From: Sinomonas susongensis
GTDB taxonomy: Bacteria; Actinomycetota; Actinomycetes; Actinomycetales; Micrococcaceae
DNA length: 64,000 bases
Direction: 5' to 3'
Assembly: GCF_005877005.1 (NCBI RefSeq)
Contig: NZ_SSNH01000002.1
Coordinates: 1 to 64,000, forward strand
Under the pieces are notes generated by a model. The model made no database searches. It saw only the letters and a list, made by a program, of their open reading frames with translations, and was not told the origin of the DNA. Positions 1 through 64,000 of this stretch are shown here, piece by piece. How positions within the stretch are numbered: position 1 is the first letter of the stretch; each line of letters begins with the position of its first letter. A program made the position numbers and the translations under genes.

Positions 1-41
1 ACTACGACGACTATCCAGATGATGAGGGTGGTGGGGTCCAT
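1..41 (-). CDS. 5' end of an unidentified gene with a hydrophobic N-terminus (cut by window edge)
   Basis: Only thirteen codons are inside the window. An ATG at 41 reading leftwards encodes [13 protein letters not shown], a strongly hydrophobic start that suggests an N-terminal membrane anchor or uncleaved signal. An AAGGAGGGG Shine-Dalgarno sequence lies about seven bases upstream, which is why I accept the start. The same frame is open further upstream through the AAA+ ATPase remnant, so an in-frame fusion cannot be fully excluded, but the strong ribosome site argues for initiation here. The product cannot be identified from so few residues. Confidence 0.5.
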
Positions 42-177
42 GAGGATCCCCTCCTTAGGTTGCGGACGCTCCCAGTGCCTCTCTGGCACCATGACGCTCC
101 TAGACCTATTGTCCCAGCCCTCCACGGGAATGACTCCGGAGGGGAGGACGCGGCTTCGCCGGCATGGGGCGATGGCG

Positions 178-450
178 GCCGCACCGACGTGCTGCCCCAC
201 CAGGCCCGAACGGTCGACCTCGACCAGGTGGCCTTTCTGCAGGAGACCGACGGCGCGGTACATCTCGGCCAGGAGCCGCGCCACCGTGGTCTTTCCCGTG
301 CCCGGGTTTCCGAGGAACACCAGATGCTGTGATGTGGCCACCTCCGGCAGGCCATGCGTCTTGCGGCGGGGGGACCTGGAGCAGTGCGACGAGGGCCCGG
401 GCCTCACCCCGATGAGATCGCTGACCAGCTCGTCGACGCGCTCCGAACCG
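178..450 (-). pseudogene. Remnant of an AAA+ ATPase (CbbX/SpoVK-like)
   Basis: One minus-strand frame encodes a stretch containing [19 protein letters not shown] and then [20 protein letters not shown], followed by DRSGLV. This is the Walker A region and next helix of CbbX/SpoVK-type AAA+ ATPases. Upstream, [12 protein letters not shown] and, one frame over, [11 protein letters not shown] match the segment before Walker A, implying frameshifts. The family pattern ends about 35 residues after the P-loop. No Walker B, sensor or arginine finger follows, so only a fragment of a normal AAA domain remains. It abuts a comEC remnant on the other strand, which suggests a rearrangement. The family call rests on motif recognition; boundaries are approximate. 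Confidence 0.55.
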
Positions 451-502
451 CGGGCGCGATGGGACTGGGGTCGCTCGTGGCGCTGGCGTCGGGGCGCGCA
501 GG

Positions 503-880
503 TGCGGGCCCGTCGTCGTGCTCCTCGAGCCGTCCTTCCAGACGTGGTCGCTCGCTGCCAACCTTGTTGTGGCTCCGCTGGTCCCACCCATCACCGTCGC
601 TGCCACCTTGGCCCTTGCGGTCGGGCCGCTGTGCCCACCCCTGGGGTGGGCCGCGACGGCGACGGCGGGGATTCCCGCAGAGGTTCTCGCGACCGCAGCC
701 CAAGGATTCGCGGCCCTGCCGGGAGCCCGGCTCCCATGGGCGGACGGACCCGCCGGCGTAATCGCGATGGCACTCGTCTCCGTCGCCTCGGCGGCCCTCG
801 TGTGGGGCCTGGGACACCAGCCTCGATCCTGCGTCCGCGAGTTGGCCGAAGCACCGCCGCGTGGCAAGGTTGATGCGTGA
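503..880 (+). pseudogene. comEC: Remnant of comEC (DNA uptake channel)
   Basis: The frame contains [10 protein letters not shown], then [17 protein letters not shown], then ALPGARLPWADGPAGV. These are signatures of the late transmembrane part of the ComEC/Rec2 competence domain. ComEC proteins normally have roughly 700 to 850 residues with an N-terminal OB-like region, a membrane channel and a C-terminal metallo-beta-lactamase domain. Here only about 110 recognisable residues survive, and the frame closes at 880 without the beta-lactamase domain. Position supports the identity, because comEC normally sits directly upstream of holA in this group. The cell probably lacks this uptake channel unless another copy exists elsewhere. 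The left boundary is approximate. Confidence 0.65.
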
Positions 881-905
881 AACCTACGGCGCCCGGAACA
901 GGACC

Positions 906-1937
906 ATGATGGCAGCGGCCACACGGCGGGCCCCGAACGCGAGCCGGTCAGGCGCCCCTGGCGGTGGGGTCGACTTCAGGAACGCGGCTCCGGCGCCGAT
1001 CGTCCTCGTATCCGGCCCCGAGGACTATCTTGCGGCGCGCGCCATGGACTCCATCCGGCGGCAGGCCCGCTCCGCGAGTCCCGACCTCGAGGTCACACGG
1101 CTCGACGCCCAGACCTACGCTCCCGGATCGCTCCTGCTGGCCGCGTCTCCGTCGCTCTTCGGCGAGCAGAAGTACATCGAGGCGAGCGGTCTCGAATCGA
1201 TGAACGAGGATTTCCTCAAGGATGCCCTGGCCTACGTCTCGGCCCCGGAGCCGGACATCGTCCTGGTTCTGCGTCATGCGGGAGGAACGCGAGGCAAGAA
1301 GCTTCTCGATGCGGTCCGGGGCGCCGGGGCGCCAGTAGTCGACTGTCAGCCGCTCAAGAAGGACGCGGACAAGGCTGCATTTGTTGCAGCCGAGTTCAAG
1401 GGATCTGGGCGTCGCATCGAGCGCGAGGCCGTGGACGCGCTCGTGGCCGCCGTCGGCAGCAGCCTGGCCGAGCTGGGGGCCGCCTGCAGCCAGCTCCAAC
1501 TCGATGCGACGTCGACCGTGGACGTCGCAACGGTGGAGAAGTACTTCGGGGGCCGCGTCGAGGCGACGGCGTTCAAGGTGGCGGACGCCGCGATTGCCGG
1601 ACGGAGCGCCCTTGCCCTCTCCGCCTTCCGCCATGCAGTCGAGACCGGGGTGGACCCGGTTCCGATCGTGGCGGCCATCGGGTCCAAGCTGCGCACGCTC
1701 GCCAAGGTGGCGGGGGAGCGCGGTTCGGCACAGAGTGTCGCGCGTACCCTCGGCATGCAGCCCTGGCTTGTCGAGCAGGCCCAGCGTGACATCCGGGGTT
1801 GGACGCCGCAGAGCCTTGCAGCAGCCATCCGGGCTGTCGCGGAGGCCGACGCCGAGGTGAAGGGACTCGCGCGGGACCCCGCGTACGCCGTCGAGCGGGC
1901 CCTTGCCGTCGTCAGCGCGTCCGCCCGCGCCCGCTGA
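906..1937 (+). CDS. holA: DNA polymerase III subunit delta
   Basis: The 343-residue product is the delta subunit of the clamp loader, which opens the beta sliding clamp so it can be placed on primed DNA. Near the N-terminus PIVLVSGPEDYLAARA is the typical start of the delta AAA-like domain. The rest fits the family in length, including the C-terminal collar part around KLRTLAKVAGERG. I chose the ATG at 906, where MMAAATRRAP begins; a GTG at 861 in the same frame would add 15 residues inside the comEC remnant. It is followed by a terminator and converges with rpsT. Confidence 0.9.
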   Translation: MMAAATRRAPNASRSGAPGGGVDFRNAAPAPIVLVSGPEDYLAARAMDSIRRQARSASPDLEVTRLDAQTYAPGSLLLAASPSLFGEQKYIEASGLESMNEDFLKDALAYVSAPEPDIVLVLRHAGGTRGKKLLDAVRGAGAPVVDCQPLKKDADKAAFVAAEFKGSGRRIEREAVDALVAAVGSSLAELGAACSQLQLDATSTVDVATVEKYFGGRVEATAFKVADAAIAGRSALALSAFRHAVETGVDPVPIVAAIGSKLRTLAKVAGERGSAQSVARTLGMQPWLVEQAQRDIRGWTPQSLAAAIRAVAEADAEVKGLARDPAYAVERALAVVSASARAR

Positions 1938-2003
1938 GGGGAACCCTGGTCAGGCGGGACCCTTGGTCAGGGGACGGGCGGGCAGGGAGCCGGGGACTTA
2001 AAC

Positions 2004-2045
2004 CGGCTGGGGCCGGGCATCCCTGCGGATGCCCGGCCCCAGCCG
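2004..2045. terminator. Hairpin terminator between holA and rpsT
   Basis: A perfect 19-bp inverted repeat (2004-2022 with 2027-2045) encloses a CTGC loop. It lies between the converging holA and rpsT genes, so it can serve both strands. There is no clear U-tract, which is common for high-GC actinobacterial terminators. Its core GGCCGGGCATCC resembles two other hairpins in this window (16961-17000 and 30604-30637). Confidence 0.8.
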
Positions 2046-2061
2046 TTGCCTGACGGGTGTG

Positions 2062-2322
2062 TCAGAGCGCGTTGACCTTCTTGGCGATCGCAGACTTGCG
2101 GTTCGCCGCCTGGTTCTTGTGGATCACGCCCTTGCTCACAGCCTTGTCGAGCTTCTTGGTCGCACGAAGCAGCGCCGAGCTGGCGGCGTCCTTGTCGGAC
2201 GCCTCGATGGCGGAGTTGACCGAGCGGATGAGGGTCTTGAGCTCGGACTTCACAGCCATGTTGCGCTGGCGGGCCTTCTCGTTGGTGAGAATCCGCTTCT
2301 TCTGGGACTTGATGTTCGCCAC
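2062..2322 (-). CDS. rpsT: 30S ribosomal protein S20
   Basis: The 86-residue product starts [20 protein letters not shown], the hallmark of S20, a small helical protein that binds 16S rRNA in the body of the 30S subunit. The composition is strongly basic ([21 protein letters not shown]). The start codon is GTG. It is divergent from lepA and convergent with holA, the usual actinobacterial arrangement. No ambiguity about identity. Confidence 0.97.
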
Positions 2323-2645
2323 GTGTGAACTTTCTTGTTTCGCTTACAGGGTCTAGAGGGCTTTCAGGTCGGCCTCGACTGAGCGGCGTGGGGATGCCTT
2401 TGGCAGCCGACCATCAGTGCCCGTCGACCTGCACGGACACACAGCAGACCATACTAGCAGACTGCTTCCCTTGCCGGCCGTGCGGTCCGTCCGGCGCGGC
2501 GGTGTCCGTGGCCGGGCGGCCACCCCGGGCCGGGCTCGGCGGGAGGGCTGGATCCGTGGGAGACTGGGAAGTCAGCATTGCCCCGCTGGCACAAGGATTG
2601 CCCGCTGGCACAGCACAGCCGCACAGAGCAGTAGAGGACGTACAG
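2323..2645. promoter_or_regulatory. Divergent rpsT/lepA promoter region with a tandem 16-17 bp repeat
   Basis: This 323-base gap has no gene I can support. It must hold the promoters for rpsT (leftwards) and lepA (rightwards). The visible structure is a direct repeat, ATTGCCCCGCTGGCACA at 2577-2593 and ATTGCCCGCTGGCACA at 2597-2612. The copies start 20 bases apart, about two helical turns, and end about 33 bases before the lepA start. It could bind a regulator or be a chance duplication. Confidence 0.4.
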
Positions 2646-4499
2646 GTGTCTCCACAGGCCCGCACCGCGCCGGTGCCCGCCGCGACCGATCCGTCGATCA
2701 TCCGCAACTTCTGCATCATCGCCCACATCGACCACGGCAAGTCGACGCTCGCCGACCGCATGCTGCAGTTCACGGGCGTTGTGCAGGCCCGCGACATGAA
2801 GGCCCAGTACCTCGATCGGATGGACATCGAGCGTGAACGCGGCATCACGATCAAGTCCCAGGCAGTGCGCATGCCCTGGGAGGTCGACGACGTCCCGTAT
2901 GCGCTCAACATGATCGACACCCCGGGCCACGTCGACTTCACGTACGAGGTGTCACGGTCGCTGGCGGCGTGCGAGGGCGCCGTCCTGCTCGTCGACGCAG
3001 CACAGGGCATCGAAGCCCAGACGCTCGCGAACCTGTACCTCGCGATGGAGAACGACCTCCAGATCATCCCAGTCCTGAACAAGATAGACCTCCCCGCCGC
3101 CCAGCCCGAGAAGTACGCCGAGGAACTGGCGAACCTCATCGGCGGCGACCCCGCGGACGTCATGAAGGTCTCGGGGAAGACCGGCGTCGGCGTGGAAGGT
3201 CTCCTCGACCGCATCGTGCGCGACATCCCCGCGCCCGTGGGCAACGCCTCCGCGCCAGCACGGGCGATGATCTTCGACTCGGTCTACGACACGTACCGGG
3301 GAGTCGTGACGTACGTGCGCGTCGTCGATGGCGCCCTCTCGCCGCGTGAGCGCATCCAGATGATGTCGACGAAGGCGAGCCACGAGCTCCTGGAAATCGG
3401 CGTCATCTCTCCCGAGCCCATCCCGAGCAAGGGCCTCGGGGTCGGCGAGGTCGGCTACCTCATCACCGGAGTGAAGGACGTCCGGCAGTCCAAGGTCGGC
3501 GACACGGTCACGAACCTGTCCCGTCCGGCTTCCGAGTCCCTCGGCGGCTACGAGGATCCCAAGCCCATGGTGTTCTCGGGCCTCTACCCGCTGGACGGCT
3601 CGGACTACCCGGACCTCCGCGAGGCGCTCGACAAGCTCAAGCTCAACGACGCCGCGCTCGTCTACGAGCCCGAGACCTCTGCGGCGCTCGGCTTCGGCTT
3701 CCGCGTCGGCTTCCTCGGCCTGCTCCATCTCGAGATCGTGCGCGAGCGCCTCGAGCGCGAATTCAACCTCGACCTCATCTCGACAGCCCCGAACGTCATC
3801 TACGAGGTCACGCTCGAGGACAAGTCTGTCGTGACGGTCACGAACCCGAGCGAGTTCCCGACCGGCAAGGTGAAGGAAGTGCGCGAGCCGATGGTCTCGG
3901 CGACCATCCTCGCGCCGAACGAATTCGTCGGGGCGATCATGGAGCTCTGCCAGGGGCGCCGGGGTCAGATGAAGGGCATGGACTACCTGTCGGAGGACCG
4001 TGTCGAGCTCCGCTACTGGATTCCGCTCGCCGAGATCGTGTTCGACTTCTTCGACCAGCTCAAGTCGAAGACCCGGGGGTACGCCTCGCTCGACTGGAAG
4101 GCCGACGGCGAACAGGCCGCGGATCTGGTCAAGGTCGACATCCTCCTCCAAGGCGAGCAGGTCGACGCCTTCAGCGCGATCACCCACCGCGACAAGGCGT
4201 ACTCGTACGGGGTCATGATGACGTCGAAGCTGCGCGAGCTCATTCCGCGTCAGCAGTTCGAGGTGCCGATCCAGGCGGCGATCGGCTCCCGCATCATTGC
4301 GCGCGAGAACATCCGTGCCATCCGCAAGGACGTCCTCGCGAAGTGCTACGGCGGTGACATCACCCGCAAGCGCAAGCTCTTGGAGAAGCAGAAAGAGGGC
4401 AAGAAGCGCATGAAGATGGTGGGCCGTGTCGAGGTGCCCCAGGAGGCCTTCATCGCCGCCCTGAATACCGACGAGTCGAAGGACAAGGCCAAGAAGTAA
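2646..4499 (+). CDS. lepA: Elongation factor 4 (LepA), ribosome back-translocating GTPase
   Basis: The 617-residue product is a translational GTPase that acts on stalled or mispositioned ribosomes. The P-loop AHIDHGKST lies at residues 26-34, followed by the switch region [10 protein letters not shown] and the G3 motif DTPGHVDF, then NKIDLP. The LepA-specific C-terminal domain ends with the basic tail [27 protein letters not shown] chose the GTG at 2646 ([11 protein letters not shown]), which gives the usual family length. A much longer open frame upstream lies in promoter sequence and its codons look like noise. Confidence 0.95.
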
Positions 4500-4564
4500 T
4501 GCAGGTTCCATCGGCGGGTGCCCGCCGGGCAGTGGGTGAACCCATCCGGACGGCGGTGGCGTAG

Positions 4565-5839
4565 GTGCCGAGCACGCTTCCCCTGGGGGACCCCGCGCCG
4601 GCCGACGGCGTCCTGCCGGCCCAGGCGGCCGTCGGTGCCGAAGGACGCGGCTTCTCGCTCTACGCGCACATCCCGTTCTGCTCGGTCCGCTGCGGCTATT
4701 GCGATTTCAACACGTACACGTCGGCCGAACTCGGCGGCGGCGCTTCCCAGGCTGAGTACGCCGGGACGGCCGTGGAGGAGGTACGCCTCGCAGCCCGGGC
4801 GCTCGACGCCTCGGGAGTGCCGCGCCGTCGTCTGTCCACTCTCTTCTTCGGAGGCGGCACGCCGACGCTGCTTCCTGCCGGGGATCTGACCGCGATCCTC
4901 GCGGCGGCGGTCGACGAGTGGGGTCTCGAGCCGGGGGCAGAGGTGACGACCGAGGCGAACCCAGACTCCGTCTCGCCCGAGTCCTTGGCCGCGCTGCGGG
5001 AGGCCGGGTTCACCCGGGTCTCCTTCGGCATGCAGTCCGCGGTCCCGCACGTCCTGCGCGTCCTGGACCGCACCCATACTCCCAGCCGTGTCCCCGAGGC
5101 TGTCCGCTGGGCCCGGGACGCGGGCCTCGACGTGAGCCTCGACCTCATCTACGGCACCCCCGGTGAGAGCCTGGACGACTGGCGTGCCTCCCTCGACGCC
5201 GCCCTCGCCTGTGAGCCGGACCACGTGAGCGCCTACGCGCTCATCGTCGAGGAGGGCACGCGGCTTGCGGCCCAGATCCGTCGCGGCCAGGTCCCGGACG
5301 TGGACGACGACGACCACGCGACGAAGTACGAGCTCGCGGACGAGGTGCTCGGTGGGGCTGGCTTCCACTGGTACGAGGTCAGCAACTGGGCGCGTGGGGC
5401 AGCGGCCGGTGCCCCTGAGGGCGGCGGGGACGGACTCCGAGGGGACGGCCGCTTCGAGTGCCGCCACAACCTCGCCTACTGGCGGGGCGGAGACTGGTGG
5501 GGGATCGGTCCGGGCGCGCATTCCCACGTCGGCGGGGTGCGCTGGTGGAACGTCAAGCATCCTCGCGCGTACGCGGCGCGGCTAGCCCAGGGCGAGTCGC
5601 CTGCCGCGGGGCGCGAGACGCTCGACGACGCGACGCGCCTCGAGGAGCGCATCATCCTCGAGCTGCGGCTTGCCTCTGGTCTCCCGACTGACGCCCTCCC
5701 GCCGTCCTCCCGACGCGAGGTCGCGGGTCTCATCGCCGAGGGCCTCGTGGACGGACCGTCTGCTTTCCACGGGCGCCTCGTGCTCACGCTCTCGGGCAGG
5801 CTCCTCGCGGACGCCGTCGTGCGGCGCCTCATGCCCTGA
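4565..5839 (+). CDS. hemW: HemW, radical SAM heme chaperone
   Basis: The 424-residue product has the radical SAM motif HIPFCSVRCGYCDFNTYT with cysteines at about residues 39, 43 and 46, the CxxxCxxC that holds a 4Fe-4S cluster. It is the family formerly annotated as oxygen-independent coproporphyrinogen III oxidase (HemN-like) but now regarded as a heme chaperone. FFGGGTPTLL and SFGMQSA are typical of the family. It starts with GTG 65 bases after lepA on the same strand, so the two may be cotranscribed. A true HemN function is unlikely given the lepA-linked position and length. Confidence 0.9.
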   Translation: MPSTLPLGDPAPADGVLPAQAAVGAEGRGFSLYAHIPFCSVRCGYCDFNTYTSAELGGGASQAEYAGTAVEEVRLAARALDASGVPRRRLSTLFFGGGTPTLLPAGDLTAILAAAVDEWGLEPGAEVTTEANPDSVSPESLAALREAGFTRVSFGMQSAVPHVLRVLDRTHTPSRVPEAVRWARDAGLDVSLDLIYGTPGESLDDWRASLDAALACEPDHVSAYALIVEEGTRLAAQIRRGQVPDVDDDDHATKYELADEVLGGAGFHWYEVSNWARGAAAGAPEGGGDGLRGDGRFECRHNLAYWRGGDWWGIGPGAHSHVGGVRWWNVKHPRAYAARLAQGESPAAGRETLDDATRLEERIILELRLASGLPTDALPPSSRREVAGLIAEGLVDGPSAFHGRLVLTLSGRLLADAVVRRLMP

Positions 5840-5866
5840 ACGGTCGGTGACCTCGGTGGATCAGCC

Positions 5867-6271
5867 CTACTTGATCCAGCGCAGATTGAACCGGTAGCGG
5901 AACGGCTGGCCGCGGTTGACTTCGATGCCCGCGGTGACGGACAGGATCGCGAGCCCGACCCAGATGAGGGTTGCGAGCACCTCGAAATACACGCCGATCA
6001 CTGGGATGAACGCGAAGAGGTTCAGCACGAGCGCGGCAAGGGTGGGCGGCAGGGTGAAGTTGAGCGCTTCCTTCGACTCCTGGGCTGTGAACGGCCCGCG
6101 GTCCTTGAAGCAGAGGTACACGAGCAAGGACGGAACACAGCCCAGAATGCCGCCGAAGTGTGCGAGCGTCGCCCACTGGCGGTCCTCGCTGGCCGTGAAA
6201 GGCTCGGTGCCGCCGACCTTCCCGAGCCGTCCCTCTCCGGGTTCACGGTGATCCTGCCAGTTCTGGGACAC
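5867..6271 (-). CDS. DUF4870 family membrane protein
   Basis: The 134-residue product has a hydrophilic N-terminus of about 30 residues and then hydrophobic helices: HFGGILGCVPSLLVYLCF, then TLPPTLAALVLNLFAFIPVIG, then VLATLIWVGLAILSV. The motif DRGPFTAQESKEALNF between the first two helices is the DUF4870 signature. The function is unknown. I chose the GTG at 6271 because AAGGAAG stands six bases upstream; an ATG at 6286 lacks such a site. It converges with hemW. Confidence 0.8.
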   Translation of the reverse strand: MSQNWQDHREPGEGRLGKVGGTEPFTASEDRQWATLAHFGGILGCVPSLLVYLCFKDRGPFTAQESKEALNFTLPPTLAALVLNLFAFIPVIGVYFEVLATLIWVGLAILSVTAGIEVNRGQPFRYRFNLRWIK

Positions 6272-6323
6272 AGCACTTCCTTGCATTGTTCGCGGACAGG
6301 GTCTTGGCCCCAGAATACCGAAC

Positions 6324-7169
6324 TCAGGCGGTCAGGAAGTCGATGACTTCCTCGACCCGCCCCAGCAGAGAGGGTTCGAGATCGGCGTAGGTATGGACCG
6401 CGCCGAGGAGCCGCTGCCATCCCAGGCCGAGGTCCTCGGGCGTTTCGTGAGGCCATCCGAAGGCACGCAGGATGCCCGTCTTCCAGTCGAGCCCGCGGGG
6501 GACCGTCGGCCACGCAGGGATCCCCAGCGTCTGCGGCCGGATGGCCTGCCACACGTCCACGTACGGGTGCCCGACCACCAGGACGTGGCCCGCCGCGCCG
6601 GGTACCGAGAGGGCCCGTTCGGCGATCCGGCTCTCCTTCGAACCCTCGACGAGGTGGTCGACGAGGATTCCGAGGCGCCGCTGGGGTCCGGGCTGGAAGT
6701 CGGCGACGGCAGCGGCGAGGTCGTCGACGCCGTGGAGGGGCTCGACGACGATGCCCTCGAGGCGGAGGTCGTCCCCCCAGACCTTTTCGACGAGTTCTGC
6801 GTCATGCTTGCCCTCCACCCAGATCCGGCTCGCTCGCGCGACCCGCGCGCGGGCGCCGTCGACCGCGATCGAACCGGACGCTGTCCGCTTGGCCGGTGCC
6901 GGCGTCCTGCGCGGGGCCGGGGGGGCAAGGCGCACGGGGCGGCCCTCGAGCAGGAAGCCGTAGCCGAGTTCGAACGATCGCGTCCTGCCCCGACGGTCCT
7001 CCAGGCTGAAAACGTGCATGCCCCCGGACTTCTCGACGCGGGTCACCGCTCCGACCCATCCGCTCTGACTGTCCTCGAGCACCATGCCCAGCTCGATGGG
7101 GACCTCGGGCTGGACGCTCTTCTTCGGGGCCGCGATCTCCGCTGGCCCCCACTGGTCGTAGTAGGACAC
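6324..7169 (-). CDS. DUF3097 family protein
   Basis: The 281-residue protein starts MSYYDQWGP and is a conserved actinobacterial family of unknown function. The N-terminal third looks like a small beta domain (LGMVLEDSQSGWVGAVTRVEKSGG). The rest contains RIWVEGKHDAELVEKVWGDDL and GILVDHLVEGSKE, which resemble the acidic and glycine pattern of a TOPRIM-like fold, and later HPYVDVWQAIRP. A nucleic-acid role would be inference only. It is transcribed away from hrcA. Confidence 0.8.
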   Translation of the reverse strand: MSYYDQWGPAEIAAPKKSVQPEVPIELGMVLEDSQSGWVGAVTRVEKSGGMHVFSLEDRRGRTRSFELGYGFLLEGRPVRLAPPAPRRTPAPAKRTASGSIAVDGARARVARASRIWVEGKHDAELVEKVWGDDLRLEGIVVEPLHGVDDLAAAVADFQPGPQRRLGILVDHLVEGSKESRIAERALSVPGAAGHVLVVGHPYVDVWQAIRPQTLGIPAWPTVPRGLDWKTGILRAFGWPHETPEDLGLGWQRLLGAVHTYADLEPSLLGRVEEVIDFLTA

Positions 7170-7304
7170 CCGGTCCTCGCTTCCCTTGCACTGCCGCCCT
7201 CAACGGGATCGCGTCCATGCTACTGGCGGCGCGGCGCTGCGGGCGGGGGCCGGGGCTGCGTGTCCCCATTCCCTGGATGGGTGGGCCCGGGGCGCATAAT
7301 AGAT

Positions 7305-7331
7305 CTAGCACTTGGGTATAGAGAGTGCTAA
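7305..7331. promoter_or_regulatory. CIRCE operator of hrcA
   Basis: CTAGCACTT (7305-7313), nine spacer bases, and GAGTGCTAA (7323-7331) match the CIRCE consensus TTAGCACTC-N9-GAGTGCTAA at nearly every position. CIRCE is the binding site of the HrcA heat-shock repressor. It lies 64 bases before the hrcA ATG, so hrcA and the following dnaJ are expected to be autoregulated and induced by heat. Confidence 0.92.
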
Positions 7332-7395
7332 AGGATTGGGAACGGCTGTACGGAATGCGCGCACGCGCGACGGGTGCCATGGGCAGGGAGGTGGA

Positions 7396-8409
7396 ATGAA
7401 CGAGCCGCGAAAACTCGAGGTGCTGAGGGCGATCGTCGAGGACTATGTCCACTACCGGGAGCCTGTCGGCTCCAAGGCCCTCGTGGAGCGCCATCGTCTC
7501 GGAGTCTCGAGCGCCACGATCCGCAACGACATGGCTGCCCTCGAGGATGATGGCCTCATCGTCGCCCCGCACACGAGTGCGGGCCGGGTCCCGACCGACA
7601 AGGGCTACCGTGTATTCGTCGACCAGCTCGCGGCAGTGCGTCCGCTCTCGGCCGCGGAGAAGCAGGCGATCCAGTCCCTCCTCGAGGGCGCCGACGACCT
7701 CGACGACGTGCTCGAGCGCACGGTTCGGCTGCTTTCGCACCTCACGAACCAGGTCGCGGTGGTCCAGTACCCGCAGCTCGGCCGCGCCCGTGTGCGGCAC
7801 GTCGAGGCCGTGAGCCTCGCACCCCGCCAGGTCCTGCTCGTGCTCATCGCGGACAGCGGCACGGTGGAACAGCGGGTCGTGACGGTGGGCGAGGATCTCG
7901 ACCACGACCGGCTTGCTGTGCTGCGCCAGAGCTTCCTCGCGGCGACCGCCGGGAAGCCGGTCTCCCAGGTCGGGGCCAATCTGGCCGCCATCATGGACTC
8001 GCTGCTCCCTGCGGACCGCGCCGTTGCGGCCGAGCTCGCCGCGGGGCTCGCGGCCCTGGCGGTATCGAGCCGTGAAGAGCGGATCGTGACGGCGGGCACG
8101 GCATACCTCGCGAGGTCCAACAGCGACTTCCTCTTGAGCATCTCGCCGGTGCTCGAAGCCCTCGAGGAGCAGGTCGTGCTCCTGCGCCTCCTGTCGGAGA
8201 TGGCGAGCGATGCAAGGGGCGTCGCCGTCGCCATCGGGCACGAGACCGCGGCGGATTCACTCGCGGAGACCTCGGTGGTGGCAACCGGCTACGGTCGGGA
8301 CGATGCCAAGATCGGGGTGCTCGGGCCGACCCGGATGGACTATCCGGCGACGATGGCGGCGGTGCGCGCGGTCGCGCGGTACCTCTCGAAGATCCTCGCC
8401 GGAAGCTAG
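7396..8409 (+). CDS. hrcA: HrcA heat-inducible transcription repressor
   Basis: The 337-residue product is the repressor that binds CIRCE. The N-terminal winged helix includes LEVLRAIVEDYVHYREPVGS and VSSATIRNDMAALEDDGLI, and PHTSAGRVPTDKGYRVFVD is the family signature. The rest forms the GAF-like dimerisation domain. I chose the ATG at 7396, which has GGGAGGTGG directly upstream. The CIRCE site and the downstream dnaJ fit the actinobacterial hrcA-dnaJ unit; no dnaK or groE is nearby. Confidence 0.95.
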   Translation: MNEPRKLEVLRAIVEDYVHYREPVGSKALVERHRLGVSSATIRNDMAALEDDGLIVAPHTSAGRVPTDKGYRVFVDQLAAVRPLSAAEKQAIQSLLEGADDLDDVLERTVRLLSHLTNQVAVVQYPQLGRARVRHVEAVSLAPRQVLLVLIADSGTVEQRVVTVGEDLDHDRLAVLRQSFLAATAGKPVSQVGANLAAIMDSLLPADRAVAAELAAGLAALAVSSREERIVTAGTAYLARSNSDFLLSISPVLEALEEQVVLLRLLSEMASDARGVAVAIGHETAADSLAETSVVATGYGRDDAKIGVLGPTRMDYPATMAAVRAVARYLSKILAGS

Positions 8410-8421
8410 AGAAAGAAGACA

Positions 8422-9552
8422 GTGAGCAGCCATTACGAAACCCTCGGCGTGTCACCGGATGCGAGCGGCGAGGAGATCAAGAAGGCCTACCGGAAGCTCG
8501 CGCGCCGGTTCCACCCGGACGTCAACCCGGGCGAGGACGCGTCGGAGCGCTTCAAGGCCGTGACCCATGCCTACGAGGTCCTCTCCGATCCCGAGAAGCG
8601 CCGCATCTACGACGCAACGGGGAACGAGAACGGCACCGACAACGGGTTCTCGGGCGGGTACAACGGGGCCGGGTTCGCCTTCCAGGACATCTTCGAGACC
8701 TTCTTCGGTGGAGGAGGGGCGCAGGCGGGGCCAGCGACGCGGGTGCGCCGAGGCCAGGATGCCCTCATCGCCGTCCGGATCGAACTCAAGGACGCCGTCT
8801 TCGGCGTCAACAAGAAGATCGAGGTCGACACGGCCGTTCTCTGCACCCGGTGCGAGGGCTCGTGCTGCGAACCCGGGACCCAGCCCGTCCGATGCAGCGT
8901 GTGCCACGGCAGCGGGCATGTCCAGCGGGCCGTCCGTTCGATCCTCGGCCAGGTCATGACGACGGCGACGTGCCCCGCGTGCGGCGGCTTCGGCACCGAG
9001 ATCCCGAGCCCCTGCAACGAGTGCGGCGGTGAGGGGCGCGTCCGCAGCCGGCGCTCGCTCACGGTCAAGATTCCGGCCGGGGTCTCCACGGGAACGCGCA
9101 TCCAGCTCGCGGGGCAGGGGGAGGCCGGCACGGCCGGCGGCCCCACGGGGGATCTGTACGTAGAGATCCGGGTCGCCTCCCACGCGACCTTCTCCCGCGA
9201 CGGCGACAACCTCCACGCGACCCTGAGCGTGCCCATGACGGCGGCAGCGCTCGGCACCGAGCTCACGCTCGAAACCTTCGACGGCGAGCAGAGCATCACG
9301 CTGCGCCCGGGCACCCAGTCGGGCGACGTGATCACGCTCCCGCACCTGGGCGTCGCGCGCCTGCGCGGTGCAGGCCGCGGCGACCTTCACGTGCACGTGA
9401 ACGTCGAGGTCCCGACCAAGCTCGATGCGGAGCAGGAGGAGCTTCTGAGGCAGCTCGCCAAGCTCCGGGGCGAGCACGTCGCAGAGGGAAAGCTCGTCGG
9501 CACCGGCGGAGGCGTGTTCGCGAAGCTGCGGGACAAGTTCGGAAACCTCTGA
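8422..9552 (+). CDS. dnaJ: Chaperone DnaJ (Hsp40, type I)
   Basis: The 376-residue protein carries an N-terminal J domain with the HPD motif at residues 31-33 ([12 protein letters not shown]), which stimulates DnaK. A Gly/Phe-rich linker follows ([14 protein letters not shown]), then four zinc-binding cysteine pairs (CTRC, CSVC, CPAC, CNEC) and a C-terminal substrate-binding domain. The first pair reads CTRCEGSC instead of CxxCxGxG, a mild deviation that keeps both ligands. It starts with GTG 12 bases after hrcA. As the hrcA-linked copy it is probably the DnaJ2 paralogue; a dnaK-linked copy would be expected elsewhere. Confidence 0.95.
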
Positions 9553-9553
9553 C

Positions 9554-10330
9554 GTGTCGAACCCCGTCTTCTTCGTCGAGCCCGGCTCGCTCGAGGCACT
9601 CGGGCAGGGCGACACCGTGACGGTCACCGGGGCGGAGGCGCGCCATGCGGCGACGGTGAGGCGGCTGGCCGCCGGGGAGCCGGTGGACCTCGTCGACGGC
9701 AGGGGTGCCCGGGGACGGGGCCGGGTGGCCCGCGCAGAGGGCGCACTCCTCGGCGTCGTCCTCGAGAGCGTCGAGCGCGAGCCGCGCCAGCCCTATCGGC
9801 TCGTCCTCGTGCAGGCTCTCGCCAAGGGCGACCGCGACGAACTCGCCGCAGAGGCAGCGACAGAGCTGGGCGCTGACGCTGTCATCCCTTGGCAGGCCGA
9901 ACGCTCGGTCGTCCGCTGGAAGGGCGAGCGGGGAGCGAAGTCGCTCGCGAAGTGGCGGTCCGTCGTCTCGGCGGCCGCGAAGCAGTCCCGGCGGGCCTGG
10001 GTGCCCGAGGTCGAGGAAGCGCACGACGGCGTCGCACTCGCCGCGCGCATCGAGAAGGCCGCCCTCGCCGTCGTCCTCCACGAGGACGCGGCAGAGACGG
10101 TCAGCTCCCTTCTCGACGACTTCACGGCCGGGGCACCGCCGCTCGACGGAGAAGTGCTCTTCCTTGTCGGCCCGGAGGGCGGGATATCGCCCGCCGAACT
10201 CGACCGTTTCCTGTCGGCGGGCGCCAGACTCGGGCTCCTGGCACCGCACGTGCTCCGCTCGTCGACGGCCGGCCCAGCGGCCCTCGCCATAGCGGGAGAC
10301 CGGCTCGGCCGCTGGCCGGCAAGGGCCTGA
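9554..10330 (+). CDS. rsmE: 16S rRNA (uracil1498-N3)-methyltransferase RsmE
   Basis: The 258-residue product belongs to the SPOUT methyltransferases and methylates U1498 of 16S rRNA. The N-terminal PUA-like part includes [19 protein letters not shown]. The C-terminal trefoil-knot domain includes LVGPEGGISPAELDRF and LRSSTAGPAALAIAGDRLG, which bind S-adenosylmethionine. It starts with GTG one base after the dnaJ stop, indicating translational coupling in the hrcA-dnaJ-rsmE unit. Confidence 0.92.
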   Translation: MSNPVFFVEPGSLEALGQGDTVTVTGAEARHAATVRRLAAGEPVDLVDGRGARGRGRVARAEGALLGVVLESVEREPRQPYRLVLVQALAKGDRDELAAEAATELGADAVIPWQAERSVVRWKGERGAKSLAKWRSVVSAAAKQSRRAWVPEVEEAHDGVALAARIEKAALAVVLHEDAAETVSSLLDDFTAGAPPLDGEVLFLVGPEGGISPAELDRFLSAGARLGLLAPHVLRSSTAGPAALAIAGDRLGRWPARA

Positions 10331-10333
10331 GGC

Positions 10334-11266
10334 TCACTGGGTGACCGTGAAGTCCTTCGAGTCCCAGGCCAGCGCCGCGGCGTCGCCGGTTCCGGGATCG
10401 CTCGGGAAGACCCTCAGCACATACTTGCCCGGCGGGAGGGAAACCGCGAGGCGGAACTGTCCCTGGCCCTGACCGGAAGGGACCGACGTCGTGTGGCCGC
10501 TCACGATCGCAGGCGCCTTGTCCGTCTTCACGTCCGCCCGCGAGATCTGCCAGTAGACCGCGGCCCCCGGGGACGTCGTCCTGCCGTCGGCGGTGAGCTG
10601 GCTGTGGGGCGACGACGTGCCGGCCTGCGGGTCGATGATCCAGATCGGCGCGACCATGGCGGGGTCGCGCTGCATCAGCTGGCCGAGCTGCACCCGGTTG
10701 AAGGCGAGCTGATCGGTGCGGCTGTCCACGAGGAGCATGACCTGCACCGGCTGACCCGAGTCGATGACGCCGGCGCTCGCGGCCGCAGCCGTCGCCGTGT
10801 AGACGAGCTCCTGCACCGCGAGCTGAGCCGTCTGCTCGTCAACTGAGCTGTTGAACGCGTCGGACGAGACGTCCACGGTGATGACGTTCCTGCCCGAGAT
10901 CGAGGCCGCGAGCTTCTTGGGCGACTGCCAGGGGCTGAAGAGGTTAGGGTCCAACGGCTTGGTGGACATCATGAGCCGCAGCGCCTTGGCGACCGCGTTG
11001 TCGCTCCCGGGCGCGTCACGGAACTCGCGGTACAAGTAGACGCCGTTCCGGGCGCGGCCGAGCCAGTAGACCGGAGACTTGGTCGACGTCTGCGAGGTCT
11101 CGAGAGGGACGCTGGCGGACGCGGAGATGCCGGGGGAAGCCCCTGCAGCCATCGTCGGCTGCGGCTGCCCATTGGCTGTGCACGAGGCCAGGAGGAGGGC
11201 CACGAGCGCGGCACCGAAGGCCCGCGCGACTCGGCGCGGCCTCGGGCTCGGTCCGCTGGTGGCCAT
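10334..11266 (-). CDS. Lipoprotein with a GerMN-like domain
   Basis: The 310-residue protein has a twin-arginine-like basic start and the lipobox LLLASC, with the lipidated cysteine at residue 29, so it should be anchored on the outer face of the membrane. A low-complexity linker follows, then a segment with NVITVDVSSDAF, VQELVYTATA and VQVMLLVDSR that resembles the GerMN (sporulation/germination-type) domain. The C-terminus is beta-rich (GKYVLRVFPSDP). The function in a non-sporulating actinobacterium is unknown. Its 3' end lies three bases from the rsmE stop on the other strand. Confidence 0.7.
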   Translation of the reverse strand: MATSGPSPRPRRVARAFGAALVALLLASCTANGQPQPTMAAGASPGISASASVPLETSQTSTKSPVYWLGRARNGVYLYREFRDAPGSDNAVAKALRLMMSTKPLDPNLFSPWQSPKKLAASISGRNVITVDVSSDAFNSSVDEQTAQLAVQELVYTATAAAASAGVIDSGQPVQVMLLVDSRTDQLAFNRVQLGQLMQRDPAMVAPIWIIDPQAGTSSPHSQLTADGRTTSPGAAVYWQISRADVKTDKAPAIVSGHTTSVPSGQGQGQFRLAVSLPPGKYVLRVFPSDPGTGDAAALAWDSKDFTVTQ

Positions 11267-11497
11267 GAGCGGTATTCCTCCGGACTGATCGGCTGGGCGC
11301 TGTCGGCGCCCCAGGTCGGCGCTCTCGGGGCAGGGCTATGTGCCTGCCCGCACCGGCGCCTCCTCGGGCACCATCCAGCTTGGCACAGCCGTTCCCGGGG
11401 AATGTCCCTTCGCTAGGTTTCGTTGCCCAAGTGATGCCCGATTGATACCTAGCGGTAGCATGGACCGGCAAGCACCCCCTGAGGAGAGAGAAGGCTT

Positions 11498-12574
11498 TTG
11501 ACAGCGGAGTTCCCGCACACAACTCCCACGACCCGGACCGAGGTTCTGCACTTCGCTCCCGGCGAGGACATGGTGCATATCCTTGGACCGCGTGATGAAG
11601 CCCTCCGCTACGTCGAAGAGCAATTCCCCTCCGTCTCGTTCCATGTCCGTGGCAATGAGCTGACCATCGTCGGGCCGCCGGCCGAGGCCCCCAACATCCG
11701 TCGCCTCTTCGAAGAGATCGCGTCCCTTGCAGAGCGGGGAACGCCGGTGACTCCGGCCTCGCTCGAGCAGCTCGTGACGATGCTGAGGGAGCAGACCGTG
11801 CCGAGCCCCTCGGAGGTGCTCACCCACAACATCCTGACGAGCCGTGGGCGCAGCATCCGCCCCAAGACCGCCAACCAGAAGAACTACGTGGACGCGATCG
11901 ACGCGAACACGGTCATCTTCGGGATCGGGCCGGCGGGCACCGGCAAGACGTATCTCGCGATGGCCAAGGCCGTCCAGGCGCTGCAGCACAAGGACGTCAG
12001 CCGCATCATCCTGACCCGTCCTGCGGTCGAGGCCGGAGAGCGGCTCGGCTTCCTCCCCGGCACGCTCAACGACAAGATCGATCCCTATCTGCGGCCCCTG
12101 TACGACGCGCTGCACGACATGATCGATCCGGAGTCGATCCCGCGGCTCATGGCGGCCGGGACGATCGAGGTCGCGCCGCTCGCCTACATGCGCGGCCGCA
12201 CACTCAACGACGCGTTCATCATCCTCGACGAGGCGCAGAACACGACGCCAGAGCAGATGAAGATGTTCCTCACACGCCTCGGCTTCGGGTCGAAGATGGT
12301 GGTGACGGGGGACATCACCCAGGTCGACCTGCCGTCCGGCTCGTCCTCCGGCCTCCGCGTGGTCCAGGACATCCTCGACGGCGTCGAGGACGTCAGCTTC
12401 TCGGTCCTCGACGCCACCGACGTGGTCCGGCACCGGTTGGTCTCCGACATCGTGGCGGCGTACGGGCGATGGGACGACCGCCAGCGGGCGAAGGCCGAGC
12501 GCGCTCGCGTCCGCGCAGACCGCCACCGCGCTGCGGGATCCGAGCGTGCCACGGCGTCTAAGCTTGAACCGTGA
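11498..12574 (+). CDS. phoH: PhoH family ATPase
   Basis: The 358-residue product has a KH-like N-terminal region (VHILGPRDEALRYVEEQF) and a P-loop ATPase domain: Walker A IGPAGTGKTYLAMA at about residue 146, Walker B FIILDEAQN at about 245, and the typical VVTGDITQVDLP. PhoH proteins are linked to RNA metabolism with YbeY. The start is TTG at 11498 behind GAGGAGAGAGAAGG. Its last codons overlap the ybeY start (GTGA), as expected in this operon. Confidence 0.92.
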   Translation: MTAEFPHTTPTTRTEVLHFAPGEDMVHILGPRDEALRYVEEQFPSVSFHVRGNELTIVGPPAEAPNIRRLFEEIASLAERGTPVTPASLEQLVTMLREQTVPSPSEVLTHNILTSRGRSIRPKTANQKNYVDAIDANTVIFGIGPAGTGKTYLAMAKAVQALQHKDVSRIILTRPAVEAGERLGFLPGTLNDKIDPYLRPLYDALHDMIDPESIPRLMAAGTIEVAPLAYMRGRTLNDAFIILDEAQNTTPEQMKMFLTRLGFGSKMVVTGDITQVDLPSGSSSGLRVVQDILDGVEDVSFSVLDATDVVRHRLVSDIVAAYGRWDDRQRAKAERARVRADRHRAAGSERATASKLEP

Positions 12575-13044
12575 GCATCGAAGTCAACAACGAGTCAGGC
12601 GTAGCGGTCGACGAAGAGGCCCTCGTCCGCCTCGGGCGCTTCATCTTCGAGCGTCTCTGGCTGCACCCGCAGACTGAGCTCTCCATCCTGCTCGTCGACG
12701 AGGCGGCCATGGAGCGCCTGCACCTCGAGCTCATGGACGAACCGGGCGCGACGGACGTCCTCTCGGTGCCGATGGACGAGTTGACCCCGGGAACCCCCGG
12801 ACGTCCGACGCCCCAGGGGATGCTGGGCGACATCGCGATCTGCCCTCAGGTCGCGGCCGAGCAGGCGGCGCGCGGGGGGCATTCGCGCGACGACGAGATG
12901 CTCCTCCTCGCGACCCACGGGGTCCTCCACCTCCTCGGCTTCGACCACGGCGAGCCTGAGGAACGTGAGGAGATGTTCGGCCTCCAGCGCGAGCTGCTCT
13001 CCGAGTTCTTGGGTCGGCCGGCCCCGAAGGAGACGATGGCGTGA
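12571..13044 (+). CDS. ybeY: Endoribonuclease YbeY
   Basis: The 157-residue product is a zinc-dependent RNase involved in 16S rRNA 3'-end maturation and late ribosome quality control. The metal site THGVLHLLGFDHGEPEE gives the H-x3-H-x5-H pattern. PGATDVLSVPMDE is a second family signature. It begins with GTG overlapping the phoH stop and ends overlapping the next start, so translation is coupled on both sides. Confidence 0.95.
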   Translation: MSIEVNNESGVAVDEEALVRLGRFIFERLWLHPQTELSILLVDEAAMERLHLELMDEPGATDVLSVPMDELTPGTPGRPTPQGMLGDIAICPQVAAEQAARGGHSRDDEMLLLATHGVLHLLGFDHGEPEEREEMFGLQRELLSEFLGRPAPKETMA

Positions 13045-14366
13045 CGATCGCCGTCCTGCTGGCCATGGCGCTGGCGTTCACGGCGCTTGCTGCCCTGCTC
13101 ACTGCCGCCGAGTCGGCGCTCGCCTTCGTTCCGCGGCACGAGGCCGAGGACTACGTCGAGGACGGCCATGGGCGCTCGCTCGAGGCCATCCTCGCGGAGC
13201 CCGTCCCCTACGTGCGCGCACTCCGCTTCTGGCGGATCTGGTTCGAGACTGCGTCCGCGGTCGCGGTCGCCGTCCTCATGACGATCTGGATCTCGGATGT
13301 CTGGCTCGCAGGGCTTGCAGCGACGGTCGTCATGGCCATCATCGGCTTCCTGCTCGTGGGGGTCTCGCCCCGGCAGCTGGGCAGGCGGCACGCCCTCTCG
13401 GTCGCGGCCTGGACCGCGCCGCTCACTGTCGCGCTCCGTCGGGTCCTTGGCCCGATCCCTGGGTGGCTCGTCTCGATCGGCAGCGCTGCCACGGGCACGG
13501 ACCCTCAGCAGGAGGACGCGATCTATTCCACCGACGAGCTCCGCGAGTTCGTCGAGAGGGCGAGCGATTCGGACGACTTCGAGGACTCGCAGGCCGAGCT
13601 GCTCCAGTCCGTATTCGATCTCGGCGACACCCTCGTCCGCGCCGTCATGGTGCCGCGCACGGACGTCATCGGCATCGAAGCCGGCGCGACGCTGCGTCAG
13701 GCGATGTCCCTTTTCCTCCGCTCCGGCTGCTCCCGTCTCCCAGTCTTCGTCGAGAACCTCGACGACATCCGCGGGATCCTGTACCTCAAGGACGTCGCCG
13801 CGCGACTGCACCAGGCACCCGGCTCTGGCGGGGAACCGGTCGAGGACCACGTCCGCGAACCGCGCTTCGTCCCCGAGTCGAAGCCCGTGAGCGAGCTCCT
13901 CAAGGAACTCCAGCGCGAATCGACCCACCTCGCCATCGTGGTGGACGAATACGGGGGCACCGCGGGACTCGTCACGCTCGAGGATCTGATCGAGGAGCTG
14001 GTGGGCGAGATCGCCGACGAGTACGACGAGGACGACGTGGAGGCCGTCGAGGTCGAGCCTGGAACCTATCGGATCCAGGCGCGGATGAGCTTGGACGACT
14101 TGGGCGAGCTCTTCGACGAGGACATCGAGGACGACGAGGTCGACACGGCGGGGGGCCTGCTCGCCAAGGCGATCGGACGAGTGCCGATCGTGGGCAGCAC
14201 CGCGGTCGTGGAGGGTATCCGCCTCACGGCCGACCGCCTCGAGGGGCGACGAAAGCGTGTGAGCCATCTGCTCGCCGAGCGCACCGCGCCCGTCGCCGAG
14301 GACAGAGGGCGGGCGCGCGAGACAGAACGGCATGATTCGGAAGCGACAGGGAGACACCATGGCTGA
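13041..14366 (+). CDS. Hemolysin-type CNNM/CorC membrane protein
   Basis: The 441-residue protein has an N-terminal DUF21/CNNM membrane domain (about residues 1-150). A CBS pair follows (VMVPRTDVIGIEAG, then RLPVFVENLDDIRGILYLKDV, then STHLAIVVDEYGGTAGLVTLED). The acidic CorC_HlyC domain comes last (TYRIQARMSLDDLGELF). Family members act in magnesium homeostasis; the name hemolysin is historical. The start GTG overlaps ybeY, and the end overlaps the first bases of era. The C-terminal tail is charged and low in complexity. Confidence 0.9.
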   Translation: MTIAVLLAMALAFTALAALLTAAESALAFVPRHEAEDYVEDGHGRSLEAILAEPVPYVRALRFWRIWFETASAVAVAVLMTIWISDVWLAGLAATVVMAIIGFLLVGVSPRQLGRRHALSVAAWTAPLTVALRRVLGPIPGWLVSIGSAATGTDPQQEDAIYSTDELREFVERASDSDDFEDSQAELLQSVFDLGDTLVRAVMVPRTDVIGIEAGATLRQAMSLFLRSGCSRLPVFVENLDDIRGILYLKDVAARLHQAPGSGGEPVEDHVREPRFVPESKPVSELLKELQRESTHLAIVVDEYGGTAGLVTLEDLIEELVGEIADEYDEDDVEAVEVEPGTYRIQARMSLDDLGELFDEDIEDDEVDTAGGLLAKAIGRVPIVGSTAVVEGIRLTADRLEGRRKRVSHLLAERTAPVAEDRGRARETERHDSEATGRHHG

Positions 14367-15351
14367 TCAGGACGGCGGCAGGGGCGGCCGCGGAGCGCGG
14401 GCAGAGAACTGGCCGCAGACGGCGGACGACGGCAGCTACCACGCGGGCTTCGCAGTGCTCGTCGGGCGTCCCAACGCCGGGAAGTCGACCCTCACCAACG
14501 CCCTCGTCGGCCAGAAGGTGGCCATCACCTCGGCCAAGCCCCAGACGACGCGCCACACCATCCGCGGCATTGTGCACCGCTCGGACGCGCAGCTCATCCT
14601 CGTGGACACCCCCGGCCTCCACCGGCCCCACACCCTGCTCGGCCAGCGGCTCAACGACCTCGTCGCCGAAACGCTCTCCGAGGTCGACGCGATCGGCTTC
14701 TGCCTCCCGGCCAACGAGCGCATCGGGCCGGGTGACCGCTTCATCGCCAGCCAGCTGGCCGGCGTCGGCCGCAAGCCCATCGTCGCGCTCGTCACCAAGG
14801 CCGACCTAGCAGACCGGGCCGCCCTCACGGAGCAGCTCCTCGCGGTCACCGAACTCGGCCGCGAGGTCCTCGGCGGCGAAGGCTTCGCGGACATCGTCCC
14901 CGTCTCGGCCAAGGACGGCTTCCAGGTCGAGACGGTCGCGGACGTGCTGATCTCGCACATGCCGCCGTCGCCGCCGCTCTATCCGGACGGGGAACTGACC
15001 GACGAGCCGGAGGCGATCATGGTGGCGGAGCTCGTTCGCGAAGCCGCGCTCGAGGGCGTCCGCGACGAACTCCCGCACTCCCTTGCCGTCGTCGTCGACG
15101 AAATCGTCCCGCGCGAAGGGCGGTCGGAGGACAATCCGCTCCTCGACGTCCGCGTCAACCTCTTCGTGGAGCGGCCGTCGCAGAAGGCGATCATCATCGG
15201 CCGCGGCGGAGCGCGTCTGCGGGACGTCGGCTCTCAGGCCCGGAAGGGAATCGAGGCCCTTCTCGGCACCCGCATCTACCTCGATCTGCACGTGAAGGTG
15301 GCCAAGGACTGGCAGCGCGATCCCAAGCAACTCGGGCGTTTGGGCTTCTAG
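14359..15351 (+). CDS. era: GTPase Era
   Basis: The 330-residue product is the ribosome-assembly GTPase that binds the 3' end of 16S rRNA. The G1 motif is GRPNAGKST, then TTRHTIRG, DTPGLHRPH and TKADL. The C-terminal KH domain contains KAIIIGRGGARLRDVGSQAR. I chose the ATG at 14359, which has AGGGAGA upstream and overlaps the CorC-like stop by eight bases. An in-frame ATG at 14332 lacks a good ribosome site. The linkage with ybeY fits their shared role in 16S rRNA maturation. Confidence 0.95.
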   Translation: MADQDGGRGGRGARAENWPQTADDGSYHAGFAVLVGRPNAGKSTLTNALVGQKVAITSAKPQTTRHTIRGIVHRSDAQLILVDTPGLHRPHTLLGQRLNDLVAETLSEVDAIGFCLPANERIGPGDRFIASQLAGVGRKPIVALVTKADLADRAALTEQLLAVTELGREVLGGEGFADIVPVSAKDGFQVETVADVLISHMPPSPPLYPDGELTDEPEAIMVAELVREAALEGVRDELPHSLAVVVDEIVPREGRSEDNPLLDVRVNLFVERPSQKAIIIGRGGARLRDVGSQARKGIEALLGTRIYLDLHVKVAKDWQRDPKQLGRLGF

Positions 15352-15368
15352 CGCGTCACAGCCGTCTC

Positions 15369-15382
15369 ACAGGGGCCCCTGT
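15369..15382. promoter_or_regulatory. 14-bp palindrome between era and the LCP gene
   Basis: ACAGGGGCCCCTGT is a perfect palindrome 17 bases after the era stop and 36 bases before the start of the LCP gene. A TATCAT at 15397-15402 could be a -10 box. The palindrome might be an operator or a short terminator stem. Nothing else in the 67-base gap is recognisable. Confidence 0.3.
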
Positions 15383-15418
15383 AGACTGGATGGCAGTATC
15401 ATCTACCGGAGGCTTCAT

Positions 15419-16903
15419 TTGTCAACAACAGGGAACGTCCCGCGACACGTGCGCGCGCGCCGCTCAGTTCCCCTCTGGGTGAAGATCCTCGGGGGCGTTG
15501 TCGTACTCGGAATCGTGAGCGTTGTCGCCTTCGCGGGCTACTGGACCTGGCGCCTGCAGAACAACATTCACGAGGCGCCACTCAGCGCGGGCCACTCGAC
15601 GGCAGACGCGACGAATGATGCCACCGACCCCCTCCAGATCCTCATCATCGGGACGGATACCCGGTCGGGCGCGGATTCTAACTACGGCACCACCGCGGAC
15701 AGCTCGGGCTACGGCAACTCCGACGTGATGATCCTCTTGAACATCTCGGCGGACAACAAGGTCGTTTCCATGACGAGCTTCCCGCGCGACCTCATGGTGC
15801 CGATTCCTGCTTGCCACGATCCGCAGACGGGCAAGGACTATCCGGCCCAGGCCGTCGGGCAGATCAACTCGGCCATGATGGAGGCGGGGCCGGGATGCGC
15901 CGTCGACACGGTCAACCAGCTCACAGGGCTCACGATCGACCACTTCATGGTCGCCGACTTCAACGCGGTCAAGGATCTCTCGAACGAGATCGGCGGCGTC
16001 CAGGTGTGCGTCAACGCCGCGATCGACGACCCGTACTCCGGCCTCAAGCTGCCGGCGGGCACGTCCACGGTCCAGGGCGAAATGGCCCTCGCGTTCCTCC
16101 GGAGCCGTCACGGCGTCGGTGACGGCAGCGACCTTTCGCGGATCAAGTCGCAGCAGGAGTTCCTCGCCTCCCTCGCGCGCAAGGTCAAGTCGGACGGCAC
16201 GCTGACCAACGTTCCGAAGCTCCTCAGCATCGCGGACACGATCACCCAGAACCTCACCGTGGATTCCGGGCTGGCCAATCCCCAGTCGATGATCACGATC
16301 GCTTCCCGGTTCCGGTCCGTGGACCTGTCGAAGGTCGCGTTCGTGACCGTTCCGTGGGAGCCGTACACCGGGGACCCGAACAGGGTCCAGCTCAAGCAGC
16401 CCGACGCGGCGGCCCTCTTCGACGCGCTTCGGCAGAACCGCGACCTCACGGCGCCGGCCGCGAGCGCGACGGCAAGCGCATCATCGTCGGCGAGCGCATC
16501 GCCGTCGGCAAGCGCTGCCCCGACCACCCCTGCCGCTCCTGCGTACGACAAGGCGGCCCAGCCGGTCAGCGTTGCGAACGGCACCGGGGCGACGGGCCGG
16601 GCGGGCGAGCTCGCGACCTTCCTCAAGGGCCAGGGGTTCACCCAGACCACGGCGTTCAACGCCGCTGCCACCGACACGACCAACGTGTACTACGGTGCGA
16701 ACTTTGCCGACGTCGCGAAGGACGTCGCTGCGGCGCTCGGCATTCCCTCGTCGCAGGTGCAGTCCGCGGACAACGTCAACGGGGTTCAGGTCTATGTCGG
16801 TTCCGACTTCGCCTCGGGGACCCACTACACGCCCAAGCTCCCCAACAACGTGGTCTCGCAGACGGCAGCCCAGTCCACGTGCCAGACGGCGTTCGGCCAG
16901 TAG
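15419..16903 (+). CDS. LytR-CpsA-Psr (LCP) family cell-wall ligase
   Basis: The 494-residue protein has a short cytoplasmic N-terminus, one membrane helix (VKILGGVVVLGIVSVVAFAG) and an extracellular LCP domain. The LCP signatures are ILIIGTDTRSG, SMTSFPRDLMVPIP, INSAMMEAG and ALAFLRSRHGVGDGSDLSRI. LCP enzymes transfer lipid-linked glycopolymers to peptidoglycan. A Ser/Ala-rich linker near residues 350-380 leads to a C-terminal LytR_C domain (VSVANGTGATGRAGELATFL). The TTG start at 15419 is supported by CCGGAGG eight bases upstream. Confidence 0.9.
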   Translation: MSTTGNVPRHVRARRSVPLWVKILGGVVVLGIVSVVAFAGYWTWRLQNNIHEAPLSAGHSTADATNDATDPLQILIIGTDTRSGADSNYGTTADSSGYGNSDVMILLNISADNKVVSMTSFPRDLMVPIPACHDPQTGKDYPAQAVGQINSAMMEAGPGCAVDTVNQLTGLTIDHFMVADFNAVKDLSNEIGGVQVCVNAAIDDPYSGLKLPAGTSTVQGEMALAFLRSRHGVGDGSDLSRIKSQQEFLASLARKVKSDGTLTNVPKLLSIADTITQNLTVDSGLANPQSMITIASRFRSVDLSKVAFVTVPWEPYTGDPNRVQLKQPDAAALFDALRQNRDLTAPAASATASASSSASASPSASAAPTTPAAPAYDKAAQPVSVANGTGATGRAGELATFLKGQGFTQTTAFNAAATDTTNVYYGANFADVAKDVAAALGIPSSQVQSADNVNGVQVYVGSDFASGTHYTPKLPNNVVSQTAAQSTCQTAFGQ

Positions 16904-16960
16904 CCCGAGCGGCAGCGTGAAGGGCACGCGGCAGCAGACTGCCGCAGGCCCGGAGCGGAG

Positions 16961-17000
16961 CGAAAGGCCCCGACATCCGTGCGGATGCCGGGGCCTTTCG
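16961..17000. terminator. Hairpin terminator between the LCP gene and the M13 peptidase gene
   Basis: An 18-bp inverted repeat (16961-16978 with 16983-17000, one mismatch) has the loop GTGC and lies between the two converging genes. The inner part CATCC-GTGC-GGATG is almost the same as in the hairpin at 2004-2045. It can act on both strands. Confidence 0.8.
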
Positions 17001-17016
17001 CCGTCTGGGGGCGGGT

Positions 17017-19002
17017 CTACCAGATCTCGACGCGCTCCTCGGGCGGGAGCCACATGCCGTCGCCTTCGCTGACCTCGAAGGCCTCGTGGAATGCCGTGAG
17101 GTTCTTGGCGATGACGTTGGTGCGGAATTCGTTGGGGGAGTGGGGGTCGATCGCGAGCCTGCGGATGGACTCCTCGGGACGGCACACCTGGCGCCAGACC
17201 GTGGCCCATGAGATGAAGAAGCGCTGTGCGCCGGTCAGCCCGTCGATGACGGGCGCCTCCGTGCCGCCGAGGTGGAGGCGGTAGGCCTTGAACGCGATGC
17301 CCAGGCCCCCCAGGTCCCCGATGTTCTCGCCGAGGGTCAGCTTGCCGTTCACGGTGTGCCCCGGGGCTTCGCTGGGGGAGAGGACTTCGAACTGCTCGAC
17401 GAGCTTCGCGGTCAGGGCGTCGAAGGCCTCCCGGTCTGCGTCCGTCCACCAGTTGCGAAGTGCTCCGGTCCCGTCGAACTGCGAGCCCTGATCGTCGAAC
17501 CCGTGTCCGATCTCATGCCCGATGACGGCCCCGATGCCTCCGTAGTTGACGGCGGGGTCCGCGCCCGGGTGGTAGAACGGCGGCTGGAGGATCGCTGCGG
17601 GGAAGACGATCTCATTCATGAGCGGGTGGTAGTACGCGTTGACGGTCTGGGGGGTCATGAGCCACTTGATGCGGTCGACGGGCTTCCCGATCTCATCGAG
17701 CAGCCGGTCGAGCTCGCCGGCGTGGGCGCGGCGCACGTTGCCGAGGAGGTCCTTCTCGTCGATCTCGACGGCGGAGAAGTCGATCCACTCGTCCGGGTAG
17801 CCGATCTTCGGGTGGAAGGCCTCGAGCTTCTCGAGCGCCCGCTCACGGGTCTCCGGGCCCATCCAGGAGAGGACGGAGATGCTCTGCCCATACGCCTCGA
17901 CGATGTCGGCGACGAGCTTCTGCATCGATTCCTTGTGCTCCGCCGGGAAGTGGCGCTCGACGTACAGGCGCCCCACCGCCATCCCGAGCCCGTTCTCCAC
18001 GGTCGCGACGCCGCGCTTCCACCGCTCCTTGTTCTCCGGGGTCCCGCTCAGTACCGTGCCGTAGAAGGCGAAGTGGCGGTCGACGAATTCGGGCGAGAGG
18101 TACGGTGCCGACGCGGAGACCACGTGGGCCGTGAGCCAGAGCTTCCACTCGTCGAGGGGCACCTCGGCGAGCATGGGGCCGATGCCCGAGAGGAAGTCCG
18201 GGTTTCCGACGACGAGCTCCGCCCGGGCGTGGTCCTCGACGCCGGTTGCCTCCGCCCACGTCACGAAGTGCGGGAAGACGGTGGTCGCTTCCTCCTGGGT
18301 GAACAGGTTGTAGGTCTTCTGCGGATCGCGCAGCGTCACCCGGTCCCAGTGCAGTCGCGCGAGCCTCTCCTCGAGGCGAACGACGGCGGCCGCATCCTCG
18401 GCGGGCGACGTCCGGCCCACGAGGGCGAAGACGTCGGCGAGGTAGGTGCGGTAGGACTCGCGGACTTCGGCGAACCGCTCCTCGCGGTAGTACGACTCGT
18501 CCGGGAGGCCGAGGCCGCCCTGCGAGAGGTACAGGAGCACCCGGTCGGGATTCCCGGCGTCGGGGGCCGCATAGTATCCGAACAGCCCTTCGCTGCCACC
18601 GCGCCCCAACCGCGCCGAGGTACGCACGAGCTCCTCGGCGTCGGCGATCGCGTCCACCTCGGCGAGCAGCGCCTTGAGCGGCTCGGAGCCAAGCTCGGCG
18701 ACGCGCTCCTCGTCCATGAACGATCGGTACAGCGCACCGATCTTCTCCTCGTCGGAACCCGGGGCGTGCTCGCTTTCGGCGAGCTCCTCGATGAGGGCGC
18801 GCACGTCTTCCTCGGCGCGGTCGCGGAGCTGCACGAAGGTACCGACCAAGGCCCGGTCAGACGGGATCTGGGTCTCGCGGAGCCACGCACCGTTGACGTG
18901 TCGGTACAGGTCGTCCTGGGCTCGGACAGTCTCGTCGAAGAACTCGCGGTCGACGCCGGACGGGGCGACAGGGCTGGACGGCGCGACAGGGCTGTCTGTC
19001 AT
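17017..19002 (-). CDS. M13 family zinc metallopeptidase (PepO/neprilysin-like)
   Basis: The 661-residue protein has the gluzincin motif VIGHEIGHGFDDQGSQFD, where HEIGH binds zinc. The third ligand is in GENIGDLGG, and substrate-binding NAYYHP and PAAILQPPFY are present. Neprilysin/PepO enzymes cleave small peptides. No signal peptide or N-terminal membrane helix is visible, so a cytoplasmic location is likely, as for many actinobacterial members. GAGGAGG stands four bases before the ATG. It is divergent from the leuA leader and leuA. Confidence 0.95.
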   Translation of the reverse strand: MTDSPVAPSSPVAPSGVDREFFDETVRAQDDLYRHVNGAWLRETQIPSDRALVGTFVQLRDRAEEDVRALIEELAESEHAPGSDEEKIGALYRSFMDEERVAELGSEPLKALLAEVDAIADAEELVRTSARLGRGGSEGLFGYYAAPDAGNPDRVLLYLSQGGLGLPDESYYREERFAEVRESYRTYLADVFALVGRTSPAEDAAAVVRLEERLARLHWDRVTLRDPQKTYNLFTQEEATTVFPHFVTWAEATGVEDHARAELVVGNPDFLSGIGPMLAEVPLDEWKLWLTAHVVSASAPYLSPEFVDRHFAFYGTVLSGTPENKERWKRGVATVENGLGMAVGRLYVERHFPAEHKESMQKLVADIVEAYGQSISVLSWMGPETRERALEKLEAFHPKIGYPDEWIDFSAVEIDEKDLLGNVRRAHAGELDRLLDEIGKPVDRIKWLMTPQTVNAYYHPLMNEIVFPAAILQPPFYHPGADPAVNYGGIGAVIGHEIGHGFDDQGSQFDGTGALRNWWTDADREAFDALTAKLVEQFEVLSPSEAPGHTVNGKLTLGENIGDLGGLGIAFKAYRLHLGGTEAPVIDGLTGAQRFFISWATVWRQVCRPEESIRRLAIDPHSPNEFRTNVIAKNLTAFHEAFEVSEGDGMWLPPEERVEIW

Positions 19003-19106
19003 GGTGCCTCCTCAGGCATGCTCGGATGGCTTCATCTTAGGCAGGCAGCCGGCCGAAGGCGGGGCTGCTCGCCCGGACGCTCTGGAGGCCGTGCTATCGT
19101 GACGCT

Positions 19107-19160
19107 GTGCCACACGCGCAGCGCCTTCTCCTTCTTAGCTGCCGTGGCGGGGCCCAGTAG
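19107..19160 (+). CDS. Leader peptide of leuA (leucine attenuation)
   Basis: A 17-codon frame starting with GTG encodes MPHAQRLLLLSCRGGAQ and stops at 19158-19160, 111 bases before the leuA ATG. Four consecutive leucine codons (CTT CTC CTT CTT) are exactly what ribosome-stalling control of leucine synthesis needs, and actinobacterial leuA genes are known to carry such leaders. A TATCGT box ends six bases before the GTG, so the transcript may be leaderless. Downstream RNA folding was not computed. The peptide is too short to have been kept by chance frames alone, but expression is inferred. Confidence 0.8.
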   Translation: MPHAQRLLLLSCRGGAQ

Positions 19161-21026
<1,866 letters not shown>

Positions 21027-21033
21027 CCCTCGT

Positions 21034-21066
21034 GCGGTGCCCCGCCCGGTCCGGGTGGGGCACCGC
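21034..21066 (+). terminator. Hairpin after leuA
   Basis: A GC-rich inverted repeat (21034-21049 against 21051-21066) begins seven bases after the leuA stop. The stem GCGGTGCCCCGCCC pairs with GGGTGGGGCACCGC through one wobble. It separates leuA from recO, whose start lies 26 bases further on. Confidence 0.65.
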
Positions 21067-21091
21067 GCGCACCGGTGGGAGAATAGGCTCC

Positions 21092-21889
21092 ATGGCCGAA
21101 TCGACGTTCGCTGCGCGGAGCTACCGCGACGACGGCGTCGTCCTCCGCACCCACCGGCTCGGCGAGGCCGATCGCATCATCGTGCTCCTCACGAAGCATC
21201 ACGGGCAGGTCCGTGCTGTGGCGCGCGGGGTGCGGCGAACGGGCAGTCGCTTCGGCGCGAGGCTCGAGCCATTCATGGTCGCCGACGTCCAGCTCGTGCG
21301 CGGGCGCTCCCTCGAGGTGGTGGGCCAGGCAGTGGCCAGGGGAACCTACGGTCAGGACATTGCCGCAGACTATTCCCGCTACACTGCGGCGGCCGCCATG
21401 GCCGAGACGGCTGAACGCCTCACCGCAAACGACGGCGAAGCCTCACTCCCGCACTATCAGCTCCTTGTCGGGGCGCTCGCCGCGCTGAGCCGAGGTGCGC
21501 ACGCTCCGGAGCTCATCCTCGACTCGTACCTCCTGCGCGCCCTGTCGACGGCGGGGTGGGCGCCGAGCTTCACGGACTGCGCGCGCTGCGGGGAGCCCGG
21601 ACCGCATTCTGCCTTCTCCGCGGCCCTCGGCGGCATCGTCTGCCACGAGTGCCGCCCGCCCGGATCTCCGTCGCCTGCTCCCGAGACGGTGCGGCTGCTC
21701 GCTGCCCTCCTCTCCGGAGACTGGTCGGTTGCGGATCCGTCGGCCTCGGGCAGCCGCCGGGAGGCCTCGGGCCTCGTGGCCGCGTATGTCCAGTGGCACC
21801 TCGAGCGCGCTGTCCGCTCGCTCAGGCTCGTCGAGCGGAACGCCGAGCCTGATTCCTCCCCGATCCGACAGGAGACCAGCAGCACGTGA
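21092..21889 (+). CDS. recO: DNA repair protein RecO
   Basis: The 265-residue product loads RecA with RecF and RecR in gap repair. The N-terminal OB fold reads [20 protein letters not shown]. The zinc site CARCGEPG and CHECRPP lies in the C-terminal half, followed by a helical tail ([18 protein letters not shown]). The ATG at 21092 follows GTGGGAGAA. The last four bases overlap the GTG of uppS, so the two are translationally coupled. Confidence 0.93.
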
Positions 21890-22689
21890 GAATGACCCGC
21901 CGCCAGGCGCACCCCACGGTGGCCCCCTATCCGCACCCCTCGGGGGCCCGGCCCCCGGCGATCCCCCAAGAGTTCGTCCCGCGCCACGTCGCCATCGTCA
22001 TGGACGGCAATGGCCGCTGGGCCAACCAACGGGGGCTTCCCCGCATCGAGGGCCACAGGGCGGGGGAGCCGGCCCTCTTGGACGTAGTCGCGGGTGCGAT
22101 CGAGATCGGCATCGAATACGTGTCGGTGTACGCGTTCTCGACCGAGAACTGGCGGCGGTCACCGGAGGAGGTCCGTTTCCTCATGGGCTTCAACCGCGAC
22201 GTCCTTCGCCGGCAGCGCGACACGATGAACTCCTGGGGTGTGCGGGTGCGATGGGCGGGCCGGCGCCCCAAGCTCTGGGGCTCGGTCATCCGCGAACTGG
22301 AAGAGGCCGAGGAACTCACCCGCGGCAACACGAAGTGCCACCTCACGATGTGCGTGAACTACGGCGGCAGGGCGGAGATCGCCGACGCCGCGGCGGCCAT
22401 CGCCCGCGACGTCGCCGCGGGCACGCTCAGCCCGCGCTCTGTCACCGAGAAGACGGTGCAGCGCTATCTCGACGAGCCGGACCTGCCGGACATCGACCTG
22501 TTCCTGCGGAGCTCGGGGGAGCAGCGCCTGAGCAACTTCATGCTGTGGCAGTCGGCCTATGCCGAGATGGTCTTCATGGACACCCTGTGGCCTGACGTCG
22601 ACAGGCGCACCCTCTGGGAGGCCGTCGAGATCTACGCGCGGCGTGACCGTCGGTACGGCGGCGCCGTCGATCGAGCCCCTGGGGCCTGA
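21886..22689 (+). CDS. uppS: Isoprenyl transferase (undecaprenyl diphosphate synthase family)
   Basis: The 267-residue enzyme makes long-chain cis-polyprenyl diphosphate, the carrier for cell-wall precursors. [20 protein letters not shown] holds the catalytic aspartate, [14 protein letters not shown] is the next signature, and [22 protein letters not shown] binds the substrate diphosphate. The GTG start overlaps recO. Actinobacteria often have two cis-prenyltransferases; this is the recO-linked one, so it could be the Z,E,Z,Z-decaprenyl rather than a strict C55 enzyme. Confidence 0.92.
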
Positions 22690-22692
22690 CAC

Positions 22693-23694
22693 TCAGCCGG
22701 AGGCACCGAGCACGCTGTCGAACCACGCGCCGAGGCGTGCATACGCCCCCCGCCGGACGCTCGGGGCCGAGAGCAGCACGTCGTGCAGTCCGCCCTCGAC
22801 GAGCAGTTCGTCGAGCGACTGGCACACGGCCCTCGCCGCGCGGCGCATCGGACCGATCGCGAGGACCGCGTCGCGCCATCGCATGTGCTCGCGCCAGATC
22901 AGCCCGGTGTCGCTGCGCGTCGAGGCGAGGAGGACGGCGGGAATCGCGATGCGCGGGCCGGCCAAGAGTTCGCGTTGGGCCGAGAGGACCCCGTAGAGCC
23001 AGCCGGCCCTGATGGGAAAGGCCGTCCGGGGCCGGAGATCCTCGCGCAGGTCCCATTCGCCGCCTGCCTCCCGGGCGACCGCCCGCCAGAAGTAGCCGCG
23101 GGAGGGGAGGGGTATGACCTGGTCCGGGTTCGCCGTCGCCCGCGCTGCCAGAGCCAACTCGAGCATCCGCCCAGCGGTGCGGCCGCCGTGGGGCACGAGC
23201 CAGGGACTGCTCAGGACGAGCGCTGAAAGCCGCTCAGGGCGCCGCTGGGCTTCCAGGGCGACGGCTAGGCCGCCGGTGGAATGACCCATGAGCACGACGC
23301 GGGTTGCGCCTTCCCCCTCGACGGCATCGAGGGCTGCCTCGATGCTCTCGAGATAGTGCTCCGCGGAGGGCACGTAGCCGGGCCGGCCGCCGGGACGAAG
23401 GCTTCGTCCATGCTCGGGGAGGTCGAGGGCGTAGAACCGCCACCCGCGTGCCACGGCGAACTCCGCGAGTTCCGTGTTGAAGTAGTAGTCGCTCCAGCCG
23501 TGGACGTACAGGAGGGCCGTGTCGCACAGGAGCGCTGTGTTCTGCACGGCTGGCCGGGCCCGGGCTGAATCCCCGTCGTCCCGGCCCGCTGCCGAGTGCA
23601 CGAAACGGACAAGCGTTCCCGCCGGACCCGAGTCCGCCAGCAGCGCACGCTGCTCGAATCCCGCCCCCAGGAAGTCCGCTCTCCAGTCCTCCAT
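22693..23694 (-). CDS. Alpha/beta hydrolase (serine aminopeptidase S33 / monoglyceride lipase type)
   Basis: The 333-residue protein shows LLYVHGWSDYYFN (oxyanion region), FYALDLPEHGRSLRPG and the nucleophile elbow VVLMGHSTGG. The acid and histidine are expected near the C-terminus (ASTRSDTGL and EGGLHDVLLS). The arrangement resembles lysophospholipase/monoacylglycerol lipase proteins; the substrate is unknown. I chose the ATG at 23694 because AGGAGGGGAG lies just upstream. It converges with uppS, three bases apart, and is divergent from pyrD. Confidence 0.8.
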   Translation of the reverse strand: MEDWRADFLGAGFEQRALLADSGPAGTLVRFVHSAAGRDDGDSARARPAVQNTALLCDTALLYVHGWSDYYFNTELAEFAVARGWRFYALDLPEHGRSLRPGGRPGYVPSAEHYLESIEAALDAVEGEGATRVVLMGHSTGGLAVALEAQRRPERLSALVLSSPWLVPHGGRTAGRMLELALAARATANPDQVIPLPSRGYFWRAVAREAGGEWDLREDLRPRTAFPIRAGWLYGVLSAQRELLAGPRIAIPAVLLASTRSDTGLIWREHMRWRDAVLAIGPMRRAARAVCQSLDELLVEGGLHDVLLSAPSVRRGAYARLGAWFDSVLGASG

Positions 23695-23782
23695 CTCCCC
23701 TCCTCGCCGCACACCTGAAGAACCCATTTGAAGGATAGGTGCCGTTTTGTCGCGCGGACTGCGGCTGGGGGAGACTTGGGGC

Positions 23783-24848
<1,066 letters not shown>

Positions 24849-24874
<26 letters not shown>

Positions 24875-25436
24875 CCTGAGGCTTCGGCAGCCGGAGCGGC
24901 CGGAACTGCAGCGCCCGCATCGACCCGTACCACACGGTCCCACGCTCGACCTCGCCGAACTTCGCCGTCAGCCGCTTCTTGAGGATGCGCGAAAGCCAGA
25001 GCGTGTCGAGGATGACGAGGATGAAGACGATCCAGAACGCGGCGAGGATGTAGACCTGCGCGGCGCTCGCTTGGGGGACGATGAACGAGATCACGACGAA
25101 CGCAAGCGCGCCGAACATGAGGTACTCGCCGATGTTGATGCGAGCGTCGACGGTGTCACGTGCAAAGCGCTTCTGCGGTCCACGGTCCTTGAGCGGAAGG
25201 TGGCGTTCGTCGCCTGTCTGTAGGGCCTGGCGCACTCGCATCCGCTCGTCGGCCGCAGCCTGCCGTTCGGCTGCGCGCGACGCCTTCCGGTCAGTGGGCA
25301 CGAGCGGACGACGGCGGGCCGCCTCCCGGTCCTTGCGCCGGGGGGTCGGCGCCCCCTTGCCGACGAGCGGGGCAGTCGGCTTCTCCTCAGGCTGCCCGGC
25401 GCTCTCGACGGCGGGCTCGTTCTTTCGTCCAAACAC
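24849..25436 (-). CDS. DUF3043 family membrane protein
   Basis: The 195-residue protein has a basic, disordered N-terminal half (RRKDREAARRRPLVP, DRKASRAAERQAAAD) and two membrane helices near residues 105-145 (LMFGALAFVVISFIV and VYILAAFWIVFILVILDTL). It is a conserved actinobacterial family of unknown function. Two adjacent GTG codons could start it. I prefer 25436 because a TATCCT box stands exactly six bases upstream, the pattern seen at other probable leaderless starts here; 25439 would add one residue. Confidence 0.8.
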
Positions 25437-25495
25437 CACTCAAGGATAGCCGTCGAGAGGGCTCGGGCGGCGCGTCGACTGGAGCGGGCCGACCG

Positions 25496-25524
25496 TTGAT
25501 GCCCCAACACGCGGCTTGTACTGT
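25496..25524 (+). promoter_or_regulatory. Promoter of the M20 peptidase gene (probable leaderless transcript)
   Basis: TTGATG at 25496-25501 and TACTGT at 25519-25524 are separated by 17 bases. Six bases after the -10 box the ATG at 25531 begins. Transcription would therefore start at or next to the start codon, and there is no Shine-Dalgarno sequence. Confidence 0.6.
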
Positions 25525-25530
25525 GAAGCC

Positions 25531-26934
25531 ATGATTTCAGATTCGCCAGCCCTCGCGCCGGATGTCGTCAGTGAGCTCCGGAAGGCAGTCGAGCGCCGCT
25601 TCGACGCCACTCTCGCGGAGCTCATGGAGCTCGCGTCCATCCCGGGCATCGCGTGGGATGCCTTCGACCCGGGCGAGCTCGAGCGGAGCGCCCAAGCCGT
25701 CGCCAAGCTCGCCGCCGCAGCCGGGCTCGACGGCGTCGAGATCCTCCGGGCCGAGCGGCCGGACGGCAAGCCAGGGGGACCAGCCGTCGTCGCACGCCGC
25801 GCCGCCGCGCCCGGCAAGCCGACCGTCCTGCTGTACGCCCACCACGACGTGCAGCCACCGGGGGACCTCTCCCTCTGGAACTCGGCGCCATTCACCCCCG
25901 AGGTGCGCGGCGCCCGAGTGTTCGGACGCGGCGTCGCGGACGACAAGGCCGGCGTCATGGTCCATCTCGCCGCCTGGCGCGCCGTCTCGGAAGTCCTCAG
26001 CGACGCAGCGGGGGTGGGTGTGACGCTCTTCGTGGAAGGCGAGGAGGAGGCCGGGTCGCCGAGCTTCCGGAAGTTCCTCGAGACGTACCGCGAGCGACTG
26101 GCGGCCGATGTCATCGTCGTGGCGGACTCGAGCAACTGGTCGGTGGGCACGCCAGCGCTCACGACGAGCCTGCGCGGACTCGTGGACGGGACGTTCGAAG
26201 TCCGTGTGCTGAGCCACGCGGTCCACTCCGGGGTCTTCGGGGGACCCGTGCTCGACGCGCCGACCCTGCTGGCTCGGCTCATCGCGACGCTCCACGACGA
26301 GGAAGGGAACGTCGCAGTCTCCGGCCTCGTGGCGGCCGCCGACCCTGATGTGGAGTACCCGGAAGAGCAGTACCGCGCGGACGCCGGGGTGCTCGACGGC
26401 GTCCGGCTCGCGGGGAGCGGAAGCATCGCGGCCAGGCTCTGGAGCCGTCCCGCGCTCTCGATCATCGGCATCGACGCGCCAGCAGTCGCCGTCTCCTCCA
26501 ATACGATCCAGCCGGCTGCCCGAGCGAAGTTCAGCCTCCGCCTCGCGCCCGGGCAGGACCCCGACGCGGCCATGGACGCCGTGCGGCGCCACCTCGAGGC
26601 CCACGTGCCCTTCGGAGCCAAGCTCGAGTTCACACCGGGGGAGCGGGGCAACCCCTACCTTGCGGACACCGGCTCGCCCGCCGCCCGTGTAGCGCTCGAC
26701 GCCCTCCGCAGCGCGTGGGGGGTGGATCCTGTCCAGATGGGAATGGGAGGCTCCATTCCCTTTGTTGCAGATTTGAAGGAGGTGTTCCCTGCCGCCGAGG
26801 TCCTCATCACCGGAGTGGAGGACCCCGACAGCAGGGCGCACAGCGCCAACGAGTCGCTGCATGTCGAGGAATTCAAGCGGTGCATCGTCGCGGAGGCGCT
26901 CGTGCTGGCCGCGTTGGGCGCTAGGAAGGGTTAG
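25531..26934 (+). CDS. M20 family dipeptidase / metallopeptidase
   Basis: The 467-residue protein is a di-zinc hydrolase of the M20 family. LLYAHHDVQPPGDLSLW carries the first metal ligand, GRGVADDKAGVMVHL the bridging aspartate, and VEGEEEAGSPSF the catalytic glutamate with the next ligand. A lid domain (residues about 210-340) includes HAVHSGVFGGPV. It resembles carboxypeptidase/carnosinase-type dipeptidases; the substrate is not visible. The ATG at 25531 sits right after a promoter; an upstream TTG at 25516 overlaps the -10 box and is rejected. Confidence 0.9.
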   Translation: MISDSPALAPDVVSELRKAVERRFDATLAELMELASIPGIAWDAFDPGELERSAQAVAKLAAAAGLDGVEILRAERPDGKPGGPAVVARRAAAPGKPTVLLYAHHDVQPPGDLSLWNSAPFTPEVRGARVFGRGVADDKAGVMVHLAAWRAVSEVLSDAAGVGVTLFVEGEEEAGSPSFRKFLETYRERLAADVIVVADSSNWSVGTPALTTSLRGLVDGTFEVRVLSHAVHSGVFGGPVLDAPTLLARLIATLHDEEGNVAVSGLVAAADPDVEYPEEQYRADAGVLDGVRLAGSGSIAARLWSRPALSIIGIDAPAVAVSSNTIQPAARAKFSLRLAPGQDPDAAMDAVRRHLEAHVPFGAKLEFTPGERGNPYLADTGSPAARVALDALRSAWGVDPVQMGMGGSIPFVADLKEVFPAAEVLITGVEDPDSRAHSANESLHVEEFKRCIVAEALVLAALGARKG

Positions 26935-26991
26935 CGCCTATCGCCGACGCCGCCGTAGCATGGAAGCAAGGGACAGAGGGAAGGGTATGGA

Positions 26992-27357
26992 ATGAGCACT
27001 GCAACCAACGAGACGACCGAGGCCATCGGCTCGCACGAAGTGACCCTCACCGAGGTCGCTGCGGGCAAGGTCCGCAGCCTGCTTGAGCAGGAGGGCCGCA
27101 CCGATCTCCGCCTGCGGGTCGCCGTCCAGCCGGGCGGATGCTCGGGCCTCATCTACCAGCTCTACTTCGACGAGCGGCTCCTCGACGGTGACGCTGTCCG
27201 TGACTTCGACGGTGTCGAGGTCGTGGTGGACAAGATGAGCGTGCCCTACCTCGCGGGCGCGAGCATCGACTTCGAGGACACCATCTCGAAGCAGGGATTC
27301 ACGATCGACAACCCCAACGCGCAGGGTTCGTGCGCGTGCGGCGACTCGTTCCACTGA
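26992..27357 (+). CDS. erpA: Iron-sulfur cluster insertion protein ErpA (HesB/IscA type)
   Basis: The 121-residue product is an A-type carrier that delivers iron-sulfur clusters to target enzymes. The three conserved cysteines are in QPGGCSGLIYQ and GSCACGDSF. The stretch VSLLEQEG-like helix followed by LRLRVAVQPGGCSG is the family core. AGGGAAGGG precedes the ATG. It lies upstream of the cytochrome oxidase genes but is separated by a hairpin, so it is probably transcribed alone. Confidence 0.9.
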   Translation: MSTATNETTEAIGSHEVTLTEVAAGKVRSLLEQEGRTDLRLRVAVQPGGCSGLIYQLYFDERLLDGDAVRDFDGVEVVVDKMSVPYLAGASIDFEDTISKQGFTIDNPNAQGSCACGDSFH

Positions 27358-27369
27358 CCTGTTGCCGCG

Positions 27370-27430
27370 TGCATGTCGGCCGTGTCTTCTGACAGCCCCT
27401 CAGGGGCCCGGAAGGCACGGCCGACGTGCA
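27370..27430. terminator. Inverted repeat between erpA and ctaC
   Basis: A 15-base repeat (27370-27384 against 27416-27430, one wobble) flanks a 31-base interior that can itself pair (CCCCT with AGGGG). It begins 13 bases after the erpA stop. I read it as a terminator with a branched stem; an additional role in ctaC regulation cannot be excluded. Confidence 0.55.
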
Positions 27431-27570
27431 TGTGCAGGATGTGGGTAATTCCTTTGCGATGGCTGTAAGCTCTACACCGAGTAGTAAAACTATGCCGCCG
27501 GGGAGCGAGTTGCTGCGGGTATTTCCGTGGCCGAGAGAGCCGGCCGAAGCATCAAGAGGAAGGGCCGTCT

Positions 27571-28428
27571 GTGAGGTCGCAGAACCGAACCAGCAGCCAG
27601 CGCACTCGAATCATCACGGTAGCTTCCGTTGCCGTTGCAGGAGCGCTCGCACTGTCTGGATGTACAAGTCAGGTACAGAACGGCTGGCTGCCGGGATCGC
27701 GGGATACGACTAGCAACACAGGCATGGTCACCGACCTCTGGGTCAACTCGTGGATCGCTGCCCTCGCGGTCGGCGCCGTCACGTGGGGCCTGATCCTCTG
27801 GTGCATCATCGCGTACCGCAGGCGGAAGGGAACAGTCGGCTTCCCCCGCCAGACGAGCTACAACCTGCCGCTCGAGATCTTCTACACGGCGATCCCCCTC
27901 TTCCTCGTCGTGGTCTTCTTCTACTTCACCGACCGTGACCAGCGCGCGATCGACAACCCCAACGCCAACCCCGACGTGACGATCAACGTCGTGGGCAAGC
28001 AGTGGTCCTGGGACTTCAACTACAAGCAGGGCGGGATCATCAAGGAGAACGCCTACGAGGCGGGAACCCAGACGCACCTCAACGGCACGCCAGTTGATCT
28101 CAACACCCTCCCGACGCTCTACCTCCCCGTCGGCAAGACCGTGACGCTCGACCTCACATCGCGTGACGTCATCCACTCGTTCTGGGTCCCTGCGTTCCTC
28201 CAGAAGCGTGATGTGATCCCGGGCCACCCGAACACCATGTACTTCACGCCGGAGAAGGTGGGCACGTACGAAGGCAAGTGTGCCGAGCTCTGCGGCGAAT
28301 ACCATTCCGAGATGCTGTTCCGCGTGAAGGTCGTCTCGGAGGCCGACTTCCAGGCTCACCTCGCGGGGCTGCCCAAGGGTCTGCTGGACACGACGTACGA
28401 CCGCAACCCGGATCTGAATCAGAAGTAA
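27571..28428 (+). CDS. ctaC: Cytochrome c oxidase subunit II
   Basis: The 285-residue subunit carries the CuA centre that accepts electrons from cytochrome c. The start has a signal with lipobox LALSGC, so it is probably lipid-anchored. Two membrane helices follow ([20 protein letters not shown] and [18 protein letters not shown]). [10 protein letters not shown] is the aromatic electron-entry region, and [12 protein letters not shown] holds the CuA ligands. The GTG at 27571 opens a ctaC-ctaD-ctaF operon with 10-base and 1-base junctions. Confidence 0.95.
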
Positions 28429-28438
28429 GGGAATCATC

Positions 28439-30157
28439 GTGGCTACCTATACACAGTCGCCCTCGGCCGGGGCACTCAATGCGCCGGTCGTGCCGCGGTC
28501 CAAGGGACGCATCATCGTCAACTGGATCACCTCGACCGACCACAAGACGATCGGGTACATGTACCTGATCGCGTCGTTCATCTTCTTCTGCCTCGGCGGC
28601 GTGATGGCGCTCCTGATCCGGGCCGAGCTCTTCGAGCCCGGCATGCAGATCCTGCAGACGAAGGAGCAGTACAACCAGCTCTTCACGATGCACGGCACGG
28701 TCATGCTGCTCATGTTCGCGACGCCGCTCTTCGCCGGCTTCGCGAACGTGATCATGCCGCTCCAGATCGGTGCTCCCGACGTCGCGTTCCCGCGCCTCAA
28801 CGCGCTTGCCTTCTGGTTCTTCCTCTTCGGCTCCTCGATTGCGGTCGCCGGCTTCATCACCCCCCAGGGGGCTGCGTCCTTCGGGTGGTTCGCCTACGCC
28901 CCACTGTCAGACACAACGTTCACGCCGGGCATCGGCGGTGATCTATGGGTCTTCGGCCTGGCACTGTCCGGCTTCGGAACCATTCTGGGCGCGGTCAACT
29001 TCATCACGACGATCATCTGCATGCGTGCTCCCGGCATGACGATGTGGCGCATGCCGATCTTCACGTGGAACACGCTCATCACCGCGATCCTCGTGCTCAT
29101 GGCCTTCCCGCCTCTCGCCGCCGCCCTCTTCGGCCTCGGCGCGGACCGTCGATTCGGCGCCCACATCTTCGACCCTGAGAACGGCGGAGCCATTCTCTGG
29201 CAGCACCTGTTCTGGTTCTTCGGCCACCCCGAGGTGTACATCATCGCGCTGCCGTTCTTCGGCATCGTCTCGGAGATCTTCCCCGTCTTCAGCCGCAAGC
29301 CGATCTTCGGCTACAAGGGCCTCGTCTTCGCGACGATCTCCATCGCCGCCCTCTCCGTGACAGTGTGGGCACACCACATGTACGTCACCGGCGCCGTGCT
29401 GCTGCCGTTCTTCTCCTTCATGACGATGCTCATCGCGGTTCCGACCGGTGTGAAGTTCTTCAACTGGATCGGAACGATGTGGCGGGGCTCGATCACCTTC
29501 GAGACTCCGATGCTGTGGAGCCTCGGCTTCCTCATCACGTTCCTCTTCGGCGGCCTCACTGGCATCATCCTGGCTTCGCCGCCGCTCGACTTCCACGTCT
29601 CGGACACGTACTTCGTCGTCGCCCACTTCCACTACGTGGTGTTCGGAACCGTCGTGTTCGCTATGTTCGCGGGGTTCTACTTCTGGTGGCCCAAGTGGAC
29701 GGGCAAGATGCTCAACGAGCGGCTTGGCAAGATCCACTTCTGGCTCCTGCTCATCGGCTTCCACGGAACGTTCCTCATCCAGCACTGGCTGGGCGTCATG
29801 GGCATGCCGCGACGGTACGCCGACTACCTGCCGCAGGATGGCTTCACCTGGATGAACCAGTTCTCCACGATCTCCTCGTTCGTCCTCGGTGCGTCGCTCA
29901 TCCCGTTCTTCTGGAACGTGTACATCACCGCCCGCAGCGGCAAGCGTGTGACCGTCGACGATCCGTGGGGCTTCGGCGCTTCCCTCGAGTGGGCCACTTC
30001 GTGCCCGCCGCCGCGCCACAACTTCACGTCGCTGCCTCGTATCCGTTCGGAGCGCCCGGCGCTTGACCTCCATCACCCGGAGCTCTCGATGGCAGGCTCG
30101 ATCCAGCACGCGCAGACGGCCGCGGCCGTGACCGCTGACCGGAAGGAAACGCACTAG
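28439..30157 (+). CDS. ctaD: Cytochrome c oxidase subunit I (aa3 type)
   Basis: The 572-residue subunit contains heme a, heme a3 and CuB. Twelve membrane helices are expected, and the ligand-bearing ones are visible: [30 protein letters not shown] (with the CuB histidine and the Tyr of the Tyr-His crosslink), [11 protein letters not shown] and [11 protein letters not shown]. The start is GTG. It overlaps ctaF by one base. The product forms the membrane core of the aerobic terminal oxidase and works with QcrABC in the actinobacterial III2IV2 supercomplex. Confidence 0.97.
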
Positions 30158-30558
30158 TGAAGATCGAATCGAGGCTCTTCGGGCTTGGTGCCTTCTTCTT
30201 CATCCCAGTCGCGATCGTGTACGGCTGGCTGACCCACTGGTCCGAGTGGGTCGGCATCATGGGCATCTTCCTCCTGGGCGGCCTCGCCGCCATGATCGGT
30301 TCCTACCTCGGAGTGACCGCGCGTCGTGTCGGCGCTCGCCCCGAAGACCGTGAGGACGCCGAGGTGCACGAGGGCGCTGGCGAGCAGGGCCACTTCAGCC
30401 CTTGGAGCTGGTGGCCGATCGTGCTTGGCGCGTCGGCTGCAACGGCCCTTCTCGGAGTCGCAATCGGCTGGTGGATCACGCTGGTCGGCGCCGGTATCGG
30501 CGTCGTCGCCCTCGTCGGATGGGTATTCGAGTACAGCCGCGGAGACCACGCTCACTGA
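30157..30558 (+). CDS. ctaF: Cytochrome c oxidase subunit 4, actinobacterial (CtaF)
   Basis: The 133-residue membrane protein begins MKIESRLFGLGAFFFIPVAI and has four hydrophobic segments in two pairs, joined by a charged loop (RPEDREDAEVHEGAGEQGHFSPWSWWP). This is the actinobacterial accessory subunit IV. The GTG start overlaps the ctaD stop, so translation is coupled. A strong terminator follows at 30604. Confidence 0.92.
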   Translation: MKIESRLFGLGAFFFIPVAIVYGWLTHWSEWVGIMGIFLLGGLAAMIGSYLGVTARRVGARPEDREDAEVHEGAGEQGHFSPWSWWPIVLGASAATALLGVAIGWWITLVGAGIGVVALVGWVFEYSRGDHAH

Positions 30559-30603
30559 GCCTGCTCCGAGAACCTTGAGGACGGCCGCCTAGGCCCCTCG
30601 GAA

Positions 30604-30637
30604 GGGCCCGGCATCCTGAGACCAGGATGCCGGGCCC
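30604..30637 (+). terminator. Terminator of the ctaC-ctaD-ctaF operon
   Basis: A perfect 15-bp stem (30604-30618 with 30623-30637) with loop AGAC is followed by TTT. Its core GGCCCGGCATCC is shared with other hairpins in the window. Confidence 0.85.
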
Positions 30638-30737
30638 TTTGGTTGTCTCAAGGAGCTTTCAACCCGGGGTAGAGGAGCAGACCCACGCTGGGGAGCGTGT
30701 AGCCTTCTTGGTGGTGCAGGGTCATCAGGAGGAACGC

Positions 30738-31526
30738 GTGGAAGACGCCGACAGCATTGCCGGGAGGCTCGACAGGTCCTCGAAGACTGCCATGTACGTC
30801 CAGCTTCGCGAGCTCCTGCGCGAGCACGTTCAGACGAAGCTGACCCCCGGGGCTCCGCTTCCCTCAGAGCGCGAGCTCGCGCACCGCTTCGGCCTCGCCC
30901 GCATGACGGTACGGCAGGCTATCGACGCCCTCGTCGCAGAAGGAGTGCTCGACCGGATCGTAGGGCTGGGGACGTTCGTGAGCCGCCCCAAGCTCGACCT
31001 CCAGATGAAGCTCACCTCGTACAGCGAAGAGATGCAGCGCCGGGGGATGGTTCCCGACGCCAAGGTGCTCAGCTTCGAGGAAATCGGGGCCTCCGCCCAT
31101 TTGGCGAGGGAGCTCCAAGTGGACGAGGGAACGGCCGTGGTCCGCTTTCGGCGGCTCCTGCTTGCCGATCAGGAGCCCATGAGCGTCGACGAGAACTACA
31201 TTCTTGCCCACCGCGTGCCCGGCTTCACCGAAGGCCAGCCTCCGACGTCGCTGTACCAGGTGCTCAGCGAACGGTACGGCCTCGTCATGGAGTGGGGGGA
31301 GGACATGATCGAAGCCACAGCGGCGTCGCCGTCCATCGCGCGCCTGCTCAAGGTCGATATGGGAGCGCCGCTGCTGAAGATCCAACGCCACGCCTACGTC
31401 GCGAAGGCTATGGTCGACTATTCGGTCTCGTATTACCGGGCAGACCGATACAAGCTCTGGGTGCCGCTCCAGCGCCCTGGCGTGCGGACCCCGCGCACCT
31501 ACTCCACTCAGAGATTCACAGGCTGA
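30738..31526 (+). CDS. GntR/HutC family transcriptional regulator
   Basis: The 262-residue protein has an N-terminal winged helix: LREHVQTKLTPGAPLPSERE, then LAHRFGLARMTVRQAIDALV, then VGLGTFVSRP. A C-terminal UTRA effector domain includes LLLADQEPMSVDENYI and YSVSYYRADRYKL. Such proteins, for example DasR or NagR types, sense small metabolites such as phosphorylated sugars; the effector here is unknown. I chose the GTG at 30738, seven bases after AGGAGG. It stands alone between the two respiratory operons, isolated by hairpins on both sides. Confidence 0.88.
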   Translation: MEDADSIAGRLDRSSKTAMYVQLRELLREHVQTKLTPGAPLPSERELAHRFGLARMTVRQAIDALVAEGVLDRIVGLGTFVSRPKLDLQMKLTSYSEEMQRRGMVPDAKVLSFEEIGASAHLARELQVDEGTAVVRFRRLLLADQEPMSVDENYILAHRVPGFTEGQPPTSLYQVLSERYGLVMEWGEDMIEATAASPSIARLLKVDMGAPLLKIQRHAYVAKAMVDYSVSYYRADRYKLWVPLQRPGVRTPRTYSTQRFTG

Positions 31527-31644
31527 GAACGGCTCTCCAGCGGACGCTCAGGCCACGCTGACGCTGGCCGGCGACCGGCAAGAACAGGGGAGTGTCCCCG
31601 AACAGCGCGAACGCTGCCCCTTCGCAGGAGAACCAAGGCAAGAA

Positions 31645-31690
31645 GCCGGAGGGCCCGGCACCGGTGATGACCGGTGCCGGGCCCTCCGGC
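31645..31690. terminator. Bidirectional terminator between gntR and qcrB
   Basis: A perfect 21-bp stem (31645-31665 with 31670-31690) and loop GATG lies between the converging gntR and qcrB genes. It is the strongest hairpin in the window and should end transcription from both sides. Confidence 0.88.
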
Positions 31691-31703
31691 TCAGTGCTTG
31701 GAT

Positions 31704-33377
31704 TCAGTGGCCGGAGCCTGCAGGCGCCGACTCGATGGCCTCGTGATGGCCATGCGCGTGGGCTGCTTCCAGTTCGGCCGGCGAGACCGGCGCGACCCGA
31801 TCCTCGAAGAACCACTTCGAGAGCTTCGCACGGCGGCGCTCGCGACGATCCACGACACCCTTCGCATTCGGCTGCGCCGGAAGGGGGAGAGGCGACTCGA
31901 AGGCGACCAGGCGGTACCGCTTGTACTCGTCCACGGGAGCATGGACCTCGATGAACTCGCCGTGGGGGAGACGTACGATGCGTCCCGTCTCACGCCCGTG
32001 CAGCGCGATCTCGCGGTCCTTCCTCTGGAGGCCGAGCGCGATTCGCTTCGTGACTGTGAAGGCGATGATCGGACCCACGAAGAACAGAGCGCGGAGCCAG
32101 TAAGTCACGTCGTTGAGCGACACGTGGAAGTGGGTGGCAATGAGGTCGGAGCTCGCCGCCGCCCACATGACGCAGTAGAACGTGAATCCGGCCATGCCGA
32201 TCGCAGTGCGGGTCGGTGCGTTGCGGGGACGGTCGAGCACGTGATGCTCACGATTGTCCTTCGTGATCCACCGCTCGAGCCACGGGTAGATGAACAGCAC
32301 CGTGAACACGATGCCGGCGGGAACGAGAGCCGGCAGCAGGATGTTCAGCGAGAGCGTCTGATTGAAGATCATGAACTCGAAGTGCTGGCGGTAGCCCCCG
32401 ATGTCCCCGATGACACCCGGCATGAGTCGCAGAGCGCCGTCGACCCAGCCGATATACCAGTCCGGCTGGGTACCAGCCGAAACAGGGGAGGGGTCGTAAG
32501 GACCGTAGTTCCAGATCGGGTTGATCGTGAACGCTGCAGCCATGGCCGCGAGCACGCCGAAGACGATGAAGAAGAAGCCACCGGCCTTGGCGGCGTACAC
32601 AGGACCCAGGGGATAGCCGACGACGTTGCGGTCGTTGCGGCCGGGGCCGGGGTACTGGGTGTGCTTGTGGACCACGACGAAGATGAGGTGGAGGGCCACC
32701 AGTCCGAGGATCATCGCGGGGATGAGCAGGATGTGGAGCACGTAGAGGCGACCGACGATCGCGGTGCCGGGGAACTCGCCGCCGAAGAGGAACATCGAGA
32801 TCCACGTGCCGATGACCGGAATGGCCATCACGACGCCGTCGATGATGCGCAGGCCGTTGCCGGAGAGGAGGTCGTCAGGCAGCGAGTAGCCCGTGAAGCC
32901 GGCCGCCATGCCCAGGATGAGCAGGACACCACCGATGACCCAGTTCATCTCGCGCGGCTTGCGGAAGGCGCCCGTGAAGAACACGCGCAGCATGTGCACC
33001 GACATCGCCGCTACGAAGAGCAGAGCAGCCCAGTGGTGCAGCTGGCGCATGAACAGGCCACCGCGGATCTCGAACGAGATGTGCAGCGACGACTGGTACG
33101 CGACAGACATGTCCATGCCGCGCAGCGGCACGTACGCACCCTGGTAGGTGGTCTCCGCCATCGACGGGTTGAAGAAGAAGGTCAGGAACGTGCCCGACAG
33201 CAGCAGGATGACGAAGCTGTAGAGCGCGACCTCGCCGAACATGAACGACCAGTGGTCAGGGAAGACCTTCCGGCCGAACTCGCGCGTGACCGAGGAAAGG
33301 CCAGTGCGCTGATCGACGAATTCGGCGATGCGGCCGACCTTCGTCGGCGGCTGATAAGAGGTAGGGGTGCTGCTCAC
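31704..33377 (-). CDS. qcrB: Cytochrome bc1 complex cytochrome b subunit
   Basis: The 557-residue subunit holds both b hemes and the quinol sites of the actinobacterial bc1 complex, the target family of drugs such as telacebec in mycobacteria. Heme ligands appear in MRQLHHWAALLFVAAMSVHMLRV and VLHILLIPAMILGLVALHLIFVVVHKH. The Qo motif region is SLPDDLLSGNG. A long cytoplasmic C-terminus ends His-rich. The GTG start overlaps the qcrA stop by four bases. Confidence 0.96.
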   Translation of the reverse strand: MSSTPTSYQPPTKVGRIAEFVDQRTGLSSVTREFGRKVFPDHWSFMFGEVALYSFVILLLSGTFLTFFFNPSMAETTYQGAYVPLRGMDMSVAYQSSLHISFEIRGGLFMRQLHHWAALLFVAAMSVHMLRVFFTGAFRKPREMNWVIGGVLLILGMAAGFTGYSLPDDLLSGNGLRIIDGVVMAIPVIGTWISMFLFGGEFPGTAIVGRLYVLHILLIPAMILGLVALHLIFVVVHKHTQYPGPGRNDRNVVGYPLGPVYAAKAGGFFFIVFGVLAAMAAAFTINPIWNYGPYDPSPVSAGTQPDWYIGWVDGALRLMPGVIGDIGGYRQHFEFMIFNQTLSLNILLPALVPAGIVFTVLFIYPWLERWITKDNREHHVLDRPRNAPTRTAIGMAGFTFYCVMWAAASSDLIATHFHVSLNDVTYWLRALFFVGPIIAFTVTKRIALGLQRKDREIALHGRETGRIVRLPHGEFIEVHAPVDEYKRYRLVAFESPLPLPAQPNAKGVVDRRERRRAKLSKWFFEDRVAPVSPAELEAAHAHGHHEAIESAPAGSGH

Positions 33378-34429
33378 GAGTACTCACGCTCCCAGTAGCT
33401 CGGTCCAACGGGTTCGTGGAAGTCCGACGTGGCGACGAGGTAGCCGTCAGAGTCAACTTCGATCGGCAGCTGCGGGAGCGGACGGCTCGCCGGGCCGAAG
33501 ATCACCTGGCACTCGTGCGTGAGGTCGAACGTCGACTGGTGGCACGGGCACAGGAGGTGGTGGGTCTGCTGCTCGTAGAGTGCAACGGGGCAGCCGACGT
33601 GCGTGCAGATCTTGGAGTACGCGACGATGCCGTTGTAGCTCCAGGTCTCGCGGCCCGGTGAGATGTGGAGATCCTCGGGGTTCAGGCGCATCAGCAGGAC
33701 GACGGCCTTGGCCTTCTCGTTGTTTCTGTTCTCCTTCAGGTCGTTGAGACCCTCGGGGATCACGTGGAACGCCGAGCCGATGGTGACGTCCGCTGCCCTG
33801 ATCGGCGTGCCGTCAGGATCACGGGTGAGACGGACCTTCTTGCCGGTCTGGGCGTTCGGGGCCCACATCGTATGGCGGAGGATGTCCGTCGCGTTGGGGC
33901 CGAGGTCGCCGAACACGGCGAGGGCAGGCAGCGGAGCCAGCGCAAGAGCACCGATGAGGGTGTTCCGGATGAGGGGGCGGCGCTTGATGCCGGTCTCCTC
34001 GATGATGTCGTCGACGATCTTGACTGCGGCTTGGCGGTCGTCCTCGTTGCGCACCGCGTGGCGCGCCTCCGAGACCTCGTGATCGGGCATCAGCGACTTC
34101 GCCCAATGCACGATGCCCGTACCAATCCCGAGCATCGCAAAGGCGGTGCTGAGACCCAGCAGAATGTTCTGCGTGCGAATCGTGTCAACGGTCGAAGTGG
34201 GACCGAGATCGATGGCGAAGTACGAGACGAGGAACACCACTGTGCCGATCACCGAAATGATGAACAGTGCGGTGACCTGGCGCTCAGCACGCTTCGCGGC
34301 CTTGGGGTCGGTGTCGGACAGACGCAGGCGGTGCGGCGGGATCCCCGGATCCTCGAACACACCCCCGGCCTGACCAGCCGTAGCTACGGTGCCCCCATGC
34401 TGTGGGGCGCCGTCACTAGGGTTGCCCAT
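33374..34429 (-). CDS. qcrA: Cytochrome bc1 complex Rieske iron-sulfur subunit
   Basis: The roughly 351-residue protein has three N-terminal membrane helices, a feature of actinobacterial Rieske proteins, and a C-terminal 2Fe-2S domain. The cluster ligands are in CTHVGCPVALYEQQ and LLCPCHQSTFDL. I chose the ATG at 34429, preceded by GAGGGGAATT; an ATG at 34441 would add four residues but has its AGGAAGG directly against the codon. It lies between qcrC and qcrB in one operon. Confidence 0.94.
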   Translation of the reverse strand: MGNPSDGAPQHGGTVATAGQAGGVFEDPGIPPHRLRLSDTDPKAAKRAERQVTALFIISVIGTVVFLVSYFAIDLGPTSTVDTIRTQNILLGLSTAFAMLGIGTGIVHWAKSLMPDHEVSEARHAVRNEDDRQAAVKIVDDIIEETGIKRRPLIRNTLIGALALAPLPALAVFGDLGPNATDILRHTMWAPNAQTGKKVRLTRDPDGTPIRAADVTIGSAFHVIPEGLNDLKENRNNEKAKAVVLLMRLNPEDLHISPGRETWSYNGIVAYSKICTHVGCPVALYEQQTHHLLCPCHQSTFDLTHECQVIFGPASRPLPQLPIEVDSDGYLVATSDFHEPVGPSYWEREYS

Positions 34430-34522
34430 AATTCCCCTCATCCTTCCTGTGCCCCGGGGCCCCGGGGACGATGTTCAATTCAATCGGCCGCGTCGGCGGC
34501 CGAACGTGTGAGCGGGCCTTCG

Positions 34523-35308
34523 TCAGGAGGTCCGGGACGTGAGCCAGATGGTGAAGGCGATGATGACGCCGAGACCAGCGACCCACATGAAGAGGCCCTC
34601 CGACACGGGGCCGAGGCCTCCGAGCTCGGCGCCGCCCGGCGAACCCTGCTTCTCGATGGTCTGGAGGTAGGTGATGATGTCGCGCTTGCCCTCAGGCGAG
34701 ATGTTCGCGTCGCTGAAGACGGGCATGTTCTGAGGTCCGGTCTCCATCGCCTCGTAGATGTGCTGCGCCGTGACGCCAGCGAGCGGGGGAGCGAACTTGC
34801 CTCGGGTGAGCGCACCGCCGGCAGCCGCAGCGTTGTGGCACATTGCGCAGTTCACGCGGAAGAGCTCGCCACCGTGCGTGGCGTCGCCCTGGCCATCGGT
34901 CATTGCCGGATCCGGAAGCGACGGGCCGGCTCCGAGCGACGCGACATACGCGGCGAGCTGACGCGTCTGCGTGTCATTGAACTGGGCCGGCTTCTGCTCG
35001 GCCTGAGGGCCGTTTGCCGCCATCGGCATACGTCCCGTGCCCACCTGGAAGTCCACAGCGGCGGCGCCCACACCGACAAGCGACGGCGCCGCGGGGGAGC
35101 CCTGCGCGCCCATGCCGTGGCACGTGGCACAGTTCGCCACGAAGAGCTTCTGCCCGGCGGTCACGTCGGCAGCGGAGAATCCAGTATCCGCTTTGGCCTT
35201 GTTGGCGGAGCTCGCCACCGAGTAGAGGGCACCGGTCAGCAGGAGCCCCATGACCAGCAGCGCCACGACTGCCAGCGGATGCCGCCGCTTCTGTGAGAGT
35301 GACTTCAC
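34523..35308 (-). CDS. qcrC: Cytochrome bc1 complex diheme cytochrome c subunit
   Basis: The 261-residue protein has an N-terminal membrane helix, two c-type heme sites (NCATCHGMG and NCAMCHNAA) and a C-terminal anchor (GLFMWVAGLGVIIAFTIWL). In actinobacteria this fused diheme protein replaces soluble cytochrome c and passes electrons directly to CuA of the oxidase. It lies 78 bases after ctaE in the same direction. Confidence 0.95.
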   Translation of the reverse strand: MKSLSQKRRHPLAVVALLVMGLLLTGALYSVASSANKAKADTGFSAADVTAGQKLFVANCATCHGMGAQGSPAAPSLVGVGAAAVDFQVGTGRMPMAANGPQAEQKPAQFNDTQTRQLAAYVASLGAGPSLPDPAMTDGQGDATHGGELFRVNCAMCHNAAAAGGALTRGKFAPPLAGVTAQHIYEAMETGPQNMPVFSDANISPEGKRDIITYLQTIEKQGSPGGAELGGLGPVSEGLFMWVAGLGVIIAFTIWLTSRTS

Positions 35309-35386
35309 GTAATCGTTCCTATCCTTCTGTACCGCGGCCGCTGGGGCGCGCTGTCAAAGTTCTGCTGCCGGCCGAAGCGGCATGTG

Positions 35387-36052
35387 CTACTTCAGGACGT
35401 AGATGACCAGGAAGAGCCCGATCCACACGACGTCGACGAAGTGCCAGTAGTACGAGGTGACGATGGCCGACGTAGCTTCATAGTGCCCGAAGCGCTTCGC
35501 GGCGAACGCCCGCCCGATGATGAAGAGGAAGGCGATGAGGCCGCCGATGACGTGCATGCCGTGGAAGCCGGTCGTGATGTAGAAGGCCGAGCCGTAGGCG
35601 TTCGACGAGAGCGTGATGTGCTCCGACACGAGCGTCGTGTACTCGGTGGCCTGCCCGGCGACGAAGAATGCGCCCATGAGGAACGTCAGGACGAACCACT
35701 CGACCATGCCCCACCGGGCGAACTGGAACAGGCCCCCGGTCCGGCGCGCCTGGAGCCGCTCCGCGGCGAACACGCCCATCTGGCAGGTGAACGAGCTCGA
35801 GACGAGCACGATGGTGTTCACCAGCGCGTAGGGGAAGTCCAGGTGGGACGTCTCAGTGGCCCACAGGCCAAGGGTCCCTGCTCCGCCCGTCGAGATCTGA
35901 CCGGACGCACGGAGGGTGAAGTACATGGCAAAGAGGCCGGCGAAGAACATCAGCTCGCTCGAGAGCCACACCACGGTCCCGACGGAGACCATATTGGGGC
36001 GGTTCAGCGTGGGATGTGCCGGGGTTGTCGGGGCATGAGTCGCTGTCGTCAC
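35387..36052 (-). CDS. ctaE: Cytochrome c oxidase subunit III
   Basis: The 221-residue protein has seven hydrophobic segments, including [20 protein letters not shown], the [20 protein letters not shown] helix and [19 protein letters not shown], the usual subunit III signatures. I chose the GTG at 36052 ([14 protein letters not shown]), which has CATAAT exactly six bases upstream and so could be leaderless. A longer in-frame start at 36088 would place the promoter inside the gene. It heads ctaE-qcrC-qcrA-qcrB. Confidence 0.93.
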
Positions 36053-36058
36053 AAGGAC

Positions 36059-36088
36059 ATTATGTCTACAAACGGCGGGTTCGCCCAA
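36059..36088 (-). promoter_or_regulatory. Promoter of ctaE-qcrCAB
   Basis: On the minus strand TTGGGC (36088-36083) and CATAAT (36064-36059) are 18 bases apart, and the ctaE GTG starts six bases after the -10 box. The expected transcript begins at the start codon. Confidence 0.6.
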
Positions 36089-36186
36089 CGCGAACCGCCT
36101 CTTCTGGGAACTTTTTCTACAAACCCTCGAAATTCCGCGGAACCTGGCCCGTCCGTCATCCGTTCGCCCGCGGACAAGTGGGTGGA

Positions 36187-36192
36187 TAGCAT
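36187..36192 (+). promoter_or_regulatory. -10 box of trpD
   Basis: TAGCAT ends six bases before the trpD GTG at 36199, the same spacing as at ctaE. The -35 match (TTCGCC, 36163-36168) is weak. Part of the spacer, CAGGGA, could also act as a Shine-Dalgarno sequence for a longer transcript. Confidence 0.45.
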
Positions 36193-36198
36193 CAGGGA

Positions 36199-37257
36199 GT
36201 GACCACTCAGGACCAAGGAGCCAACCCCCTGCACAGTTGGCGGACCCTCATCGGATCCCTCGTGAGGGGCCAGGACCTCTCGCAGGAGCAGACCAGCTGG
36301 GCCATGGACACGATCATGTCCGGCAATGCGACCGAGGCCCAGATCGCGGGTTTCCTGGTCGGCCTGAAGGCCAAAGGCGAGACGGTCGAGGAGCTGACCG
36401 GCCTTGTGGACACCATGGTTGCCCGAGCCACGCCGATCTCCGTCGAGGGCGAGAAGCTGGACATCGTCGGCACGGGCGGGGACCAGCAGAACACTGTGAA
36501 CATCTCGAGCACGGCGGCGCTCGTCTTGGCCGGGGCCGGGGCGAGGGTCGTGAAGCACGGGAACCGGGCCGCGTCGTCGTCGGCCGGCTCGGCGGACGTC
36601 CTCGAGGCCCTCGGGGTACGGCTCGACATGAGTGTGGAGCGGGTCGCGGCGTCGGCCGTCGAATGCGGGATCACCTTCTGCTTCGCCCAGGTGTTCCACC
36701 CGTCCTTCCGGCACACCGCGGTGCCCCGCCGCGAGCTCGCGATCCCGACTGCCTTCAACATCCTGGGCCCGCTCACCAACCCGGCCCGCGTCCAGGCGTC
36801 GGCGGTGGGCTCCGCAGATCCGCGCATGGCGCCTCTCATCGCCGGGGTGCTTGCCAACCGGGGGAGCAGGGGGCTCGTCTTCCGTGGCGACGACGGCCTT
36901 GACGAGCTGACCATCACGACCACTTCCCGTGTGTGGGAGGTCCGCGACGGGAATGTCGAAGAGTCGGTCATCGATCCGCTCGATCTCGGAATCTCCCGTG
37001 CCCCGCTCGATGCCCTCCGGGGCGGCGACGCCCAGCACAATGCCGCCGTCGTCCGCAGCGTTCTCGACGGCGACAAGGGGCCGGTGCGCGACGCCGTCGT
37101 CCTCAACGCCGCGGCCGGACTCGTCGCGTTCGACCTCACGGCAGAAGGCCCCCTGACCGACCGGCTTGCGGTTGCAAAGCGCAAGGCCGAAGAGGCCATC
37201 GATTCAGGAGCCGCCGCGCGGTCCCTGCGGACCTGGGTGGAGTTCAGCCGCGGCTGA
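36199..37257 (+). CDS. trpD: Anthranilate phosphoribosyltransferase
   Basis: The 352-residue enzyme joins anthranilate to PRPP in tryptophan synthesis. The PRPP-binding loop is [17 protein letters not shown], followed by [20 protein letters not shown] and the anthranilate channel residues of [26 protein letters not shown] is a third signature. No other trp gene is adjacent, so this gene is separated from the rest of the pathway. It is divergent from ctaE. Confidence 0.95.
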
Positions 37258-37277
37258 CGCCGCTGCCAGCGGGGCTG

Positions 37278-37556
37278 CTATTCGAGGCCGATCGAGAAGG
37301 CCGCCTCGAGGTCGTGGCGCGAATACGCGCGGAAGGCGATGTGCGTCGTCGTCTCCACGACGCCCTCCACCTTCGAGAGCTGGTCCGCGACGACGTCGGC
37401 GAGCTCCTCATGCTGCTGCACGCGGGCGATGGCAATGAGATCCCACTCACCGGTCACCGAATAGACCTCGCTGACCCCTGGGATCGCGGAGATCTTCTCG
37501 GCCGCCTCCGGGATCTTGTTCGATTCCGTGCGAATGAAGACGAATGCGGTGATCAT
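37278..37556 (-). CDS. Stand-alone Lrp/AsnC ligand-binding (RAM) domain protein
   Basis: The 92-residue protein consists only of the effector-binding domain of Lrp/AsnC regulators (MITAFVFIRTESNKIPEAAE, VSEVYSVTGEWDLIAIARV, VEGVVETTTHIAF) and has no DNA-binding domain. Such small proteins form oligomers that bind amino acids or modulate full-length Lrp proteins. I chose the ATG at 37556, preceded by GGAGG. It converges with trpD, which suggests but does not prove an amino-acid link. Confidence 0.85.
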   Translation of the reverse strand: MITAFVFIRTESNKIPEAAEKISAIPGVSEVYSVTGEWDLIAIARVQQHEELADVVADQLSKVEGVVETTTHIAFRAYSRHDLEAAFSIGLE

Positions 37557-37593
37557 GGTCCTCCGATCGAGTCCTGTTGTGCTCCGGTCCACC

Positions 37594-38007
37594 CTAGCGC
37601 CCGAGCCCTCGGGGGCGTCCCGCGACCCGAGCGATCAGGCGGGCGACGGCTCGCCAGCCGACGAGGAACAACCCGAGGAAGCACAGGGCGACCACGAGGA
37701 ACGCCACGGCAAGGCCCTGCCCGGTCACCGCGCGGAGCAGCATCCCGATGAGATAGGCCCCGAGCCAGACGCTCACGCCCGCAGGCCAGAGTGCCAGCGG
37801 TCGGCGGCGGACCACGGGGAGCAGCCACCCGGCAGCGGCCCCGACGAGGAAGGGCCATGCCGTCCCGAGCACGCCCAACACGGGGTTCGCCTCGCTGTGG
37901 AACCCGCGGCCCAGAGCGGCGAAGACAAGGATGACGACGGCGTCCCCCACGAGGGCGACCACGGTCGTCCGGGCACGTCGGGACAGGGCGGCAGTATCAG
38001 TGGTCAC
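37594..38007 (-). CDS. DUF3054 family membrane protein
   Basis: The 137-residue protein has four hydrophobic segments (VVALVGDAVVILVFAALGR, GVLGTAWPFLVGAAAGWLLPVV, VSVWLGAYLIGMLLRAVTG, AFLVVALCFLGLFLVGW). The pattern GRGFHSEANPVLGVL is typical of DUF3054. The function is unknown. It lies upstream of the Lrp-like gene on the same strand and may be cotranscribed with it. Confidence 0.75.
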   Translation of the reverse strand: MTTDTAALSRRARTTVVALVGDAVVILVFAALGRGFHSEANPVLGVLGTAWPFLVGAAAGWLLPVVRRRPLALWPAGVSVWLGAYLIGMLLRAVTGQGLAVAFLVVALCFLGLFLVGWRAVARLIARVAGRPRGLGR

Positions 38008-38154
38008 GACTCAAGCGTACGGGCGGGGGCCTCGGTGACCCGCACTGAGTGACGCGGCAGGGAGTCATGTGCCAGCCCCTTCTCTGCAGGGGTCGGAAGC
38101 GGGACAATCCGAGCTGTCCGGAAGACCGGCGCACCCACTCACCGAGGAGGACCG

Positions 38155-38631
38155 ATGCCGGAGATCGTCCCCTGCCTCTGGTTCGACACCCAGGCCGAGG
38201 AAGCAGCCGAGTTCTACGTCTCGGTCTTCCCCAACTCGAAGGTGACCTCGATCGACCGCTACGGGGAAGGCGGACCACGACCGGCAGGCATGGTCCTGAC
38301 CGCGGCGTTCGAACTCGACGGCAAGGCGTTCGTTGCCCTGAACGGCGGCCCCGAGTTCACCTTCGACGAAGCGGTCTCCATGCAGGTGTTCTGCGCCGAC
38401 CAGGACGAAGTGGACCACTACTGGACGTCCCTGACGGCCGACGGCGGCGCGGAGAGCCAATGCGGTTGGCTCAAGGATCGCTTCGGGTTCTCCTGGCAGA
38501 TCGTGCCGACGCGCCTGACGGAGCTTCTGCAGGACCCCGACCCAGCCCGGGCGGAGCGTGCGATGAGGGCGATGCTCCGCATGCGCAAGATCGTCATCGC
38601 CGAGATCGAAGCAGCAGCCGCCGCGGCGTGA
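38155..38631 (+). CDS. VOC family protein (PhnB-like)
   Basis: The 158-residue protein has the PhnB-type vicinal oxygen chelate pattern: VPCLWFDTQAEEAAEFYVSV, GMVLTAAFELDGKAFVALNGGP and CGWLKDRFGFSWQIVP. Family members are often mislabelled 3-demethylubiquinone methyltransferases; most have no proven activity. GAGGAGG precedes the ATG. It is the first gene of a co-directional group with a YciI-like protein and an ECF sigma factor, a recurrent combination in actinobacteria. Confidence 0.85.
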   Translation: MPEIVPCLWFDTQAEEAAEFYVSVFPNSKVTSIDRYGEGGPRPAGMVLTAAFELDGKAFVALNGGPEFTFDEAVSMQVFCADQDEVDHYWTSLTADGGAESQCGWLKDRFGFSWQIVPTRLTELLQDPDPARAERAMRAMLRMRKIVIAEIEAAAAAA

Positions 38632-38733
38632 TGCAGACCGGGATTCTCGGGTCCGCATGTCGAAATTGCGCCCTTCCGTTCGTCCATAAGGTGAGGGCCA
38701 TCCGGCTCCCACCGACAGAGGAGGCTACTAGCC

Positions 38734-39099
38734 ATGACTCAGTACCTGATCGCCATGTACCAGCCCGACGGCGTCGTCCCACCGCCCGAGGTCCTCGGCC
38801 CGATCATGGAGAAGCTCGAAGCGTTCAACGCTGATCTGCGCGCGGCCGACGCCCTCGTCTTCTCCAACGGCCTCACCGACGCCGCGTCGGCAACGGTCAT
38901 CCGTCACAACGGGCACGACGTCATGGTGACAGACGGACCGTACGCCGAGGGCAAGGAGCACCTCGGGGGGTTCGAGATCGTCGAGGCGCCGGACCTGGAC
39001 GGGGCTCTAACGTGGGCCAGGCGCCTTGCCGAGACAACAGGACTGCCCATAGAGGTGCGGGCGTTCGCGGAGGCGCCCGGGGCGGCCGGGCAGGCGTGA
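38734..39099 (+). CDS. YciI family (DGPF domain) protein
   Basis: The 121-residue protein shows MTQYLIAMYQPDG and the DGPYAEGKEHLGGFEIVEAPD motif of the DGPF/YciI family. Its genes are typically found beside ECF42-type sigma factors, as here, where the stop overlaps the sigma-factor GTG. The biochemical role is unknown; they are presumed partners or targets of the sigma factor. Confidence 0.88.
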   Translation: MTQYLIAMYQPDGVVPPPEVLGPIMEKLEAFNADLRAADALVFSNGLTDAASATVIRHNGHDVMVTDGPYAEGKEHLGGFEIVEAPDLDGALTWARRLAETTGLPIEVRAFAEAPGAAGQA

Positions 39100-40337
39100 A
39101 CCCGTCGGATGCCGTGACGGCTGTGTTCCGGGAGGAATACGGCCGCGCGGTATCCGTCGTGCTTCGCACAACCCAGGATCTCGGTCTGGCCGAGGAGGCC
39201 GTCCAGGAAGCGTTCGCCGTGGCCGCCGAGCGATGGACGTCGGAGGGCCTTCCCGAGCACCCGGGTGCCTGGATCATCACGGCGGCACGGCGACGCGCCG
39301 TCGACCGTTTCCGCAGGGAGGCGGCGCGCGGCGGCAAGGAGGCTGAAGCGGCGCTTCTGCGCCAGTCGGACAGCGAGGCGCCGGATGCCTTCGGCGACGA
39401 CCGGCTCAAGCTCCTCTTCGTCTGCTGCCACCCCGCTCTGGCCGCGCAGGCGCGGATCGCCTTGGCGCTCAAAGTGCTGGGCGGTCTGACGACGACGCAG
39501 ATCGCCTCGGCCTTCCTCGTGAGCGAAGCGACGATGGCGCAGCGGATCTCCCGGGCAAAGTCGAAGATCCGGGACAGCCGCATCCCCTATCGCGTGCCCT
39601 CGTCGGGCGAATTGCCGGAGCGGCTTGCCGCCGTCCTCGCCGTCGTCTACCTGATCTACAACGAGGGCTACTCCGCGGACCTGGGCACCCAGGCCGACCG
39701 CGCGGGGCTCTGCATGGAGGCGGTCAGGCTGGCTCGCATCATCTCGAAGCTGTTGCCGGACGAACCTGAGAGCGACGGACTCCTCGCGCTCATGCTCCTC
39801 TCGGAGTCCCGGCACCGAGCGCGGTCGGGACCCGGGGGCTCCCTGGTTCCGCTGGCGGAACAGGATCGATCGAAGTGGGACGAGGCACTCATCTCGGAGG
39901 GGCTCGCGCTCGTGCAGCGGTGCCTACGCCGGGGACAGCTGGGGCCCTACCAGCTTCAGGCCGCAATTCAGGCTGTCCACAGCGTTGCACCCTCGGCGGC
40001 CGCCACGGACTGGCGCCGCATCGTCCGCCTCTACGACGCTCTGGCCACCCTCACCCCCGGCCCGGTGGTCGAGCTGAACAGGGCCGTGGCTCTGGCAGAA
40101 GTCGAGGGGCCGGCTGCCGCCCTTTCGGTTGTCGATGGACTCGGTCTGACTGGGTACCACGCCTTCCACGCAGTGCGCGGCGATCTGCTCCGGAGGCTGG
40201 GACGGCGGGATGAGGCCACCGAAGAATACGCCGAGGCCGTCCTCGTCGCCCCGAGTCCCGGCGAGCGTGCCTTCCTTCAGTCTCGGCTGGGGGACCTCCG
40301 GTCTCCCCGGAGCGAGCATGGGAACGAGAGGTCCTAG
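39096..40337 (+). CDS. ECF sigma factor, ECF42-like, with C-terminal extension
   Basis: The 413-residue protein has sigma region 2 (AVSVVLRTTQDLGLAEEAVQ, AERWTSEGLPEHPGAWIIT) and region 4 (LGGLTTTQIASAFLVSEATM). A helical extension of about 230 residues follows, containing VYLIYNEGYSADLG and TPGPVVELNRAVALAEVEGP. ECF42 factors use this TPR-like extension in place of an anti-sigma factor. The GTG at 39096 overlaps the YciI stop. The target promoters may include that of the VOC-YciI group itself. Confidence 0.88.
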   Translation: MNPSDAVTAVFREEYGRAVSVVLRTTQDLGLAEEAVQEAFAVAAERWTSEGLPEHPGAWIITAARRRAVDRFRREAARGGKEAEAALLRQSDSEAPDAFGDDRLKLLFVCCHPALAAQARIALALKVLGGLTTTQIASAFLVSEATMAQRISRAKSKIRDSRIPYRVPSSGELPERLAAVLAVVYLIYNEGYSADLGTQADRAGLCMEAVRLARIISKLLPDEPESDGLLALMLLSESRHRARSGPGGSLVPLAEQDRSKWDEALISEGLALVQRCLRRGQLGPYQLQAAIQAVHSVAPSAAATDWRRIVRLYDALATLTPGPVVELNRAVALAEVEGPAAALSVVDGLGLTGYHAFHAVRGDLLRRLGRRDEATEEYAEAVLVAPSPGERAFLQSRLGDLRSPRSEHGNERS

Positions 40338-40342
40338 GTATG

Positions 40343-40358
40343 GACAGAACGTTCTGTC
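40343..40358. promoter_or_regulatory. 16-bp perfect palindrome upstream of the SigF-like gene
   Basis: GACAGAACGTTCTGTC is a perfect palindrome five bases after the ECF sigma stop and 187 bases before the next start. It looks like an operator for a dimeric regulator (TetR type is common for such symmetry). It is not a LexA box, since GAAC and GTTC are adjacent rather than four bases apart. The rest of the 208-base gap shows no gene. Confidence 0.55.
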
Positions 40359-40545
40359 TACCTGTACCGTCCGAGGAGTAGCAGCGACCACGACCGGACC
40401 CCATCGAAGGGGGCGTGGAGCTCGACAGACATACGCGAAAAACGGCTCAAGCAGCGGGTCGTGCCGTAACCCCAGGAGGTGCCCTCCCAAATTCTGTGCG
40501 CTGAACAAGTCAGATTCCGACCCCAGCGAGGAGAAGACTCAGGAA

Positions 40546-41403
40546 ATGGAAAGCGTTCACAGACTGCCCGCTGCAACTTTGGCGCCGGTCTCACCCGATG
40601 AACTGCACCGCGACGAGCACGACAATCCGCAGGGCCCTCTGGATCCCTGGCAGACGGACGTTCCGGAGGACCTCGAGACAGCAGAATCCGATCTCGCCCC
40701 CGCAGACACTTTGGCGCGAGCGAGCGCCGCAGGAGACCTTGCAGTCGAATACCTCGGTGTCGCGGATGCCCTGGCCCGTCGATTCCGCTGCCCCGGGCAT
40801 GACCCGGAAGACCTTCGCCAGGTGGCACGGCTGGGCCTGATGAAGGCCGCCCGCCGCTATCGTACGGGCCGAGGCCACGGCTTCGTTCCCTATGCCGTTC
40901 CCACCATCACAGGTGAGCTCAAGCGCTACCTCCGCGACCAGTCGTGGATCGTCCGGCCGCCCCGGGGCATCCAGGAGCTGCGGTTGAAAGTCAACGCCGC
41001 GCGGCCCCGGCTCGCCCAGACGCTCGGCCACGAACCCACCACCCTCGAGCTCAGCCGCGAACTGAGCGTGAACGTCGAGGACGTGGCCGAAGCGCAGATC
41101 GCAGACGCAGCGATGGTTCCGGACACGATCGAGCACGCAGACTCGCCCGAGGACCAGCAGGGGCGCAGGCTCAGTGTGGTCGTCGCAACGGAGGACCCCG
41201 GATTCGAGCACGTGGAGTCGCTCCACGCTCTGGCGGGAGCCCTCGAGGACGCCTCTGAGCAGGACCTCGAGCTCCTTCGCCTGCGCTTTGTGCAGGAGCT
41301 GACCCAGGACGAGATCGCCCAGCAGCTCGGCGTGAGCCAGATGCAGGTCTCCCGTCTCCTGCGTCGCCTCCTCGGGCGCCTTCGCCGCCGCATGGCGGCC
41401 TAG
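40546..41403 (+). CDS. SigB/SigF/SigG-type sigma factor
   Basis: The 285-residue protein resembles group 3 stress sigma factors. Region 2 reads HDPEDLRQVARLGLMKAARRYR and FVPYAVPTITGELKRYLRDQ. Region 3 lies around LGHEPTTLELSRELSV. Region 4 is LTQDEIAQQLGVSQMQVSRL, then LRRLLGRLRRRM. The first 75 residues are acidic and variable. I chose the ATG at 40546, preceded by AGGAGAAG. SigF/SigB factors are normally held by an RsbW-type anti-sigma kinase, but none is adjacent. The promoter contains a 16-bp palindrome. Confidence 0.88.
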   Translation: MESVHRLPAATLAPVSPDELHRDEHDNPQGPLDPWQTDVPEDLETAESDLAPADTLARASAAGDLAVEYLGVADALARRFRCPGHDPEDLRQVARLGLMKAARRYRTGRGHGFVPYAVPTITGELKRYLRDQSWIVRPPRGIQELRLKVNAARPRLAQTLGHEPTTLELSRELSVNVEDVAEAQIADAAMVPDTIEHADSPEDQQGRRLSVVVATEDPGFEHVESLHALAGALEDASEQDLELLRLRFVQELTQDEIAQQLGVSQMQVSRLLRRLLGRLRRRMAA

Positions 41404-41472
41404 AACTAGAAACGGACCAGGAGAGACGCCGCCTCGAGCGGCAGTCAGAGGCGGGAAGTCCGCAGACCCGAA

Positions 41473-41516
41473 AAGGAACGGCCGCCCGAGCCAATTGCTC
41501 GGGACGGCCGTTCCTT
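41473..41516. terminator. Bidirectional terminator between the SigF-like gene and the OYE gene
   Basis: An 18-bp stem (41473-41490 with 41498-41516, one bulged base) with loop CCAATTG lies between the converging genes. It ends with TTCCTT on the plus strand and has AAAAGG on the other side, so it works in both directions. Confidence 0.8.
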
Positions 41517-41548
41517 GCGCTTTGTGCCTGGATCAGGCACGGGCTGGA

Positions 41549-42643
41549 TCAGGCACGGGGACGACGCCACTTCGCCCGAGTGTACTGCGCCGGCCAGTAG
41601 TCGATTTCGACCCCGAGCTCGTGGGCAGCCCGCAGCGCGAAGTGCGGGTCGCGAAGGAACTCGCGTCCTATCATCACCGCGTCCGCCTCCCCGGCCTCGA
41701 CGATCTGCGCCGCGTCCTGAGCGGTCGTGATGAGCCCGACGGCGTTGACCGGGTAGCCCGTGCCTTCCTTGACCTGCGTGGCGAAGCTCACTTGGTACTT
41801 GGGGCCAACCGGGATCCGGACGTTGGGCACGAGGCCGCCCGTCGAGATGTCGAACCAGTCGGCGCCCTCGTGCCCGGCCCACTGGGCGACCTTGACCGTG
41901 TCCTCGACGTTCCAGCCTTCGTCGCCAGCCCAGTCCGTCGCAGAGAAGCGCACAAAGATCGGGACGGACTCTCCCGCGACCCGTCGCACCTCACGGACGG
42001 TCTCGAGAAGGAATCGGGCCCGGCCTTCGAGGTCTCCGCCATAGGCGTCCGTGCGCTCATTCGACAGCGGCGAGAGGAACTGGTGGAGGAGGTAGCCGTG
42101 AGCTGCATGCAGCTCGATGATGTCGAATCCGGCAGCGATGGCACGCTCGGCCGCTCGGCCGAAGTCGGCGACGATCTCGCGGATCTCGTCTTCGGTCAGA
42201 GCGCGGGGCACCGCGTATCCCTCGAAGGCCACCGCCGAGGGAGCCACCGTCTCCCAGCCGCCGTCGTCGACGGGCTGCGTCCCGTGCCCGCTCCACTCAC
42301 GGTAGGTGGAGGCCTTTCGGCCGGCATGGGAGATCTGGATGGCTGCCTTCGCACCCTGCGAGTGGATGAACTCGACGATGCCGCGCCAGGCTTCCTGCTG
42401 CTCCTCGTTCCAGAGGCCCGTGTCCCAACCGGAGATGCGGCCTTCCGGCGAGACCGCAGTCGCCTCGGTCATGACAAGCCCGGCACCTCCCCGGGCGAAG
42501 GACCCGAGGTGGGCGAAATGCCATGGCGTTGGCACCCCGTCCCGTTTCTCTACTGAGTATTGGCACATGGGGGAGACCCAGAGCCGGTTCCGAATGCTGG
42601 TTCCTCGGACATTGATGGGGGAGAAGAGTGTGTCGGCGCACAT
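41549..42643 (-). CDS. NADH:flavin oxidoreductase / Old Yellow Enzyme (YqjM type)
   Basis: The 364-residue FMN enzyme reduces activated C=C bonds with NADPH. FSPINVRGTSIRNRLWVSPM and CQYSVEKRDGVPTPWHFAHL start the barrel, with the redox-tuning cysteine of the YqjM class. HAGRKAS, then FDIIELHAAHGYLLHQFLSP and then LSNERTDAYGG are the substrate and FMN signatures. The ATG at 42643 follows GGGAGG; the open frame upstream is not gene-like. The physiological substrate is unknown. Confidence 0.92.
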   Translation of the reverse strand: MCADTLFSPINVRGTSIRNRLWVSPMCQYSVEKRDGVPTPWHFAHLGSFARGGAGLVMTEATAVSPEGRISGWDTGLWNEEQQEAWRGIVEFIHSQGAKAAIQISHAGRKASTYREWSGHGTQPVDDGGWETVAPSAVAFEGYAVPRALTEDEIREIVADFGRAAERAIAAGFDIIELHAAHGYLLHQFLSPLSNERTDAYGGDLEGRARFLLETVREVRRVAGESVPIFVRFSATDWAGDEGWNVEDTVKVAQWAGHEGADWFDISTGGLVPNVRIPVGPKYQVSFATQVKEGTGYPVNAVGLITTAQDAAQIVEAGEADAVMIGREFLRDPHFALRAAHELGVEIDYWPAQYTRAKWRRPRA

Positions 42644-42755
42644 GTGCCTAGCCTCCCGCCCAACGGTTGCCGGGGTCAACTTGATGCCCCTTCTCGCATC
42701 CGCAAGACGGAAGGCCCGGCCGGTAGCCCAGATGGCCCGCCTTCGGGCAGAACCC

Positions 42756-44042
42756 CTATTCGTACCGGAGCGCGTCGATCGGGTTCTGCCGGGCAGCTCG
42801 CCACGCGGGGAGAGTGCCGGCCACGAACGCAATGGCCATGACGAGGAGGATCACGCCGGCGACTGAAGCAGGTGCGAAGCTGAGGACGTGAAGACCGCCC
42901 AGATCGCTCAGCGGTCCCCTGGCCAGCGCCCGGCTCACCACGGTTCCGAGCCCGATCGCGACGAGGGATCCGATGGCACTGCCCAAGAAGCCGATGAAGG
43001 CAGCCTCCGTGCTGAAGAGGGCGAACACCGATCCGCTTCCCATCCCCATGGCCTTCATCAGCCCGATCTCGCGGGTTCGCTCCTGGACGGACATGAGCAG
43101 GGTGTTGACGATTCCGAACCCGGCGGCGACGAGGGCTATCACCGCGAACGCATCAAGGACACCGATGATGCCGTTGATCACGGTCTTGACAGTCCCGATG
43201 CGGTCGTCCAACGTCTGGGCGGTGTAGCCCTCGGAGGAGAGCCGGCTCTTCATCGTGTTGATCTGCGCCTGAGTCGACGGAGCGAAGGTTGCGGTGGCGT
43301 CGGCGAAGGCGTTCTTCGCGGCGGCGGGAGCCCCTGTCGCCTGGGCATCTGCGAGGCCAGTCGAGAGCGGCTTGTTGATGAAGCCTCCCGAGACGCCCAG
43401 CAGGGAACTCTGTTCGATGCCGACAATCTGCGCGCCAACCTCATGGATCTTGCCTTCGGCGTCATCGATGCCGATCAGGACCGACTGGCCCACAGCCTGA
43501 TTGTTGTCGCTGAAGCCGAGCGGCCCCACGTAGGACACCGGAAGCACGATCTGAGCCTGTGAGGAGCTGTCGTCCAGATTCGCTCCCGCCGCGAGCTGAG
43601 GCTGCGCGCCCGAGAGGGGGAGTACCGAGAGCTGGTACTTGTCGTGGCCGTTCCACTCGATATAGGCGGGGCTGACCCTCGTCACCGGGGTCACTGCCGT
43701 AATGCCCGGGACAGCGGAGATGGCGCTCAGGTCCGCCTGGCTCAGGGCGAGCTCAGTCGCCCCGGGACGGCCGCCAGCGGCCAGGACCCTTGTATTGGGG
43801 TCGTATTTCTGGGGCCCGGACCCCGGGGCCGTATTCGTGCTCGCCTTCGACACCGTGAAGCTGTTGCTGGACCCGACGGCGGCCACCTGGCTGTCGATGT
43901 AGTTGGAGATCCCCGTGCCCAGACCGTTCGTGATCGTGAGGGTGAAGGCGCCGACGAAGATCGCCAGGATCGTCAGGGTTGTCCTGAGCTTGCTGCGCAC
44001 GCTATTGGCAATGGCGGTCTTCAGGATTTCGAGCGGTTTCAT
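42756..44042 (-). CDS. MacB-type ABC transporter permease
   Basis: The 428-residue protein has an N-terminal membrane helix (LRTTLTILAIFVGAFTLTITN), a large extracellular MacB_PCD domain (residues about 40-285) and three C-terminal helices of the FtsX domain (ALVAAGFGIVNTLLMSVQER, FIGFLGSAIGSLVAIGLGT, VAGVILLVMAIAFVAGTLP). MacB/LolCDE-type transporters do mechanical work on substrates outside the membrane, often exporting peptides or antibiotics. The start overlaps the ATPase stop by four bases. Confidence 0.9.
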   Translation of the reverse strand: MKPLEILKTAIANSVRSKLRTTLTILAIFVGAFTLTITNGLGTGISNYIDSQVAAVGSSNSFTVSKASTNTAPGSGPQKYDPNTRVLAAGGRPGATELALSQADLSAISAVPGITAVTPVTRVSPAYIEWNGHDKYQLSVLPLSGAQPQLAAGANLDDSSSQAQIVLPVSYVGPLGFSDNNQAVGQSVLIGIDDAEGKIHEVGAQIVGIEQSSLLGVSGGFINKPLSTGLADAQATGAPAAAKNAFADATATFAPSTQAQINTMKSRLSSEGYTAQTLDDRIGTVKTVINGIIGVLDAFAVIALVAAGFGIVNTLLMSVQERTREIGLMKAMGMGSGSVFALFSTEAAFIGFLGSAIGSLVAIGLGTVVSRALARGPLSDLGGLHVLSFAPASVAGVILLVMAIAFVAGTLPAWRAARQNPIDALRYE

Positions 44043-44737
44043 GCCGCGTGCTCCTCGTCGCTGGTGATGAGCTGGCCGTCGCGGATGTAGATGCGGCGTT
44101 CGAAGCGCTGGGCCAGCTCGTGGTCATGGGTGACGGTGATGAGGGTGATTCCGCTGTTCCGGTTCAGATCGAAGAGGATGTCCTCGACGATCCGGCCGGT
44201 GGCGGTGTCGAGGTTCCCCGTGGGTTCGTCAGCGAAGAGCACCTGGGGGTTGTTGACGAGGGCGCGCGCTATGACGACGCGCTGCTTCTGGCCGCCGGAG
44301 AGATGGGCAGCCTTGTTCTTGGCCTTGTCTCCGAGGTGGAGCTGCTCGAGGACCTCGAGGGCCCTCCGCTTCCGGTCGCGCGGCCCGACACCGGCGATCT
44401 TCAGCGGCAATGCCACGTTCTCGAGGACCGAGGAGGACGGGTTGAGGAAGAACTGCTGGAAGACGAACCCGAAGAGCGTGTTCCTCAGGGCGTTCAGCCT
44501 GCGCCCGCTCAGGTCCTGCGCTTCGGTCCCGTCCACGTGGATCTGACCGGTGCCGGGGGTATCCAGCAGGGCGAGCAGGTGCATGAGCGTCGACTTGCCC
44601 GAGCCGCTCTTGCCGACGATTGCCACCGATTCCCCGCGCTGGATCTCCAGACTCACTCCTTTGAGGGCATCGAACCGGTCGGGGCCTCGCCCGTAGGTTT
44701 TGGTCAGGTCTCGAGCAGCCAGAATTGGCACGGACAT
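44039..44737 (-). CDS. MacB/LolD-type ABC transporter ATP-binding protein
   Basis: The 232-residue ATPase has Walker A VGKSGSGKST, the Q-loop FVFQQFFLNPS, signature LSGGQKQRV, Walker B VLFADEPTGNLD and the H-loop TVTHDHELA. It energises the MacB-like permease encoded directly downstream. Together with the TetR gene 72 bases upstream it forms a regulator-ATPase-permease operon. Confidence 0.93.
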   Translation of the reverse strand: MSVPILAARDLTKTYGRGPDRFDALKGVSLEIQRGESVAIVGKSGSGKSTLMHLLALLDTPGTGQIHVDGTEAQDLSGRRLNALRNTLFGFVFQQFFLNPSSSVLENVALPLKIAGVGPRDRKRRALEVLEQLHLGDKAKNKAAHLSGGQKQRVVIARALVNNPQVLFADEPTGNLDTATGRIVEDILFDLNRNSGITLITVTHDHELAQRFERRIYIRDGQLITSDEEHAA

Positions 44738-44809
44738 GCTGTTCCTATCGATGAGATCTTGTTCGGGAAACTCGGGTGCGAGTGAGTCTGGTAACGCCGG
44801 TTGCCGCGA

Positions 44810-45409
44810 TCAGGACTCCGGCGGCAGCAGGCTCGATGAGATTCGCGCAGCGGCCTCGAGGATCTCTTCCTCGTCGGCATCGATGTCCCTCGAAGCCATT
44901 CCGGTCATGTTGATGACGAGCAGTGCAAGCCGCACTCGGAGACGGTCTTCGACGCTGGCGTCCGGGGGAGTGAGGACGGCAAAGAGCTGCCCCATGGCCG
45001 CTGCCACCCCTTCGCGCCGACCGGTACCTGACCGGATGTCCCTCACGAGCCTGTAGTTCGAGCTGAGGAAACGGAACATCCTGAGTCCCTGGCGCTGCAT
45101 GATCTGTGCCCACCGAGAGATCACTTCGCGCTGCAGCCCGGGTCCCGTCTCTTGGTCCCTCGCCCACGCCGCAAGCTCGGCTACCTCGCCCCGCATCGTC
45201 TCGAGAAGCGCACGGACGATGTCCTCTTTGCTCTCGAAGTGGTAGTAGAGCGCCGCCTTGGTGAAGCCCAGTTCCTCGGCGATCTGCCGCATGGAGGTCG
45301 CTTCGTAGCCCTGCTCGCTGAAGAGTCGGAGGGCAACCGACTGGATTCGCTCCCGCGTCCCCGCCGGAGCTTTGGGCAGGTCTTCACCTGCCCTGCTTGC
45401 GACCGCCAA
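44810..45409 (-). CDS. TetR family repressor of the MacB-type exporter
   Basis: The roughly 199-residue protein has the TetR helix-turn-helix near its start (TRERIQSVALRLFSEQGYEA, TSMRQIAEELGFTKAALYYH, FESKEDIVRAL) and a variable effector domain. I chose the TTG at 45409, about 14 bases after GGAGG. A GTG at 45475 in the same frame would place a likely operator inside the coding sequence. The following ABC genes are the obvious regulated target. Confidence 0.82.
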   Translation of the reverse strand: MAVASRAGEDLPKAPAGTRERIQSVALRLFSEQGYEATSMRQIAEELGFTKAALYYHFESKEDIVRALLETMRGEVAELAAWARDQETGPGLQREVISRWAQIMQRQGLRMFRFLSSNYRLVRDIRSGTGRREGVAAAMGQLFAVLTPPDASVEDRLRVRLALLVINMTGMASRDIDADEEEILEAAARISSSLLPPES

Positions 45410-45440
45410 CTCGGGTCCGCCTTCCTCCGGATTGCGACCC

Positions 45441-45460
45441 CTTACTAACCGGCCGGTAAG
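45441..45460. promoter_or_regulatory. Likely operator of the TetR-MacB operon
   Basis: CTTACTAACCGGCCGGTAAG has CTTAC/GTAAG outer arms and a perfect ACCGGCCGGT core (45448-45457). It lies 31 bases upstream of the chosen TetR start. This symmetry is typical of TetR operators and suggests autoregulation of the whole unit. Confidence 0.65.
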
Positions 45461-45530
45461 CAGAATGGTATGCACGGTCGACAGAAAACCAAAATCGCAG
45501 GAACCGCTCCGACACCATCATCTCTTGCAA

Positions 45531-45549
45531 TGACACCACCGTGGTGTCA
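45531..45549. promoter_or_regulatory. Likely operator of the RHH regulator
   Basis: TGACACCAC-C-GTGGTGTCA is a perfect 9-bp inverted repeat around one central base and ends ten bases before the ATG at 45560. A further half-site-like GACACCA lies at 45511-45517. Ribbon-helix-helix proteins commonly bind such repeated half-sites and repress their own operon. Confidence 0.7.
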
Positions 45550-45559
45550 CACTGGCGTC

Positions 45560-46090
45560 ATGGATCTGGATCGGTATGTCAGCGACATGCGCTCGCAACT
45601 CGCAGCTTGGGCTCAGGCGAGCGGAGACGAGGCCAAAGCCCTCGCCGAGCGGCTGAGCAGCGCGCTCGACGCCGCCGCCCGCCTCGCACTGCTCGAAGCG
45701 CTCAGCGAGGCAGCGAGCGAAATCACCCGCGATCTGGCTCCCGGGTCCGTAGACGTGCGTCTTCGGGGTCGCGATCCCGAATTCGTCGTGTCGCCTCCGC
45801 CTGCAGCGGAGTTCGCAGACGCTGCTCCGGTCCCGGCGCTCCCAGGGTCGGAGGCGAATGCCGCCAGTGCGGCGTCCTCCGAGCCTCTGGAGGAGGCCGC
45901 CACCTCTCGAACCACCCTCCGCCTCCCTGACCATCTGAAGGTGCGCGTCGAGCGGGCCGCCGCTCAGGAGGGCCTATCCGTCAATGCGTGGCTCGTACGC
46001 GCCGTAGCCGACGCGCTCGAACCCAAGACCCGCTACGCCGCTCAACCCGAGACACGTTCCGGAAACAGCTTCACCGGCTGGGTCCGCTGA
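45560..46090 (+). CDS. Ribbon-helix-helix regulator (HicB/Arc-like C-terminus)
   Basis: The 176-residue protein has a helical N-terminal part (residues 1-60, DRYVSDMRSQLAAWAQASGD), an acidic Pro/Ala-rich linker and a C-terminal ribbon-helix-helix at about 118-154 (TTLRLPDHLKVRVERAAAQE, then GLSVNAWLVRAVADAL). Automatic annotation would call it a HicB antitoxin, but no HicA toxin is next to it. Its neighbours are a DUF4097 protein and an ABC transporter, so a repressor of that operon is more likely. A palindromic operator lies directly upstream. Confidence 0.8.
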   Translation: MDLDRYVSDMRSQLAAWAQASGDEAKALAERLSSALDAAARLALLEALSEAASEITRDLAPGSVDVRLRGRDPEFVVSPPPAAEFADAAPVPALPGSEANAASAASSEPLEEAATSRTTLRLPDHLKVRVERAAAQEGLSVNAWLVRAVADALEPKTRYAAQPETRSGNSFTGWVR

Positions 46091-46171
46091 CCCTGCCGTC
46101 CCGTCCCGCCACCTCCCGCGCCTCTGCGGGACCGAGCGCAGTGCCCGCATGCCAGGCACCAGGAGGTCAAC

Positions 46172-47032
46172 ATGCCCCGCTATGACACCACGGGACCCAT
46201 CGACGCCGTAGTGGACGTCGGCGTCGGCCACGTGGAGGTGATCGCCTCGGACCGCACAGATGTGGTCGCAGAGGTCGTCCCCACCAAGCCCGGCCGAAAC
46301 GGCGACGTGTCGCTCGCCCGCGAGGCCGCCATCACGTTCGACGACGGGAGGCTGCGCGTGCGCGTGCCACGGCGGCTCAGCCTGTTCGGGCGTAGCGATT
46401 CGGTGGATGTCCGCGTCGAGCTGCCGCGAGGTTCCGGCGTCGACATCGAAACCGCGTACGGCTCCGTGCGCGCCCGCGGCGAGCTCGGAGAGAGCAGGAT
46501 CAGCGCCAAGTACGGCAATATCACGGCCGACACCGTGGGGGACCTCGTGCTCGTGAGCCCCTACGGTTCGGTCGACATCGAACGCGTGGCAGGCCGGCTG
46601 GATGCGACCGCCGGTCACGGCCAGGTCCGTGTCGGACGCGTCGACGGGGAAGCGCGGTTGCGCGGCTCCTACGGCACGATCGACCTCGGAACGGTCGGTG
46701 GTCCTGTCCAGGCCACAACATCCGGCGCCCTCACCATCGGCCGCGCGCTCACCGACGTGACAGCCCGAAGCGCCCACGGCGCAATCCGCGTCCGAGAGGT
46801 CACGAGCGGGGCGGTCCGGATCGAGAACGGCTACGCCGGGGTCGAAGTGGGCGTTCCCGTCGGGCTCGCCGCATGGCTCGACGCCTCCTCGCAGCACGGC
46901 GCCGTCCGCAACGAGCTGACGCCGGATCCGGAAGCCGCCGCCAGCGCCCGCACGGTCGAGCTGCGACTGCGCTCGACGTGGGCAGACGTCGTCGTCCACC
47001 GCATACGTCCGACAGCCGAAGGGAACCATTGA
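46172..47032 (+). CDS. DUF4097 family beta-helix protein
   Basis: The 286-residue protein is made of short repeating beta strands (IETAYGSVRARGELGESRIS, AKYGNITADTVGDLVLVSPY, GSVDIERVAGRLDATAGHGQ), typical of the DUF4097 beta-helix family. No signal peptide or membrane helix is seen, so it is probably cytoplasmic despite the frequent label putative adhesin. CAGGAGGTC precedes the ATG. It lies between the RHH regulator and the ABC genes; the function is unknown. Confidence 0.85.
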   Translation: MPRYDTTGPIDAVVDVGVGHVEVIASDRTDVVAEVVPTKPGRNGDVSLAREAAITFDDGRLRVRVPRRLSLFGRSDSVDVRVELPRGSGVDIETAYGSVRARGELGESRISAKYGNITADTVGDLVLVSPYGSVDIERVAGRLDATAGHGQVRVGRVDGEARLRGSYGTIDLGTVGGPVQATTSGALTIGRALTDVTARSAHGAIRVREVTSGAVRIENGYAGVEVGVPVGLAAWLDASSQHGAVRNELTPDPEAAASARTVELRLRSTWADVVVHRIRPTAEGNH

Positions 47033-47033
47033 C

Positions 47034-47978
47034 ATGACCGCTGCCATCACCGCTCGAGGGCTGGTCAAGCGCTACCGCGACCGGGTCGTCCTGGACGGCG
47101 TCGACCTCGATGTTGCCGCGGGCACCGTCTTCGCCCTGCTCGGCCCCAACGGCGCCGGCAAGACGACCGCGGTCCATATCCTCGCCACCCTCGTCAGGCC
47201 CGACTCGGGGACGGCCGTGCTCGCCGGCCACAACCTCGCCCAGGACCCTCAGGGGGTACGGTCCGTCATCGGCCTTACGGGCCAGTTCGCCGCCGTCGAC
47301 AACCTGCTCACCGGCGAGGAGAACCTCCGCCTCATGGCAGACCTGAGGCATCTCGGCCCCCGCGAGGGCAGGCGCCGCGTAGCCGAGCTGCTCGAGCGCT
47401 TCGATCTCACCCAGGCGGCACGCAAGCCGCTCGCCACCTACTCGGGCGGCATGAGGCGCCGGCTCGACCTCGCGATGACGCTCGTCGGAACGCCGCAGAT
47501 CGTGTTCCTCGACGAGCCGACCACGGGCCTCGACCCGCGGAGCCGGCAGACGATGTGGGACATCGTGCGGGAGCTGATCGCCGACGGTGCCACCATCTTC
47601 CTTACCACCCAGTACCTCGACGAGGCCGATCGGGTCGCCGACCGAGTTGCCGTGCTCGACCGAGGCCGCATCGTCGGCGAAGGCACACCGGGCGAGCTCA
47701 AGTCGCGAGTCGGCACGGAGGTGCTGCTCATCAAGGATCCCGACGGCACGCCACGCCCCGAGATCCCCATCGACGGGACGGTCCGTGGCCTGCGGGATGC
47801 GCTCGCAGCAGTCGACGGCGACCCGGCCGCCGTCGTGAGCCTGCGCGCGCCGAGCCTCGACGACGTGTTCTTCGCGCTCACGGGCAGCGCAGCCTCGGAA
47901 GCAAGCACTGTCGGCGCGGCGCCCACCCTCACGAACGCGTCCGCCACGGATGCATCCAGCACAGAGGAGGAAGCGTGA
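47034..47978 (+). CDS. DrrA-type ABC transporter ATP-binding protein
   Basis: The 314-residue ATPase has Walker A LLGPNGAGKTTAV, the Q-loop GLTGQFAAVD, signature YSGGMRRRL, Walker B IVFLDEPTTGLDPRSR and H-loop TTQYLDEAD. These, with the C-terminal extension of about 90 residues, are typical of daunorubicin-resistance type exporters. The last 35 residues are Ala/Thr/Ser-rich. It is coupled to the permease by a GTGA overlap. The substrate is unknown. Confidence 0.92.
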   Translation: MTAAITARGLVKRYRDRVVLDGVDLDVAAGTVFALLGPNGAGKTTAVHILATLVRPDSGTAVLAGHNLAQDPQGVRSVIGLTGQFAAVDNLLTGEENLRLMADLRHLGPREGRRRVAELLERFDLTQAARKPLATYSGGMRRRLDLAMTLVGTPQIVFLDEPTTGLDPRSRQTMWDIVRELIADGATIFLTTQYLDEADRVADRVAVLDRGRIVGEGTPGELKSRVGTEVLLIKDPDGTPRPEIPIDGTVRGLRDALAAVDGDPAAVVSLRAPSLDDVFFALTGSAASEASTVGAAPTLTNASATDASSTEEEA

Positions 47979-48781
47979 CCAGCTTTACTGCCACCGCCGC
48001 CGATTCGGGCACGATGTTCCGCCGCAATCTGCTCCACATGCTCAGGTATCCCGGCCTGACCGTCTTCGTCATCGCCATTCCCGTGCTCCTGCTGCTGCTC
48101 TTCGTCTACGTGTTCGGCGGCACGCTGGGGGCGGGCCTGCCCGGCGGAGGCAGCCACGGCGCCATCCAGGAGTACCTTGCCTATGTCGTGCCGGGGATCC
48201 TCCTGATCGGCGTCGCGGGCATCGCCAACGGTGCGTCCATCGGGATCGCGCAGGACATGACGGAGGGCATCGTGGCCCGCTTCCGCTCGATGGCGGTCTC
48301 GCGAGCCGCAGTCCTCAACGGGCACGTGCTCGGCAACACGGTCCAAGGGCTCCTCTGCCTCGCGATCGTGCTCGGGGTCGGGCTCCTCATGGGGTTGCGT
48401 CCGGGCGCCGGACCGCTCGCGTGGCTCACGCTCGTCGTCTTCCTCGCACTCGTGTGCTTCGCGGTCTCCTGGGTGGCCGTCGCCATGGGAATGACCGCCA
48501 AGACGGTCGAGTCGGCGAGCAACTGGCCGATGATCTTCACGCTGCTGCCCTTCCTCGGCAGTGGCTTCGTCCCGACTTCCTCGATGCCGGGGTGGCTGCG
48601 GCAGTTTGCGGATTGGCAGCCGTTCACCGCCTTCATCGAGACCGCCCGGGACCTGCTCGCGGGGCAGGCGCCGGACGCCCGCTACGGCTGGCTCTCGCTC
48701 CTCTGGTGCGCGCTGTTCGTCGTCGGCGGCTACGTATGGGCGCGCAGCCTGTACGAGCGGAAATCCGTCGGCGCCTCCTGA
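47975..48781 (+). CDS. DrrB-type ABC-2 transporter permease
   Basis: The 268-residue membrane protein has six hydrophobic segments, including VFVIAIPVLLLLLFVYVFGG, VVPGILLIGVAGIANGASIG and the late SMPGWLRQFADWQPFTAFIE amphipathic turn typical of the ABC-2 family. RFRSMAVSRAAVLNGHVLGN is the DrrB coupling region. The GTG start overlaps the ATPase stop. Together they form a two-component drug or lipid exporter controlled with the DUF4097 and RHH genes. Confidence 0.9.
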   Translation: MTSFTATAADSGTMFRRNLLHMLRYPGLTVFVIAIPVLLLLLFVYVFGGTLGAGLPGGGSHGAIQEYLAYVVPGILLIGVAGIANGASIGIAQDMTEGIVARFRSMAVSRAAVLNGHVLGNTVQGLLCLAIVLGVGLLMGLRPGAGPLAWLTLVVFLALVCFAVSWVAVAMGMTAKTVESASNWPMIFTLLPFLGSGFVPTSSMPGWLRQFADWQPFTAFIETARDLLAGQAPDARYGWLSLLWCALFVVGGYVWARSLYERKSVGAS

Positions 48782-48850
48782 CGGCATGGCGACCGCCCCG
48801 CCGCAGCCATGGCCTTCACGCTCACGGGGCAGACGCTGGGGCGGAGACGA

Positions 48851-49969
48851 TCAGAGCTGCGCGGCCGCGGGTGTGTTGCGGAAATGCCCGACGGCGATCA
48901 GCAGCGCCCCGGCGACCGCCCACCCTCCCAGCACGAGCCAGGGGAAGGTCATGTCCGACGACGGGAAGTAGGAGAGCTCCCGCAGGAGCGTTCCGGAGGC
49001 GCCGGGCACGAACCACTGGCCCACGTCGCCCCACGGCGCCGGGAGGAATTCCTTCGGCTGCGTGAGCGAAGAGAGGGGGTTGCCGATGAACATCGTGATG
49101 ACGGCGCCGACCGCTATCCCGGCGCGGCCGATGAGCGCGTTGAGCCCCGCAATAATTGCGGCGGTAGCGGCGATCCCGAGACCGGTGGCGGCCGCGTTGA
49201 CCCAGAAGTCCGACTGCAGGACGTGGAACCAGCCTTGGAGGACGCCCGTGAGGCCGAGGCCGCCGACCACGCCATACGCGAGGACAGCGAAAAGGCGGCG
49301 CCATGTGCCGGAGACGAGCAGCGAGATGAGCACGCCGCCGATGATGCCGCCGATCACGAGCGGGAGGCCCGCCACTGCGAGGCCAGTACCTCGGGGGTCG
49401 TCCGAGGAGAGCGGGACGACGTCCGTCACCGCGACGGTCGGACTTGCGGCGCTCTGCTGGGCGCCGGTCGAAGGTGCGCCCGACTGAGGAGCCGATGCGT
49501 GCTGCTGTGCCTGCTGGAGCGACTGCTTGAGCTGGGCGATGACCTGCTGCTGGATCTGTGCCTGCATCTGGGCGCCCAACTGCGTCAGGGCCTGGGACGC
49601 GATGGAGCTCGCGGCGCTCGCGACCAGGATCTCGGGCGATGCACCCAGCACGATCGCCCCGTAGACCTCGCGCCGCTGAATCCGGCCGATCGCGTCGTCT
49701 CGGCTCGCCGCCGGGTGGATGTCGAGCGCGCCTGACGGGGCCTTCGACGTGACCTGGGCGATCTGGTCCGCGCTTCCGACAGCGGCAATCGGCAGATTCT
49801 GGACCTTCGCGGTGACGCTGGGCCATGCGAAGGCGATGAGCACGAGGCAGACGACGGCGGCGGCAAGGACGGCCGCGCCGAAGGCTCGCCCCCAAGGAGT
49901 GTGGCGACCGGAGCGGCTCTCGGCGCCGGGGGAGTGCTCGGCGGCATGGACTTCCGTCTCAGCGGACAT
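48851..49969 (-). CDS. YhgE/Pip-like membrane protein with Gln-rich external domain
   Basis: The 372-residue protein has one N-terminal membrane helix (30-49), an external part with a Gln/Ala-rich, possibly coiled-coil stretch at 134-160 (QMQAQIQQQVIAQLKQSLQQ), and about five helices between 198 and 361. This one-plus-five layout resembles the YhgE/Pip branch of ABC-2-like permeases, which lack an adjacent ATPase, as here. I chose the ATG at 49969. It is divergent from a TetR gene with an operator-like palindrome between them, so it is probably an inducible efflux-type protein. Confidence 0.72.
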   Translation of the reverse strand: MSAETEVHAAEHSPGAESRSGRHTPWGRAFGAAVLAAAVVCLVLIAFAWPSVTAKVQNLPIAAVGSADQIAQVTSKAPSGALDIHPAASRDDAIGRIQRREVYGAIVLGASPEILVASAASSIASQALTQLGAQMQAQIQQQVIAQLKQSLQQAQQHASAPQSGAPSTGAQQSAASPTVAVTDVVPLSSDDPRGTGLAVAGLPLVIGGIIGGVLISLLVSGTWRRLFAVLAYGVVGGLGLTGVLQGWFHVLQSDFWVNAAATGLGIAATAAIIAGLNALIGRAGIAVGAVITMFIGNPLSSLTQPKEFLPAPWGDVGQWFVPGASGTLLRELSYFPSSDMTFPWLVLGGWAVAGALLIAVGHFRNTPAAAQL

Positions 49970-50021
49970 GGCCGGTCCTTTCGGAAGGGAGGGTCCCTGG
50001 GATGAGAGCGCCCAGAAACAA

Positions 50022-50039
50022 AACGAATACTCATTCATT
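50022..50039. promoter_or_regulatory. Likely TetR operator in the divergent promoter region
   Basis: AACGAATACTCATTCATT is an imperfect palindrome (AACGAAT/ATTCATT arms, ACTC centre). AATGAATGAGTATTC-like sequences are common TetR operators. It lies between the YhgE-like gene and the TetR gene and can control both. Confidence 0.6.
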
Positions 50040-50102
50040 ATTGGGCCCGAGGAAGATAGGCTGTCAAGAACGGACATCCCTTTTCCGGGTCGAGGTGAGA
50101 CT

Positions 50103-50699
50103 GTGCCGAAGGTCAGCGAGGAGCATCGGGAGGCCATGCGGCAGCGCATCCTGGACGCGGCGCTCGCATGCGTCGCACGCAAGGGCTTCGCGGCCGCATC
50201 CATGGCGGACATTGTGGCGGAGGCCGGGCTCTCCGCCGGTGCTGTCTACGTGTACTACAAGGGCAAGGAGCAGCTCACGGTCGACGTCGGGCGGCGGGTG
50301 CTGGGGGAGAGGCTCCGTGCGCTCGAGGAAGTCGCGAAGGTTCGGCCCGTCCCACCCCCACACGAGGTCATCACGGAGATGATGGCCAGCCTGCCCAGCA
50401 CCGAGTTCTTTCCCGGCATCGCGCTTCAGGTTTGGGGAGAGGCCGTGCATCGCCAAGAGCTCGCAGGCGTCGCAGGGCAGATCATTCGGGATGTCACCGG
50501 GCACATTGCGGCCTACCTGCGCGAGTGGCTCGAGTCAGCCCGCGGCCTCACGCACGACGCCGCCCAAGCCGAGGCCGCACGGCTCGCGCCCGCCGTCGTC
50601 GGGCTCGTGCAGGGGTACATCGTGCAGTTCGCCTTCGGCGGTGGAAACATCGGCGAGGCGTATCTCGATTCCGCGCGCGGGGTGCTGGAGAGGCTCTGA
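50103..50699 (+). CDS. TetR family transcriptional regulator
   Basis: The 198-residue protein has a TetR helix-turn-helix (HREAMRQRILDAALACVARK, GFAAASMADIVAEAGLSAGA, VYVYYKGKEQL) and a C-terminal effector domain. I chose the GTG at 50103 with GAGGTGAG upstream. The divergent membrane-protein gene is the likely target, with autoregulation through the shared palindrome. Confidence 0.88.
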   Translation: MPKVSEEHREAMRQRILDAALACVARKGFAAASMADIVAEAGLSAGAVYVYYKGKEQLTVDVGRRVLGERLRALEEVAKVRPVPPPHEVITEMMASLPSTEFFPGIALQVWGEAVHRQELAGVAGQIIRDVTGHIAAYLREWLESARGLTHDAAQAEAARLAPAVVGLVQGYIVQFAFGGGNIGEAYLDSARGVLERL

Positions 50700-50883
50700 C
50701 GCAGTGGGCTGCACACTGGGATGCGGCGGCACCCGAGAGGGGTGCACCACCTTTTACTTGACATAATGCTGATTATCGGCGATCGACGTCAGACCACCAC
50801 CGCCCCCGACAGTGCATGATTGCTCCGTGAAAGCCAACGACCATCGCGAACCTGAACGCGGTGTCCTATCAGAAGGAATTCCC

Positions 50884-51258
50884 ATGGACATGAAGCTCGA
50901 GGTCGTCCCGCTGCCGGTCACGGACATTGACCGCAGCAAAACGTTCTACACCACAGTTCTCGGCTTCACTCTGGATCATGACGTCGAGCCGGGAAACGGA
51001 ATGCGAATAGTCCAGCTCACACCCCCTGGTTCGGCGTGCTCCGTGGTCATCGGGACAGGGATGGGCGGCGGTTCGCCGGACGGCTCTAGGGTGCAAGGCC
51101 TGCATCTCGTCGTGGATGACATCAGTGCGGCGCGCGATTTGCTCCGCGGCAGAGGCGCGGACGTCAGCGACATCGACGATATGGGGGGCGTCAAGTTCGC
51201 CTACTTCAGCGACCCGGACGGCAACTCGTGGGTCCTGCAGCAGATCGGACAACGCTAG
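50884..51258 (+). CDS. VOC family (glyoxalase-like) protein
   Basis: The 124-residue protein shows the two beta-alpha-beta modules of the glyoxalase/bleomycin-resistance fold: LEVVPLPVTDIDRSKTFYTT, VLGFTLDHDV, and FAYFSDPDGNSWVLQQI. The E/H metal-ligand positions are partly present, but no substrate can be inferred. I chose the ATG at 50884, preceded by AGAAGGAATTCCC. The 184-base gap before it contains TTGACA at 50758-50763 as a possible -35 box. Confidence 0.85.
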   Translation: MDMKLEVVPLPVTDIDRSKTFYTTVLGFTLDHDVEPGNGMRIVQLTPPGSACSVVIGTGMGGGSPDGSRVQGLHLVVDDISAARDLLRGRGADVSDIDDMGGVKFAYFSDPDGNSWVLQQIGQR

Positions 51259-51388
51259 GGACTGACGCCGCCGAGTGGGACGTCGCGTGGGGCCGACCAC
51301 CGCTGAGCCATGTCTGCCTACTACTGAGCAGAGACAATCCTCGGGGCGACTGTGTTGCAGCCGTCACACTTGCGGGCAAACAAGATGC

Positions 51389-52474
51389 ATGCGGCGCATG
51401 AATGGCATCGGGCGGGCCCTCGGCAGGAACGCAAGGCAGGCGGCACTGTTCATGGCTGCCGAGGTTGTCCGGGCCTCGCTGGTCGTTTCGGCCCGTCCAG
51501 CGGCGCTGCTGATCCGGTGGGCGTTCCGCCGGGACGGACGTCGGCGCGCCGCATCGCTCGCCGGTTACGCCCCGCACCCGACAAAAGTGCTCCGCGACCT
51601 TCGCTACGGACCTGAGCCCGACATGGTCCTGGACCTCATCCTCCCGGAAGATTCCCAAGATCCTCCGCCGCTGGTTCTCTGGGTCCATGGCGGCGCGTTC
51701 GTCGGAGGCTCAAAAGAGGAACTGACGGGGTACTTCCAGACCATCGCCGCGCACGGATACGGCGTTGCGGCACCCCGGTATTCCCTCGCGCCCAAGCACC
51801 ACTACCCCACTCCCCTGCGCCAGATCGGCGAGGCCCTGGCATTCCTCCAGGGCAACGCCTCGCGACTCGGTCTCGACGCCGATCGAATCATCGTTGCGGG
51901 CGATTCGGCGGGCGCCCACATTGCTGCCCAGGTAGGTGCCCTCGTCAGCACCCCGGGCTACTCCCAGATGGTCGGGGTCCCGGCTCCCATGGTCAGCCAA
52001 CGATTGCTCGGGCTCATCCTCGCGTGTGGCCCCTACGACCTGTCCCTCGCCGGCGATGCCCGCAGCAGCGACCTCGCCCTGCTCATCAAGGCAGTCCTGT
52101 GGTCTTATTCGGGCCGGCGGAAGTTCCTCGAGGACGTTTCCCTCGCCCCGTGGTCCATCACCAACTACCTCACCCGCGAATTCCCACCGACACTCCTCAC
52201 GGTCGGAAACGGGGACCCCCTCCGCGCGCACACAGAGCGGCTCGAAACCGCGCTCAGGCGAGCGGGCCTCGAACCGGAGACGGTGTTCTGGCCCAACGCG
52301 GAGCCGGCGCTCGGCCACGATTACCAATTTCTCCTGGACACGCCTGAAGCCCAAGTGTTCCTCGGCCGGATGCTGGCCTTCATCGCCGCACGAACTCGGG
52401 TTCCGGACGCCGAGCCGCTTCTTGGCCCCCGCGACGCCCAGGACTACGACGTGGCCGAAGGCGCCGGAGACTGA
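51389..52474 (+). CDS. Alpha/beta hydrolase, hormone-sensitive lipase type
   Basis: The 361-residue protein has the oxyanion motif LWVHGGAFVGGSKEEL and the nucleophile elbow IIVAGDSAGAHIAAQ, both of the HSL/BD-FAE esterase family. The acid and histidine lie near VGNGDPLRAHTE and ALGHDYQFL. The first 40 residues include a hydrophobic helix (AALFMAAEVVRASLVVSARP), perhaps a membrane anchor. The start is uncertain; ATG 51389 or 51398 are both possible, and no good Shine-Dalgarno is visible. The substrate is unknown. Confidence 0.82.
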   Translation: MRRMNGIGRALGRNARQAALFMAAEVVRASLVVSARPAALLIRWAFRRDGRRRAASLAGYAPHPTKVLRDLRYGPEPDMVLDLILPEDSQDPPPLVLWVHGGAFVGGSKEELTGYFQTIAAHGYGVAAPRYSLAPKHHYPTPLRQIGEALAFLQGNASRLGLDADRIIVAGDSAGAHIAAQVGALVSTPGYSQMVGVPAPMVSQRLLGLILACGPYDLSLAGDARSSDLALLIKAVLWSYSGRRKFLEDVSLAPWSITNYLTREFPPTLLTVGNGDPLRAHTERLETALRRAGLEPETVFWPNAEPALGHDYQFLLDTPEAQVFLGRMLAFIAARTRVPDAEPLLGPRDAQDYDVAEGAGD

Positions 52475-52609
52475 CCACCGTGTCGCGTACTCGCACCCTG
52501 GACCCAAGTGGCGTCCAGCCAGGATTCGAGTAGCCGATACTCAAGACGACGTCGGCGTTCCCCGTCCAGACTTGAAGTAGCAAACGAAGGGGAATCGAGG
52601 GAGGGTCTG

Positions 52610-52888
52610 ATGTACGCTCACCGCGCCATCGTCGTCGACGCTCTGACCGTGCTGCGGAAGTGCGGCCTCGCGGAAGGGCAGGCCGGGCCGCCAAGAGGCG
52701 TCGAGTCAAGGGACGAGCAGGCCCAAGCCGAAGCTGTCGGGCAGGCAATCGAAGCGATTGGCCCGCAGAAGTGGAACGAGCTCTCCCACCCCGAGCGCCA
52801 GATCCTGCTCGTCGCCCAGACGACGATCCGGCACTACCCCCAGCAAGGCGCGACAATCACTCGGCCACAGTCTGCACGGCAGCATTAG
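52610..52888 (+). CDS. Small hypothetical protein
   Basis: A 92-codon frame beginning at an ATG behind GAGGGAGGG encodes a hydrophilic protein (MYAHRAIVVDALTVLRKCGL near the start, WNELSHPERQILLVAQTTIR later). I do not recognise the family. The strong ribosome site, a hairpin terminator 33 bases downstream and its own gap on the left support a real gene; the codons look like those of its neighbours. Confidence 0.5.
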   Translation: MYAHRAIVVDALTVLRKCGLAEGQAGPPRGVESRDEQAQAEAVGQAIEAIGPQKWNELSHPERQILLVAQTTIRHYPQQGATITRPQSARQH

Positions 52889-52920
52889 GCCATCTGAAGC
52901 ATCAGGGCCTTCTGAAGCAC

Positions 52921-52954
52921 GCCCGGGAACCCGTTGGCTGACGGATTCCCGGGC
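52921..52954. terminator. Hairpin between the small gene and the UvrA-like gene
   Basis: GCCCGGGAA pairs with TTCCCGGGC and CCGT with ACGG (one internal mismatch) around a TGGCTG loop. It lies between converging genes. Confidence 0.7.
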
Positions 52955-53035
52955 GCACGCACGCCTCTCAAGCACCTCCATCTTCCCCGCAGACGCGTGC
53001 CGAAGCCATGGCTGGCAGCGGAGGAAGCGCGAACG

Positions 53036-55429
<2,394 letters not shown>

Positions 55430-55519
55430 GTCTCCATCTCCGAAGGGGTGCTCCTCCCGTCAGTGTAGGCAGCCATGGCTGCGCGACGCTTCTCGAATCC
55501 TGACCGGTTGTGGCGGAAG

Positions 55520-56845
55520 CTACTCCTCCACCCGGTAGACGTGGAAGCTGCTCTCGCTCGCGAACCGGTCCACGAAGACCCCGTTGCGGCTGACCGGGAT
55601 GGTGCGCCCTTCGTCGACCACGTCGACCGTTCGTCCGGCCACTCCCGCAGGCAGGGTGAAAGTGCGCTGCCCGGGCGTCGAGGCGCCGTCCGTCATGGCG
55701 AAGATGTACACCGCTCCATCACGCGCCTTGAGCATGGTCTGGAGCCCGGGCCCGAAGGAGTAGGCATAGGACTGCGAATTGAGGACTGGTGCGAGCTGCT
55801 TGACGAGCGAATCGATCCGCTTCATAGCCGCAACCTGGGGGTCGGCGCAGAATCCCGGGTCGACCTGGGACTGGCGCAAGATGCTGCCTGCCTGACATGG
55901 TCCGCTCAGGCTCTGGTTGAAGTACACAATCCCTCGGGCTTCGTTGATGAGGGAACTCATGACCGCCCCTTCAAGCTGATCTGGCGTGATGTACGCCGTG
56001 ACAGGCTGGCCGCCTGGCCCTCCGTTCAGGTTCTCCACGAACTGCCACAGAGGCTGCAGTCTGCCATCGGTCGCATCCCGCTGTCGGAGCATCTGGATGG
56101 TCTTCCCGTAGCTCGAAGCCGATCTGCACTGGGACTGCGGGACTGGAACCAGATAATTCTCCCGATATGGCGCATCGCTGCAGAAGGGAACGGTGTACCA
56201 GTACATATCGACTGATACGACATCCGTGAAATCGTTGACGTAGGCATTTGCGTCCGAAGGCGACATGTCATTGGTCAGGACGGACTGGGTGTAATTCGTG
56301 TAGGCGAACCGTCCGTCCGCCTTCGCTTGGTTGCTCAGCTGCTGAAGATGCGCTCTCCCCTGGTCCGGCGGGTAGCGCCCGTCGACCTCGTCGTCGAGGA
56401 ACTCGCCGACCCAATTCTTGCTGGACCGGGTGAAGGTGTCGTTGAGCGGCGGTCCTATCCAGTACATGCCGTTGTCCGCGAAAAGGCTGTAAGGGGTCGA
56501 CTCGTCCATTCCTATGTAGGTGTTGATGCCGAGGCTCTTGTCGTATTGGGCTTCGGAATCGGAACTTATTCCGTTGTACCAGGCGACAATAGGAAAGAAT
56601 GACGGATCAGCCCACCCGGCTGCCGCGGCGGCCGGGAATTTCTTCCAATAGTCCGAGCCACCCTCCCAGGGAATTCTTGGAAGACCCGCAAGTGGACCCC
56701 GAGCCTGCGACTCCCCCGGATCTGCAACAAGCCCACTCGCCGGCAAGAGGGCGACGAGCACCGTCCAGACGCACATGAAAAGAAACCTGACCCGGGGCTT
56801 CCCGGGGCGAGAAATGTCCCGACGGTTCCGTTGATGTGCGGACAC
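55520..56845 (-). CDS. Secreted protein with a glycoside-hydrolase-like TIM barrel
   Basis: The 441-residue protein begins with a signal sequence (VRFLFMCVWTVLVALLPASG, cleavage near residue 45). The mature part looks like a clan GH-A type barrel: FFPIVAWYNGISS, NWVGEFLDDEVDG, VVSVDMYWYT and PLWQFVENLNG are strand ends with acidic or aromatic residues. A C-terminal beta domain follows (RTFTLPAGVAGRTVDVVDEG). No family name is secure and catalytic residues cannot be assigned. It is divergent from a sugar-type oxidoreductase gene, which suggests a link to carbohydrate metabolism. Confidence 0.6.
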   Translation of the reverse strand: MSAHQRNRRDISRPGKPRVRFLFMCVWTVLVALLPASGLVADPGESQARGPLAGLPRIPWEGGSDYWKKFPAAAAAGWADPSFFPIVAWYNGISSDSEAQYDKSLGINTYIGMDESTPYSLFADNGMYWIGPPLNDTFTRSSKNWVGEFLDDEVDGRYPPDQGRAHLQQLSNQAKADGRFAYTNYTQSVLTNDMSPSDANAYVNDFTDVVSVDMYWYTVPFCSDAPYRENYLVPVPQSQCRSASSYGKTIQMLRQRDATDGRLQPLWQFVENLNGGPGGQPVTAYITPDQLEGAVMSSLINEARGIVYFNQSLSGPCQAGSILRQSQVDPGFCADPQVAAMKRIDSLVKQLAPVLNSQSYAYSFGPGLQTMLKARDGAVYIFAMTDGASTPGQRTFTLPAGVAGRTVDVVDEGRTIPVSRNGVFVDRFASESSFHVYRVEE

Positions 56846-57011
56846 AGGAGAACTCTAGAGTCAACCGGGGTGGCGCAACAGCCTCCTTAGGCCCTATCGC
56901 GGCGTTGGACAACACGTGCGGAACGGCAACTCTGGCAACCCAGGGGCGCTCGTCCTCGCCCGTCGATAGGGTCACGGTAGGGAGAGTCGGGACCTCGGGG
57001 GTCAATGAGAC

Positions 57012-58109
57012 ATGGAGAGCACAAGGAAACTTCGCGTGGGCGTCGGCGGCGCGGCGTGGCGCGGACAGTACTTCGTCCGACTCATCGCGCAGCTCCCCAG
57101 CCTGATGGAGTGCGTAGGGGTCGTCGCGCGCAGGGAGTCCGTGCGGCAGGAGCTGGCCGAAAAATGGAACGTTGCCGGCTTCGAGACGACCGAGCAGCTC
57201 CTCCGAGAAGGCCAGCCCGATTTCGTCGTCACGAGCGTCAGCTGGGGGGCCAACCCCGACATCGTGGAGGAACTCGTTGGACGCGGAGTGCCTGTGCTCT
57301 CCGAGACGCCCCCGGCACCGGACCTCGCGGGGCTTCGGGAGCTGTGGAGAAGAGTCGGCGGATCAGGACTTGTGCAGGTGGCCGAGCAGTATGCCCGCAT
57401 GCCCACGCACGCCGCGAGACTCGCCGCGGTGCGGCAAGGCCTCCTCGGCGAGATCAGCTCGGTGCAGATCTCCTCGACGCATCTCTACCACAGCGCCAGC
57501 CTCATCAGGCAGTACCTCGATGTCGGCTTTGAAGCCGCTACGGTGAGCGCGCGTCGATTCACAGGGCCGCTCGTGAATCCGAGTGACCGCTCGGGCTGGA
57601 CTCACGATCCGGTTCCCCGGATGGCCACCACGACGATCGCGACGCTCGAATTCGAGAGCGGACTCAGCGCGGTCTATGACTTCACGGACAACCAGTCACG
57701 GAACCATCTGAGGTCGCGGCGCCTCCTGGTCCGAGGCAGCACAGGCGAGATCAACGACGATCGCCTCGTGAGGCTCGTCGACTCGGAGACGATCCTCGAA
57801 TCACGAATCTCCCGCCGCCAGACCGGCTACGAACTGGACCACGAGGGCTTCGACACCGCGCACCTGAGCCTCGACGGAAAGGTCCTTTGGCGCAACCCGT
57901 TCTTCGGCCAGAGATTCAACGACGAGGACATCGCGATGTCGTCGATGCTCGTCGCGATGGCCGAATGGGTTGGAGGCACGGGGCCCGCTCCGTACCCTCT
58001 CGCAGAGGCGGCCCAGGACCATCTGCTCGGACTTGCGATCGAGCAGTCGGCGGACGAGGAGCGCCTCGTGCGGACGTCAGTCGAGGCATGGACGCCACTC
58101 CCCCGCTGA
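57012..58109 (+). CDS. Gfo/Idh/MocA family oxidoreductase
   Basis: The 365-residue protein has an N-terminal Rossmann domain (LRVGVGGAAWRGQYFVRLIA) and the VTSVSWGANPDIVEELVGRG and PVLSETPPAPD segments typical of the family, then an alpha/beta substrate domain. The EKP motif usually found at the active site reads ETPPAPD here, so the catalytic lysine of classical members is missing. Substrates of this family are sugars, inositols and related compounds; which one is unknown. The start ATG at 57012 has only a weak ribosome site. Confidence 0.8.
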   Translation: MESTRKLRVGVGGAAWRGQYFVRLIAQLPSLMECVGVVARRESVRQELAEKWNVAGFETTEQLLREGQPDFVVTSVSWGANPDIVEELVGRGVPVLSETPPAPDLAGLRELWRRVGGSGLVQVAEQYARMPTHAARLAAVRQGLLGEISSVQISSTHLYHSASLIRQYLDVGFEAATVSARRFTGPLVNPSDRSGWTHDPVPRMATTTIATLEFESGLSAVYDFTDNQSRNHLRSRRLLVRGSTGEINDDRLVRLVDSETILESRISRRQTGYELDHEGFDTAHLSLDGKVLWRNPFFGQRFNDEDIAMSSMLVAMAEWVGGTGPAPYPLAEAAQDHLLGLAIEQSADEERLVRTSVEAWTPLPR

Positions 58110-58152
58110 GCAGCCCCTCGGGGGCTGCCCAGCGGCCCATGGCCCCGCTCTC

Positions 58153-59664
58153 CTAGCTGTTGACGACCGACGACGTCGCGAGGACCTTGCCCTGCGCGTC
58201 GAGCGCCTGCGCCGCCAAGTGCGGCGCCGCGGCGACAGCGACGGAGGTCTCGAAGCCCGTCTTCTTCACGACCGCGGCCTCCTTGAGCGATGACGCATCG
58301 CTCCCCGTCAGGAACCGCCAGCTTGCAATCTCGGTGGCGCCGTTCCAGCTCGCGTAGGCCTGCATCGTCGAGCCGTTGCCCTGGACGACGACGACGTCGG
58401 GCACGGTCGTGGGCGTCGCGGTCCACACCGAGCGGTACACGCGGTACGACCCCGAGCCGATGTTCGTGGCCTCGAACACTGGGGTCCCGTCCGCGGCGAA
58501 CTCCGTGGCGGCCGGGTCCGAGCCCCAGCCGACCATGTAATGGCCATTGTCGAGGAACTGGACGTTGCCCATCGCATTGCCTCGGTGGCCGCCGCGGGCG
58601 AGTTCCAGCTTGACGGAGGCGGTGCGCTTCTGCTCATCCACGCTCAGGATCAGCCCGCGGGAGGTGCCCGTCGTGCCGTCCTTGTAGTGGTTGTCGAACA
58701 TGCTGATGACGCCGCCCGCGCGCTGGCGGACGTCGTGCTGCCACGCGAAGACGGCGTTGGCAGGAAGCGTGAAGTCGCTCCTCTTCCCGCCCATGCGCCA
58801 CTGAATCGATCCCGTGCGATCGACGAGGTAGATCGTGTGCGTGTGCCTGAATGAAACGAGGTACCCATCGGGGCGGAGGGAGACGGCGTTGACGTGATAG
58901 GGGTCGAAGGCCTTTGCGGCTGTCGTGCCGTCGGCCGTCGGGTCGTCCGAGGTCCTCAGGTAGGACTCGTCCAGCCCGACGTAGTCGGAGGCCTTCCAGT
59001 CGAACAGCAGATTGCCCGTGGCGATGTCCACTTCCTGCACGTGGCAGTCGAACATGTAGCCGTTGGTCTGGCCCCCGGCCGGCGTGAGATCGAACTGGAT
59101 CGTCGGGTACGACGTCAGGAGAGCCGTGCCATTGGGCGTGATCGTGAACTCGTGGAGGTCGGCTTTGAGACCGTCTCCGGCGCTCACCTGGGCGATCGTC
59201 CGGTACGAGGTGTCCTTGATGATGCCGGATCCTTCGCCGTGGCCGCCCATACCCTGACCGCTCCAGTACGTCAGGACCGGCTTGCCCTGGTAGGTCTGGA
59301 CACGCAGATCCGTGACGCCTGCACCCGTGGGCTCCATCCACACGGGGCGCCCCTGATTGTCCATGATGAGGCCGTTCGAGCCGTGGCCCATCGGTCCCGC
59401 AAAGACGAGTCCGGGCGCCGTGGTGCCAGAGGACCAGACGTTGATGTGGGGGGTCGTGAGCTTCGTGCTCACGAAGGTGCGGTCCGGGGGTGCTGTCGCC
59501 CCTGCCGTCCCTGACGCCGATGGAGCCGGAGTCGCCGCTGACGCGCTGGGCGGCAAGGGGAAGATGCTCGAGCGGGCGACGGTTGCTCCGGCGGCGGCGC
59601 CGAATACCGCCAGGCCCGCTCCCTGAATGAAATGACGACGACTAACCCTGACCATGGCGACCAT
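58153..59664 (-). CDS. Arylsulfotransferase-like protein with Tat signal
   Basis: The 503-residue protein starts with a twin-arginine signal (RVSRRHFIQGAGLAVFGAAA, SRRHFIQ at residues 8-14), so it should be exported folded. The mature part shows repeated blades of a beta-propeller: SNGLIMDNQGRPVWMEP, FDPYHVNAVSLRPDGYLVSF, RHTHTIYLVDRTGSIQWRMG and AFAWQHDVRQRAGGVISMFD. These are arylsulfotransferase (ASST/DUF4214-free) signatures, with histidines on the inner face. I chose the ATG at 59664; 59655 is possible. A sulfotransferase activity in this organism is not proven. Confidence 0.8.
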   Translation of the reverse strand: MVAMVRVSRRHFIQGAGLAVFGAAAGATVARSSIFPLPPSASAATPAPSASGTAGATAPPDRTFVSTKLTTPHINVWSSGTTAPGLVFAGPMGHGSNGLIMDNQGRPVWMEPTGAGVTDLRVQTYQGKPVLTYWSGQGMGGHGEGSGIIKDTSYRTIAQVSAGDGLKADLHEFTITPNGTALLTSYPTIQFDLTPAGGQTNGYMFDCHVQEVDIATGNLLFDWKASDYVGLDESYLRTSDDPTADGTTAAKAFDPYHVNAVSLRPDGYLVSFRHTHTIYLVDRTGSIQWRMGGKRSDFTLPANAVFAWQHDVRQRAGGVISMFDNHYKDGTTGTSRGLILSVDEQKRTASVKLELARGGHRGNAMGNVQFLDNGHYMVGWGSDPAATEFAADGTPVFEATNIGSGSYRVYRSVWTATPTTVPDVVVVQGNGSTMQAYASWNGATEIASWRFLTGSDASSLKEAAVVKKTGFETSVAVAAAPHLAAQALDAQGKVLATSSVVNS

Positions 59665-59713
59665 CGTATGAACGGACCCTGTGGCAGCGGGAGCCCTAAC
59701 CTGTAGTTTTACT

Positions 59714-59760
59714 GAGAGGGCGCCGGGAGCAGCCCTACGGCCTGCTCCCGGCGCCCTCTC
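59714..59760 (-). terminator. Hairpin downstream of the Ig-repeat surface protein gene
   Basis: A perfect 19-bp inverted repeat (59714-59732 with 59742-59760) and a nine-base loop begin 15 bases after the stop at 59775. It should end transcription of the surface-protein cluster. No U-tract follows. Confidence 0.75.
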
Positions 59761-59774
59761 TACAGTGAATGCAA

Positions 59775-61913
59775 TCAGAAGCCGGAGACGGCTCCGGGTA
59801 CAGATGGGCCGCTTCCAAGAGACACGCCGCCGACGTCCGTGGCACTCCCCTGATAGCTCGGGGCACCGGCTGTGGTAGAAGTCGTGGGAGGAGTCCCCTT
59901 GAACAGAGAGCCGAGTCGAATAGTCAAGGTGGTTTGGTCGCTGCTCAGCGAGACCGTTGACTGGTTGACTCCGCTTCCCTTGAACTGGAGCGATCCGTCG
60001 GCTCCCGCGGTGGTGTAGTTCGCCCCGAGGAACACCGTCCCAAAGTTGGCAGTGGTACAACCCGTAGACGAGAGCGTTAGCGTGTCATTGGAGCCGTTGT
60101 GAGTGATCTGAACGTTGAGACCGCTACTCCCGGTCCAAGTGCTCGACGCTCCAGTCCAGGTGCTGCAGAGGCTGGTCGGCGATATGGGCTCATTGAACAC
60201 GATGGTGACCACATCACCCGGGGCCACCTTCCCGGTGGCACCAGTCGGGTTCGACAGTTTGACATAGGACACCTTGGGACCGATCCGGCCGGTGGCCGTC
60301 GCGACACCGCTCACGTTGCCGTAGGTGTCCGTGGCTTGGGCCGTGTAGGTGAACGATCCGGAGGCTAGGCTCGACAGGTTCAGCGTCGTCGCCCACACTC
60401 CCGTGGAGGTGTTAGCGGTCACCGTGGACGGGACGCTGCTGCCTCCCGCGTTGCTGGCCGACACGGCAACCGAAGCGCCAGGCTCCGCGGTGCCCGAGAC
60501 CTGGACGGTGCCGACTGCATCGCTCGTGATCTTGGCAGGTGCGGCGGTGAATGTCGGCAGCACCGTACTTGTCTTCTTGGTGTCGGTCTGCGTGACCGAG
60601 GGTCCCGTGTTGCCGGCGGCGTCGGTTGCGGTTGCGGTATAGGTGAGCTGGCCGTCGGTGAGGCCTGTGAAATTCAGCCCGGTCAATGACCAGCTGCCGT
60701 CCGATTTGGCCGTCACACTCAAGGGAATGCTGTGCACTGCGCCCGCATCACTCACGGTGAGGGCGACGGAGGCCCCGGGCTCAGCTGTGCCTGACACCGT
60801 CTCGGATGCCACATCCTTCGACGAGACCGACGTGGGGACGACGAGCGAGGGCGCGCCGGGTGCCACGGTGTCCTTCGTCAGGGTCGCGGTCGTGGCGGGG
60901 CTTGTGTTCCCTGCAGCATCCGTCGCCGTTGCCGTCACGGTGATCGGACCGTCGACGAACCCCGAGAGGTTGAGCGTCGGAAGCGACCAGGACCCGTTCG
61001 AGCTCGCGGTTACGGTCGGGCTCGTGGTGTGGCCGGCGGCGTCGGCCACCACCACCTTGACCGTGCTCAAGGCCTCGGCACTTCCGCTGACCGGGACGGC
61101 GGAGACGTTGGACAGGTTGACGAAGGTGGGCACTACCAGCGCTGGTGCACCCGGCGCCTTGGTGTCGATCCGCACCGTCACCTGCTGGGCCGCCGAGACG
61201 TTGCCTGCCACGTCCGTGGCCGAATACGCGACGGTGTGCGTTCCATCGCCGGCCACGCTCACGTTTGCCGTGCCGCCCGGGACGGTGACCGACTGCCCGC
61301 CGTCGACCGTGTACGAGATGGACGCAACGCCGCTGCCGCCCGCCTGGTCCTGTGCGGCGAGGCTGACAGAGACGGGGCTGCTGTTGTTGTAGCCCGCGCT
61401 GTTCGGTGTCGGGGTGATGCCCGCGACCGAGACGCTGGGGGCAATTCCGTCGGCGATGGCGCCCGCACCCCGAGATCCCTCCGTGCCTGCCCAATTCCCG
61501 AGAACGGGCGTCACGGTGTAGTACCAAGTACCGTTCGGCACCGCGGATTCGATGCACGAGAGGTTGGTGACGACACCGGAACATGCGCCGGTCGCCGGCA
61601 CAGCGGTGCCTCCCGAGGCTGTGCTGTAGCGCTGCACGGTGTAGCCCGAGACGGCCCGGCCTCCCGCCGTCGTGCTCGCGGCCCAGGAGACGGTGAGATC
61701 CTGCTTCGCTGCGCTCACCGTGGGGCGCGCTCCGGCCTGCACGGTGTCGGCGACGGCGATGCCGTCGGGGCTTGTCGACGTCGCCTGCCAGTAGGCGTAG
61801 GCGGCGGCACCTGTTCCTCCCACGAGGAGGACGGCCGCGAGAGCGGCAGTGCCGCGTCGGCCGGCTCGGACGGCGCGGCGCCTGCGGGGTTGGCGGATCT
61901 GGTCGTCGCTCAC
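59775..61913 (-). CDS. Secreted multi-domain surface protein with Ig-like repeats and SipW-like signal
   Basis: The 712-residue protein has a basic N-terminus and hydrophobic segment ending in AYAYWQA (residues 21-43), resembling SipW-dependent signals. It continues with a fibronectin III-like domain (about 63-150, Cys111 and Cys120) and a Ig-like domain to about 250. Three bacterial Ig-like repeats (about 255-345, 350-440, 455-545) carry variants of GSWSLTGLNFTGLTDGQLTY and TATATDAAGN. A C-terminal domain has Cys583 and Cys619. There is no LPXTG or other anchor. The GTG at 61913 overlaps the upstream stop. A structural or adhesive role is inferred. Confidence 0.8.
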   Translation of the reverse strand: MSDDQIRQPRRRRAVRAGRRGTAALAAVLLVGGTGAAAYAYWQATSTSPDGIAVADTVQAGARPTVSAAKQDLTVSWAASTTAGGRAVSGYTVQRYSTASGGTAVPATGACSGVVTNLSCIESAVPNGTWYYTVTPVLGNWAGTEGSRGAGAIADGIAPSVSVAGITPTPNSAGYNNSSPVSVSLAAQDQAGGSGVASISYTVDGGQSVTVPGGTANVSVAGDGTHTVAYSATDVAGNVSAAQQVTVRIDTKAPGAPALVVPTFVNLSNVSAVPVSGSAEALSTVKVVVADAAGHTTSPTVTASSNGSWSLPTLNLSGFVDGPITVTATATDAAGNTSPATTATLTKDTVAPGAPSLVVPTSVSSKDVASETVSGTAEPGASVALTVSDAGAVHSIPLSVTAKSDGSWSLTGLNFTGLTDGQLTYTATATDAAGNTGPSVTQTDTKKTSTVLPTFTAAPAKITSDAVGTVQVSGTAEPGASVAVSASNAGGSSVPSTVTANTSTGVWATTLNLSSLASGSFTYTAQATDTYGNVSGVATATGRIGPKVSYVKLSNPTGATGKVAPGDVVTIVFNEPISPTSLCSTWTGASSTWTGSSGLNVQITHNGSNDTLTLSSTGCTTANFGTVFLGANYTTAGADGSLQFKGSGVNQSTVSLSSDQTTLTIRLGSLFKGTPPTTSTTAGAPSYQGSATDVGGVSLGSGPSVPGAVSGF

Positions 61914-62419
61914 TTGCGCACCTCGAGGGTCAGGGGAACGTTGAAGAACGCGCCTTGGCATCCCGCGTCCGAGGCCATGGACATCGAGACGCTGCCCGGC
62001 AGCGTGACGGTCTGCGTGCCGTTCGCTGGAATGGTGACGGCGGGGGCCAGGGGCGCGGACGGATTCTGGAAGGTCACGCCGGTCGTCACGCACCTCGAGT
62101 GCGCCGCGTCGGGCACTGCACCGCCCGCCGAGCTGACGCTGTAGAGCTGCACTGGATACCCATTCGGGTTGGTGACCTTGAGTACGACGTCGGCCGTCCC
62201 GCCTGGCGAGAGGGGCGCCTGTCCGGGGGCGGCCTGGACGAGGGCTTGGGTCGTGAGGGTCTGGAGTTGGCCCGCGGCTGCGGAACCCGGGCCGCTGCCC
62301 GTCGTGCTCCAGTAGGCGATCGCCGCGCCCGCTCCCCCAAGGACGAGCGCCGCGCTTGCGGCGACTGCGATCGCCGAGCGGCGGGTCCTCCGGGGGAGGC
62401 TTCCCTTGATGGTGGCCAT
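61910..62419 (-). CDS. Secreted protein with SipW-like signal and two-cysteine module
   Basis: The 169-residue protein has a basic start (KGSLPRRTRRSAIAVAASAA) and a hydrophobic segment ending GAAIAYWST, similar to peptides with SipW-type cleavage. The mature part contains LSPGGTADVVLKVTNPNGYP, then Cys110 and, 44 residues later, Cys154 in DAGCQGAFFNVPLTLEV. The same layout recurs in the two genes upstream. It overlaps the 712-residue gene by four bases, so they are coupled. The function is unknown; a small pilin- or matrix-like subunit is one possibility. Confidence 0.72.
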   Translation of the reverse strand: MATIKGSLPRRTRRSAIAVAASAALVLGGAGAAIAYWSTTGSGPGSAAAGQLQTLTTQALVQAAPGQAPLSPGGTADVVLKVTNPNGYPVQLYSVSSAGGAVPDAAHSRCVTTGVTFQNPSAPLAPAVTIPANGTQTVTLPGSVSMSMASDAGCQGAFFNVPLTLEVRK

Positions 62420-62420
62420 G

Positions 62421-63563
62421 TCAGTTCCCCTGTCCGGATCCGGAGTAGGACAGGGCGATGGTCGCGCCCTTGCACCCGTCCTGGTTTGCAGGCCTGTCCA
62501 GCATCGTCAGCTTGGGCCACTGGCTGCCTGGCACCGCGAGTGAACTCAGCGAGCTGTTCCCCGAGGGAATGGACACGGGATAGGGGCCCGAGTATTGGAC
62601 CACCGCGAAATCAGCTGTTGTGCAGGGCAGGTTGCCCGCGATGGCCGCCGCTGACCTCGTGATCCCCATGACCGTAACCGAGAGATTGGTGATCGAGATC
62701 CCCTGGTTGTTCGGGTTCGAGAAGCTCAATCCCAGAGGCTGGGAGACGCCCGGAGCGAGGGGTGAGGCCGCGCTCCCCGAAATGGTGAAGGCCTTGCCAT
62801 TGCTGAGCACTTGCAGCTGGACGTTCGCGTACCCGTACTGGGTCTTGCCGGAGGCGTCCTGGCCCGAGCCGACGATGCTGAGCGTGTTCGTGCCTGCCGC
62901 CGCACTCGGGGACGCCGTGACCTGGAGCGTGGACGTGTTGCCCGTCGCTGGGTTGGGAGAGAAGGTGGCCGTCACCCCGGTCGGCAGACCCACGACGCTC
63001 AGGGAAATCGGCCCGTCGAGGTTGGTGCGCGAGAGCGTGAGACTGTACACCCCGCTCGAGCCGGGGGCGATGCTGACCGTGCTCGGGCTGCTCGAGAGCG
63101 AGATGGACCCGGAGAGCGGATAGTTGACGGTAAGGCCCGCGGTGGTCGACGCCGCTGTCTTCCCCGACGTGCCTTGGATCTCCACAGTGGAAGCCCCCGC
63201 AGGAGTCGACGACGTTGTCGACAGCGTGAGGGCCGTCGTGGCAGAAGCCCCTGACGCAACGTTGACAGTCGCCGGGGAGAAGCTTGCGCTGGTGGCAGCT
63301 GGAAGCGATGACGCCGTCATGGCGACCGCTCCCGCAAACCCGTTCTGCGAGGTGATGGTGACGGTGTATGCCGCCGCGGAGCCGCGCGCGATGGACTGGC
63401 TTGCGGGCGAGATCTGGACGGTGAATCCCGGCTTCGCCGTCTGTGCCGCGGCGAACAGGGCGCCGGCCGGCAGCATCACCGCCAGGAAGCTGATCACCGC
63501 GATTCTGATGATTCTGCCGCTGGCCCGGGGGCCGTTCTTCAGGAGTTTCCCCAACACGCTCAC
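62421..63563 (-). CDS. Secreted Ig-like protein with C-terminal two-cysteine module
   Basis: The 380-residue protein has a signal sequence (RIIRIAVISFLAVMLPAGAL, cleavage near 40). Two Ig-like modules follow (FTVQISPASQSIARGSAAAY, then ISLSSSPSTVSIAPGSSGVY, each with a THXTFSP-like ATFSPN/SFSPAT strand). The C-terminal module PLAPGVSQPLGLSFSNPNNQ has Cys314 and, 50 residues later, Cys364 in NQDGCKGATIALSY. It ends one base before the next gene starts. No membrane anchor is present at the C-terminus. Confidence 0.75.
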   Translation of the reverse strand: MSVLGKLLKNGPRASGRIIRIAVISFLAVMLPAGALFAAAQTAKPGFTVQISPASQSIARGSAAAYTVTITSQNGFAGAVAMTASSLPAATSASFSPATVNVASGASATTALTLSTTSSTPAGASTVEIQGTSGKTAASTTAGLTVNYPLSGSISLSSSPSTVSIAPGSSGVYSLTLSRTNLDGPISLSVVGLPTGVTATFSPNPATGNTSTLQVTASPSAAAGTNTLSIVGSGQDASGKTQYGYANVQLQVLSNGKAFTISGSAASPLAPGVSQPLGLSFSNPNNQGISITNLSVTVMGITRSAAAIAGNLPCTTADFAVVQYSGPYPVSIPSGNSSLSSLAVPGSQWPKLTMLDRPANQDGCKGATIALSYSGSGQGN

Positions 63564-63610
63564 GCTGTGTCCCCTCTGTGGTTGCTCATGGGGGTGCGGT
63601 CATGGATGCG

Positions 63611-63645
63611 CGTCGGGTGGGGCGGATCGCCCGCCCCACCCGACG
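63611..63645 (-). terminator. Hairpin between the partial gene at the window end and the 380-residue gene
   Basis: A perfect 15-bp stem (63611-63625 with 63631-63645) with loop ATCGC lies six bases after the stop at 63651. It can terminate or attenuate transcription inside the surface-protein cluster. Confidence 0.7.
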
Positions 63646-63650
63646 GCGGA

Positions 63651-64000
63651 CTAGTTGCTCGCGACGGTGATCGTGATGGTCGCGCCCTTGCAGGCGTCCT
63701 GGTTGTCAACCGTGTCGGCGAACGTGAGGGTCCCGGTGCCGACCTGGGTCCCGGAGGCGTTCGCAGCGACCCGGACGTTCGCCGTGTTCGCCGTGGCGGT
63801 GAACCAGGCCGGGAGGCACTGGGCGTTGCTCGTGGTCACGGTCGGCGTGAGGGTGCCCACGACCGTGCTCGATGCGTTCCCGTTGTCTGCCGTGTACGTG
63901 ACGTCCTTGGACGTGCCGGGGGCGATGCCCTGGTCGAAGTTCGCGTGAATCGTGACGGTGCCGCCGCCTGCGGATGCGGCAGCATTGCCGCCACCAGTGC
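63651..64000 (-). CDS. 3' part of a secreted protein with the two-cysteine module (cut by window edge)
   Basis: At least 116 residues of the C-terminus are present. The visible part is beta-rich and Thr/Ala/Asn-rich (GGGTVTIHANFDQGIAPGTS, then TYTADNGNASSTVVG). It contains a cysteine in SNAQCLPAWF and, 42 residues later, one in NQDACKGATITITVASN. This is the same module as in the next two genes. The N-terminus and any signal lie beyond 64000. Confidence 0.7.
   Translation of the reverse strand, partial: TGGGNAAASAGGGTVTIHANFDQGIAPGTSKDVTYTADNGNASSTVVGTLTPTVTTSNAQCLPAWFTATANTANVRVAANASGTQVGTGTLTFADTVDNQDACKGATITITVASN

Follow-up and report, generated by a model that had tools for sequence, protein, structure and literature searches.

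To our knowledge, matrix fibres with subunits processed by SipW-type peptidases have been described mainly from Bacillus. For the TasA-TapA-SipW operon of Bacillus subtilis, the passages drawn on here describe TasA fibres as growing by donor-strand exchange (PMC9674648) and TapA as an Ig domain whose core contains a single disulfide (PMC10151520). In the sections of PMC10269814 used here, an aromatic residue at P2' hinders ordinary signal peptidase, and TasA, which carries Phe at P2', is cut by the ER-type peptidase SipW. Here we describe a set of four adjacent genes, g1 to g4, from Sinomonas susongensis. No description of g1-g4 was found in a literature search that was thin for subscription journals.

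We analysed a stretch of 64,000 nucleotides (the window) from the 3.77 Mb genome of this organism. The first-pass annotation had drawn attention to three similar protein ends in adjacent genes, and all three were found, encoded on the minus strand. The features are collected in Table 1. The start of g1 (64103) lies beyond the window edge; the full gene encodes 150 aa and occupies contig positions 63651-64103, including the stop codon. The genes are closely packed, with a gap of 1 nt between the stop of g2 and the start of g3 and a GTG start of g4 that overlaps the stop of g3 (GTGA). On the opposite strand, 5' of g1, are a LysR-type gene and a peptide-deformylase-like gene, both named by sight. 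A promoter scan found nothing.

Table 1 Positions of the gene set and associated features in the window.
Feature	Position in window	Strand	Description
g1	63651..64000	minus	AYW-type signal peptide and one two-Cys Ig-like domain
GC-rich hairpin	63611..63645	minus	Directly 3' of the g1 stop; 15-pair stem, 13 G-C
g2	62421..63563	minus	380 aa; N-terminal hydrophobic helix, two Ig-like domains, C-terminal two-Cys module
g3	61910..62419	minus	169 aa; AYW-type signal peptide and one two-Cys module, DAGCQGA form
g4	59775..61913	minus	712 aa; AYW-type signal peptide, FN3-like Cys-pair domain, Big_13/Big_6/Ca_tandemer-type repeats
Accessory unit	59748..64000	none	Absent from the empty sites of L192 and L193

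We found that g1, g2 and g3 all contain the same homologous domain, a beta-sandwich of some 110 residues in which a pair of cysteines is conserved. After removal of the signal peptides, profile-profile comparison gave E-values of 1.8e-19 (g1-g2), 7.3e-11 (g1-g3) and 2.8e-10 (g2-g3), while a control, another Ig-like domain of g2, reached only 0.12-0.23 against the same three modules. Untrimmed comparisons from smaller alignments gave 5.1e-16 for g1-g3 and 3.4e-15 for g1-g2, and were weak for g2-g3 (2.2e-4, probability 45). A search of the own genome with a g1-family profile built from 11 g1 relatives recovered only the three adjacent genes at E <= 0.1 (7.9e-54, 1.1e-16 and 1.0e-14). The shared beta module proposed for the three genes is thus borne out by these E-values and by the restriction of own-genome matches to the set. 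Conservation lies mainly at the cysteine pair, its Q.CK context and a few Gly, Pro and Asn positions; no conserved set of His or Met is listed among the conserved positions of the domain.

The details of the first-pass annotation fared differently. Its cysteine spacings are exact (42 residues for C96/C138 in g1, 50 for C314/C364 in g2 and 44 for C110/C154 in g3), and the PLxPG...NPN strand that it assigned to two genes is present in g2 and g3, with a variant, APG...DNGN, in g1. The NQDxCKGA signature holds for g1 and g2 and fails for g3, which has DAGCQGA instead. The description as a C-terminal module fits g2 alone, because the domain makes up all of mature g1 and g3, each of which consists of a signal peptide and this single domain. 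The claim that the proteins differ in N-terminal architecture was therefore wrong for g1 and g3, which are alike. Like the first-pass annotation, we found no named family for the domain: it is without a Pfam or NCBIfam model that covers its members consistently. Pfam gave only scattered matches, each in 1 of 51 g1, at most 2 of 23 g2 and 1 of 7 g3 sequences, and NCBIfam models matched none of the 51 g1 sequences. A sequence search of solved structures returned FAP47 as the sole match (E 0.0043).

The cysteine pair is kept in relatives, so that this possible refutation of the first-pass annotation did not occur. Both cysteines are present in 84 of 85 g1, 58 of 59 g2 and 52 of 54 g3 rows, counted after rows shorter than 80 residues had been dropped (2 of 87 for g1 and 1 of 55 for g3). 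One of the two g3 rows without both cysteines is a split frame and the other is at a contig end. The g2 and g3 counts are the fairer test, since these genes were found as neighbours, whereas one of the two patterns used to search for g1 included the second cysteine.

To further characterize the domain, we analysed predicted structures. The AlphaFold2 model of g1 (mean pLDDT 89.7, pTM 0.79) is a generic Ig-like sandwich. The model of g2 has a mean pLDDT of 88.6 and a pTM of 0.41, so the placement of its domains is uncertain. The first-pass annotation had proposed comparing the folds, and in these two models the strand order is the same, and each cysteine is flanked by a short helical turn. Structure matches of g1 were unspecific Ig-like sandwiches (best Z 7.7), and no Foldseek match was found for g1 at E <= 0.001; one low-ranking Foldseek row was a copper chaperone. 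TasA does not appear in the g1 match lists, an absence that excludes nothing. The best match of the g2 model (Z 12.4, rmsd 8.8) spans the two N-terminal Ig-like domains, not the two-Cys module.

We infer that a disulfide joins the two cysteines next to the last strand. Covariation, at a weak effective depth of 63-122, is weakly consistent with such a bond and is no proof of it. In the g1 alignment by itself, the best pairing of strands 50-56 and 108-114 is antiparallel with an index sum of 162, close to the 61+103=164 of the cysteine pair, as the bond would need. Equal or higher scores are reached by several other pairings, and inclusion of g3 turns the preferred orientation of the two strands to parallel.

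A scan of named genomes yielded 114 relatives among 175 pattern hits, from which 79 loci were kept. These include loci from Sinomonas, Arthrobacter, Paenarthrobacter, Pseudarthrobacter, Cryobacterium, Nocardioides, Terrabacter and Patulibacter, and two are MAG contigs labelled Chloroflexi. The profiles used on the 79 loci came from the loci of separately sampled genomes, some of whose contigs are shared with the 79. We found g1, g2 and g3 together in 51 of the 79 loci, without exception in this order and all on one strand, g1 alone in 12 and other mixtures in 16. The tandem set of the first-pass annotation is in this sense kept, and it was incomplete, as g4 also belongs to it. Within the sampled family, the two-Cys domain was found in 11 of 149 genomes with the profile (E <= 1e-4) and in 13 of 149 with a single g1 sequence (E <= 0.01). 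In a sample of the phylum, 21 of 396 genomes had a match, several of them within the signal-peptide part only. Distances between the 51 loci were correlated among g1, g2 and g3 (Mantel r 0.75, 0.79 and 0.89), which is consistent with joint inheritance; a shared species history would give the same result.

The commonest partner of g1 in the 79 loci is g4. A g4-like frame follows immediately downstream, in the same orientation, in 64 loci and lies at another offset in 3 more; none was found in the remaining 12, of which 4 have less than 600 nt of sequence left. The g4 profile was built on the first domain from 10 seeds, and 9 of its matches are matches by construction because 9 seeds came from the same loci. 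In addition, g4 follows g1 where g2 and g3 were not found, for example in L122, L124, L143 and L152. The first domain of g4 was named FN3-like by sight and has a Cys pair of its own. The repeats exceeded the curated cut-offs of Big_13 (81.5 vs 27 bits), Big_6 (46.2 vs 27.6), Ca_tandemer (70.7 vs 50) and an OmpL47-type model (79.1 vs 40).

Near relatives in Sinomonas keep the flanking genes and are without all four genes, which shows that g1-g4, about 4.8 kb, is one accessory unit whose genes are present or absent together. Across 12 Sinomonas genomes, the domain was found in 5 and the LysR gene in all 12. In two relatives (L192 and L193), whose LysR and arylsulfotransferase-like proteins are about 90% identical to those flanking the set here, the two genes directly adjoin each other, and no g1-g4 was found. 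Comparison with L192 places the loss of flank similarity 28 nt from the end of g4 and its return 14 nt before LysR. The right edge of the unit is at about contig position 64534, outside the window. A third site, L195, has no g1-g4 and about 1.2 kb of other sequence in their place, and L194 has all four genes at the same place as the window. In L024, L025 and L196, g1-g4 occur without LysR or arylsulfotransferase-like neighbours within the stretches examined. The arylsulfotransferase-like gene beside g4 was rejected as a fifth member, since it persists where g1-g4 are absent. We also rejected a viral, phage or plasmid origin: no g1 relatives were found in viral contigs or phages, the plasmid search found a g1 relative only on one 1.35 Mb Arthrobacter replicon, and a second g1 query against plasmids gave no match.

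We then analysed how the proteins may be exported. An Ala followed by an aromatic pair, mostly AYW, closes the signal-peptide region in 79 of 81 g1 frames, a count that is partly by construction since AYW stood in one search pattern, and in 53 of 55 g3 frames. In the window, g4 has the same AYW context as g1 and g3, and g2 is without the pair. The aromatic pair after the Ala site suggests that g1, g3 and g4 would be cut by an ER-type (SipW-like) peptidase. In the own genome, a single TIGR02228 peptidase scores above the cut-off; its gene lies on a different contig (C36), and the protein has a His, judged by sight, where ordinary peptidases carry Lys. Peptidases of this model are common in the sampled family (116 of 149 genomes at E <= 1e-6, 95 over the cut-off). 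They matched in 9 of the 11 genomes with the set, the exceptions being G052 and G123, so the peptidase does not track the set and co-occurrence is uninformative as support. A SipW-like frame near the set was found in only 1 of the 79 loci (L139), by a single-sequence search whose reach is short, as it recovered its own query and missed the ordinary signal peptidases added beside it. The g3 signal peptide scored 15.6 bits against the TIGR04089 cut-off of 60 (E 0.013), and TIGR04088 matched 1 of 11 g1 sequences (E 0.0042), that of the window not among them.

Candidates for anchoring were found on g2. LPxTG anchors end the g2 relatives of L147, L155 and L156 (3 of 59 g2); pattern searches found none on g2 in the window or in most relatives, none on g1, g3 or g4, and no sortase-motif frame in the 79 loci. 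In the window, the predicted N-terminal helix of g2 might serve either as a signal peptide or as an anchor.

The hairpin after g1 has no T tract. Compared with dinucleotide shuffles, stems with z < -2 were found after g1 in 58 of 78 loci and after g4 in 35 of 64; the counts after g2 and inside g4 were 5 of 59 and 4 of 66, respectively. Five consecutive T occurred in 1 of 78 cases after g1 and 2 of 64 after g4. An earlier comparison, which used mononucleotide shuffles and controls that may include non-gene frames, gave at least 8 GC pairs in 58 of 78 loci after g1 vs 19 of 150 controls. Double compensatory changes were seen at 5 of 12 pairs in one group of 11 sequences and at 1 of 15 pairs in a second group of 9. 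A terminator-like stem after the first and the last gene would fit production of g1 in excess.

Based on these findings, we propose that g1-g4 are an accessory operon whose products build a fibre or adhesin of the cell surface or matrix, a reading that in our judgement has about an even chance of being right; the homology, the linkage and the status of g1-g4 as a unit are firmer than this function. Sec would export g1, g3 and g4, and the SipW-like peptidase encoded elsewhere in the genome would cut all three. The hairpin would make g1 the abundant subunit, the bulk of the structure, and g3 would be a minor subunit with the same domain. The structure would be held at the membrane or wall by g2, through its N-terminal helix here and the LPxTG anchor in some relatives, and g4 would make contact as a long repeat adhesin. 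The proposed system would work along the lines of TasA and TapA. Counted against the fibre/adhesin reading are the failure to find a SipW-like gene near the set in 78 of 79 loci, a TIGR02228 peptidase whose presence does not track the set, signal peptides that fall below the NCBIfam SipW-type models and the mostly missing LPxTG. The same holds for the donor strand: none is visible in g1, as its N-terminal tail is rich in Gly, Ala and Ser and the modelled sandwich has a full complement of strands.

The adhesin-type repeats of g4, its place behind g1 even without g2 and g3 and the lack of a recognised polymerisation signal in the set would also suit a secreted, non-polymeric adhesion complex, with g4 as the surface adhesin and g1 and g3 as its partners or caps. 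We consider such a complex possible rather than probable, as the conserved terminator-like hairpin after g1 suggests that the small subunit is made in excess, as a bulk component would be. It is improbable that g1-g3 are true TasA/camelysin relatives, too far diverged to be recognised by sequence, whose polymers grow by donor-strand exchange. The signal-peptide context is similar, both are small secreted beta-sandwich proteins, and hhalign sets the C-terminal hairpin opposite the camelysin one, without significance. However, membership in the camelysin family (PF12389) was rejected: a search of the own genome gave no match at E <= 10, and profile-profile comparisons with 7 camelysin-like sequences from actinobacteria were non-significant (E 0.03-0.08, probability <2) and close to an unrelated Ig control. 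Least credible, with a very small chance, are generic secreted Ig-like, metal-binding or enzyme-accessory domains with no structural role. Ig-like domains are common, the structure matches are unspecific and include the copper chaperone, but the modules are specifically homologous to one another and tightly linked with an adhesin-like gene, and the conserved positions described above list no His or Met set.

Within the fibre/adhesin reading, g1-g4 may further represent an undescribed fibre class, with disulfide-clipped Ig subunits (g1 and g3) cut by an ER-type peptidase, anchored by g2 and equipped with the g4 adhesin, which would have arisen independently of TasA and been disseminated among Actinomycetota as an accessory unit. 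Taken jointly, these parts make a tentative proposal that we hold to be somewhat doubtful. For soil Micrococcaceae and their relatives, the locus supplies four genes as a concrete candidate, with a domain family for which no model exists, and through it the role of the widespread actinobacterial SipW-type peptidases becomes directly testable.

Among known systems, the locus resembles the TasA-TapA-SipW operon in its logic. Both hold small secreted beta-sandwich proteins in one operon, and an aromatic residue follows the signal-peptide cut site as in TasA. The cited passages on TapA describe an Ig domain with a disulfide; here an Ig-like sandwich is predicted, and the Cys pair, putatively bonded, is conserved. 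In contrast to that operon, the set has no detectable sequence relation to camelysin, no sipW of its own (the SipW-like frame of L139 is nearby only), three copies of one two-Cys domain and a large repeat adhesin, and g1-g4 give no sign of the donor-strand exchange of TasA fibres. Sortase-built pili of Gram-positive bacteria are likewise encoded in operons with a small subunit, an anchor candidate and an adhesin, and some g2 carry LPxTG; by simple patterns, however, the 79 loci lack a sortase-motif frame and g1, g3 and g4 lack LPxTG. The repeats of g4 over the curated cut-offs are those of Big_13/Ca_tandemer adhesins, from which g4 differs in its length of 712 aa, its start with an FN3-like two-Cys domain and its tie to g1-g3.

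An ER-type (SipW-like) signal peptidase domain, followed by a long C-terminal extension, was found in a 563-aa frame of the Sinomonas susongensis genome, on a contig other than that of the window. A two-Cys-domain gene was absent from the vicinity of this frame. Among the 79 retained loci with relatives of g1, the first of the three two-cysteine genes, a SipW-like peptidase neighbour was found only in L139.

The arylsulfotransferase-like gene beside the adhesin-like repeat gene g4 was kept in relatives without g1-g4. The inverted repeat on the same flank looks like a terminator.

Features flanking the unit and peptidase frames
Feature	Location	Strand	Remarks
Arylsulfotransferase-like gene, Tat-style N-terminus	window 58153-59700	minus	named by sight; adjoins g4
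Long GC-rich inverted repeat	window 59748-59790		just beyond g4 stop, close to left edge of inserted unit
ER-type (SipW-like) signal peptidase frame	L160:5159-6850 (G000:C36, near 143158-144849)		own genome
SipW-like peptidase frame	L139:2482-3024	that of g1	upstream of g1; E 4.1e-8

Two complete g1-g2-g3 sets were observed in the single genome of Arthrobacter sp. ISL-30, on different contigs (L086, L090). Genes for g1 and g4-like proteins were also present on two MAG contigs labelled Chloroflexi (L143, L144), reflecting either transfer or a mislabelled bin.

In a genome of the same family, the gene following g1 (L032:6477-9296) shares its kind of signal peptide, and its repeats, judged by sight, look like ice-binding (DUF3494-type) domains. 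In another sampled genome (G201), the g1 profile match was confined to the signal peptide, and a camelysin-type (PF12389) match was found as well. This hints that the signal-peptide style of g1 is common to several protein families.
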